A DNA stretch of 38,361 bases from NCBI GenBank assembly GCA_902802575.1, contig CADCMN010000018.1, positions 1-38,361 on the forward strand, in the 5' to 3' direction. The translations under genes and the position numbers were made by a program. Below, piece by piece: positions 1-38,361 of the stretch (its first letter is position 1; each line of letters starts with the position of its first letter). Below the pieces are notes generated by a model. The model saw only the letters and a list, made by a program, of their open reading frames with translations, searched no databases and was not told where the DNA came from. The DNA is from an uncultured Eubacteriales bacterium. Its GTDB lineage: Bacteria > Bacillota > Clostridia > Christensenellales > CAG-138.

Positions 1-369
1 CTCATATACGGTCATATGGGGGTACAGGGCGTAGTTCTGGAAGACCATGGCGATGTCCCGATCCTTGGGCGGGATGTCGTTCACCAGCTTGCCGTCGATC
101 AAAAGCTCGCCGTCGGTGATCTCCTCAAGACCGGCGACCATCCGCAGGGTCGTGGACTTGCCGCAGCCGGAGGGGCCGACCAGCACGATGAACTCCTTGT
201 CGGCGATGTCCAGGCTGAACTGCTGGACGGCCACCACGCCCTCGTCGGTGATCTGCAGGTTGATCTTCTTTTGGGGCTGATCGTCCGCCTTCTTCTTGGC
301 CTTCTTCTGTTCGCCGCTGATGTAGGGATAGACCTTCTTGATGTTCTTGAGTTGTACAGTTGCCATCAT
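1..369 (-). CDS. Sugar ABC transporter ATP-binding protein, MsmX/MsiK/UgpC type (partial, N-terminal part)
   Basis: Only the first ~120 residues are inside the window; the gene continues past base 1. The Walker A motif GPSGCGKST and the Q-loop stretch [12 protein letters not shown] are visible, which identifies a CUT1-family carbohydrate-importer ATPase. Between the first beta strand and Walker A there is a lysine-rich insertion ([16 protein letters not shown]), seen in clostridial multi-sugar ATPases as I recall them. Two adjacent in-frame ATGs (A at 369 and at 366) can start it; neither has a good Shine-Dalgarno sequence. It lies downstream of the cellobiose phosphorylase gene on the same strand. 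The importer at 4184-7399 has no ATPase of its own, so this protein probably energises it, and perhaps other importers, at the inner face of the membrane. Confidence 0.93.
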
Positions 370-546
370 TCTTGCTCATGACGGTTCGGCCTTCGCGTCC
401 CCGTCTCGCCCATGGGAAGCTTTCACCCGTGGGCTTTACGGCAGGTCTCCACACTGCCGCACCGCTGAACAAAGCGGGATTCTCCTTTCTTTTATCCCGC
501 CCGCGGGCATGAAGTGGAGTGCGTCGCGGGCCGGGGTAAGTCGTAG
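370..546 (-). promoter_or_regulatory. Structured leader / intercistronic region ahead of the ABC ATPase gene
   Basis: This 177-base gap, read on the minus strand, contains successive hairpins. GGCAG pairs with CTGCC. GCCCA-GGG pairs with CCC-TGGGC around a GAAAGC loop region. GACGG pairs with CCGTC immediately before the start codon. There is an AAAGGAG at about 483-489 but no long ORF in a useful frame. No promoter is convincing. I could not match it to a known riboswitch class. It could be a translational control element, an mRNA-processing site, or simply G+C-rich spacer. Confidence 0.3.
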
Positions 547-2958
547 TCAGATGGTCACAGTGACCCGGGACACGGGTCCTTGGCTAAGCGGCGCCAGATC
601 CCCGGCCACGGCCTTGCCGTCCACGACCAGGCCCTTGGTTTCGCCCCTTTGGACGGTGATCTCGTAGCGCACGCCCCGGAAGACCCGGCAGGCGGTGAAC
701 CCGTCCATGGTATCCGGCAGGCAGGGATGGACCCGCAGCCCGTCGTAGTCGGGCCGGATGCCCAAGATGCCCTGGCTGACCGCCACGAAGGACCAGGCGG
801 CGGTGCCGGTGAGCCAGGAGTTCTTGGCCTCGCCATAGTTCCGGGCGTCCCGCCCGGCGATGGTCTGGCTGTAGCAGTAGGGCTCGGTCCGATGGATCTC
901 ACTCTTGTCTTCGATATAGGCGGGGGCGTTGCGGGTGTACAGGTCGAAGGCGCTGTTGCCGTCGCCCAAGGCGCAGTAGGCCAGGGTGACCCAGGGGTTG
1001 TTGTGGCAGAACACGGACCCGTTCTCCTTGTAGCCCGGGGGATAGGAGGAGACTTCACCGAGATAATCCCGATACGTGGTGTAGCAGGGGTGCAGGATCT
1101 CCAGGCCGAAGTCGTTGCCCAGATACTTCTCGGCGGAGGCCAGAGCCTTCTGCCCATATTCCTTGCCGCCGATGCCCGCCAGGACGCAGAAGCCCTGGGG
1201 CTCGATGAAGATCTGGCCCTCGTCGTTGAGAGAGCTGCCCACGGGCCGTTCGAAGGCGTCGTAGGCCCGGCGGAACCATTCCCCGTCCCAGCCGGCGGTC
1301 TTGGCCGCGGTCTCGATCTCGTCCACGGCGGACAGGACCGTTTTCGCTTCATCAGCAAGGCCCAACCGCCCGATGAGCTCCGCGTACTCTTTGCCGTACT
1401 TCACGAACATGCCCGCGATGAACACGCTCTCCGCCTTGCCGCTCTCGAAGTTGGAGCAGGTCTGGAAGCTCTCGCCGGGGGTGTGGCTGAAGCAGTTCAG
1501 GTTGAGGCAGTCATTCCAGTCGGCCCGGCCGATGAGGGGCAGACCGTGGGGGCCCCGATGGGTGGCCGTGTAGTTGACGCTGCGGCGAAGGTGCTCCAAG
1601 AGGGGCTGTTCGCTGCCCTTCTCGTTGTTGAAAGGGGTGGGCTCGTCCAGGATGGTGAAGTCGCCGGTCTCCCGGATGTAGGCGCAGGTGCACGCGATGA
1701 GCCACAGGGGATCGTCGTTGAAGCCGGAGCCCACGTCCGCGTTGCCCCGCTTATCCAGGGGCTGATACTGATGATAGGTGCTGCCGTCAGGGAACTGGAT
1801 GGAAGCGATGTCCAATATCCGCTCCCGGGCCCGCTCCGGAATCAGATGCACGAAGCCCAGGAGGTCCTGGCAGCTGTCGCGGAAGCCCATGCCCCGGCCG
1901 GTGCCGCTTTCATAATAGGAAGCGCTGCGGCTCATGTTGAAGGTGACCATGCACTGGTACTGGTTCCAGACGTTCACCATCCGATCCAGCTTTTCCTCCC
2001 CGCTCCTGACGGTGAACCGGCTGAGGAGCTCAGCCCAGTAAGCCTGGAGCCTGGCCAGAGCCTTGTCAAATTGCTCCGCCGTCTCGTAGGCGGACAACAG
2101 GGTGTGGGCCCGGCTCTTGTTGATGACGCCGGGGGCGGAGAACTTCTCCTCTTCCGGATTCTCCACGTAGCCCAGGCGAAACAGAAAGCTCTTCTCTTCG
2201 CCGGGGGCCAAGGTGACCTCCAGGCGCAGGGCCGCCATGGGCGCCCAGCCGGAGGCTTTACTATTATAGGAAGTTCTTCCTTCCACCGCCTTGGGTTCGC
2301 TCCAACCCCGGAATCGGCCCAGGAAGGTGTCCCGGTCCGTGTCGAAACCGGCGATGGGGGCGTTGACGGAATAGAAAGCGTAGTGGTTCCGGCGCTCCCG
2401 GTATTCGGTCTTATGGTAGACGGTGCTTCCTTCGATCTCCACCTCGCCGATATTCCAGTTCCGCTGGTAGTTGGTGGAATCGTCCACAGCGTTCCACAGG
2501 CACCACTCCACGGCGCCGTAGACCGTGAGGCGCTTGACCTCCCCCCGGGTGTTGCGCAGGGTCAGCTTCTGCAGCTCGCAGGGGCTGCCCATGGGCACCA
2601 GGACCGTGAGGGCGGCCTCGACGCCGTCCTTGGCCCCCTCGAAGACGGAATAGCCCAGGCCGTGGCGGCAGCGATAGCTGTCCAGGGGGGTCTTGGCCGG
2701 CAGGAAGGCGGGGCTCCAGGTCACGTCCCCGTCGCAGATGTAGAAGCAGCGCCCGCCCTCGTCGTGGGGCACGTTGTTGTAGCGGAAGCGGGTGATGCGC
2801 CGAAGCTTGGCGTCCCGGTAGAAGGCGTAGCCGCCGCAGGTGTTGGAGATCAGGGAGAAGAAGCCCTGGTTGCCCAGGTAGTTGATCCAGGGCAGGGGCG
2901 TGTCGGGGCGGGTGATGACGTATTCCCGCGCGCTGTCGTCAAAATAGCCGTATCGCAT
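547..2958 (-). CDS. cbpA: Cellobiose phosphorylase (GH94)
   Basis: This 803-residue protein matches the usual length and N-terminus of clostridial cellobiose phosphorylases (YFDD..REYVITRPDTPLPWINYLG). The family cleaves cellobiose with phosphate to glucose 1-phosphate and glucose (EC 2.4.1.20) in the cytoplasm, saving ATP. The catalytic motif RADWNDC is present; Asp483 (second Asp of DWND) corresponds to the family's general acid. There is no signal peptide. An AAGAGG ribosome binding site precedes the ATG. It is divergent from the LacI-type regulator and upstream of the ABC ATPase, so it is probably under LacI-type control. A preference for longer cellodextrins cannot be excluded, but the close resemblance to CbpA favours cellobiose. 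Confidence 0.95.
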   Translation of the reverse strand: MRYGYFDDSAREYVITRPDTPLPWINYLGNQGFFSLISNTCGGYAFYRDAKLRRITRFRYNNVPHDEGGRCFYICDGDVTWSPAFLPAKTPLDSYRCRHGLGYSVFEGAKDGVEAALTVLVPMGSPCELQKLTLRNTRGEVKRLTVYGAVEWCLWNAVDDSTNYQRNWNIGEVEIEGSTVYHKTEYRERRNHYAFYSVNAPIAGFDTDRDTFLGRFRGWSEPKAVEGRTSYNSKASGWAPMAALRLEVTLAPGEEKSFLFRLGYVENPEEEKFSAPGVINKSRAHTLLSAYETAEQFDKALARLQAYWAELLSRFTVRSGEEKLDRMVNVWNQYQCMVTFNMSRSASYYESGTGRGMGFRDSCQDLLGFVHLIPERARERILDIASIQFPDGSTYHQYQPLDKRGNADVGSGFNDDPLWLIACTCAYIRETGDFTILDEPTPFNNEKGSEQPLLEHLRRSVNYTATHRGPHGLPLIGRADWNDCLNLNCFSHTPGESFQTCSNFESGKAESVFIAGMFVKYGKEYAELIGRLGLADEAKTVLSAVDEIETAAKTAGWDGEWFRRAYDAFERPVGSSLNDEGQIFIEPQGFCVLAGIGGKEYGQKALASAEKYLGNDFGLEILHPCYTTYRDYLGEVSSYPPGYKENGSVFCHNNPWVTLAYCALGDGNSAFDLYTRNAPAYIEDKSEIHRTEPYCYSQTIAGRDARNYGEAKNSWLTGTAAWSFVAVSQGILGIRPDYDGLRVHPCLPDTMDGFTACRVFRGVRYEITVQRGETKGLVVDGKAVAGDLAPLSQGPVSRVTVTI

Positions 2959-3097
2959 GGCGTACCTCTTTTCCTATCTTAAAACATGCGTTTTCGAAAT
3001 CGATTAAGTAACTACGTATACTATACCGAAGACGCCTCGGTTTGTGAGCTAAATCGTTTTCAAAGCTCCTTTGAACGAGCGGGAAGGACGGCGCGAC
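2959..3097. promoter_or_regulatory. Divergent control region with candidate LacI-family operators
   Basis: The gap between the divergent phosphorylase and regulator genes holds several palindromes. TTTCGAAA (2992-2999) and AATCGATT (2998-3005) overlap, and both are centred on CG as LacI-family operators usually are. TTCAAAG-ctc-CTTTGAA (3059-3075) is a perfect 7+7 inverted repeat just before the regulator's ribosome binding site. ACCGA-N7-TCGGT lies at 3025-3041. A TATACT box at 3017-3022 could be a -10 element, but no good -35 box is seen. Operator function is inferred from position and symmetry. Confidence 0.45.
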
Positions 3098-4117
3098 ATG
3101 GTCACGATCACGGATATCGCTCAAAGATGCAACGTGTCCCGCGCCACGGTCAGCAAGGCTCTCAACGGTCACAGCGACATCAACGCGGAAACGGCCGCCC
3201 ATATCCGCCAGGTGGCCAAGGAGATGGGGTATCTTCCCAACGCCACCGCCCGGGCGCTGAAGCTGGGGCGGTCCCACAACATCGGGGTCCTGTTCGTGGA
3301 CAAGACCTCCAGCGGGTTGAGCCACGAGTACTTCTCCCGGATATTGGAGAGCGTGAAGCAGGAGGCGGAGCGGAGCGGTTACGATATCACCTTCATTTCC
3401 CGGGATATCGGCACCCTCCCCATGGACTACTATGAGCACGCCAAGTATCGCAACTGCGACGGCGTAATCATCGCCTCGGTGGATTTCACGGACCCGGCTG
3501 TGATCAAGCTGGTGAACAGCGACATCCCCACGGTCACCTTGGACTACGTGTTCGACAGCCGCAGCGCGGTGCTGTCCGACAACGTGGCGGGTATGGCGGA
3601 GCTGGTCCGGTTCGTCTACGGCAAGGGCCATCGGAAGATCGCCTTCATCCATGGAGAACCTACCTCGGTCACCCAGAAGCGGCTGGCCAGCTTTCACAAG
3701 ACCTGCGCAGAGCTGGGGCTCACGATCCCGGAGGCGTACATTGAGGCGGGCACCTTCCACGACCCGAAGGCCAGCGGCCTCGCCACCCGGCGATTGCTGG
3801 CGCTGAAGGATCGGCCCACCTGCATCCTGTATCCCGACGACTTCTCCTTCATCGGAGGGATGAACGAGCTGGAACGGCAGGGCCTGTCCATTCCGAAGGA
3901 TATGAGCGTGGCCGGATACGACGGCATCCTCCTTTCCCAGGTCCTTCGGCCCCGGCTCACCACCTACCGGCAGGACGCGGAAGCCATGGGTCGGGAAGCG
4001 GCCAAACAGTTGGTGGAGATCATCGAACGGCCCAAGGAGTGGATCCCCCGGCAAGTCATGATCCCCGGCAGCCTCCTCACCGGGGACACGATCCGGGATA
4101 TACGGCAAGGATTTTAA
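3098..4117 (+). CDS. LacI family transcriptional regulator of the cellodextrin locus
   Basis: This is a 339-residue LacI/GalR repressor. The N-terminal helix-turn-helix and hinge are textbook (TITDIAQRCNVSRATVSKAL, then GYLPNATARALKLGRS). A periplasmic-binding-protein-like sensor follows from about residue 60. I chose ATG 3098 because GGAAGGA lies about 9 bases upstream and translation then begins directly at the helix-turn-helix; an upstream TTG at 3071 would add 9 unlikely residues. It sits between cellobiose phosphorylase (divergent) and the ABC importer (66 bases downstream), so it probably senses cellobiose or a related sugar and controls both. The ligand is inferred from context only. 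Confidence 0.93.
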   Translation: MVTITDIAQRCNVSRATVSKALNGHSDINAETAAHIRQVAKEMGYLPNATARALKLGRSHNIGVLFVDKTSSGLSHEYFSRILESVKQEAERSGYDITFISRDIGTLPMDYYEHAKYRNCDGVIIASVDFTDPAVIKLVNSDIPTVTLDYVFDSRSAVLSDNVAGMAELVRFVYGKGHRKIAFIHGEPTSVTQKRLASFHKTCAELGLTIPEAYIEAGTFHDPKASGLATRRLLALKDRPTCILYPDDFSFIGGMNELERQGLSIPKDMSVAGYDGILLSQVLRPRLTTYRQDAEAMGREAAKQLVEIIERPKEWIPRQVMIPGSLLTGDTIRDIRQGF

Positions 4118-4183
4118 GGTGCGCAAGCATCTCGAAATAAAAAGAGCCGAAAGACTCAAAAATAAAAAAAGGAGAGAACCAAA

Positions 4184-5476
4184 ATGAAAAAGCTCATCGC
4201 CATCGTCCTCTGTCTTCTCATGGTAGTCGCTGCCGTGGCCTGCAAGAAGACCGAGACCAAGACCGCCGGCAAGGTGTTCAACATCTATGCCTGGAACGAA
4301 GAGTTCAAGGGATTCTTCGAGAAGTACTACACCGTGCCCGAGGGCGTGACCGTCAACTGGATCATCAATCCCAGCGACGGCGGCGTCTATCAGCAGAAGC
4401 TGGACGAGGCCCTGCTCAACCAGGCCAATGCCGCTGCTGACGACAAGGTGGATATGTTCCTGGCCGAAGCCGACTACATCGGCAAGTACGTCAACTCCGA
4501 CGCCACCATGGGCATCGACAAGATCGGCTTCAAGAACGCCGACACCATGTACAAGTACACCATCCAGGCCGCCACGGACGACAACGGCGTGTGCAAGGGC
4601 GTTTCCTTCCAGTGCTGCCCCTCCGCGCTGATCTATCGCCGCAGCATCGCCAAGGACGTGCTGGGCACCGACGATCCCGATGAGGTCCAGTCCAAGCTGG
4701 ATTCCTGGGAGAAGTTCGAAGCCGTGGCCGCCGACGCCAAGGCCAAGGGCTACTACATGACCGCCTCCTTCGCCGAGACCTTCCGCACCTTCTCCAACAA
4801 CTGCACCATGCCCTGGGTCGACGCCAACAAGACCCTCCAGTTCGATCCCATGATCGAGGCCTGGATCGCTCAGACCGAGAAGTTCATCGACAACGGCTAC
4901 ACCCTGGACTGCGGTATCTGGGACGATGAGAAGAATCAGCAGATGTTCGCCGACGGCAAGACCATGTGCTTCTTCGGACCCGCCTGGTACTTCAACTTCT
5001 GCATGGGCAATGCCCAGGATCCCGAGAAGGGCTGCTCCGGCGACTGGGCCATCTGCGAAGGTCCCATGGCGCACTTCTGGGGCGGCACCTGGCTGCTGGC
5101 TGCCAACGGTTCCGACAACACCGACATGCTCAAGGACATCTTTGAGACCTTCACCGTGAACGAGGACGTCTGCTCCAAGCTGGTGGAGAACGAGAAGCAG
5201 TTCCCCAACAACACCAAGGTCGTCGACAAGTTCGCCAACGATCCCAACTACGGCAGCAAGTTCCTGGGCGGCCAGAACGACATCCTGGCCTTCTCCAAGC
5301 TGACCGGCAACATCAAGTGGGAGAACCACACCAACTACGACCAGATCCAGATCCTCAACGAGAGTCTGCAGAGCTGCCTGCAGGAGTACTTCAAGAAGTC
5401 CGTGGATAAGGACACCGCTCTGGCCACCTTCTATCAGAAGATCAACGAGACCTATCCCGACATCGTCACTCCGTAA
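4184..5476 (+). CDS. Sugar ABC transporter substrate-binding lipoprotein
   Basis: This 430-residue family 1 extracellular solute-binding protein has a short signal peptide ending in the lipobox VAAVAC (Cys20 lipidated). The mature part starts VFNIYAWNEEFKGFFEKYY, as in oligosaccharide-binding proteins. The body is rich in Trp/Tyr/Phe (FFGPAWYFNF, MAHFWGGTWLL), which fits stacking against sugar rings. AAGGAGAG precedes the ATG. It leads an importer of one binding protein and two permeases, with the ATPase encoded elsewhere. A hairpin just downstream (5503-5530) probably lowers expression of the permeases relative to this protein. Cellodextrins are the likely ligand, judged from the neighbouring GH94 and GH5 genes. 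Confidence 0.92.
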   Translation: MKKLIAIVLCLLMVVAAVACKKTETKTAGKVFNIYAWNEEFKGFFEKYYTVPEGVTVNWIINPSDGGVYQQKLDEALLNQANAAADDKVDMFLAEADYIGKYVNSDATMGIDKIGFKNADTMYKYTIQAATDDNGVCKGVSFQCCPSALIYRRSIAKDVLGTDDPDEVQSKLDSWEKFEAVAADAKAKGYYMTASFAETFRTFSNNCTMPWVDANKTLQFDPMIEAWIAQTEKFIDNGYTLDCGIWDDEKNQQMFADGKTMCFFGPAWYFNFCMGNAQDPEKGCSGDWAICEGPMAHFWGGTWLLAANGSDNTDMLKDIFETFTVNEDVCSKLVENEKQFPNNTKVVDKFANDPNYGSKFLGGQNDILAFSKLTGNIKWENHTNYDQIQILNESLQSCLQEYFKKSVDKDTALATFYQKINETYPDIVTP

Positions 5477-5502
5477 CGTGACTGATCTATAACGCTCTCA
5501 TC

Positions 5503-5540
5503 GCTGCGGCGGGGCGACCCCCGCCGCAGCGTTCCTTTTA
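5503..5540 (+). terminator. Hairpin between binding protein and permease genes (attenuating terminator)
   Basis: A perfect 12-bp stem (5503-5514 with 5519-5530, loop CGAC) is followed by a short, imperfect T-rich tail. It lies 26 bases after the binding-protein stop and 28 before the permease start. Such intra-operon hairpins commonly stabilise the binding-protein mRNA end and let only part of transcription continue. Confidence 0.8.
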
Positions 5541-5558
5541 TATCGAATGGAGGCTTCT

Positions 5559-6545
5559 ATGTCCTTGGATAACCGGCCGAGCGGAAGGCGCAAGTCCGTC
5601 AGCTACGCCAAATGGGGCTATATCTTCATACTCCCCTTCTTCCTTGTCTATTTCATTTTCACCCTGATCCCTCAGGTGCTGACCGTCTATAACAGCTTCT
5701 TCACCAACTATATGGACGGTCTCACGCACATCGGCCCCGATTTCGTGGGCCTGAAGAACTACGTGGAGCTGTTCACACCCAACAAGCAGGGCGTCATCCT
5801 AATCCTGAAGTATGCCGGGAACACCATGATCCTGTGGTTCCTGGGCGCTATCCCTCAGTTTGCCATCGCCCTCCTGCTGGCCGTGTTCTTCACCAGCTAT
5901 CGGCTCAATATCAAGGGACAGGGCTTCTTCAAGACGGTTATCTACATGCCCAACCTCATCATGGCCTCCGCCTTTTCCATGCTGTTTTTCACCCTGTTTT
6001 CCAAGGTGGGGCCTGTGAATCAGCTCCTGCAGCAAACGGGGTTGGCGGATAAGACCATAGACTTCTTTGTCAGCAAGGTCACTGTGCGCGGTCTTATCGC
6101 CCTCATGAACTTCCTCATGTGGTTCGGCAACACCACCATTGTGCTCATGGCCGGCATCATGGGCATCGACCAGACCCTCTTCGAGGCGGCCACCATCGAC
6201 GGTGCCAACGCCGTGAAGGTGTTCTTCCGGGTGACCATGCCCCTTTTGATGCCCATCTTCGTGTACTGTCTCATCACAGCCTTGATCGGCGGCATCCAGA
6301 TGTTCGACGTGCCTCAGGTTTTGACCAACCGGCTGGGTATGCCCAACAGGACCTCCTTCACCCTGGTCATGTACCTGAACAACTATCTGTCCACCAGCAA
6401 GAACTACGGCATGTCCGGCGCCATCTCCGTCATCATCTTCCTCATCACGGGCGTCCTGGGCGGCATCGTCTATAAGTTCCTGTCGGCTCAGTATAAGGAG
6501 CCTGTGGAGCAGCCCCGCCGGGTGCGGAAAGGAGCGCGCAAATGA
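5559..6545 (+). CDS. Sugar ABC transporter permease, MalF/UgpA type
   Basis: This 328-residue inner-membrane protein has about six hydrophobic segments, the first at roughly residues 20-40. The cytoplasmic loop EAATIDGANAVKVFFRVTMP is the EAA motif that contacts the ATPase. I chose ATG 5559 because GGAGG (5549-5553) lies at the right distance; the upstream ATG at 5547 overlaps that ribosome binding site and would add four residues. It overlaps the next permease gene by 4 bases (ATGA), so the two subunits are translationally coupled and form the heterodimeric channel. Confidence 0.94.
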   Translation: MSLDNRPSGRRKSVSYAKWGYIFILPFFLVYFIFTLIPQVLTVYNSFFTNYMDGLTHIGPDFVGLKNYVELFTPNKQGVILILKYAGNTMILWFLGAIPQFAIALLLAVFFTSYRLNIKGQGFFKTVIYMPNLIMASAFSMLFFTLFSKVGPVNQLLQQTGLADKTIDFFVSKVTVRGLIALMNFLMWFGNTTIVLMAGIMGIDQTLFEAATIDGANAVKVFFRVTMPLLMPIFVYCLITALIGGIQMFDVPQVLTNRLGMPNRTSFTLVMYLNNYLSTSKNYGMSGAISVIIFLITGVLGGIVYKFLSAQYKEPVEQPRRVRKGARK

Positions 6546-7399
6546 ACGAGAACACCAAGAGCCGGTTGATGATGATCCTGCTTAGGGTCGTCGTATACGC
6601 CATCCTGATCTTCCTGACGGTCCTGTGCCTGTTTTCCTTCTACATGATGATTATCAACGCCACCCGGTCCAATGCTCAGCTCCAGGCCGGGTTCCGGCTC
6701 CTGCCCCAGGAACACTTCTGGGACAACCTGAAGAATGCCTGGACCGACGCCTCCATCAACATCCCCCGGGGCATGCTGAACTCCCTCTTCATCGCCCTAA
6801 CTTCGGCGGCCCTGACCACCTACTTCTCCGCCCTCACGGCCTACGGTGTCCATGTCTACAGCTTCAGGGGCAAGAACCTGGTGTTCACCTTCATCATGGC
6901 CATCATGATGATCCCGGCCCAGGTCAGCGCGGTGGGCTTCGTGCAGATGATGAACAAGCTCCATATGACCAACAATTACATCCCCCTGATCGTGCCCAGC
7001 ATCGCCGCTCCCGTGGTGTTCTTCTATATGAAGCAGTACATGGAGAGCGTGCTGCCGTTGGAGATCGTGGAGGCCGCCCGGTGCGACGGCTCCAGTGAGT
7101 TCCGCACCTTCAACACCATCATCCTGCCCATCATGAAGCCGGCCATTGCCGTCCAGGCCATCTTCTCCTTCGTGAGCTCCTGGAACAACTACTTCATCCC
7201 CGCCCTGCTCCTCGATAAGGCGGAGATGAAGACCGTGCCCATCATGATCGCCCAGCTTCGGAGCGCGGACTACTCCAAGTTCGACATGGGCAAGGTGTAC
7301 ATGTTCATCCTGCTGGCCATTTTGCCGGTCATGCTGGTGTACATCATCCTCAGCAAGTCCATTATCAAAGGCGTTACCTCGGGAAGTGTAAAGGGATGA
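6542..7399 (+). CDS. Sugar ABC transporter permease, MalG/UgpE type
   Basis: This 285-residue membrane protein has around six membrane spans and the EAA loop EAARCDGSSEFRTFNTIILP. It starts inside the stop codon of the preceding permease gene with GGAAAGGAG upstream. It is the second channel subunit of the importer whose lipoprotein is encoded at 4184. The operon's ATPase is absent here, as is common for CUT1 systems that share an MsmX-type ATPase. A strong terminator follows at 7425. Confidence 0.94.
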   Translation: MNENTKSRLMMILLRVVVYAILIFLTVLCLFSFYMMIINATRSNAQLQAGFRLLPQEHFWDNLKNAWTDASINIPRGMLNSLFIALTSAALTTYFSALTAYGVHVYSFRGKNLVFTFIMAIMMIPAQVSAVGFVQMMNKLHMTNNYIPLIVPSIAAPVVFFYMKQYMESVLPLEIVEAARCDGSSEFRTFNTIILPIMKPAIAVQAIFSFVSSWNNYFIPALLLDKAEMKTVPIMIAQLRSADYSKFDMGKVYMFILLAILPVMLVYIILSKSIIKGVTSGSVKG

Positions 7400-7424
7400 C
7401 GCTTCCCATGTTCCTTCTCCTTTG

Positions 7425-7454
7425 CCGCCTTGCCCTTTGGGGCAGGGCGGTTTT
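7425..7454 (+). terminator. Rho-independent terminator after the ABC importer genes
   Basis: An 11-bp G+C-rich stem with one G-U pair (7425-7435 with 7440-7450, loop TTTG) is followed directly by TTTTCT. The GH5 gene begins 34 bases later, so it depends on read-through or a promoter I cannot see in that short space. Confidence 0.85.
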
Positions 7455-7488
7455 CTGACAAAAACGATCCTCACAGAAAGGAAAGACC

Positions 7489-8517
7489 ATGCGCACTTTT
7501 ACAGGTTTTCAGAAAGGCGTGGATCTGGGGGGCTGGTTCTCCCAGTGCGATCACAGCGAAGAACGGTACGACACCTTCATCACGGCGTCTGACTTTGCCG
7601 CGATCAAAAGCTGGGGCTGCGACCATGTGCGGCTGCCCATTGACTATGATCTGTTGGAAGATAAGGACGGTACGCCTCGGGAGAAGGGCTATGAACGGCT
7701 GGAAAAAGCCGTGAGCTGGGCCCGGAAGAGCGGGCTCAACATGGTGCTGGACCTGCATAAGACCGCCGGCTTCTCCTTCGACCCCGGCGAGCAGGAGGCG
7801 GGATTCTTTGAAAGCGAGAAATACCAGCAGCGGTTCTATCGTCTATGGGAGCGGATCGCCCGGCGGTTCGCCAAGGATAGGGACATGGTGGCTTTCGAGC
7901 TTCTCAACGAGGTCACCGAAAAGGAGTACGGCCCCGTGTGGAACCGGATCGCTTCCGAATGCATCCGCCGCATCCGGGTCTATGCCCCCGACGCGAAGAT
8001 CCTGATCGGCGGCTACTGGCACAACAGCGTGGCGGCCGTGAAGGACCTGCCCCTGCCCTATGACGAGAACATCGTCTACAATTTCCACTGCTACGAGCCG
8101 CTGATCTTCACCCATCAGGGCGCCTACTGGATGCCGCCCATGGAAACGTCTTTCCGCCTCCCCCTCACGGCTTCCTATGGGGAGATGGCCGCCGCCGGCC
8201 GACGGATGCTCAACGGCTCCCAGGCAGGGCTTGAATCCCTGCCGCCGGACGCGCATCTGGACAGCGCTTATTTCGAAGCCTTCTTTACCGAGGCCGTCCG
8301 CGTGGCCGAAGAGCGAAACGTGCCCCTCTACTGCGGAGAATACGGCGTCATCGACAAGGCTTCGCCGGAAGACGCCTTGGCCTGGTACCGGATGATCCAC
8401 GCCGCCTTCGAGAAGTACGGCATCGGCCGGGCGGCCTGGAGCTACCGGCAGATGGACTTCGGACTCTCCGACCCCCGCATGGACGGCGTGCGCCCCGAAC
8501 TGCTTCACTGTTTATAA
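7489..8517 (+). CDS. Glycoside hydrolase family 5, cytoplasmic beta-glucanase/beta-glucosidase type
   Basis: This 342-residue single-domain GH5 TIM barrel has the acid/base Glu141 in ELLNEV and the nucleophile Glu284 in YCGEYGV. It also has the conserved HVRLP, LDLHK and NFHCYEP stretches. No signal peptide, linker or carbohydrate-binding module is present, so the enzyme should be cytoplasmic. It probably trims imported beta-glucan oligosaccharides to units for the GH94 phosphorylase. AGAAAGGAAAG precedes the ATG. It follows the importer genes but is separated by a terminator. GH5 specificity varies widely (cellodextrins, mannans, mixed-linkage glucans); the locus favours cellodextrin. Confidence 0.9.
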   Translation: MRTFTGFQKGVDLGGWFSQCDHSEERYDTFITASDFAAIKSWGCDHVRLPIDYDLLEDKDGTPREKGYERLEKAVSWARKSGLNMVLDLHKTAGFSFDPGEQEAGFFESEKYQQRFYRLWERIARRFAKDRDMVAFELLNEVTEKEYGPVWNRIASECIRRIRVYAPDAKILIGGYWHNSVAAVKDLPLPYDENIVYNFHCYEPLIFTHQGAYWMPPMETSFRLPLTASYGEMAAAGRRMLNGSQAGLESLPPDAHLDSAYFEAFFTEAVRVAEERNVPLYCGEYGVIDKASPEDALAWYRMIHAAFEKYGIGRAAWSYRQMDFGLSDPRMDGVRPELLHCL

Positions 8518-8569
8518 GCTCCACCGCTGTCAGGGACAGATAACGCCCCGATCCCGGTTCTGCCTTCCT

Positions 8570-9328
8570 TCATCCCATCAGCTTTTTATACAGCTCCGGC
8601 AGATCATAATGCACGTGATAGCGCAGGGGATGGATCAGCCGGAAGAGGGAGCGCTTATACTCCGTGCCCACCTTCACGCGATGGATCATGGTGAATCCGC
8701 GGAAGGGCGGCATGTAGCTGATGAGATCGTTGACGTCGGCAAAATTGGCGCATTCCGTATACAGGGTCGAAAGATACTTCTGCATCCGCTTCCGGTTTCG
8801 CGGCGTGCACTTGAAGGGACGCACGCTCCCGAAGGTATATAGATATGGCTTCACGCCGAAGTTGTAGTTGAGATCCTGGCAGCATAGACAAGCGATGGCT
8901 GAGCCCAAGGACCAGCCTAAGATCTCCGTAGCCGCGTCGGGATGGGCTTCCTGCAGCGCCGCCCATTTCTCCCGCACCTCCTGCTTGATAGCAAGGTACA
9001 TATTGCCCCAGCCGTGGTGGACCCGAAGCTGCAGCGGCTCGCCCTCGAACTCGATGGCGCGGTAATAGCGGCTGCCGAACTCAAACACATTGGCCACCCA
9101 GTCGATGGCGCCGAAGGTGCGCTGGAAATGGATCTGGATCACGTCCCGATCCGGCTCATAGTGGATCTCATAGTTGACTTCATGGGCGACGCCCAGCCGC
9201 TTCCCGATCCTGGTGGTATTGTATTTTACCGCCACGTACTTCACCGGATAGGTGACCCGACCGGTGTGGGTATAATCTTCACTGGTGTTGATGAAGTACT
9301 CCTCATACGGCAGCCGCCGATACTGCAT
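8570..9328 (-). CDS. Class 3 lipase-like alpha/beta hydrolase
   Basis: This 252-residue protein has the lipase_3 signature order. The nucleophile elbow GWSLG has Ser140. FGSVRPF follows after about 20 residues. NDLISYMPP then supplies the Asp, and IHRVKVG the His. The N-terminal 100 residues include HHGWGNMY, like the family's region before the elbow. No signal peptide or membrane anchor is visible, so it is predicted cytoplasmic. It has its own promoter (9374-9402) and is convergent with the GH5 gene. The substrate is unknown: it may be a lipid or an acyl ester on a sugar. It is not obviously functionally tied to its neighbours. Confidence 0.8.
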   Translation of the reverse strand: MQYRRLPYEEYFINTSEDYTHTGRVTYPVKYVAVKYNTTRIGKRLGVAHEVNYEIHYEPDRDVIQIHFQRTFGAIDWVANVFEFGSRYYRAIEFEGEPLQLRVHHGWGNMYLAIKQEVREKWAALQEAHPDAATEILGWSLGSAIACLCCQDLNYNFGVKPYLYTFGSVRPFKCTPRNRKRMQKYLSTLYTECANFADVNDLISYMPPFRGFTMIHRVKVGTEYKRSLFRLIHPLRYHVHYDLPELYKKLMG

Positions 9329-9373
9329 GCGCTTCTCCCTTCCCGGCAGCGCCGGAACGTCTGATCTGCCAAA

Positions 9374-9402
9374 TATATACCATATGCAGCTCGTTTTGTA
9401 AA
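9374..9402 (-). promoter_or_regulatory. Promoter of the lipase-like gene
   Basis: On the minus strand TTTACA (9402-9397), a 17-base spacer and TATATA (9379-9374) form a near-consensus sigma-A promoter 45 bases before the start codon of the lipase-like gene. Confidence 0.75.
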
Positions 9403-9422
9403 GAAACGTCCCAAGGATACGG

Positions 9423-9453
9423 CAAAAGGGCCGCTGCGCTCAGGCAGCGGCCC
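9423..9453 (-). terminator. Terminator of the glycerate operon
   Basis: A perfect 10-bp stem (9428-9437 with 9444-9453, loop of 6) lies 22 bases past the stop of the glycerate kinase gene. On the minus strand it is followed by TTTTGCC. Confidence 0.85.
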
Positions 9454-9475
9454 CTTGTGTTCCTATGGGTTTGCC

Positions 9476-10719
9476 TTATCGCCGCAGCAGGGCCACGGCC
9501 ACGTCGTTCACGTTGGTGCCGGTGGGACCGGTCATGATGAGGCCGCCCACCTTCTCGAGGGCGTGGTAGGCGTCATTGTTCTGGAGCACGTCGTCGATGA
9601 CGACCTTCTGGGTGAGGAGCTCCGCCGCCGTCTCATAATCGCAGTAGCCGCCCGCCGCGTCGGTGGGGCCGTCGGTGCCGTCGCTGCCCACGGAGAAGAC
9701 CGCCGCCCCGGGGAGGCCAGCGATGCCCGCCGCCGCAGAGAGAGCCAGCTCCTGGTTCCGGCCGCCCAGGCCTTTCCCAATGAGCTTCACCACGGTCTCG
9801 CCGCCGGCGATGAACGCCAGGGACGGGCCGTCGTCCCGGTGGGTCTTGAGGATGGAGGCCATAAAGCTCCCCGCCTCCCGGGCCTGGCAGCAGAGCTGGT
9901 CCGTCAGCAGGATGGGCGTGTAGCCCAGGGCTTCTGAGGTCTTGGCCGCCGCGGCGCACAGCTCCCGGACGCTGCCGTTAATCTGGGAACGGACGTTGGT
10001 GAGGGACTTGGGGGTCTCCACGCTGAGCAGGTTCCGCGCGGCGTCACTCATCTTGAGATCGTACTTCTTGGCGATCCGCTGGGCGTCCTCCGCCGTGGAG
10101 GAGTCGGGACAGGCGGGACCGGAGGCGATCATGTCCAGGGGGTCGCCCAGGATGTCGGAGAGGATCACGGCTTCCACCCGGGCCGGCCAGCACAGCTGGG
10201 CGAACCGGCCGCCCTTCACCTGGGAGAGGCGCTTGCGGATGGTGTTGATCTCAGTGATATCCGCGCCGCAGGCCAGCAGCTGGCCCGTGATGTCCTGCAA
10301 TTCCGCCGGTTCTACCAGGGGCTTCTCGAACAGGGCGCTGCCGCCGCCGGACAGGAGGAAGAGCACCGTGTCCTTTTCACTGAGGTCGCTGACCAGATCC
10401 AAGGCGGCCTGGGTGCCCTTGAAGGAGTTCTCGTCGGGGACGGGGTGGCCCGCCTCGAAGCAGTCGAAGTTGGCGATGGGGCCCATGACGTGGTCGTACT
10501 TGGTGACCACCACGCCCTTTTCGATGCGGCTGCCCATCTGCCCATCACGTCGGACGCGGCCTTGGCCATCTGCCAGGCGGCCTTGCCCGCCGCCACCAAC
10601 AGCACCCGGCCGGGGAAGGTCATCTGTTTCAAGGCCCGCTGAACGGCGGCGTCCGGCTGCACGGCGGCGATGGCTTGTTTGACGATCAGATCCGCATGGG
10701 CACGCAGTTGCTGATTCAT
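9476..10719 (-). pseudogene. gckA: Glycerate 2-kinase (MOFRL/GckA type), frameshifted by an 8-bp tandem duplication
   Basis: The product resembles type-II glycerate kinases, which phosphorylate glycerate to 2-phosphoglycerate. Visible features are an N-terminal nucleotide-binding-like part (VLLVAAGKAAWQMAKAASDVMG), the FLLSGGGSALFEKP loop and the C-terminal MOFRL-type GGRNQELAL and SVGSDGTDGPTDAAGG. The start is ATG 10719 with a GGAGG site upstream. After codon ~61 the frame breaks: the unit TGCCCATC occurs twice in tandem (10531-10538, 10539-10546). Removing one copy restores a continuous 411-residue protein reading DVMGSRIEK. An alternative ORF from 10738 only fills the shifted frame and is not a native N-terminus. 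The gene may be a recent null allele, phase-variable, or an assembly error. It forms an operon with gntP upstream. Confidence 0.88.
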
Positions 10720-10741
10720 GGTTTACCTCCTCATGCAAGAG

Positions 10742-10768
10742 GGGCTGCGCCCCATAGGAGCGCAGCCC
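10742..10768 (-). promoter_or_regulatory. Intercistronic hairpin between gntP and the glycerate kinase gene
   Basis: A 9-bp stem (10742-10750 with 10760-10768), plus two inner pairs, sits in the 64-base gap. The downstream sequence on the minus strand (CTCTTGC) is only weakly T-rich. It looks like an mRNA processing/stability element or a leaky attenuator rather than a full terminator. Confidence 0.5.
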
Positions 10769-10783
10769 GCAGGTCCAATTAGG

Positions 10784-12139
10784 TTAGATGAACAGGGAGA
10801 TCACGAAGAGGACGATGATGACCGTGATGCCCATGACGGCGGTCATGCCGGTCTGGCAGCGGTACGCTTCCTCAGTCTTCATGTCGGAGAACTGGGACAC
10901 CACCCAGAAGTAGGAGTCGTTGGCATGGGAGGCGACCATGGAGCCGGCGCCGATGGCCAACACCACGAGGACCCGAGCCAGAGGAGAGGTGTACCCCATG
11001 CTCTCCATGAGGGGCGCCATCATGCTGGCGGTAGTGATCATGGCAACGGTGGATGCGCCCATGGCCAGCTTCAGGATCATGGCGATGATGAAGGGGATGA
11101 GCACGCCGAGGCCGGAGGAAACGAGGCCGCCCACGGAATCCGCGATAGGCAGGAGCTTGAGGATAGCGCCGAAGGAGCCGCCGGCACCGGTGATGGCCAG
11201 GATGGCTGCGGAGTCAGTGACGCCCTGGGTGACCCACTTGAGGGTGTTCTTCTTCTCTTGCTGGGGGATCAGCGTCATGGCCAGGAACACACCCAGCAGC
11301 AGAGCTACCACAGGATTACCGATGAAGTTGATGAGGGTGGCAAAGAAGCCTTCGCCGAAGGGCTTGGTGGGGAAGGACGCCACAGAGGACAGAGCGATCA
11401 GCACGATGGGGAGCAGGATGGGAGAGAAGCTGTGGAACGAACCGGGGAGCTTGCCGTACTTCTCTTTCAGCTCTTCCAGAGTGTACTCGGAGTTGGCCGG
11501 GATGTTGATCTTGGAAGACACCTTCTTGGCGTAGAGGATGGCCACAAAGGTGGCGGGGATGGAGATGACCAGACCTACCAGGATGGTGAGACCCAGGTCA
11601 GCTTCCAGAGTGCCAGCCATGGCGATGGGGCCAGGGGTCGGGGGCACCAGACAGTGAGTGGCATACAAGCCGCCGGAAAGGGCCGTGGCCATCACCGCGA
11701 GGGAGGTGTTGGACTGCTGCGCCAGAGCGCGGCTGATGGGAGAAAGGACCACGAAGCCGGAATCGCAGAACACGGGGATACCGGTCACATAGCCCATGGC
11801 GCCCATGGCGACCACGCTGTTCTTCTTGCCGACCAGCTTCAAAATGGAGTTGGCCATGGTCAGCGCGGCGCCGGTCTTCTCAAGGATCGTACCGATGATC
11901 GTGCCGCAAAGGATCACGATACCGATGCTGGTCATGATGCTGCCGAAACCGTTCTTGACGGTATCGACCACCTTGGCCGGCGTGAGGCCGGAATCGGGGT
12001 ACAGGAAGCCCCAGATAAGGCCCACCAGCAGAGCGATCAACGTCATGACGATGAAGGGGTGCATCTTAAGCTTGGAGATCGCGATGACCATCAACACCAC
12101 CGATGCAATGATCAAAGCAAAGAGCAGGAATGTTTGCAT
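10784..12139 (-). CDS. gntP: GntP family permease, probable glycerate (or gluconate) symporter
   Basis: This 451-residue polytopic membrane protein has around 12 hydrophobic segments. The GntP hallmarks GYVTGIPVFCDSGFVVLSPI and HCLVPPTPGPIAMAG are intact. The family carries gluconate, glycerate and related hydroxy acids with protons. AAGGAGGG precedes the ATG. The neighbours are a CdaR-type regulator upstream and glycerate 2-kinase downstream, all on one strand, which points to glycerate as the main substrate. The acid actually carried is inferred from that context. Confidence 0.93.
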   Translation of the reverse strand: MQTFLLFALIIASVVLMVIAISKLKMHPFIVMTLIALLVGLIWGFLYPDSGLTPAKVVDTVKNGFGSIMTSIGIVILCGTIIGTILEKTGAALTMANSILKLVGKKNSVVAMGAMGYVTGIPVFCDSGFVVLSPISRALAQQSNTSLAVMATALSGGLYATHCLVPPTPGPIAMAGTLEADLGLTILVGLVISIPATFVAILYAKKVSSKINIPANSEYTLEELKEKYGKLPGSFHSFSPILLPIVLIALSSVASFPTKPFGEGFFATLINFIGNPVVALLLGVFLAMTLIPQQEKKNTLKWVTQGVTDSAAILAITGAGGSFGAILKLLPIADSVGGLVSSGLGVLIPFIIAMILKLAMGASTVAMITTASMMAPLMESMGYTSPLARVLVVLAIGAGSMVASHANDSYFWVVSQFSDMKTEEAYRCQTGMTAVMGITVIIVLFVISLFI

Positions 12140-12158
12140 AGGTTTATTACCCTCCTTT

Positions 12159-13283
12159 TTATTTCAAGGTCTGAAGACCTTGCTTCCGTTTACCGTGGAT
12201 GAGCAGCAGGCGCATGACGTATTCCTGTTGGAACTCCCCACACTCCAGCAGCCCCAGACATTTGAGCACCCGTTTCACGCGATACTGCAGGGTGTTCTTG
12301 TGCAGGAACAATTGTTCCGCCGCACGGCTGGCGCTGCGTCCGCAGGCGTAGTACGTCTGCACAGTCTGGAGCAGCGATCGCACCTCGTCGGCCCGAAAGG
12401 TCTCGTACAGCTTCGCTTCCAGGCTGTCGAGGAAGACGCTCTCCGCCGCCGCCCGATAGAGCTGATAGGCGCATCGATCCTCTGTGTCTTCCATGGTGCT
12501 GAAAGCCTTGAGGGAGACGAGCTCCAGGGCCATCGCCTCTTCGTAAGAGTGCCGCAGCTCACCGATGTTTTCACAGCCTCTGCCCAGAGAAAAGCGCAGC
12601 TGTCCGTCGCTTTGCTCCGCCTGTCGGCCCAGCTCCCGCAGGACGTCCATGCTTTTGATCAGGACCACCTTGTCTCGCTCCATGCCGACTACGCCATGAT
12701 CGTCCGAGAGACAGCCCCGGTCCTGGAGCAGGCGCATGGCCTTTTCCGGGAAATCCGGGGACTCAGCCCCCTCCGCTGCGGAAAACAGCCCTACGCCAAA
12801 GGGCGGCTGCAGTTCCAGCCGGAGGGATTCCAGCAGCACCTGGGCATGGCTCAATGATCGCTCGTCTCCGATCAGCAGATCATGGAGCAGTCGACTGCGC
12901 ATCTCACCCTCCGCCAAACGAGGGATCATCATGGCCTCCAGCTGATAGCTTTTAGTCACATAGGCTTCCACCAGCTTGGCCAGATTTTCTACCTCCGGCG
13001 GGTCGCCGAAGATACCCACCACACCGATCACCGCCCCGTTCACCCGAAGGGGCATATTGTATCCCTGCTTGGCTCCGGGATACTGGGCCAGCTGATCCGC
13101 CCGGATCGCAACAGGCTTCCCTGTCCGAACGGCTTCCAGCGCTCCCTGGTGAAAGGAGCCGATGCGATGCTTTTCCGTGGATGCGACGATGATCCCATCC
13201 GTGTTCATCACGTTGATGGTTCGCCCCCCCACCAGCTCGGAGGTGAAGGACACGATCTCGTTGGCCATATCCTCCAGAAGCAT
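12159..13283 (-). CDS. cdaR: CdaR-type sugar diacid/glycerate-responsive regulator
   Basis: The 374-residue protein has the CdaR architecture. An N-terminal sugar-diacid recognition domain covers about residues 1-135 (LVGGRTINVMNTDGIIVAST, GYNMPLRVNGAVIGVVGIFG). A central region follows. A C-terminal PucR-like helix-turn-helix (AEQLFLHKNTLQYRVKRV) ends the protein. Family members sense glucarate, galactarate or glycerate and activate uptake and kinase genes. It precedes gntP by 19 bases and follows the metallo-hydrolase gene by 9 bases, so the four genes look like one operon it autoregulates. GGAATAGGAG provides the ribosome binding site. Confidence 0.92.
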   Translation of the reverse strand: MLLEDMANEIVSFTSELVGGRTINVMNTDGIIVASTEKHRIGSFHQGALEAVRTGKPVAIRADQLAQYPGAKQGYNMPLRVNGAVIGVVGIFGDPPEVENLAKLVEAYVTKSYQLEAMMIPRLAEGEMRSRLLHDLLIGDERSLSHAQVLLESLRLELQPPFGVGLFSAAEGAESPDFPEKAMRLLQDRGCLSDDHGVVGMERDKVVLIKSMDVLRELGRQAEQSDGQLRFSLGRGCENIGELRHSYEEAMALELVSLKAFSTMEDTEDRCAYQLYRAAAESVFLDSLEAKLYETFRADEVRSLLQTVQTYYACGRSASRAAEQLFLHKNTLQYRVKRVLKCLGLLECGEFQQEYVMRLLLIHGKRKQGLQTLK

Positions 13284-13292
13284 CCCCGTCTC

Positions 13293-14126
13293 CTATTCCT
13301 CGATGAAAACGCAGTCTCCGGCCCCCAGATGACAGCCCTGGGCGCCCTCCGTTCCCTTCAGCAGCTGGTCTGTCCGTTCGCCGGAGCAGTGGCTCAGTCC
13401 CAGCGTTTCAAGGCCGTCCGCGCAAAGCTCTTGAATGGTGGCCAGTATTCGCGCATCGTCCGCTTCCATAAGATGGGTGCCGCCGTACACGGCTGCCACC
13501 GGCTTGCGGAAGAGCGTATGGACGCGAGAGATCATGTTCAGGATGCCGGGATGGGAACAGCCGCACAGCACGTACAGCTTGTCCTTCACGTCCAGCGTCA
13601 GGCAGATCTCATCGGAAAAATCGTCAGCGACGAAACCGTCCGCCGTCTGCCGCACAAAGCGGCGCGGAATGGTCTCCATGGGATGGATCCGAGGAAAGTC
13701 GCCCACCAGATACGTGTGGGGGAAGATCTCCTTGCACCCATCGACCACAGTATGACATATATCGTTTTCCTGTAAAAAAGCAGGAGTAAAGCCAGCGGAA
13801 AGATCGGTCCACCGGACCCCGTTGAATGCGAATTTGGGTTCGAAGAAGTGAGGGCCTGTATACAGGGTTTTGCAGGCGCAGCCGCCCTCGATCAAATCCC
13901 TGTATCCCGCGGCGTGATCGTAATGGCTATGGCTCAATGCCACTGCGTCCACGTGCCGCACATCCAGCCCCAGTCGATGGGCGTTTTCCCAGGGATGAGC
14001 GCCTGAACCGCAATCGAACAGCATCCTGAAAGCGGAGCTCTCCACCAAGAACGACAGCCCGTGCTCTGCGACGAGCGCTTTGTGTTCCGACGGGTTATTG
14101 TCCATCAGCGCCGTGATGCGTATCAT
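13293..14126 (-). CDS. MBL-fold metallo-hydrolase (COG1237-like)
   Basis: This 277-residue metallo-beta-lactamase fold protein has the metal motif SHSHYDHAAG (His66, His68, Asp70, His71), the later LCGCSHPGI and GGTHL, and HCSG near the C-terminus. This pattern fits the group often labelled as a dihydropterin-ribofuranosyl-aminobenzene 5'-phosphate synthase-like hydrolase; that name is homology-based and poorly tied to function in bacteria. No signal peptide is seen. It is the first gene of the glycerate operon, 9 bases before cdaR, which suggests an unrecognised step in that pathway, such as hydrolysis of a lactone or ester. Confidence 0.85.
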   Translation of the reverse strand: MIRITALMDNNPSEHKALVAEHGLSFLVESSAFRMLFDCGSGAHPWENAHRLGLDVRHVDAVALSHSHYDHAAGYRDLIEGGCACKTLYTGPHFFEPKFAFNGVRWTDLSAGFTPAFLQENDICHTVVDGCKEIFPHTYLVGDFPRIHPMETIPRRFVRQTADGFVADDFSDEICLTLDVKDKLYVLCGCSHPGILNMISRVHTLFRKPVAAVYGGTHLMEADDARILATIQELCADGLETLGLSHCSGERTDQLLKGTEGAQGCHLGAGDCVFIEE

Positions 14127-14181
14127 GCCTGGGCCCTTCCTTTCCGGGATGCTCCTTGTGTCCGATGCTTTCTATATTGGT

Positions 14182-14290
14182 AGTATACTCCATCTTTGTT
14201 TGAAAAGAAATCACTTTTCTTTGTTTTTTCGAACAAATATGATCCACTTTTTCGCGTTGTTTTTTGTTAAATGGACAAATTGCTTTGTTT
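14182..14290. promoter_or_regulatory. A+T-rich divergent control region with large dyad and CTTTGTTT repeats
   Basis: TTTGTTTGAAAA (14195-14206) and TTTTCGAACAAA (14226-14237) form a 12-bp inverted repeat with one mismatch. The octamer CTTTGTTT occurs at 14194, 14219 and 14283. On the minus strand a TATACT -10 box (14187-14182) for the metallo-hydrolase operon lies right beside the dyad, with only a weak TTTCTT -35 box inside it. A poor -35 box overlapped by a dyad fits an activator-dependent promoter; CdaR, encoded two genes downstream, is the obvious candidate regulator. Confidence 0.5.
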
Positions 14291-14305
14291 TATGACACGC
14301 TGTGC

Positions 14306-14334
14306 TGTACACTGTCGCCCAACAGGTATACAAT
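14306..14334 (+). promoter_or_regulatory. Candidate promoter of the TPR-like membrane protein gene
   Basis: TGTACA (14306-14311), a 17-base spacer and TACAAT (14329-14334) lie 26 bases before the ATG at 14361. The -35 box matches the consensus at 4 of 6 positions. Confidence 0.5.
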
Positions 14335-14360
14335 AGATTTGATTGACAGGAGGTATATGT

Positions 14361-15164
14361 ATGGCTAAAGGATTTCGTAAAAGCAAGCTTGCCTTTTGGG
14401 GCATCATGTGTCTGGGTGTGCTACTCAGTGTGCTGCTGTGGATCCGTGACAGGAACTATCCCCTCTATATCCCCATCATCGCCTCCACGTTGTCGTTGCT
14501 GATCGGCTATTTCGCCGCCTGCGTCGTCCGTAATCTGATAGCCAACTCCCTCACCACCCAGTATCTGGGATACCTGCACATGGAGCTGGATCCGGACAAA
14601 TTCATCACCGCCTACGGCCCTGTGCCCGACCGCCTGACCGAAGGCAGCCGGGATCGCGCCGTGGCCCACGCCTATCTGGCCGACGGCTATGGAGCGAAGG
14701 GGGATTTTGCCGCGGCCCTCTCCCTGTTGGAGAAGGGCTTTGACAAAGTCGATCTCAGCGACGCGGCCCTCCGCGGCTTGTATCTATCCAACAAGGGTAC
14801 GTATCAGAGCGCTTTGGGCGATCTTGTCCAGGCCAAGGAATCAGCCGTCTCTCTGCGTCAGATCATCGACGGCTGCTGGCGCAGCAAGAACGCTTTAGCC
14901 CGCAATCTGCAGGACAGCTGGCTGCTCCTGGACGCGGATATCGCGCTTCAGGAGGATCGGCTTCCGGATAAAAAGGCATTGGAAGAACTGTACGGCCGCT
15001 GCGCCTATAATCTTCGCCGGTTTGAGATAGACCGGCTGTTGACGCTTCGAGCCTTGGCAGTCGGCGACAAAGCGGAAGCGATAAAGCATTTGGAGCTGTT
15101 GAAAGAACACGGCGGAAAAACTCGTTATACCGCTTGGGCGGAGGAACAGCTCAAAGCGTGCTGA
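14361..15164 (+). CDS. Membrane-anchored protein with TPR-like repeats, unknown function
   Basis: I do not recognise a named family. The 267-residue product has two close hydrophobic segments (about residues 12-28 and 36-60). An Ala/Leu-rich helical cytoplasmic part follows, resembling tetratricopeptide repeats (AHAYLADGYGAKGDFAAALSLLEKGF, LYLSNKGTYQSALGDLVQAKES, ALAVGDKAEAIKHLELLKEHG). ATG 14361 is chosen for its AGGAGG site; the in-frame TTG at 14343 overlaps that site. It may be a scaffold at the membrane. Its 3' end overlaps the convergent acylphosphatase gene by 14 bases. Confidence 0.75.
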   Translation: MAKGFRKSKLAFWGIMCLGVLLSVLLWIRDRNYPLYIPIIASTLSLLIGYFAACVVRNLIANSLTTQYLGYLHMELDPDKFITAYGPVPDRLTEGSRDRAVAHAYLADGYGAKGDFAAALSLLEKGFDKVDLSDAALRGLYLSNKGTYQSALGDLVQAKESAVSLRQIIDGCWRSKNALARNLQDSWLLLDADIALQEDRLPDKKALEELYGRCAYNLRRFEIDRLLTLRALAVGDKAEAIKHLELLKEHGGKTRYTAWAEEQLKAC

Positions 15165-15462
15165 CGAACGGATTTACAGAGAAACTCCGTTCGCCGCTCA
15201 CAACGGGGACTTCGGCGATATCCGCGTGAGAGATGTGAATGGGGGGCTGGCTTTTGAGCAGCATATAGAACTGCCGCAGTTTCGACACCTCCCCCTGGAC
15301 CTCCAGCTCCACCCGGCCGTCGGGAAGGTTCTTCACCCAGCCGGTGAGCCCAAGGCCCCGGCACAGGTACAGGGCCGTGTACCGAAGCCCCACATGCTGG
15401 ACTTCGCCGGACAGATACAGATGCCAGCGGCTTTGCTTTTTGGAAGCGGTGCTTTCCTTCAT
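15151..15462 (-). CDS. Acylphosphatase-like protein
   Basis: This 103-residue protein has the acylphosphatase fold pattern: SGEVQHVGLRYTAL and GLTGWVKNLPDGRVELEVQG. The family's catalytic Arg and Asn correspond to Arg27 and Asn45. The usual VQGVGFR loop reads VQHVGLR, so a Gly in the phosphate-binding loop is His23. The family hydrolyses small acyl phosphates such as acetyl phosphate. The ATG lies only 9 bases after a strong hairpin and has no visible ribosome binding site. The N-terminus and expression are therefore uncertain, and weak read-through from ptsI is the only apparent source of transcript. Confidence 0.75.
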   Translation of the reverse strand: MKESTASKKQSRWHLYLSGEVQHVGLRYTALYLCRGLGLTGWVKNLPDGRVELEVQGEVSKLRQFYMLLKSQPPIHISHADIAEVPVVSGERSFSVNPFVSTL

Positions 15463-15470
15463 ACAGGAAA

Positions 15471-15495
15471 GGGGACGCGGTTTTGCCGCGTCCCC
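15471..15495 (-). terminator. Terminator after ptsI
   Basis: A perfect 10-bp stem (15471-15480 with 15486-15495, loop TTTTG) begins 8 bases after the ptsI stop. On the minus strand a modest TTTCC tail follows. It ends the PTS operon and directly abuts the acylphosphatase start. Confidence 0.75.
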
Positions 15496-15502
15496 TGTCG
15501 GA

Positions 15503-17182
15503 TCACAGGCTGGTTTCGTCGCTCATGAGATCCCGGAGGACCTTCTCCCGGACCACGGACACCGTGGTCTCCCGGATCTTCTGCCGGAGGGGCAGCACGG
15601 AGCGGGGGCTCACGGACAGCTCGTCGATACCGATGGAGAGGAAGGTCTCCGTCAGGGCCAGATCGGCCCCTAGCTCGCCGCAGATGCCCACCCAGATGCC
15701 GTTCTTATGGGCGTTGTCCGCCACCATCTTGAGCAGCCGCAGCACGGCGGGATGATGGGGATCGAAGAACCGCCCGAGATCGTTGTTCTGCCGGTCGCAG
15801 GCCAGGGTGTACTGGGTCAGGTCGTTGGTGCCGCAGGAGAAGAAGTCCACCTCCCGGGCCAGCCGGTCGCTGATGACGGCCGCGGCGGGGGTCTCGATCA
15901 TGATGCCCACCTGCACGTCGTCTGCAAAGGGCAGACCTTCCTTCGTCAGCTCCTTCTTCACCTGTTCGCAGACCTTCTTGGCTTCCCGGACCTCCCAGAC
16001 GCTGGTGACCATGGGGAACATGATGCACAGCTTCCCGTAGGCGGAGGCGCGGTAGAGGGCCCGAAGCTGGGTCTTGAAGATCTCGGGCCGATTGAGGCAG
16101 ATACGCAATGCCCGGTTGCCCAGGGCGGGGTTCTCCTCCTTGGGCAGGTTGAAGTATTCGATCTGCTTGTCGGCGCCGATGTCCAGGGTGCGGATGACCA
16201 CCTCCTTGCCGCCCATGTCGGACAGCACCTTCTTGTAGGCTTCGAACTGGTAGTCCTCGGTGGGATAATCGTCGCAGCCCAGATAGAGGAACTCGCTGCG
16301 GAAGAGGCCGATGCCGCCGCCGTCGTTCTCCAGGACCTTGCTCACGTCCTCGGGATTGCCGATGTTGCAGAAGACGCGGACCTTCTGCCCGTCCTTGGTC
16401 ACGTTCTCCTTGCCCTTGAGCTGGTTGAGGAGCTCCTGACGCTTTTTGATCTCCTCCTGCTTCTTCAGCATCCGGACCTTGATGTCGGCGTCCGCGTCCA
16501 CAGTGACCACGCCGGTGGCGCCGTCCACGATGACCTCCCGGCCGACATATTCCTTCTTGAGCTGATCGCCCACGCCGATGATGGCGGGGATGCCCATGGT
16601 GCGGGCCAGGATGGCCGTGTGGCTGGAGCCGCTGCCGCCCTCGGTGACGAAGCCCAAGATCTTGCTCTTGTCGAGCTGCACCGTCTCGCTGGGAGCGAGA
16701 TCGTCCGCGGCCAGGATCACGGGCACCGGGGAGTCGATGCCGCCCTGGACGGCGCCGGTGAGGATGGCCAGGATGCGGCCGGACACGTCCTTCACGTCCG
16801 CGGCCCGGGCCTGCATGTAGCTGTCGTCCATGGCGGCGAACATTTCGGCGAACTGGGCGGCGGTGTCGGTGACGGCAGCCTCCGCGTTCAGCTTGTTCTC
16901 AGTGATAAGGCCCTGGATGGTCTCCTCGAAGTCCAGATCCTCCGCCATCATCTGATGGGTCTCGAAGAGCAGGGCTGCCTCGTCGCCGGCCTCCGCCCGG
17001 GCCTTTTCCGCCAGCTCGCCCAGCTGGTCGATGGCCTTCTGCTGGGCGTCCTTGAACCGCTGCCACTCGGCGTCCGTATCGGCCACCTCATAGCGGTCGA
17101 TGGTGGCTTTGGCCCGCTGGTAGAAGTACAGGGGGCCGATGGCCACGCCTGTGGAAGCGCCTTTTCCTTGGATAAGAATCAT
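15503..17182 (-). CDS. ptsI: PTS Enzyme I (phosphoenolpyruvate-protein phosphotransferase)
   Basis: At 559 residues this is slightly shorter than typical Enzyme I (~570-575). The phosphorylated His188 sits in GGSGSSHTAILARTMGIPAIIG. The PEP-binding domain shows FRSEFLYLG, the signature SCGTNDLTQYTLACDR and the C-terminal GICGELGAD with the catalytic Cys. The enzyme takes phosphate from PEP in the cytosol and passes it to HPr. It is the last gene of EIIBCA-ptsH-ptsI. GGGAGAG precedes the ATG after an intercistronic hairpin. It is probably the general Enzyme I of the cell, although its linkage to one permease could make it dedicated. Confidence 0.96.
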   Translation of the reverse strand: MILIQGKGASTGVAIGPLYFYQRAKATIDRYEVADTDAEWQRFKDAQQKAIDQLGELAEKARAEAGDEAALLFETHQMMAEDLDFEETIQGLITENKLNAEAAVTDTAAQFAEMFAAMDDSYMQARAADVKDVSGRILAILTGAVQGGIDSPVPVILAADDLAPSETVQLDKSKILGFVTEGGSGSSHTAILARTMGIPAIIGVGDQLKKEYVGREVIVDGATGVVTVDADADIKVRMLKKQEEIKKRQELLNQLKGKENVTKDGQKVRVFCNIGNPEDVSKVLENDGGGIGLFRSEFLYLGCDDYPTEDYQFEAYKKVLSDMGGKEVVIRTLDIGADKQIEYFNLPKEENPALGNRALRICLNRPEIFKTQLRALYRASAYGKLCIMFPMVTSVWEVREAKKVCEQVKKELTKEGLPFADDVQVGIMIETPAAAVISDRLAREVDFFSCGTNDLTQYTLACDRQNNDLGRFFDPHHPAVLRLLKMVADNAHKNGIWVGICGELGADLALTETFLSIGIDELSVSPRSVLPLRQKIRETTVSVVREKVLRDLMSDETSL

Positions 17183-17203
17183 GAAACTCTCCCTTTCTAT
17201 GCA

Positions 17204-17233
17204 GAAACGGCTGTCAGATGCGGCAGCCGTTTC
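17204..17233 (-). promoter_or_regulatory. Intercistronic hairpin between ptsH and ptsI
   Basis: A perfect 10-bp inverted repeat (17204-17213 with 17224-17233, loop of 10) fills much of the 63-base gap. No T-run follows on the minus strand, so an RNA-stability or processing role that favours HPr over Enzyme I is more likely than termination. Confidence 0.6.
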
Positions 17234-17245
17234 CCATTTGGTTCT

Positions 17246-17503
17246 TTACAGGTTGGCCTTGAAGAAGGCTTCGATGGCGGCGGCGGCGGTATCCTCGTCT
17301 GCGCCCTCCACGCTGACCTTCACGGTGTCGCCCTGCTTGATGCCCATGCCCATGAGGGCCATGAGCTTCAGAGCGTTGACGGACTTCTCGCCCTTGGTCA
17401 CGGTGACGGCGGAAGCGTACTTCTTGATCTCCTTGACCAGGATGCCGGCGGGACGGGCATGGATGCCCACGGGATCGGTGATGGTGTACTCAAAGGTCTT
17501 CAT
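17246..17503 (-). CDS. ptsH: Phosphocarrier protein HPr lacking the regulatory Ser46
   Basis: The 85-residue protein aligns without gaps to Bacillus HPr through residue 52. The phosphate-accepting His15 is in GIHARPAG. At position 46, where HPr kinase/phosphorylase modifies a serine in LKSIMG, this protein reads ALKLMALMGMG, giving Lys46. It can therefore carry phosphate from Enzyme I to EIIA, but should not receive the Ser46 phosphate used for CcpA-type catabolite control. AAGGAGGAG precedes the ATG. It lies between the EIIBCA gene and ptsI in one operon. Confidence 0.96.
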   Translation of the reverse strand: MKTFEYTITDPVGIHARPAGILVKEIKKYASAVTVTKGEKSVNALKLMALMGMGIKQGDTVKVSVEGADEDTAAAAIEAFFKANL

Positions 17504-17539
17504 TGAAATCTCCTCCTTCTCATGATGCTTGATTGGATA

Positions 17540-19399
17540 TCATTTCGCGCCGCACTCCACGCCCTCGAGATCGTCCGAGTTGGTGAGGAGCACTGCCACG
17601 GTATCGCTGTAGCCGGCGGCTTTGATCTTCTGGCGGTCGAAACGGATGAGGGGCTGGCCCGCCTTCACCTCGTCGCCCTCGGCGACCAGGCAGGTGAAGC
17701 CGTCGCCGGCCATATTCACGGTGTCCACGCCCACGTGGATGAGGAGCTCCATACCGTTGGACTCCAGGCCCACGGCATGATGACTCTCGGCTACGGAGGA
17801 CACGGTGCCGTCAAAGGGGGCCACCACTACCTCAGCGGTGGGCTCCACGCCGATGCCGTCGCCCAACACGCCCGAGGCAAAGGTATCGTCGGGAATGCTC
17901 TCCCGGGCGATCACGTTGCCTTCCACAGGCTGGAGCACCTGGCCCGCGGCGCAGCGGATGACGGAGACGGTGGGCACGACCAGTTCAGGTTCAGCGGGCT
18001 TTGCCTCAGGGGCGGGCTCCGCCTTGGCTTCCACGGGTTTCTCCTCATGCCAGATGAACCAGACCAGAGCAAAGGCCACACCGGCGGAGATCAGCAGCTC
18101 CACGAGATACAGGCCCGTTTTGTTGACGGCCGGGATGGCGGGGATGCCGGTGACGCCGTACACAGGGGCGCCCAGACCGAAGATGGCGCCGAAGAACGCG
18201 CCCACCGCGCCGCCGGCCATGCCGCAGAGGAAGGGCTTCATGAACCGGAAGTTGATACCGAAGATGGCGGGCTCGGTGATGCCCAGGGAGGCGGACAGGG
18301 AGGAAGGCAGCGCCACGGACTTGGTCCGCTGGTTCTTCACCTTCAGGGCCACCGCCAAGCAGGCGCCGAACTGAGCGAAGTTGGCGGCGGAGGCGATGGG
18401 CATCCAGGTATTGAGGCCCGTCTGAGCGATCATGCCGGCCTCAATGACGTTGTACATATGGTGCAGGCCCATGACCACCGTCCAGGGGTAGATGGCGCCC
18501 ATGACGGCGGCGCCCAGCTTGGAGCTGGCCAGCCACTTGGCGCCGGCGAGCACGTAGTTCTCCAGCACGGAGAAGATGGGTCCGATGATGGTGAAGGTGA
18601 CGAAGGCGGTGAGCAGCACCGTGCAGAGGGGGGTCACGAACAGATCGATCATCTCCGGCACATGCTTATGAAGCCATTTCTCCACCGTGGACATGAGCAG
18701 CACTGCCAAAATGACCGGGATCACGTGGCCCTGATAGCCCACCTGCTGGACCTTGAAGAAGAACAGCTGCCAGGTGGGTATCTCGCCGGCCGCATAGTTG
18801 CCCACGGTCCAGGCGTTGATGAGGGCGGGATGGACCATCATAAGGCCGATGACCGCGCCCAGGAACACGTTGCCGCCGAAGACGCGGGCGGCGGAGATGG
18901 CCACCAGCACGGGCAGCAGGGCGAAGGCGGTGTTGGCCACCAGGTCCAGGAAGGAATACCAGTCGGTGCCGGCAAAGGCAGGGAAAAACTTGGGGATCGC
19001 TTCCACGAGACCCATCATGAGGCCGGAGGCCACGATGGCGGGCAGGATGGGCACGAACACGTCGCCGGGGGTCTTGAGGATCTTCTTCCACAGGGGCATC
19101 TTGGAGGCGGCGGCCTTCTTCACGTCGTCCTTGCTGGCGGCGGAAGCGCCGGTGACGGAAAGGAACTCGTCGTAGACCTTGTTCACCGTGCCGGTGCCGA
19201 TGATGAGCTGGAGCTGTCCGTTGGATTCGAACATGCCCTTCACCCCATCGACCTCCTCCAGGGCTTTCTTGTTGACCTTGCTGTTGTCCGCGATCACCAG
19301 CCGAAGACGGGTGGCGCAGTGAGCCGCGCTGATGACGTTGGCGCCGCCGCCGATGTTGGCTGCGATCTGTTCAGCGCATTTTCTGTAGTCCAGTGCCAT
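17540..19399 (-). CDS. PTS EIIBCA permease, glucose/sucrose superfamily (sucrose or beta-glucoside type)
   Basis: A 619-residue fusion runs in order EIIB, EIIC, EIIA. EIIB has the phosphorylated Cys28 in AAHCATRLRLV. EIIC carries about ten membrane spans from residue ~110 to ~460 and the family signature LGITEPAIFGINFRFMKPF. EIIA has His555 in ELLIHVGVDTVN. A Pro/Ala/Glu linker joins EIIC and EIIA. The EIIC resembles sucrose and trehalose carriers more than glucose carriers, by memory of the families; I cannot fix the sugar. It has its own promoter (19459-19487) and leads ptsH and ptsI. The HAD phosphatase and amylosucrase-type GH13 lie just upstream, which favours sucrose. Confidence 0.92.
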   Translation of the reverse strand: MALDYRKCAEQIAANIGGGANVISAAHCATRLRLVIADNSKVNKKALEEVDGVKGMFESNGQLQLIIGTGTVNKVYDEFLSVTGASAASKDDVKKAAASKMPLWKKILKTPGDVFVPILPAIVASGLMMGLVEAIPKFFPAFAGTDWYSFLDLVANTAFALLPVLVAISAARVFGGNVFLGAVIGLMMVHPALINAWTVGNYAAGEIPTWQLFFFKVQQVGYQGHVIPVILAVLLMSTVEKWLHKHVPEMIDLFVTPLCTVLLTAFVTFTIIGPIFSVLENYVLAGAKWLASSKLGAAVMGAIYPWTVVMGLHHMYNVIEAGMIAQTGLNTWMPIASAANFAQFGACLAVALKVKNQRTKSVALPSSLSASLGITEPAIFGINFRFMKPFLCGMAGGAVGAFFGAIFGLGAPVYGVTGIPAIPAVNKTGLYLVELLISAGVAFALVWFIWHEEKPVEAKAEPAPEAKPAEPELVVPTVSVIRCAAGQVLQPVEGNVIARESIPDDTFASGVLGDGIGVEPTAEVVVAPFDGTVSSVAESHHAVGLESNGMELLIHVGVDTVNMAGDGFTCLVAEGDEVKAGQPLIRFDRQKIKAAGYSDTVAVLLTNSDDLEGVECGAK

Positions 19400-19458
19400 A
19401 TGGGTCTCCCTTCATTATGTTTTTATGGGGGGGATCTGCGGCTTGTGACCGCAAAATC

Positions 19459-19487
19459 AGTATACCGTAGGGAATGAGGGGTGTAAA
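19459..19487 (-). promoter_or_regulatory. Promoter of the PTS operon
   Basis: On the minus strand TTTACA (19487-19482), 17 bases and TATACT (19464-19459) form a near-consensus promoter about 60 bases before the EIIBCA start. No RNA antiterminator site or terminator is seen in the short leader. Confidence 0.85.
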
Positions 19488-19515
19488 CAAATATCTTTTC
19501 CGTTTTTCGTGTTTT

Positions 19516-20340
19516 TTATATCAATCCCAGCTCCCGGAACGCCGCAGCCAGGCCGTCCTCATCCACGGCGGGACACACCCTGTCGCTCTTCGCCTTCAGC
19601 AGGGGGCTACCGTTGTCCATGCACACGGACACACCCACGGCTTCGATCATCTCGAGGTCGTTCATGCTGTCCCCGAAGCCGATGGTGTCCGCCATGGCGG
19701 CGCCGAAATAATCCGCGATGATCTTCACGCCCCGGCCTTTGTCGAACTTGCGGTTGATGAGCTCCCCGTTGAGGCAGCGATGGGCGGCCACGTCCTGGAC
19801 CACGAAGTTGAAGTCCTTCTCCAAAGCCTGTCGCGCCGGTTCCAGCTGTTTGGCTTCCAGGCACATGAACACGATCTTGTAGATGGGGCTGCCGTCGTAC
19901 TCCTTCATGGGCCGGATGTTCAGCGATTCCGCCAGAGCTTTGCGCCACCGGACCAGCTCGCTGTTGCCGTCCCCGGCGCTGGCCAGGAAGTCGCCCAGGT
20001 CCTCGTCGCCCCAGGTCTTGTCCCGGCTCTCGATGGTGCGGAAGACCCCGTTTTCCTTCAGCAGCCGAAGGCCTGTATGAAGCTGCTCGTCGTCCATGGG
20101 GCAGTCGAAAAGGACCTCGTTCCCGGCGAAGACATACCCGCCCGCCGCCGCCACGGCGCCGTCGAAGCCGTAGGCGAGGACCGGAGCCATCATGCCCGGG
20201 TTCCTTCCCGTGCACAGGAAGATCAGATGCCCGTTTTGGCGGGCCTTCTCGATGGCCTCCAGGGCGCTTTGGGGGGGCACGTTGCTGCCTGCGGGGGTCA
20301 GGGTGCCGTCAATGTCCAAAAAGATCAGCTTTCGATCCAT
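19516..20340 (-). CDS. Cof-type HAD-IIB sugar phosphatase
   Basis: This 274-residue haloacid-dehalogenase protein has motif I FLDIDGTLT (nucleophile Asp9, acid/base Asp11), motif II in FLCTGR, and motif IV GFGDSMNDLEM. A large type-IIB cap lies between about residues 85 and 185. The family dephosphorylates sugar phosphates and similar small molecules in the cytoplasm. It is 12 bases downstream of the GH13 gene, so the two are co-transcribed, and it is just ahead of the PTS operon. Dephosphorylation of the PTS product is a plausible but unproven role; general phosphate housekeeping is the alternative. Confidence 0.92.
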   Translation of the reverse strand: MDRKLIFLDIDGTLTPAGSNVPPQSALEAIEKARQNGHLIFLCTGRNPGMMAPVLAYGFDGAVAAAGGYVFAGNEVLFDCPMDDEQLHTGLRLLKENGVFRTIESRDKTWGDEDLGDFLASAGDGNSELVRWRKALAESLNIRPMKEYDGSPIYKIVFMCLEAKQLEPARQALEKDFNFVVQDVAAHRCLNGELINRKFDKGRGVKIIADYFGAAMADTIGFGDSMNDLEMIEAVGVSVCMDNGSPLLKAKSDRVCPAVDEDGLAAAFRELGLI

Positions 20341-20352
20341 GGGTATACCATC

Positions 20353-22203
20353 CTATTTATATTCATGCAGGAGCCAGGCAAAGCTGCCGGCGGGCAGCAC
20401 CAACGCTCCCGCATCCCGGGGCAGGCCGGTCATGATATCCCGATAGTCCTCCATCTCCTTGAGCCATGCGATCTGCTTCTCCCGGGAGAAGTTGAATACC
20501 GCCAGAAGCTTCTGGCCCCGGTAGTATCGGCCTATGCCCAGCACGGCGTCGTTGCCCGTCTCCAGGAGCCAGGTGTCCGCCTCGTCGTCGAAAACCGAAA
20601 GCCGGGCCCGCAACCCTTCCATCTTCCGAATGGCCGTGAAGATCTGGCCCGCCACGGTGGTTTCATCCGTCCGCTGCGCGGCCAACGTCCAATCCATATC
20701 GCCCCGATGCAAATACCGGCTGTCCTCCTGCTTGAGCGGATCCCGATGATATTCATAGTCGTTCTCCCGGCCCACCTCGTCGCCGCTGTACAGGACGGGC
20801 ACGCCGCTCATGGTGAACATGAAGGCATGCAGCATCTCGTCCAGGCGCACAGCCTGCTCGAGAGCCGCCGCATCCGATCCTTTGCGCGCCGCCTCGATGC
20901 CGCAAAGGCTGGCGGTGGTGCCGCAAAGCCGAGCGTCCATGAGCCGCGGATCGTCGTTGTACAGCTCCCCTCGGGCGGTGCTGCCGGGGAAATAGCCCGT
21001 GAGATAGTCGTTCAGGAACCGCTTGTGGGGCACCTCCTCCTGGCCGAACTGGCGGAGGTAGGGGTAGTCCAGTCCCCAGCCGATGTCGTCATGACAACGG
21101 AGATAGTTGAGGAATGTATATTCCTTGGGAAGGGCAAACACCTGCCCCATCTGGTGTTTGAGCAGCCGCGCATCCCCCGTGGCCACGGTGTGCCAGATGG
21201 TGGCCATGGTGGTCACATTGTAGAGCATATGGCACTCGGGCCGATCCACGGTGCCGAAGTAGGGCACCACCTTGCTGGGTTCCATGACCACTTCGCCGAG
21301 AAGGAGCGTGCCGGGACAAACGATCTCGCACACCATCCGCATCATGCGCACCAGGGTATGGACCTGGGGCAGGTTCCGGCAGTTGGTCCCGAGAGCCTTC
21401 CAGATGTAGGGCACGGCGTCCAGCCGGATCACGTCCACCCCGTGGTTGCACAGGTTCAGCATGTTGTCCGTCATGTCCCGGAACACGGCGGGGTTGGCGT
21501 AGTTCAAATCCCACTGATAGGGGTAGAAGGTGGTCATGACCACCTTTTTCGCCTCCTCGCACCAGGTGAAGTTGCCGGGGGCCGTGGTAGGGAACACCTG
21601 GGGCACGGTCTGCTCATAGGCGTTGGGGATGTCCCAGCCTTCGTAGAAGAAATACCGATCCTGATACTCCTTCTCCCCCGCCCGGGCCCGTTTGGCCCAT
21701 TCGTGATCCTCGCTGGTGTGGTTCATGACAAAGTCCAGGCACACGACGACGCCTCGCTCGTGGCAATCCGCAGCCAGGGCGGCAAGATCCTCCATGGTGC
21801 CCAATTCAGGCTGGACCTTCCGAAAGTCGCTGACGGCGTAGCCCCCGTCGCTGCGGCCTTTGGGGCTTTCCAGCAGGGGCATGAGGTGCAGATAGTTGAC
21901 GCCGCAATCCTGGATGTAATCCAGCTTCTCCCGGACCCCCTGCAGCGTCCCGGCGAAGGCGTTCACATACATGAGCATGCCCACCAGGTCATGGCCCTTG
22001 TACCAGTCGGGGTGGGCTTCCCGGGCCCGATCCATGAGCTTCAGGCTCTCCGGCCGGGCCGCGTAGGCGTCGTACAACATGTCCGCGAACCGGTCAAAGG
22101 CGGCCAGGTCGTTGTGGTACAGCTCCCGATAGAGGCGCGTGAGCTCCGCTTCATGGCGAGCAAAGCGGTCATAGAATTCCAGCTTCCATTTCATCTTGTT
22201 CAT
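20353..22203 (-). CDS. GH13 amylosucrase-type alpha-glucan enzyme
   Basis: This 616-residue cytoplasmic enzyme looks like GH13 subfamily 4. An all-helical N-terminal domain covers about residues 1-90. The barrel follows with nucleophile Asp262 (DVIRLDAV), acid/base Glu304 (LLLGEVV) and His371-Asp372 (RCHDDIGWG). The stretch PNAYEQTVPQVFPTTAPGNF closely resembles amylosucrase. Amylosucrase (EC 2.4.1.4) makes alpha-1,4-glucan from sucrose and releases fructose; related enzymes are sucrose hydrolases or phosphorylases. No signal peptide is present. It has its own promoter (22267-22295) and is followed by the HAD gene. The AraC gene upstream on the same strand is the probable regulator. Confidence 0.87.
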   Translation of the reverse strand: MNKMKWKLEFYDRFARHEAELTRLYRELYHNDLAAFDRFADMLYDAYAARPESLKLMDRAREAHPDWYKGHDLVGMLMYVNAFAGTLQGVREKLDYIQDCGVNYLHLMPLLESPKGRSDGGYAVSDFRKVQPELGTMEDLAALAADCHERGVVVCLDFVMNHTSEDHEWAKRARAGEKEYQDRYFFYEGWDIPNAYEQTVPQVFPTTAPGNFTWCEEAKKVVMTTFYPYQWDLNYANPAVFRDMTDNMLNLCNHGVDVIRLDAVPYIWKALGTNCRNLPQVHTLVRMMRMVCEIVCPGTLLLGEVVMEPSKVVPYFGTVDRPECHMLYNVTTMATIWHTVATGDARLLKHQMGQVFALPKEYTFLNYLRCHDDIGWGLDYPYLRQFGQEEVPHKRFLNDYLTGYFPGSTARGELYNDDPRLMDARLCGTTASLCGIEAARKGSDAAALEQAVRLDEMLHAFMFTMSGVPVLYSGDEVGRENDYEYHRDPLKQEDSRYLHRGDMDWTLAAQRTDETTVAGQIFTAIRKMEGLRARLSVFDDEADTWLLETGNDAVLGIGRYYRGQKLLAVFNFSREKQIAWLKEMEDYRDIMTGLPRDAGALVLPAGSFAWLLHEYK

Positions 22204-22266
22204 GGGGGATCATCCTCCGTATTCAGTTTTCGCCGGTGGGGAAAGGGAACGGTGTTTTATAAAGAC

Positions 22267-22295
22267 AGTATACTCGCTGCCAGAGAAAAAAACAA
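22267..22295 (-). promoter_or_regulatory. Promoter of the amylosucrase-HAD gene pair
   Basis: On the minus strand TTGTTT (22295-22290), 17 bases and TATACT (22272-22267) lie about 65 bases before the GH13 start, in the gap after the AraC gene. A T-run inside the spacer is notable. Confidence 0.75.
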
Positions 22296-22307
22296 TCCGT
22301 TTTCGCT

Positions 22308-23507
22308 CTATATACCCGAATGAACGCGAAAATCGTTGGGGGTCAGCCCGGCGTATTTCTTAAAGACACGGATGAAATGTCCGTGAGAGGAAAAGCCCAG
22401 ATACGCCCCGATGGCGGCGGCGGGCTTGTCGGAATAGAGGAGAAGACACTTGGCTTCCTCCGTCTTTTCGGTCAGGATATAGTCCGTCAAGGTTTGGCCC
22501 GTTTCCCGTTTGAACTGGGCGGAGAGATAGGGGCGGCTGAGATAGAATTCCTCCGCCATCTTCTCCGTGCTGATGGGTTCGGACAGATGATGCCGCACAT
22601 AGTTGGCTACGTCCGTGGCCAGCTTGGAGGGATGACGCCCCAGGTGAAGCTTCTCCACCTGCTCGGTGTACTCCAAAACCATGCTGTACTGCAGGTTCAG
22701 GATCTTGCCGGGGTCCGTCAGGAGCTCCACCCGCTGGATATACCCGTCGGACAGGGAGAAAGCCTCCTCCTCCCGCATGCCGCCTCGGATGGCCGCCCGG
22801 GAGGCCAAGGTGGCGGAGACGATGAAGGTGTTGCGAAGCTGTCTGAGCTGAGTGGTTGCGATGGTGCCGCCCCGGACGGCGGGGGCCGCGGCCATCCAGC
22901 TCTTCAGGGCGGCGGTGTCCCCCCGGCGCACCATGTCCATGAGCGCTTCCTCCAACGCCAGGGTGTTGTGACTTTCCGAAGGGCGGGGGGCTTCTTCGTA
23001 GATCTTCTTCGTCCGGCGCTGCTCCAGATTGTTCTTGATGGTCCGCTGAAAATCGCTGGCGATGGCTACGTCGGAGAGGGTCAGCGTCTCGCCGCCGTTC
23101 AAAAAGTGGTTCACGGTGCAGAGCATCTGCAGCAGCGTCTCCACCGGCAGCCGCTGGATGCCGTGCATGGCGGTGAGAAAGGCGGGGACCTCCTCCCGGG
23201 GTATGTCCAGGCGAAAGGCCAACTCCCTCAAGTCCTGCTCCCCGGCCATGATCTGGGAGGTGGGACCGACCACGATGGTGCCCACCGGAGCGTTGAGGAC
23301 GCCATAGTAGTGGAACAGGGGCGTGGCGAAGTAGCCCACATGGGCCTTGATGGCCCGGATCTCCTTTTCATAGAGCAGCATAGGGTCCCGGGGGAGCTTC
23401 ACGGGGCTTTGGAACAGGATGAGCTTTTCCCCCTCGAAGAGCCGCACCGGAACTCCGGACAGACTGGCCACCGCGCCTACCACATACTTCAAATCCACAT
23501 TGCCCAT
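22308..23507 (-). CDS. AraC family transcriptional regulator
   Basis: This 399-residue protein has a C-terminal AraC DNA-binding domain of two helix-turn-helix units (STEKMAEEFYLSRPYLSAQFKRETG and AAAIGAYLGFSSHGHFIRVFKKYAGLTPNDFR). The N-terminal ~290 residues form a ligand-sensing region that I cannot assign; parts resemble GAF/PAS-like sensors of carbohydrate regulators (YYGVLNAPVGTIVVGPTSQ). Its own promoter has a perfect TATAAT. It is divergent from the GH3-GPH-rhamnose operon and upstream of the amylosucrase gene, so it could control either or both. GATCGGAGG precedes the ATG. Confidence 0.9.
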   Translation of the reverse strand: MGNVDLKYVVGAVASLSGVPVRLFEGEKLILFQSPVKLPRDPMLLYEKEIRAIKAHVGYFATPLFHYYGVLNAPVGTIVVGPTSQIMAGEQDLRELAFRLDIPREEVPAFLTAMHGIQRLPVETLLQMLCTVNHFLNGGETLTLSDVAIASDFQRTIKNNLEQRRTKKIYEEAPRPSESHNTLALEEALMDMVRRGDTAALKSWMAAAPAVRGGTIATTQLRQLRNTFIVSATLASRAAIRGGMREEEAFSLSDGYIQRVELLTDPGKILNLQYSMVLEYTEQVEKLHLGRHPSKLATDVANYVRHHLSEPISTEKMAEEFYLSRPYLSAQFKRETGQTLTDYILTEKTEEAKCLLLYSDKPAAAIGAYLGFSSHGHFIRVFKKYAGLTPNDFRVHSGI

Positions 23508-23619
23508 AGCCTTGCCTCCGATCCATTACAATTATACGAATTAAAATACAAAAATGCAATACAAACAGGTGACGATCCGCTACAATAGTCTCATAAACAA
23601 AAGGAAAAGAGGGCATTTT
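23508..23619. promoter_or_regulatory. Divergent promoters between the AraC gene and the GH3 operon
   Basis: On the minus strand TTGCAT (23559-23554), 17 bases and TATAAT (23536-23531) serve the AraC gene. On the plus strand TACAAT (23581-23586) is a possible -10 box for the GH3 operon with only a poor -35 box (AATACA, 23558-23563), consistent with a promoter needing an activator. AATACAAA is directly repeated at 23545-23552 and 23558-23565 and overlaps both promoters; it is a candidate AraC-type half-site pair. Confidence 0.55.
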
Positions 23620-25752
23620 GTGGATATCGAGCGCGTATTGAACGAAATGACGGCGGCGGAGAAGGCGGCCCTGGTGTCGGGCACGGACTTCATGTACACC
23701 AACCCCATCCCCCGGCTGGGCATTCCCAGCCTCTGCATGTCCGACGGCCCCCACGGCCTCCGCAAGCAGAAGGGCTCAGGGGACAACGGGATCTCCGAAA
23801 GCGAACCCGCCACAGCCTTTCCCACGGCAGCCACCACCGCGTCCAGCTGGAATCCCCGGAACGCCTTTGCCCTGGGCGCGGCCATCGCCGACGAGTGCCG
23901 TCACTACGGGGTCCACACCCTCCTGGGCCCGGGGGTGAACATAAAACGGAATCCTCTCTGCGGAAGGAACTTCGAATACTTTTCCGAAGACCCCCTGCTG
24001 GCCGGCGTCATGGGCGCGGCGGAGGTAGAAGGCGTCCAGAGCCGGGGCGTGGGCGTGTCTGTGAAACACTTCGCTCTCAACAATTCCGAAAACTACCGGT
24101 TCATGGGCAACTCCGTAGCCGGGGAGAACACCATCCGCAATCTCTACCTCAAACCCTTCGAATATATCGTGAAGCACGCCCGGCCAGCCACCATCATGTG
24201 CGCCTACAACCGGATCAACGGCGTGTTCTGCTCGGAAAACAAGTGGCTCCTGACCGACGTGCTGCGGAAGGAATGGGGCTTTGAGGGCGTGGTCATGAGC
24301 GACTGGGGCGCGGTGAAGGACCGGGTGGCGGGCCTGAAGGCGGGCATGGATCTGGAGATGCCCGGGGACACCGCCGTCTGCCGCCGGTGGATCTTGGACG
24401 CCCTGGCCGACGGATCGCTGCCCATGGCGGATCTGGACCTGGCCTGCAGGAACATCCTTCGCTGGGTGGACGAATATGTCCGGCCTGCTGACAAAACGCC
24501 TGTGGACTGGGACGGCCACCACGAGCTGGCCGCCCGGATCGCCGCGGACAGCGCCGTGCTGCTGAAGAACGACGGGGTCCTGCCCCTCACCGGCCGGGAG
24601 AAGCTCCACATGGCGGGAGAGCTCTACGAGAACGTGCGCTACCAGGGGGCGGGCAGCTCCATGATCCATCCCACGAAGGTCACCGGCCCCGCCGACGCCT
24701 TCCGGGCCCGGGGTGTTGAAAGCGTCTCCCTGGACGAGAGCGACACCATCCTCATCTTCGCGGGCCTCACGGACATGTACGAATCGGAGGGCTGCGACCG
24801 GGCGGACATGCAGCTCCCCCGGGACCAGCTGGACCTGATCGATCGGCTCTGCGATACGGGCAAGAAAGTGGTTGTGATCCTCTTCGGCGGCTCCCCCGTG
24901 GAGCTGCCCTTTGCGGACAAAGCCAGCGCCATCCTCAACATGTACCTGCCCGGCCAAAACGGCGGCACGGCGGTAATACGGCTCCTGTACGGCGAAGCTA
25001 ACCCCTCCGGCAGGCTGGCGGAGACCTGGCCCCTCCGGTACGAGGACGTGCCCGGCCATGAAACCTTCGGCAAGGGGATCGACGAGGTCTACGCCGAGGG
25101 CATGGAGGTGGGCTACCGGTATTACAACGCCCACAACGTCCCCGTCCGCTACCCCTTCGGCCACGGCCTCAGCTACACCTCTTTTACTCACAGCGAATGG
25201 GTCCGGGAAGGCGACGCTTACACCCAGACCGTCGCCAACACCGGGGACCGCTTCGGCGGCGAGGTGTGCCTGCTGTTCCTGGACGGGGAGCTCCGGGGCT
25301 TCGAGAAGGTCTATCTGCAGCCCGGCGAAAGCCGGACCGTCGCCGTCACGCCGGAGCCCATAGATGATCGGGTCTGGCCCGATACCTATGAAATCCCCGC
25401 CCCTCGCCCCTCCTTCCCCGTGACCCTGGAATCCCGTTTCACGGACCTCAGGCAGAGCTTCATGGGCCGGATCCTCTTCAATGCCGTCCTCTCCGTGGCG
25501 GACAAGCAGGCCAAGGCGGCTGAGAAGCTCCCCGACGGCCCCGAGAAGGACAACAAGAAAAAGGGAGCGTTTTTCCTCCGGCGGATCCTCGAGAGCAACT
25601 CCCCCCGGTCCATGTCCATGACCGCCGGAAAGTCCATGCCCTACAATTTCGCCCAGGGCTTCGTGGAACTGACCAACGGACATCTTCTTAAAGGCGCCCG
25701 CTGCTTTATGACCAAGATCGACATACCAAAACTCCCTAAGGAGGAAAACTGA
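23620..25752 (+). CDS. Glycoside hydrolase family 3 beta-glucosidase-type enzyme (cytoplasmic)
   Basis: The 710-residue protein has the GH3 N-terminal barrel with nucleophile Asp228 in [10 protein letters not shown], the substrate-binding [11 protein letters not shown] and the early [10 protein letters not shown]-terminal alpha/beta sandwich follows ([21 protein letters not shown]) and then a fibronectin-III-like end. A further ~90-residue Lys/Arg-rich tail closes the protein. GTG 23620 is preferred: AGAGGG lies at the right distance and family members begin close to here; ATG 23554 would add 22 untypical residues. No signal peptide is present. It is the first gene of the rhamnoside operon, one base before the GPH gene, so it probably removes beta-linked glucose from imported glycosides. 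Beta-xylosidase activity is possible. Confidence 0.92.
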
Positions 25753-25753
25753 T

Positions 25754-27280
25754 ATGAAGCTGCCTGCAAGTCTGGTCAAATCCCCCAATGTCACCAAGAA
25801 GGAGAAGTGGCTGGGGTACCTGTTGGGCCCCGCCGGGGCGCTGCTGCTGAACGCGGTGCTGGCCACCTACCTGAACGTCTACTACACGGACGTGCTGAAC
25901 CTGACCCCCCTCTGGGGCGGCGTGTTCCTCACGGTCTTCCCCATCGTCTCGAAGATCATCGACGCCGTCACCAATATCGTCATGGGCCAAATCATCGACC
26001 GGACCCGGACCCGTGAGGGCAAGGCAAGGCCCTGGCTGTTCCTGTCCGCCTTTTTGGTGCCGCTGACGGCGGTGCTCCTGTTCACCGTGCCGGAAAGCAG
26101 CGACACCGTGAAGGCCCTGTGGGTCATGATCTCCTATAACCTCTTCTACTCCTTCGCCTACACCATCTTCAACATGTCCCACGGCCTCATGGTGCCCCTC
26201 AGCACCCGCAACGGTACCGACCGGGGCGGCCTCTCTGTGTTCAACCAGATCACCACCATCATGATGAGCGGCATCCTGGTGGCCCTGGTGTTCCCCATGG
26301 TCATCATGCCCATGATCGGCGTGGATAAGTCGAAATGGATCACCCTCATGTCCATTCTGGCCATCGTGACTTTGCCCCTGACCGTCCTCGAATACTTCTT
26401 CACCAAGGAGCGCATCACGGCGGAACTGGGGGAGCCGACAGAGCAGAGCAAGCTGTCCTTCGGTGCGCAAATGAAGCTCCTGTTCAGCGATCGCTATATG
26501 CTGATCATCTACGGCTATTTTCTGGTCACCACCATTGGCACCATGTTCAAAAACCTTGGCCTTGTGTACTACTGCAACTACGTGCTGGGCACCTATAACG
26601 ACGGCATCACCCAGATGCTGGTCTCCGTCATCGGCGGCATTCCCATGGGTATCGGCATCTTCGCGGTGTGGCCTCTGGCCAAAAAATACGGCAAGCGAAA
26701 CGTCACCATGATGGGCTGCGCGCTCATCACCATCGGTTCTTTGATCTGCTGGATGTTCCCGACGAATATGGTGGTCGTGCTCATCGGCCAGTTCATCAAA
26801 AACACCGGCGGCCTGCCCGGATCCTACGTGTTCATGGCTCTGTTCGCGGACTGTCTCGATCACATGGAATGGAAATCCGACCTGAGGATCGACGGCGCGG
26901 CTATGTCCATCTATAACATCATCGCCGTTGCCATGGTGGGCGTCATGACCGGCGTGTTCAACTGGATGTTAGCCAAGGCAGGGTATCTCGCGCCTTTCAC
27001 CGCTAAGAGTGTAGCCGAGGCGGGACAGATATTGGCTCAAAACAGCTGGACCGCTCAGGTGGCTCTGGACAGCCTGAAAAGCTCGGCGGACGGAGTGATG
27101 ACCGTAGCCCTCGCCCAGCCCCACAGCGTCAACTGGGTCATCACCTTCGCCTTCGTTGGCCTGGAGGCCTTTACGAGCGCCGTCGCTTTCTGCCTCCTGT
27201 TCTTCCTGAACGTGGAGAAGGACCTGCCCCGGAAGCAGGCCGAGATCAAGGCCCGGCACGAGCAGCAGCAGGAGGCATGA
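25754..27280 (+). CDS. GPH-family sugar:cation symporter
   Basis: This 508-residue membrane protein of the glycoside-pentoside-hexuronide family has about 12 spans. The family features are [11 protein letters not shown], the loop [25 protein letters not shown] and the central cytoplasmic loop before residue ~235. Members import glycosides with sodium or protons without phosphorylating them. It begins one base after the GH3 stop and is followed one base later by the GH78 gene, so intact rhamnose- and glucose-containing glycosides are likely cargo. The precise substrate is inferred from those two glycosidases. Confidence 0.93.
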
Positions 27281-27281
27281 C

Positions 27282-29828
27282 ATGAATCCTATCCGTTTGA
27301 AAACCGAGCATCTCTTCGATCCCCTGGGCATCGACGTGCAGCGACCCCGGCTCATGTGGAACTGTGAGGGGGGCGTAAAGCAGAGGGCCTACGAGATCGT
27401 CACCGAAAAGTGGCAGTCCGGCAAGGTGGAGAGCGACGAGATGCACGCCATTTACCCCCTGCCCCTTACGAGCCGGGAGCTGGTCGTCTGGAAGGTCCGC
27501 CTGTGGGACGAGAACGACGTGCCCGGAGACTGGACCGAGGCCTCCTTTGAGATGGGCCTGTTGGAAAAAATCGATTGGACCGCCCAATGGATCTCCGGCG
27601 ACTACCGGCCCAACAAGAAGGAGCGGTATCCGGTGGACTGCTTTAGCAAGGCCTTTGCGCTGGACAGGCCCGTGGCCGCCGCCCGGCTCTACGCCACCGC
27701 CTGCGGCCTCTATGAAGCGAAACTGGACGGGCAGCGGGTGGGAAACTTCGTCATGGCCCCCGGGTACACGGACTATACGAAGCGCATCCAATATCAGACC
27801 TACGATGTGACGAGCCTGCTCCATGAAGGCGAGAACGAGCTCACGGCCCAGCTGGCCGACGGCTGGTTTAGGGGGAGCTGCGGCGCTTGGGGGCTGAAGA
27901 ACCAGTACGGCGCCGAAACCAAGCTCCTGCTGCAATTGGAAATCACCTTCGCCGACGGCAGCCGCCAGATGATCGGCACGGATTCCTCCTGGGCCTGGTC
28001 CAACGACGGTCCCATCCGCCAGGCCGACAACAAGGACGGCGAGATCGTGGAAGCCTTCCGCGCTCCCTCCTACCGGGGCAAGGCCAAGGTCACGAAGCAC
28101 AGCGTGACGCCCACGGCCTCCAACAACGTGCCCGTCACGGAGCACGAGACCTTCCATCCCGTGATCACCGCCGCCCCCAACGGCAGAAAGCTGTTGGATT
28201 TCGGCCAGAACATGGCGGGCTACGTCCGCTTCTCTCTGAACGCCAAATTGGGCCAGCGGATGATCTGGCGCTTCGGCGAGATGCTGGACGAGAAGGGCAA
28301 CCTGACCCAGCGGAACATCCAGCTCTCCCGCAAGGGCTACACCACCCCCCTGCAGCGGATCGACTACACCTGCGGCGAGGGCCTGAACGAATACAGCACC
28401 GCCTTCGCAATTTTCGGCTTCCGGTACGCCGAGGTGGAGGGGGACGTGGAACTGGACCCGGCGGCCGTTGAGGCCGTGGCGGTGTATTCCGATTTAGAGC
28501 GGACAGGCGACTTCTCCTGCTCCCATCCGCTGCTCAACAAGCTCTTCGAGGCCACACTCTGGTCCGCCAAGGGGAACCACCTGGACATCCCCACGGACTG
28601 CCCCACCCGGGAGCGCCACGGCTGGACCGGCGACGCCCAGCTGTTCTTCACCACCGCCGCCTACCTCTTCGACTTCGCGCCCTTTGCGAAAAAGTATCTC
28701 CACGACGTTTTTGACTGGCAGCGCAGGAACGGGCGGCTCCCCCATATCGTCCCCGACGGCGGCGCGGACTTCTATATGTGGACCATGAACGGCTCCGTGG
28801 GCTGGTCCGACGTGGGGGTCCTGATCCCCTGGCGGTACGCCGAGATCTTCCAGGACGACGCCATCCTGCGGGAGTTCTACGACGGCATGGCCAAATACGC
28901 CCGGTTCATGGAGAGCCGCTGCGGCAAGAACATGCCCCTCTTCGCCGAGAACATCAAGCTGAGCCCCGAGGCCAGGAGGTATTTCGTCAACCAGGGGCAG
29001 AGCTACGGCGAGTGGGCCGAGCCCGCGGACGTGGACGGCGGCTTCCACTGGCAGGACTTTGTGGCCCCCCATCCCGAGGTGTCCACAGCCTACACCTGCT
29101 ACGTGCTGGGGCTCATGGCCAAGATCGCCCGGCGGCTGGGCCACGAGGAGGACGCCAAGGAGTTTCAAACCTATTCCGACGGCTGCAAGACCGCCTACCG
29201 GGAGCTGGTCGAGACAGACGCCTACTCCCTGGACACGGACCGGCAGGCCCGATTGGTGCGGCCCCTGTCCTTCGGCCTCCTGGACGAGGCGCAGACGGCC
29301 TATGCGAAACAGCGGCTCATAGAGGCCCTGGAGCACTACCGCTGGCGGCTGGGCACGGGCTTCCTCTCCACGCCCCTGATCCTCTACGTGCTGGCGGATA
29401 TTGACCCAGAGGCCGCCTATACACTCCTGGAAAACGAGGAGGTCCCGGGCTGGCTCTCCATGCCCAAGGCCGGGGCCACCACCATCTGGGAGGCCTGGGA
29501 GGGCCCCAACAGCAAGTCCGGCGGCATCGGCTCCCTGAACCATTATAGCAAGGGCGCCGTGGTGGAATGGCTGTTCACCGCCATGTGCGGCATCCGGGTC
29601 GCCGGCGAGAACCGGTTCACCGTGAAGCCCCTGCCCGGCGGGAGTTTGACCCATGCCCAGGCCAGCTACACCAGCGTCTTCGGCAAGATCACCAGCAAAT
29701 GGGAGAAGCAGGACGGGAAGATCACCTATACCGTGGACGTGCCCGCCAACTGCGAAGCGGATATCGTCCTGCCCTCGGGCCGCACCGAGACCGTGGGCGC
29801 GGGGCTCCACCGGTACACGGAGGGATAA
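27282..29828 (+). CDS. GH78 alpha-L-rhamnosidase (cytoplasmic)
   Basis: This 848-residue GH78 enzyme starts with a shortened fibronectin-like domain (PLGIDVQRPRLMW, ELVVWKVRLWDEND). A rhamnosidase N-domain with sugar-binding features follows (CGLYEAKLDGQRVG). The six-hairpin catalytic barrel comes next, and a small beta-sandwich ends the protein. The catalytic stretch DCPTRERHGWTGDAQ holds Glu444 and Asp451; Glu737 in TTIWEAWEG corresponds to the general base. It is an inverting enzyme releasing L-rhamnose. No signal peptide is seen, so the substrate must first be imported by the GPH carrier. GGAGG lies inside the preceding gene's end. It supplies rhamnose to the downstream RhaB, RhaA and RhaD. 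Confidence 0.95.
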   Translation: MNPIRLKTEHLFDPLGIDVQRPRLMWNCEGGVKQRAYEIVTEKWQSGKVESDEMHAIYPLPLTSRELVVWKVRLWDENDVPGDWTEASFEMGLLEKIDWTAQWISGDYRPNKKERYPVDCFSKAFALDRPVAAARLYATACGLYEAKLDGQRVGNFVMAPGYTDYTKRIQYQTYDVTSLLHEGENELTAQLADGWFRGSCGAWGLKNQYGAETKLLLQLEITFADGSRQMIGTDSSWAWSNDGPIRQADNKDGEIVEAFRAPSYRGKAKVTKHSVTPTASNNVPVTEHETFHPVITAAPNGRKLLDFGQNMAGYVRFSLNAKLGQRMIWRFGEMLDEKGNLTQRNIQLSRKGYTTPLQRIDYTCGEGLNEYSTAFAIFGFRYAEVEGDVELDPAAVEAVAVYSDLERTGDFSCSHPLLNKLFEATLWSAKGNHLDIPTDCPTRERHGWTGDAQLFFTTAAYLFDFAPFAKKYLHDVFDWQRRNGRLPHIVPDGGADFYMWTMNGSVGWSDVGVLIPWRYAEIFQDDAILREFYDGMAKYARFMESRCGKNMPLFAENIKLSPEARRYFVNQGQSYGEWAEPADVDGGFHWQDFVAPHPEVSTAYTCYVLGLMAKIARRLGHEEDAKEFQTYSDGCKTAYRELVETDAYSLDTDRQARLVRPLSFGLLDEAQTAYAKQRLIEALEHYRWRLGTGFLSTPLILYVLADIDPEAAYTLLENEEVPGWLSMPKAGATTIWEAWEGPNSKSGGIGSLNHYSKGAVVEWLFTAMCGIRVAGENRFTVKPLPGGSLTHAQASYTSVFGKITSKWEKQDGKITYTVDVPANCEADIVLPSGRTETVGAGLHRYTEG

Positions 29829-29835
29829 ACCGTAC

Positions 29836-29864
29836 TTTACGGCGTCTGCCCGACGGGGTATACT
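29836..29864 (+). promoter_or_regulatory. Internal promoter before the rhamnose catabolic genes
   Basis: TTTACG (29836-29841), 17 bases and TATACT (29859-29864) lie in the only sizeable gap (64 bases) of the operon, 29 bases before rhaB. It would let the rhamnose genes be expressed separately from the glycosidases. Confidence 0.75.
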
Positions 29865-29892
29865 GCAAGCATAGGGTTTTCTATCATGGAGA

Positions 29893-31200
29893 ATGAAGCA
29901 TTATCTTGCCATCGACATCGGCGCCTCCTCCGGCCGGCATATCGTGGGCTGGCGGGAAGGCGGCGAGCTGCGGACGGAGGAGGTCTATCGCTTCCCCAAC
30001 GGCGTCAACGAGCAGGACGGGCACCTCGTTTGGGACGTCGACGCCCTGCTCGCCCATGTGAAAGCGGGCATCCGGGCAGCCCGGGCGAAGTTTGAGATCG
30101 AAAGCCTGTCCATCGACACCTGGGGCGTGGATTATGTGCTGCTTCGGGGCGAGGAGACGGTGTACCCCGTCTACGCCTATCGGGACGGGCGGACGAAGGC
30201 GGCCATCCCGCAAGTGCATGAGAAGATACCGTTCGGGGAGCTCTACCGCCGCACGGGCATCCAGTTCCAGCCCTTCAACACCATCTATCAGCTGTACGCC
30301 GATCAGCTGGCCGGGCGGCTCACCGAGGCCACGGATTTCCTTATGATCCCGGAATACCTCATGTACCGCCTTTGTGGCGTCAAGAGCCATGAGTACACCA
30401 ACGCCACCACCGGCGGCATGGTCAGCGCCGAAACGGAAGAGTTTGATCCGGAGATCGTCCGGGCCCTGGGATTGCCGGAACACCTGTTCCAAAGGCTGCA
30501 GCCGCCGGGTACGGTGATCGGCGCATATGAGGGGATCAACGTGGTCCTCTGCGCCACCCACGACACCGGCTCCGCCGTGGAGGGCATCCCCATGGAAGAC
30601 CCGGGGTGTCATCCTGAGCAAAGCGAAGGATCTCTGAACGCCCCCTACATCTCCTCCGGCACCTGGTCCCTTTTGGGGGTGAAGACCCCCAAGCCCCTCA
30701 CCGACCAGGCCTCCCGGGCCGCCAACTGGTCCAATGAGGGGGGCGTAGGCTACAACCGGTACCAGAAGAACATCATGGGCATGTGGCTGGTGAATCGCTT
30801 GCGGGCGGAGCTGTGCCCGGACAAACCCTGGGGGGAGATCGTCAGGGAAGCGGAGGAAAGCGTTTTCGCCGAGACCGTGGACGCCAACGCCCCCATCTTC
30901 CTGGCCCCGGAAAACATGGCGGCGGCCTTCGACGGGGCCCTGACGAAGAAGCCCCAAACCATCGGCGACTATTTCCGCTGCGCCTACCGGTCGTTGTCCC
31001 TTTCCTATAAAACGGCCATAGAGGAATTGGAGCGCAACACGGGGAGAACCTATGATAAACTGTATATCGTGGGCGGCGGAGCCAAGAACGGATTTTTGAA
31101 CCGCCTCACGGAGGAAGCCACCGGCAAACAGGTCATCGCCCTGCCCATAGAGGCCACGGCGTTGGGAAATCTGAAAATACAAATGGAGGCAGAAGCATGA
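29893..31200 (+). CDS. rhaB: Rhamnulokinase carrying an in-frame repeat insertion
   Basis: This 435-residue FGGY kinase phosphorylates L-rhamnulose at C1 with ATP. The first phosphate loop YLAIDIGASSGRHIVGW, THDTGSAV, SSGTWSLLGVKTPKPLT and IVGGGAKNGFLNRLT are typical of RhaB. Between THDTGSAVEGIP and YISSGTWS there is an extra stretch containing CHPEQSEGSL, encoded by a repeat-like 27-base element (30607-30633), where RhaB proteins as I know them have only a short turn. The reading frame is kept. The ATG has GGAGA only 2 bases upstream, an unusually tight spacing. The gene overlaps rhaA by 4 bases. Confidence 0.94.
   Translation: MKHYLAIDIGASSGRHIVGWREGGELRTEEVYRFPNGVNEQDGHLVWDVDALLAHVKAGIRAARAKFEIESLSIDTWGVDYVLLRGEETVYPVYAYRDGRTKAAIPQVHEKIPFGELYRRTGIQFQPFNTIYQLYADQLAGRLTEATDFLMIPEYLMYRLCGVKSHEYTNATTGGMVSAETEEFDPEIVRALGLPEHLFQRLQPPGTVIGAYEGINVVLCATHDTGSAVEGIPMEDPGCHPEQSEGSLNAPYISSGTWSLLGVKTPKPLTDQASRAANWSNEGGVGYNRYQKNIMGMWLVNRLRAELCPDKPWGEIVREAEESVFAETVDANAPIFLAPENMAAAFDGALTKKPQTIGDYFRCAYRSLSLSYKTAIEELERNTGRTYDKLYIVGGGAKNGFLNRLTEEATGKQVIALPIEATALGNLKIQMEAEA
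30607..30633 (+). repeat. 27-base CATCCTGAGC..GCGAAGGATC repeat inside rhaB
   Basis: The stretch contains TCATCCTGAGC and AGCGAAGGATCT, which matches from memory a short interspersed repeat common in many unrelated bacterial genomes. It is an imperfect palindrome (ATCCT with AGGAT at its ends) and here encodes CHPEQSEGS in frame. Only one copy is visible in this window, so its status as a repeat in this genome rests on outside knowledge. Confidence 0.6.
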
Positions 31201-32453
31201 GCTATCAGGAAGCAACGAAGAAGTACGCCGCCTACGGCGTGGACGTGGAAAAAGCCATGGACCGGCTGAAGACCGTGCCCGTGAGCCTGCACTGCTGGCA
31301 GGGGGACGACGTGCGGGGCTTCGACACGGACCCGACGAAACCTCTGACCGGCGGCATCCAGACCACCGGCAACTACCCGGGCCGGGCCCGGACCCCCGAG
31401 GAGCTGATGGCAGACCTCGACAAGGTCCTGAGCCTGATCCCCGGCACCCCCAAGATGAACCTCCACGCCAGCTACGCCATCTTCGAAGACGGCCAGTGGG
31501 CGGACCGGGACCAGCTGGAGCCCAGGCACTTTGAAAAGTGGGTCCGGTTCTGCAAGGAACGGGGTCTCGGCTGCGACTTCAATCCCACCTTCTTCTCCCA
31601 CCCCAACTGCGACCCGTTGACCCTGTCCAGCCCCAACGAGGCCACCCGGAAGTTCTGGATCGACCACGGTCGGGCCTGCATCCGCATCTCCACCTATTTG
31701 GCGGAGGAATTGGGTCAGCCCTGCGTCATGAACATCTGGACCGGCGACGGCTTCAAGGACGTGCCCGGCGATCGGCTGGGGCCCCGGGTCCGGTATAAGG
31801 AGAGCATCGACGCCATTTTGAGCGAGCCCTACGACTTCAAGAAGGTGAAGCCCTGCATCGAAAGCAAGGTATTCGGCATCGGCGTGGAGGCCTACACCGT
31901 GGGGAGCGGCGAGTTCGCCCTCTCCTACGCGGCCATGAACAAGGACCTCTGCATCCCCCTGATGGACAACGGCCACTACCACCCCACGGAGGTGGTCTCG
32001 GACAAGATCCCGGCCCTGCTCACCTTCTTCCCGGAGATCGCCCTCCATGTGACGCGGCCCATCCGCTGGGACTCGGATCACGTGGTCCTCTTCGACGACG
32101 AGACGCGGGAGATCGCCCGGGAGATCGTGCGCTGCCGGGGTCTCGAGGGCCGGGTGCACATCGCATTGGACTACTTCGACGCCAGCATCAACCGCATCTC
32201 CGCCTGGGTCACCGGCTACCGGAACCTGCAGAAGGCCCTGCTGTTCGCCCTCTTACAGCCCAACGATGAACTGAAGAAGCTTCAGGACGGCGGCGACCTC
32301 ACCAAGCTCATGGTCCTGCAGGAGGAGCTCAAGACCCTGCCTTTCGGGGACGTGTGGGACGAGTACTGCCGGCGCTGCGGCAAGCCCGCGGACGGGGAAT
32401 GGTTCCAGGAGATCGAGACCTATGAAAAGGAAGTATTGGAGGCGAGAGCATGA
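31197..32453 (+). CDS. rhaA: L-rhamnose isomerase
   Basis: The 418-residue product matches the standard length of RhaA, a metal-dependent TIM-barrel isomerase converting L-rhamnose to L-rhamnulose. PVSLHCWQGDDVRGFD near the N-terminus, the metal-site region MNLHASYA and the stretch HVTRPIRWDSDHVV are characteristic. The start overlaps the rhaB stop by 4 bases (ATGA) and the end overlaps rhaD by 4, so the three enzymes are coupled in translation. It is cytoplasmic. Confidence 0.97.
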   Translation: MSYQEATKKYAAYGVDVEKAMDRLKTVPVSLHCWQGDDVRGFDTDPTKPLTGGIQTTGNYPGRARTPEELMADLDKVLSLIPGTPKMNLHASYAIFEDGQWADRDQLEPRHFEKWVRFCKERGLGCDFNPTFFSHPNCDPLTLSSPNEATRKFWIDHGRACIRISTYLAEELGQPCVMNIWTGDGFKDVPGDRLGPRVRYKESIDAILSEPYDFKKVKPCIESKVFGIGVEAYTVGSGEFALSYAAMNKDLCIPLMDNGHYHPTEVVSDKIPALLTFFPEIALHVTRPIRWDSDHVVLFDDETREIAREIVRCRGLEGRVHIALDYFDASINRISAWVTGYRNLQKALLFALLQPNDELKKLQDGGDLTKLMVLQEELKTLPFGDVWDEYCRRCGKPADGEWFQEIETYEKEVLEARA

Positions 32454-33262
32454 AGGACATTCTGACTGCACCCTGGATGGTGGAGATGATCCGCACCCCC
32501 ACGAACATGTACGATCACGGCTGGGATGAACGGAACGGCGGGAATATCAGCCTGCTGCTGGACGAAGCCGATGTGGCGGAATACCTGGACCCCGCCCAGG
32601 TCCTGCGCACCATCCCCACGGGCTTTGAAGCCCCCGCATTGGAAGGAAAGTATTTCCTGGTCACCGGAACGGGCAAATACTTTAAGAACGTACAATACGC
32701 GCCGGAAGTGAACCTGGGCCTGGTCCGCCTCACGGAGCGGGGCACCCAGGCGGAGCTTCTCTGGGGTTACGAGGACGGGGGCAAGTTCACCTCCGAATTC
32801 CCGGCCCATATGATGAGCCATGTGGCCCGGCTGAGGGTCGATCCTGCCAATCGGGTGGTCATGCACTGCCACCCCGCCAACCTGTTGGCCATGACTTACG
32901 TCCACGATCTCGACGAGCGGGCCTTCACCCGGACCCTGTGGCAGATGTGCACGGAGTGCATCGTGGTGTTCCCGGACGGGGTGAACGTGCTCCCCTGGAT
33001 GCTCTGCGGCACCAACGAGATCGGCGAAGCTACGGCCGAGAAGATGGAGACCGCCCGGCTGGTCGTCTGGGCCCAGCACGGCATCTACGGCGCGGGGAAG
33101 GACCTCGATGAAACCTTCGGCCTGATCGAGACCGCGGAGAAGGCCGCCGAGATCTATATGAAGATCGCCCACCTGCCCCGGGTCAACACCATCACCGACG
33201 CGCAGATGCACCTGTTGGAGCAGCGCTTCGGCGTCAGGGGCCGAGACGGGTATCTGGACTAA
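32450..33262 (+). CDS. rhaD: Rhamnulose-1-phosphate aldolase
   Basis: This 270-residue class II aldolase splits L-rhamnulose 1-phosphate into dihydroxyacetone phosphate and L-lactaldehyde. The zinc ligands are visible as His139 and His141 in VMHCHPANL and a later His in VWAQHGI; the catalytic Glu is probably Glu116 in TSEFPAHM. The N-terminal GWDERNGGNIS matches the family. The length is normal. It overlaps rhaA by 4 bases and is followed 18 bases later by two SDR genes. No lactaldehyde reductase is encoded nearby. Confidence 0.97.
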   Translation: MKDILTAPWMVEMIRTPTNMYDHGWDERNGGNISLLLDEADVAEYLDPAQVLRTIPTGFEAPALEGKYFLVTGTGKYFKNVQYAPEVNLGLVRLTERGTQAELLWGYEDGGKFTSEFPAHMMSHVARLRVDPANRVVMHCHPANLLAMTYVHDLDERAFTRTLWQMCTECIVVFPDGVNVLPWMLCGTNEIGEATAEKMETARLVVWAQHGIYGAGKDLDETFGLIETAEKAAEIYMKIAHLPRVNTITDAQMHLLEQRFGVRGRDGYLD

Positions 33263-33280
33263 GGAAATAAGGAGGCTGCT

Positions 33281-34291
33281 ATGAAGATTTTCATGATCGG
33301 CGGGACGGGCCTGCTGGGCTCCGAAGCCGCCAGGGAACTGATCGCCCGGGGCCATGAGGTCTCCTCCCTGGCCCTGCCGCCGCTGCCCACGGGGGCGGTG
33401 CTGCCCCCCGAGATGAAGATGGAGTTCGGCAACTATCTTGAGATGAGCGACGAGGAGCTCAAAGCACATCTCACCGGCTGCGAGGCCTTTGTCTTCGCCG
33501 CGGGCGTGGACGAGCGGGTGGAGGGCCCGGCCCCCATCTACGACCTGTACAAGAAATACAACATCGACCCCGTGAAGCGGCTACTGGCCCTCTGCCGGGA
33601 CTGCGGCGTGCAGCACGTGGCCATCTGCGGCTCCTACTTTTCCTACGCCGCCAAGAAGTGGCCGGAGAAGGAGCTGACCCGCTGGCACCCCTATATCCAA
33701 AGCCGCATCGACCAGGAGGAGGCTGCCATGGCCTTTGCCAAGGATTTGGACGTGGCCGTGCTGGAGCTCCCCTACATCTTCGGCACCCAGCCGGGCCGCA
33801 AGCCCGTGTGGGTGTTCCTGGTGGAGAACGTCATGAGCATGAAGGCCGCCACCTTGTACCCCAGGGGCGGTTCCACCATGGTGACCGTCCACCAAGTGGG
33901 CCAGGCCATCGCGGGGGCCATCGAGCGGAACCGGGGCGGCCGCTGCTACCCCATCGGCTGGTACAACCTGACCTGGAAGGAGATGCTGAAGATCGTCCAT
34001 AAATACCTGGGCGTGCCGGAGAAGCGGATCGTCACCATCCCCAACTGGATGTACGCTATGGGCGGCAAGAAGATCATGAAGGAGCAGGCCCAAAAGGGCA
34101 TCCAGGGGGGCCTGCACATGGTGAAGTTCACAGACATCATGTGCTCCAATCTGTTCATCGACAAGAGCGAGGGCTGCGAGTTTCTGGGCGTCACCGACGA
34201 TGACATCGACGCGGCCATCGGCGACTCCATCCTCCTCTGCAAGGACATTTTGGAGAAGAAGACCCAGGTGCTGGGCATGAAAGGTGAATGA
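33281..34291 (+). CDS. NAD-dependent epimerase/dehydratase family protein with an altered catalytic motif
   Basis: This 336-residue extended or atypical SDR has the Rossmann nucleotide motif GGTGLLG at residues 7-13 and a later GSYFSY. The usual catalytic YxxxK appears only as Tyr138-x3-Arg142 (YIQSR), so the redox chemistry may be changed or lost. AAGGAGG precedes the ATG. It follows rhaD by 18 bases and overlaps the next SDR gene's start region, so it belongs to the rhamnoside operon. Possible roles are sugar or aglycone oxidation or reduction; I cannot name the substrate. Confidence 0.85.
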   Translation: MKIFMIGGTGLLGSEAARELIARGHEVSSLALPPLPTGAVLPPEMKMEFGNYLEMSDEELKAHLTGCEAFVFAAGVDERVEGPAPIYDLYKKYNIDPVKRLLALCRDCGVQHVAICGSYFSYAAKKWPEKELTRWHPYIQSRIDQEEAAMAFAKDLDVAVLELPYIFGTQPGRKPVWVFLVENVMSMKAATLYPRGGSTMVTVHQVGQAIAGAIERNRGGRCYPIGWYNLTWKEMLKIVHKYLGVPEKRIVTIPNWMYAMGGKKIMKEQAQKGIQGGLHMVKFTDIMCSNLFIDKSEGCEFLGVTDDDIDAAIGDSILLCKDILEKKTQVLGMKGE

Positions 34292-34292
34292 T

Positions 34293-35810
34293 ATGAGAGT
34301 TTTTATGACCGGGGCTGGGGGCGGCATGGGCTTCGAGAGCTTCAAACAGATGCTGCCCGACCTGGGGAAGCTCTATGAGCTGGTGCTCCTTCTGCGGGAC
34401 AGCGAGAAAAACCGGAAGCTCTTCGCGCCCTATATGGACACAAAGGGGCTTACCATCCATTGGGGCGACCTGTTGAATAAGGAAGACGTGGCCGCTTGTA
34501 TGAAAGGAGCCGATATCGTCCTGCACATCGCGGCTTTCGTATCCCCTCAGGCGGACTACTACCCCAAGAAGGCCATGGCGAACAACTACGGCTCCACCCG
34601 AAACCTGATCGAAGCCATCCAAAGCCTGGGCCAGAACGACAGCACCCGCTTCGTCTACATCGGCACCGTGGCGGAGACCGGGGACAGGATGCCGCCCATC
34701 CACTGGGGAAGGGTCGGCGACCCCATCAAGCCCAGCATGTTCGACTACTACGCCGTATCGAAGGTGGCCGCCGAGCGGTATGTCATCGAAAGCGGCCTCA
34801 CCTATTGGGTGAGTCTCAGGCAGACGGGCATCATCGGCCCCGCCATGGCCAAGATCCGGGACCCCATCCAGTTCCACAACTGTCTGGACAACGTCCTCGA
34901 GTACACTTCCGATAGGGACAGCGGACGGGCCATGCGGAATCTCTGCGCATTCGAAGCGGCGGGTACGCTCGACGGCTCGTTCTGGGGCCATATCTACAAC
35001 ATCGGCGGGGGCGAGAGCTGCCGGGTGGACACCTATACCATGTACAGGATCATGTACGGGGAGATCGGCATCAAGAACATCGACTATGTGATCGATCCCA
35101 AGGTCAACGCCACCAGGAACTTCCACGGCCAGTACTATCTTGATTCCGACAAGCTGGAAAACTATCTCCACTTTCGGTCGGATAGCATGCAGTATTTCTA
35201 CGACGCCTATTTGAAGGAGCTCGGCGCCGCCAGGGTCTTCGGGAAGATCATCTGCAAGCTTCCCGGGGGCCAGAAGCTCATGGGCGCCATCATCAAAAGC
35301 ACCTTCAGCAAGCTCCTGGACGGGGAGCACGGCCCCCGCTACTGGCTGAAGAACGACATGGAGGACCATATCGACGCCTACTGGGGCAGCCGCCGGGCCT
35401 GGGAAGCCCTGCCCGAGAAGGCCAGCGAGATGGACCATTTCGCCGATTGGGACAAGGTCATCCCCATCGACCACGGTTACGACGAAACCAAGCCCGAAAG
35501 CGAGCTCACCAGGGAAGATATGGCCGGCGCGGCCGCCTTTAGGGGCGGCGAGCTGCTGTCCGAAACCATGCAGACCGGCGATTGGCAGACCAAGCTCACT
35601 TTCCGCTGCGCCTTCGGCCACGAATTTGAGGCCAGCCCCCACCTCGTCCTGGAGGGCGGCCATTGGTGCCCGGAGTGCGAGCGCAGGAGCTGGAATTACG
35701 GCCGCCGGGCCCAGGTGGACCCCTTCTTCGCCCAGGTCTGGGCTCCCCTCCACGACCCCGACGAGCTCAGGGAATACCCCAAAGCCGTCACGGAGCTGGA
35801 CGTGCAGTAG
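34293..35810 (+). CDS. Extended SDR protein with a C-terminal zinc-ribbon-like domain
   Basis: The 505-residue product starts with an extended SDR domain: GAGGGMG at residues 7-13 for NAD(P) and the full catalytic motif Tyr153-AVS-Lys157. An uncharacterised helical middle region follows (about 330-430). The last ~70 residues hold Cys439-x3-His443 and His457-x-Cys459-x2-Cys462 (FRCAFGHEF and GGHWCPEC), which look like a structural zinc site. ATG 34293 is preferred over GTG 34284 because AAAGGTG is well spaced before it. The two SDR genes are adjacent and almost overlapping, suggesting partners. It ends the rhamnoside operon; the substrate is unknown. Confidence 0.87.
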   Translation: MRVFMTGAGGGMGFESFKQMLPDLGKLYELVLLLRDSEKNRKLFAPYMDTKGLTIHWGDLLNKEDVAACMKGADIVLHIAAFVSPQADYYPKKAMANNYGSTRNLIEAIQSLGQNDSTRFVYIGTVAETGDRMPPIHWGRVGDPIKPSMFDYYAVSKVAAERYVIESGLTYWVSLRQTGIIGPAMAKIRDPIQFHNCLDNVLEYTSDRDSGRAMRNLCAFEAAGTLDGSFWGHIYNIGGGESCRVDTYTMYRIMYGEIGIKNIDYVIDPKVNATRNFHGQYYLDSDKLENYLHFRSDSMQYFYDAYLKELGAARVFGKIICKLPGGQKLMGAIIKSTFSKLLDGEHGPRYWLKNDMEDHIDAYWGSRRAWEALPEKASEMDHFADWDKVIPIDHGYDETKPESELTREDMAGAAAFRGGELLSETMQTGDWQTKLTFRCAFGHEFEASPHLVLEGGHWCPECERRSWNYGRRAQVDPFFAQVWAPLHDPDELREYPKAVTELDVQ

Positions 35811-35889
35811 CCGTTCGCATCATATCCCGGTCCCCTGGCGATCGGCTCGGGTGGACCAGACCGCATCGTATACACAGCGTGCGAGCGTT

Positions 35890-35910
35890 GCCGGCAAAAA
35901 AGCCGGCTTC
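35890..35910 (+). terminator. Probable terminator of the rhamnoside operon
   Basis: GCCGGC (35890-35895), a loop of six A, and GCCGGC (35902-35907) are followed by TTCGTCTT. The stem is short and the T-run interrupted, so termination may be partial. It lies 80 bases after the last SDR gene and just upstream of the next promoter. Confidence 0.55.
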
Positions 35911-35913
35911 GTC

Positions 35914-35943
35914 TTGACAATAGCGAAGGGATAGCGCTATACT
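35914..35943 (+). promoter_or_regulatory. Promoter of the cobalamin-riboswitch gene
   Basis: A perfect -35 box TTGACA (35914-35919), an 18-base spacer and TATACT (35938-35943) make this the strongest promoter in the window. The transcript would start about 35950, just before the riboswitch. Confidence 0.85.
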
Positions 35944-35962
35944 GAGACAAACAGAATAAAAT

Positions 35963-36140
35963 AGTCGGTGCCTTTGCTGCGATTGAAGACAAAGGGTAAA
36001 AGGGAAACAGGTGAAAGGCCTGTGCGATCTCGTCACTGTATGCGGAAAAGCTTTTCATGCGTCAAGCACGCAGCCACTGGGAAACCGGGAAGGCGATGAG
36101 CAAACTGCCGCCAGCCAGGAAACCTGCCGTCTGTCGGTAC
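35963..36140 (+). promoter_or_regulatory. Cobalamin (B12) riboswitch aptamer
   Basis: The conserved blocks occur in the right order: CGGTGCC (35966 on), AAAAGGGAA (35998-36006), GGTGAAA (36010-36016), the CGTCACTGT block (36031 on), GCCACTGG (36073-36080), GGGAAGGCG (36088 on) and the B12 box GCCAGCCAGGAAACCTGCC (36110-36128). This is a class-I-like cobalamin riboswitch, which normally shuts off the downstream gene when adenosylcobalamin is plentiful. Outer boundaries are approximate. Confidence 0.93.
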
Positions 36141-36193
36141 GGAAAAGTTATTTTCCAGATCACGAGGGATTGATCGTGTACCATGCTCTCACG

Positions 36194-36308
36194 TTGGAGC
36201 GCTTTCTACACGCAGTCTCTTTGCCGTATGGTAAAGAGCTTTTTTCGTGCCGTGGATGTTGCTGATGATATCTGTGAATATACATCGGGGAACGCCAAGG
36301 CGCTCCAA
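36194..36308 (+). promoter_or_regulatory. Riboswitch expression platform with long-range complementarity
   Basis: The leader after the aptamer contains TTGGAGCGC (36194-36202), which is perfectly complementary to GCGCTCCAA (36300-36308) just before the ribosome binding site. The intrinsic terminator at 36217-36245 lies between them. If transcription passes the terminator, this 9-bp pairing could form a second layer of control near the start codon. The role is inferred. Confidence 0.4.
36217..36245 (+). terminator. Riboswitch-controlled intrinsic terminator
   Basis: CTCTTTGCC (36217-36225) and GGTAAAGAG (36230-36238) pair over 9 bp with one G-U, loop GTAT, followed by C and six T (36240-36245). 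It lies about 80 bases before the start codon and directly downstream of the B12 aptamer, as expected for transcriptional attenuation. Confidence 0.9.
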
Positions 36309-36326
36309 AGAAAGAAGGAGGAACAT

Positions 36327-37436
36327 ATGAAAAGAAACATCGCATTGCTCTTGGTCCTCGCCCTGCTGGGCGGCATGATCGCCGCCTGCACCGCTCCGGC
36401 CGCAGAGCCGTCGACCCAGCAACCCACGGAAAAACCGGTCGAACAGGTCACGGAAAAGCCCGCAGAGCAGCCAACGGAAAAGCCTGCGGAGCAGCCCGCT
36501 CAGACCCCCACTGAAGCGCCGGTCGATCCCGATCAGGCGGCCGCCGATCGGGTCGCCGCCCTCATCGACGCCATCTACGTCCAGCAGCGCACCGACACCA
36601 CGGATCTGGACTGCGCCGCCGCCAAGGCCGCTTGGGACGCTCTGACCGACACGCAGAAGGCGCTGGTACAAGGCGAGGAAGCCGATCCCGATTTCTTCGG
36701 CCGCGACACCGGCGACGCCAGCAAGGACGATCCCCGCAACCGCGATGAACACGGTGCGAACGAGCTGCTGGTGGTGAGCTTCGGCACCTCCTTCAACGAC
36801 AGCCGCGCCATGGACATCGGCGGTATCGAGGCGGCGCTGGAAGCCGAGTTCCCGGAGTGGTCCGTGCGTCGGGCCTTCACCGCCCAGATCATCATCAACC
36901 ACGTCCAGGCCAGGGACGGCGAGTTCATCGACAACATGGACCAGGCCCTGGAGCGCGCCGTGAAGAACGGCGTCAAGAACCTGGTCATCCAGCCCACCCA
37001 CCTGATGCACGGCGCCGAATACGACGAGCTGGTGGGCGTCCTGAAGCAATACGAAGACAAGTTTGAAGCCATCGCCGTGGCCGAGCCCCTGCTGGGCAAG
37101 GTAGGGGCGGACGCCTCCGTCCTGAACCGCGACAAACAGACCGTGGCGGAAGCCCTGGTGGCAGCCGCCGTGCAGTCTGCCGGCTTCTCCAGCCTCCACG
37201 CCGCAGATAAGAACGGCACCGCCATCGTGCTCATGGGCCACGGCACCTCCCATGATGCCAAGGTGACCTACAGCCAGATGCAGAACCAGATGAAGCAGCT
37301 GGGGTATAAGAACGTGTTCATCGGCACCGTGGAGGGCGAGCCCGAGGAGACCGCCTGCGAGGCCGTCATCTCCCGAGTCCTGGTACAGCATGTTCCAGGC
37401 CTCCGGCAAGTTCACCGACATCGCCTGCCAGATTGA
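36327..37436 (+). CDS. Exported lipoprotein with CbiK-type chelatase domain (first of two), frame broken near 37370
   Basis: The start ATG 36327 has AAGGAGGAA upstream. A lipoprotein signal ends at Cys21 (MIAAC). A Pro/Thr/Glu-rich spacer of TEKP-like repeats follows (about residues 25-70). A small helical module comes next with AAWDALTDTQKALV, a motif seen in Gram-positive surface proteins. From about residue 145 there is a CbiK-type class II chelatase domain (NELLVVSFGTSFNDSRA, IQPTHLMHGAEYDELV, VLMGHGTSHDA with His305, VFIGTVEGEPEE). After EAVI at 37370 the homology stops and the ORF ends in 22 unrelated residues. Domain homology resumes in the +1 frame at 37372, without about 30 residues that should carry the second metal-binding His. 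The gene is under B12 riboswitch control. Confidence 0.85.
   Translation: MKRNIALLLVLALLGGMIAACTAPAAEPSTQQPTEKPVEQVTEKPAEQPTEKPAEQPAQTPTEAPVDPDQAAADRVAALIDAIYVQQRTDTTDLDCAAAKAAWDALTDTQKALVQGEEADPDFFGRDTGDASKDDPRNRDEHGANELLVVSFGTSFNDSRAMDIGGIEAALEAEFPEWSVRRAFTAQIIINHVQARDGEFIDNMDQALERAVKNGVKNLVIQPTHLMHGAEYDELVGVLKQYEDKFEAIAVAEPLLGKVGADASVLNRDKQTVAEALVAAAVQSAGFSSLHAADKNGTAIVLMGHGTSHDAKVTYSQMQNQMKQLGYKNVFIGTVEGEPEETACEAVISRVLVQHVPGLRQVHRHRLPD
37272..37370 (+). repeat. 99-base exact repeat, copy 1 (identical to 38263-38361)
   Basis: From 37272 to 37370 the sequence is identical to the last 99 bases of the window. It encodes QMQNQMKQLGYKNVF and what follows through CEAVI of CbiK domain 1. The identity stops exactly where the frame breaks. 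Confidence 0.95.
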
Positions 37437-38361
37437 GGGCCTGGGCCGGATCGAAGCCATCCAGAAGCTCTATGTGGACCATGCTCGGACCGCCGTGTAT
37501 GCCCTGGCGCCCGCCAATGAGACCGACGCGGAGGCCGGCGCGCGCGTGGGAGAGCTGATCGACGCCATCTATGTTCAGAATCGGAACGATGAAACCGACG
37601 CCCTGTGCGCCGCCGCCAAGGCCGCTTGGGACGCTCTGACAGACACGCAGAAGGCGCTGGTACAGGGCGAGGAAGCCGATCCCGACTACTTCGGCCGCGA
37701 CACCGGCGACGCCGGCAAGGACGATCCCCGCAACAGCAACGGCATCGGTGAAAACGAGCTGCTGGTGGTGAGCTTCGGCACCTCCTTCAACGACAGCCGC
37801 GCCATGGACATCGGCGGTATCGAGGCCGCTCTCGAGGCCGCGTTCCCCGGCTGGTCCGTGCGTCGGGCCTTCACCGCCCAGATCATCATCAACCATGTCC
37901 AGGCCCGGGACGGCGAGTTCATCGACAATATGGACCAGGCCCTGGCGCGCGCCGTGAAGAACGGCGTCAAGAACCTGGTCATCCAGCCTACCCATCTGAT
38001 GCACGGCGCGGAGTATGACGAGCTGGTGGCGGCCGTCGAAAAGTATGCCAATCAGATGAATATCGTCGTGGCCGAGCCTCTGCTGGGCAAGGTGGGCAAA
38101 AACGCAGCCGAGGTCAATGCCGATAAGGAAGCCGTCGCCCAGGCTGTGGTGGCCGAAGCCGTGAAGAGCGCCGGATTTGAGTCTTTGGAAGCCGCTGACA
38201 AAGCGGGCACCGCCATCGTGCTCATGGGCCACGGCACCTCCCATGATGCCAAGGTGACCTATAGCCAGATGCAGAACCAGATGAAGCAGCTGGGGTATAA
38301 GAACGTGTTCATCGGCACCGTGGAGGGCGAGCCCGAGGAGACCGCCTGCGAGGCCGTCATC
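37372..38361 (+). CDS. Continuation in +1 frame: end of first and most of second CbiK domain (partial at window end)
   Basis: This frame is open for 330 codons to the last base and has no own start signal, so it is the displaced remainder of the lipoprotein gene. It begins with the C-terminal helix of CbiK domain 1 (SWYSMFQASGKFTDIACQIE, GLGRIEAIQKLYVDHA). A second copy of the DALTDTQKALV module follows, and then a second CbiK domain from about 37756 (NELLVVSFGTSFNDSRA, GHGTSHDAKVTY). The two copies are very similar in DNA. If the frame break is an assembly artefact, the true product is one lipoprotein with two or more module-plus-CbiK units. Class II chelatases insert cobalt or iron into sirohydrochlorin-type rings; the activity of this surface form is unknown. 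Confidence 0.8.
38263..38361 (+). repeat. 99-base exact repeat, copy 2, ending at the window edge
   Basis: Identical to 37272-37370; the preceding base differs (T here, C in copy 1). The window ends at the base homologous to the breakpoint in copy 1, which points to a repeat-limited assembly end. Confidence 0.95.

What the first reader, a model, noticed from the sequence alone, without database searches (positions are those of the whole stretch)
35914..38361. B12-riboswitch-controlled surface lipoprotein with tandem CbiK chelatase domains
Seen: a strong promoter, all conserved blocks of a cobalamin riboswitch, a B12-box-proximal intrinsic terminator, then a lipoprotein signal (Cys21), a Pro/Thr/Glu spacer and two module-plus-CbiK units. 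Known: CbiK is normally a single-domain cytoplasmic cobaltochelatase of anaerobic B12 synthesis, and a periplasmic CbiK is known in Desulfovibrio. Inference: a multi-domain chelatase-like protein anchored outside a Gram-positive cell cannot act on cytosolic sirohydrochlorin. It may capture cobalt, or bind or metallate/demetallate tetrapyrroles or corrinoids, when B12 is scarce. No other B12 genes are in the window, so it may begin an uptake locus beyond the edge. This is the best candidate for a new system here.
Basis: partly seen in the sequence, partly recalled or inferred. Interest (0 to 1): 0.85.

Follow-up and report, generated by a model that had tools for sequence, protein, structure and literature searches.

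The report
Surface chelatase-NEAT tetrapyrrole uptake for B12
Many gut bacteria carry, under a vitamin B12 riboswitch, a cell-surface version of the enzyme that puts cobalt into B12's precursor ring, beside ring-binding proteins and an importer, which suggests that they scavenge a half-built B12 ring from outside and finish it inside.

Summary
Unit 1 is frame-broken; three same-genus genomes have the gene as one open frame, so an assembly skip at the repeat is likely. The gene continues on contig C26, where it gains a NEAT-fold domain and leads into a NEAT-fold lipoprotein, an ABC importer and an anaerobic cobalamin operon. The gene order recurs in most of 80 loci from Lachnospiraceae, Faecalibacterium, Blautia and others.

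HemC was not found in 30 of 31 CbiK-bearing relatives, and CobA scored above cut-off in only one; no separate CbiX was found. In 50 named genomes a second CbiK, without an export signal, goes with HemC (15 of 22 with HemC, 1 of 28 without).

Best explanation: under B12 shortage the surface protein captures an outside sirohydrochlorin-like tetrapyrrole, inserts cobalt and passes it to the importer, to be finished inside. Closest known system: P. gingivalis Iht/FetB. Substrate and reaction are inferred. Against: exceptions exist, the association is not significant once ancestry is allowed for, and CbiL was not found in 8 of 15 genomes searched.

The parts
35914..35943 (+). sigma-70-type promoter-like site TTGACA-18-TATACT
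   Evidence: 11 of 12 matches
35949..36145 (+). cobalamin riboswitch aptamer RF00174
   Evidence: 92.1 bits, whole model 1-189
36217..36238 (+). intrinsic terminator stem, followed by a T run: likely expression platform
36327..36389 (+). start of the surface CbiK gene: lipoprotein signal peptide with lipobox IAAC, Cys21
   Evidence: read by eye
36390..36524 (+). Pro/Thr/Glu-rich spacer (limits approximate)
36525..36764 (+). helical module 1 before CbiK unit 1 (limits approximate)
   Evidence: helices in the model of a relative
36765..37370 (+). CbiK unit 1, N-terminal two thirds, in frame with the start
37371..37522 (+). frame break (about 98 nt net missing) and C-terminal remainder of unit 1 in another frame; likely assembly skip
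37523..37758 (+). helical module 2 (limits approximate)
37759..38361 (+). CbiK unit 2, cut by the contig end; continues on G000:C26 minus strand with the CbiK C-terminus, a NEAT-fold domain, NEAT-fold lipoprotein, substrate-binding lipoprotein, FecCD permease, ATPase and cobalamin genes

Best explanation
A B12-repressed surface system that acquires a tetrapyrrole. When B12 is scarce the riboswitch lets the operon be read. The exported CbiK-NEAT protein binds a tetrapyrrole of the sirohydrochlorin type found outside the cell, and its CbiK units insert cobalt (perhaps after taking another metal out). The loaded ring passes through NEAT-fold proteins to the substrate-binding lipoprotein and the FecCD/ATPase importer. 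Inside, the anaerobic cobalamin enzymes of the same operon finish the corrin ring. Shown by computation: riboswitch, export signals, CbiK fold with conserved metal-ligand positions, NEAT folds, conserved gene order, cobalamin operon, and no HemC or CobA found in nearly all relatives searched. Inferred: the substrate, metal insertion outside, the hand-over and the metabolic use.
For: Riboswitch in front of the gene here, in 28 of 28 relatives with a readable exported CbiK, 193-620 nt before the domain, and in 9 of 9 named loci tested. CbiK fold and relatives: FetB, Salmonella CbiK, D. vulgaris periplasmic CbiK; the three metal-ligand positions are invariant in 18 rows. NEAT fold of the next lipoprotein and of the C-terminal domain. 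Gene order: C-terminal domain, NEAT lipoprotein, SBP, FecCD and ATPase in 79, 70, 64, 62 and 59 of 80 loci. Cobalamin operon. HemC in 1 of 31 relatives, CobA above cut-off in 1 of 31, CbiX hits only on CbiK genes. A second CbiK goes with HemC, 15 of 22 against 1 of 28. A separate riboswitch operon in the same genome carries a BtuF/C/D-type importer, so this importer probably has another load.
Against: No substrate or reaction was tested. HemC is present in 22 of 50 named genomes with the system, so it is not confined to ring auxotrophs; 7 of those 22 have no second CbiK. G092 and G050 lack HemC but have only a cytosolic CbiK; G005, G039 and G051 lack HemC but have both forms; G138 likewise; G091 has HemC, CobA and both forms. 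The HemC/second-CbiK link rests on few independent changes and is not significant on the tree. CbiL, the next enzyme after cobalt insertion, was not found in 8 of 15 genomes, so there the ring taken up would have to be a later one, or another enzyme does the step. Both NEAT assignments are below Pfam's cut-off by sequence. HemA, HemL, HemB and HemD were not searched.
Confidence: 0.5

Rival explanations
1. Corrinoid capture: the surface CbiK binds cobinamide or complete cobamides and passes them to the importer; no metal chemistry happens.
For: B12 riboswitch; the permease scores best against BtuC (202 bits, cut-off 334) and the ATPase against a corrinoid ATPase (219.9, cut-off 537); the system also occurs in genomes that have HemC and a second CbiK.
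Against: The metal-ligand positions are invariant; NEAT-fold partners; a separate BtuF/C/D-type riboswitch operon exists; the locus sits with ring-synthesis genes in 21 of 28 HemC-negative named genomes.
Confidence: 0.17
2. Haem or iron acquisition, as proposed for P. gingivalis Iht: the surface CbiK takes iron out of haem and the importer carries haem or iron.
For: Nearest solved relative is FetB; NEAT folds match haem-bound NEAT domains; the SBP profile matches Lmo2184 (E 7.5e-7; its haem role is recalled).
Against: Control by a B12 riboswitch and residence in a cobalamin operon point to B12, not iron.
Confidence: 0.15
3. Cobalt capture: the CbiK units hold cobalt at the surface for a cobalt importer.
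For: CbiK binds cobalt in a solved structure (2xvz, title); B12 control.
Against: The linked importer is of the FecCD/Peripla_BP_2 type; NEAT-fold partners argue for a flat ring.
Confidence: 0.08

Closest known systems
Porphyromonas gingivalis Iht system with IhtB/FetB (PMC10913741, passages; PMC13402209, a review, passages; structure 9b86)
   Same: Surface lipoprotein of the CbiK family with a substrate-binding protein, permease and ATPase; a review says that FetB inserts manganese into protoporphyrin at the cell surface; best PDB match of this family
   Different: Gram-negative with a TonB receptor; ascribed to haem/iron; nothing in the passages read mentions NEAT domains, tandem CbiK units, a B12 riboswitch or a cobalamin operon
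Desulfovibrio vulgaris periplasmic CbiK (2xvx, 2xvz)
   Same: CbiK fold outside the cytoplasm
   Different: Single domain; no NEAT domain; its gene context was not examined here
Cytosolic CbiK (Salmonella 1qgo; NF047852)
   Same: Fold and the three metal-ligand positions
   Different: Cytosolic, single domain, acts on the cell's own sirohydrochlorin (recalled)
Gram-positive NEAT haem-uptake systems (IsdX1, Hbp2, Isd proteins)
   Same: NEAT fold feeding an ABC importer (their role is recalled)
   Different: No CbiK; ascribed to iron; sequence below Pfam's NEAT cut-off here
Tetrapyrrole precursor salvagers (PMC6461909; abstract, passages, section 13 and part 1 of the Discussion read)
   Same: Corrin-ring genes kept, early tetrapyrrole genes lost, mostly Firmicutes
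   Different: In the parts read only ALA salvage was verified and no importer of a macrocycle is named

Membership tests
CbiK chelatase family (PF06180) | Pfam match over cut-off | tested here: met
   147.9 and 140.8 bits, cut-off 26.2
CbiK chelatase family (PF06180) | Three metal-ligand positions (H145, E175, H207 of 1qgo; role recalled) | tested here: inconclusive
   Invariant in 18 relatives. In the window both units keep the first two; unit 1 lacks the third, probably by assembly; unit 2 has it on C26
Sirohydrochlorin cobaltochelatase equivalog NF047852 | Score over the curated cut-off of 400 bits | tested here: not met
   109.6, 111.2 and 59.5 bits on the three fragments; no whole-length protein was scored
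Sirohydrochlorin cobaltochelatase equivalog NF047852 | Inserts cobalt into sirohydrochlorin | not testable with these tools
   needs an enzyme assay
Iht/FetB-type surface chelatase system | Exported CbiK-family protein with SBP, permease and ATPase | tested here: met
Iht/FetB-type surface chelatase system | TonB-dependent receptor IhtA | not tested
   Not looked for with a model; none was seen among the C26 genes read, and none is expected in a Gram-positive cell
NEAT domain (PF05031) | Pfam score over cut-off | tested here: not met
   16.3 and 18.9 bits, cut-off 32.8; 9 of 15 lipoproteins and 11 of 26 C-terminal domains match weakly
NEAT domain (PF05031) | NEAT fold | tested here: met
   Foldseek 3sik E 1.2e-6 for the lipoprotein; 4myp E 2.3e-5 in the model with the C-terminal domain
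NEAT domain (PF05031) | Binds haem or another tetrapyrrole | not testable with these tools
   needs a binding assay
Cobalamin riboswitch RF00174 | Score over gathering cut-off | tested here: met
   92.1 bits, cut-off 31.5
Tetrapyrrole precursor salvager genome | Early genes missing: HemC and CobA | tested here: met
   Own genome (76.8% complete) and 29 of 30 CbiK-bearing relatives: no HemC, no CobA above cut-off
Tetrapyrrole precursor salvager genome | All other upstream genes missing (HemA, HemL, HemB, HemD) | not tested
Tetrapyrrole precursor salvager genome | Complete later pathway, CbiL included | tested here: inconclusive
   Most cbi genes present; CbiL in G001 but not found in 8 of 15 genomes, the own genome among them

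The most novel reading that the evidence does not exclude
Gut Clostridia make B12 by outsourcing its first half: they take up sirohydrochlorin, siroheme or a slightly later ring shed by other organisms, insert cobalt on their own cell surface with an anchored CbiK-NEAT protein, and import the cobalt ring to finish it. The committing step of B12 synthesis would take place outside the cell.
Probability: 0.4. Interest if true: 0.9.

Novelty: new variant of a known kind. Interest (0 to 1): 0.78.

Why it matters
How bacteria that lack early tetrapyrrole genes but keep the corrin-ring genes obtain a ring is open: in the parts read of PMC6461909 (abstract, passages, section 13, part 1 of the Discussion) only ALA salvage is verified and no importer of a macrocycle is named. 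This locus is a concrete candidate and occurs in cultured gut genera such as Faecalibacterium, Gemmiger, Butyrivibrio and Blautia. If right, it adds a new exchange molecule between gut microbes and moves the cobalt-insertion step outside the cell.

Tried and rejected
Rejected: a true tandem gene with a natural frameshift as the likely reading of unit 1 (one open frame in G001, G003, G004; 31-nt contig-end overlap). It is not excluded: G005 of the same genus has a single CbiK domain split between two frames. Rejected: a separate CbiX chelatase (no match in G000; matches in 26 of 31 genomes, all listed rows lying within CbiK genes). A search for the NAD-binding domain of Met8-type enzymes gave only weak matches (best 30.4 bits, frames of 253 aa and more; 14 of 15 genomes); I did not identify them. 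Rejected: HemC loss as a strict partner of surface CbiK (22 of 50 named genomes have HemC).

Led nowhere: paper searches for CbiK with lipoprotein and cobalamin riboswitch (0 papers), for chelatase, lipoprotein, cobalamin, precorrin-2 and Firmicutes (0), for NEAT domain with cobalamin and chelatase (0); two searches gave general B12 papers, seen as listings. Passages of PMC7689651 say nothing on an exported CbiK. The FetB paper PMC13065792 is not held. My home-made B12-box pattern hit 48 of 77 loci upstream (3 hits in 1.06 Mb elsewhere) and missed L175, where Rfam finds a riboswitch.
Full report
WHAT IS THERE. The window (contig C18 of a 2.2-Mb, 140-contig, 76.8% complete genome) ends with a promoter-like site (35914-35943), a cobalamin riboswitch (35949-36145, 92.1 bits), an intrinsic terminator (36217-36238) and an ORF from 36327 with a lipobox at Cys21. 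It holds two copies of a helical module plus CbiK domain; the two longest repeated stretches are 92% (300 nt) and 96% (171 nt) identical. Both CbiK matches are far above the Pfam cut-off.

THE BREAK IN UNIT 1. The frame breaks at 37371. Compared with the copy on contig C26, unit 1 lacks 102 nt and has 4 others in their place; the missing part codes for the third histidine motif. The window end and the C26 end share 31 identical nt. G001, G003 and G004 of the same genus carry the gene as one open frame of 941-942 codons with two whole CbiK domains and no stop, followed on the same contig by the genes that lie on C26. I read this as an assembly skip at a repeat. In G005, same genus, a single CbiK domain is split between two frames, so a real lesion is not excluded.

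WHAT FOLLOWS. On C26 (minus strand) come the CbiK C-terminus with a further domain, a 143-aa lipoprotein, a Peripla_BP_2 lipoprotein, a FecCD permease, an ABC ATPase with a C-terminal extension, CbiB, CobD, CbiD, CbiF, CbiG, CbiH, CbiJ-CbiE-CbiT, then CbiA, CbiP and CbiC (the last three named by reading and by the same order in G001). Curated models: CbiB, CbiD, CbiF, CbiH and each of CbiJ, CbiE and CbiT exceed a cut-off; CobD (268.3 of 290.55) and CbiG (260.7 of 326) fall short. On G001's copies CbiA and CbiP exceed theirs, and CbiC, cut at the locus end, does not (218.6 of 294). The other three riboswitches of the genome precede an importer and nucleotide-loop operon on C14 and two mutase-like genes on C97 and C92 (labels by my reading; the like importer of G004 scores best to BtuC-type models below cut-off).

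RELATIVES. CbiK occurs in 31 of 121 genomes searched, the own genome included. I read, by eye, the ORFs of all but G029 (a 57-aa fragment at a contig end): 28 have an exported form, the own genome included; G050 and G092 have only a cytosolic form; G005, G039, G051 and G091 have both. Tandem units occur in 9 (G000, G001, G003, G004, G006, G052, G057, G061, G064). G001-G005 seem to carry a signal-peptidase-I-type signal instead of the window's lipobox. A riboswitch lies 193-620 nt before the CbiK domain in all 28 (in G064 it is cut by the contig end). In 12 genomes two riboswitches lie back to back between a FecCD/ATPase operon and the surface-CbiK operon.

NAMED GENOMES. They include Lachnospiraceae, Faecalibacterium longum, Gemmiger formicilis, Blautia, Eubacterium ramulus, Butyrivibrio, Pseudoflavonifractor and one Spirochaetaceae MAG. 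Three of 80 are cut at the N-terminus; the other 77 fit my home-made signal pattern (69 lipobox, 8 other); 6 of 80 are tandem. The C-terminal domain, NEAT lipoprotein, SBP, FecCD and ATPase are found in 79, 70, 64, 62 and 59 of 80 (loci cut by contig ends included). Rfam finds the riboswitch upstream in 9 of 9 loci tested.

FOLDS AND RESIDUES. A profile of 18 CbiK-NEAT proteins matches P. gingivalis FetB (9b86, E 1.9e-47), Salmonella CbiK (1qgo, 2.8e-46) and D. vulgaris CbiK (2xvx, 1.7e-35), 3 distinct sequences in all. The residues aligned to H145, E175 and H207 of 1qgo (counted by me on the printed alignment; role recalled) are invariant in the 18 rows. A model of the L102 protein (CbiK domain 83% identical to the G001 query; mean pLDDT 79.7) matches 1qgo (E 1.6e-20), 2xvz, 9b86 and, lower, NEAT domains 4myp (2.3e-5) and 3sz6 (1.6e-4); the aligned range is not printed, but the beta-rich part of the model is the C-terminal one. 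The next lipoprotein's model (pLDDT 87.4) has NEAT structures in all 50 rows shown (3sik, E 1.2e-6). By sequence both stay below the Pfam NEAT cut-off; the two profiles align with each other at 84% probability. Each has an invariant His on the last strand (H117 in PHEIEY, H484 in WYDH), where haem NEATs carry YxxxY (recalled): a candidate axial ligand.

THE MISSING FRONT END. HemC: 1 of 31 genomes (G091). CobA above cut-off: 1 of 31, again G091; weaker matches in all 31 are to other methylases, the best to CbiF-like genes by position and score. CbiX: none outside CbiK genes. CbiL: G001's passes its model (182.5 of 163.25); G006, G047 and G061 have one by similarity to it, G004 and G057 by position and score; G064 has an edge fragment; in the other 8 of 15 (G000, G002, G003, G005, G017, G027, G039, G053) none was found. 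There the ring taken up would have to be a later one, or another enzyme does the step: unexplained.

CO-OCCURRENCE. A second CbiK of the short type is present in 16: 15 of 22 with HemC, 1 of 28 without (Fisher p 9.9e-7). At the domain start 15 of these 16 could be read and none shows an export signal by eye; the sixteenth is cut by a contig end. Two are fused behind an ABC ATPase and a third looks alike. cbi genes lie within the fetched locus in 21 of 28 HemC-negative and 6 of 22 HemC-positive genomes. On a tree of the surface CbiK the two traits change 10 and 9 times, but only 2 independent pairs lie on supported branches (same way 1.3, opposite 0.0 on average), which cannot reach significance.

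MECHANISM. The pieces fit a B12-repressed surface system that holds a flat ring, loads it with cobalt and imports it. In genomes that make their own ring, a cytosolic CbiK would serve that ring and the surface system would be an extra supply; in genomes without HemC the surface CbiK is usually the only chelatase of this class found. Substrate, direction of the metal reaction and hand-over are inference. FetB is a precedent: a review says that it inserts manganese into protoporphyrin at the P. gingivalis surface (PMC13402209, passages; primary paper not held), and the Iht locus has SBP, permease and ATPase (PMC10913741, passages).

NOVELTY. Surface CbiK proteins with an ABC importer are known (Iht). 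The form with NEAT domains, tandem CbiK units, B12 riboswitch and cobalamin operon was not met in searches of the held library; most subscription papers are not held. I call it a new variant of a known kind. PMC6461909 (abstract, passages, section 13, part 1 of the Discussion) defines tetrapyrrole precursor salvagers and reports ALA salvage as verified.

Noticed in passing
window 361-538, minus strand: malK-I RNA (RF03069), 118.3 bits.
   Followed up: no
L184 1501-3195 minus; L185 595-2271 plus; L182: Cytosolic-type CbiK fused behind an ABC ATPase that reads like the cobalt importer's CbiO: cobalt import and insertion in one protein.
   Followed up: partly
G027, G039, G046, G051, G053, G056, G058, G062, G065, G066, G068, G069 (loci L050-L058, L067, L069, L071, L072): Two cobalamin riboswitches back to back, between a FecCD/ATPase operon and the surface-CbiK/SBP operon.
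   Followed up: partly
8 of 15 family genomes: cbi operons without a detectable CbiL, although later ring enzymes are present.
   Followed up: partly
G000:C97 and C92 (L086, L087): Cobalamin riboswitch before near-identical mutase-like genes on two short contigs; perhaps one gene assembled twice.
   Followed up: no
L149: The same locus in a rumen Spirochaetaceae MAG: horizontal transfer or a mis-binned contig.
   Followed up: no
L160 / G160: One genome with two surface-type CbiK genes in frames of 718 and 695 aa.
   Followed up: no
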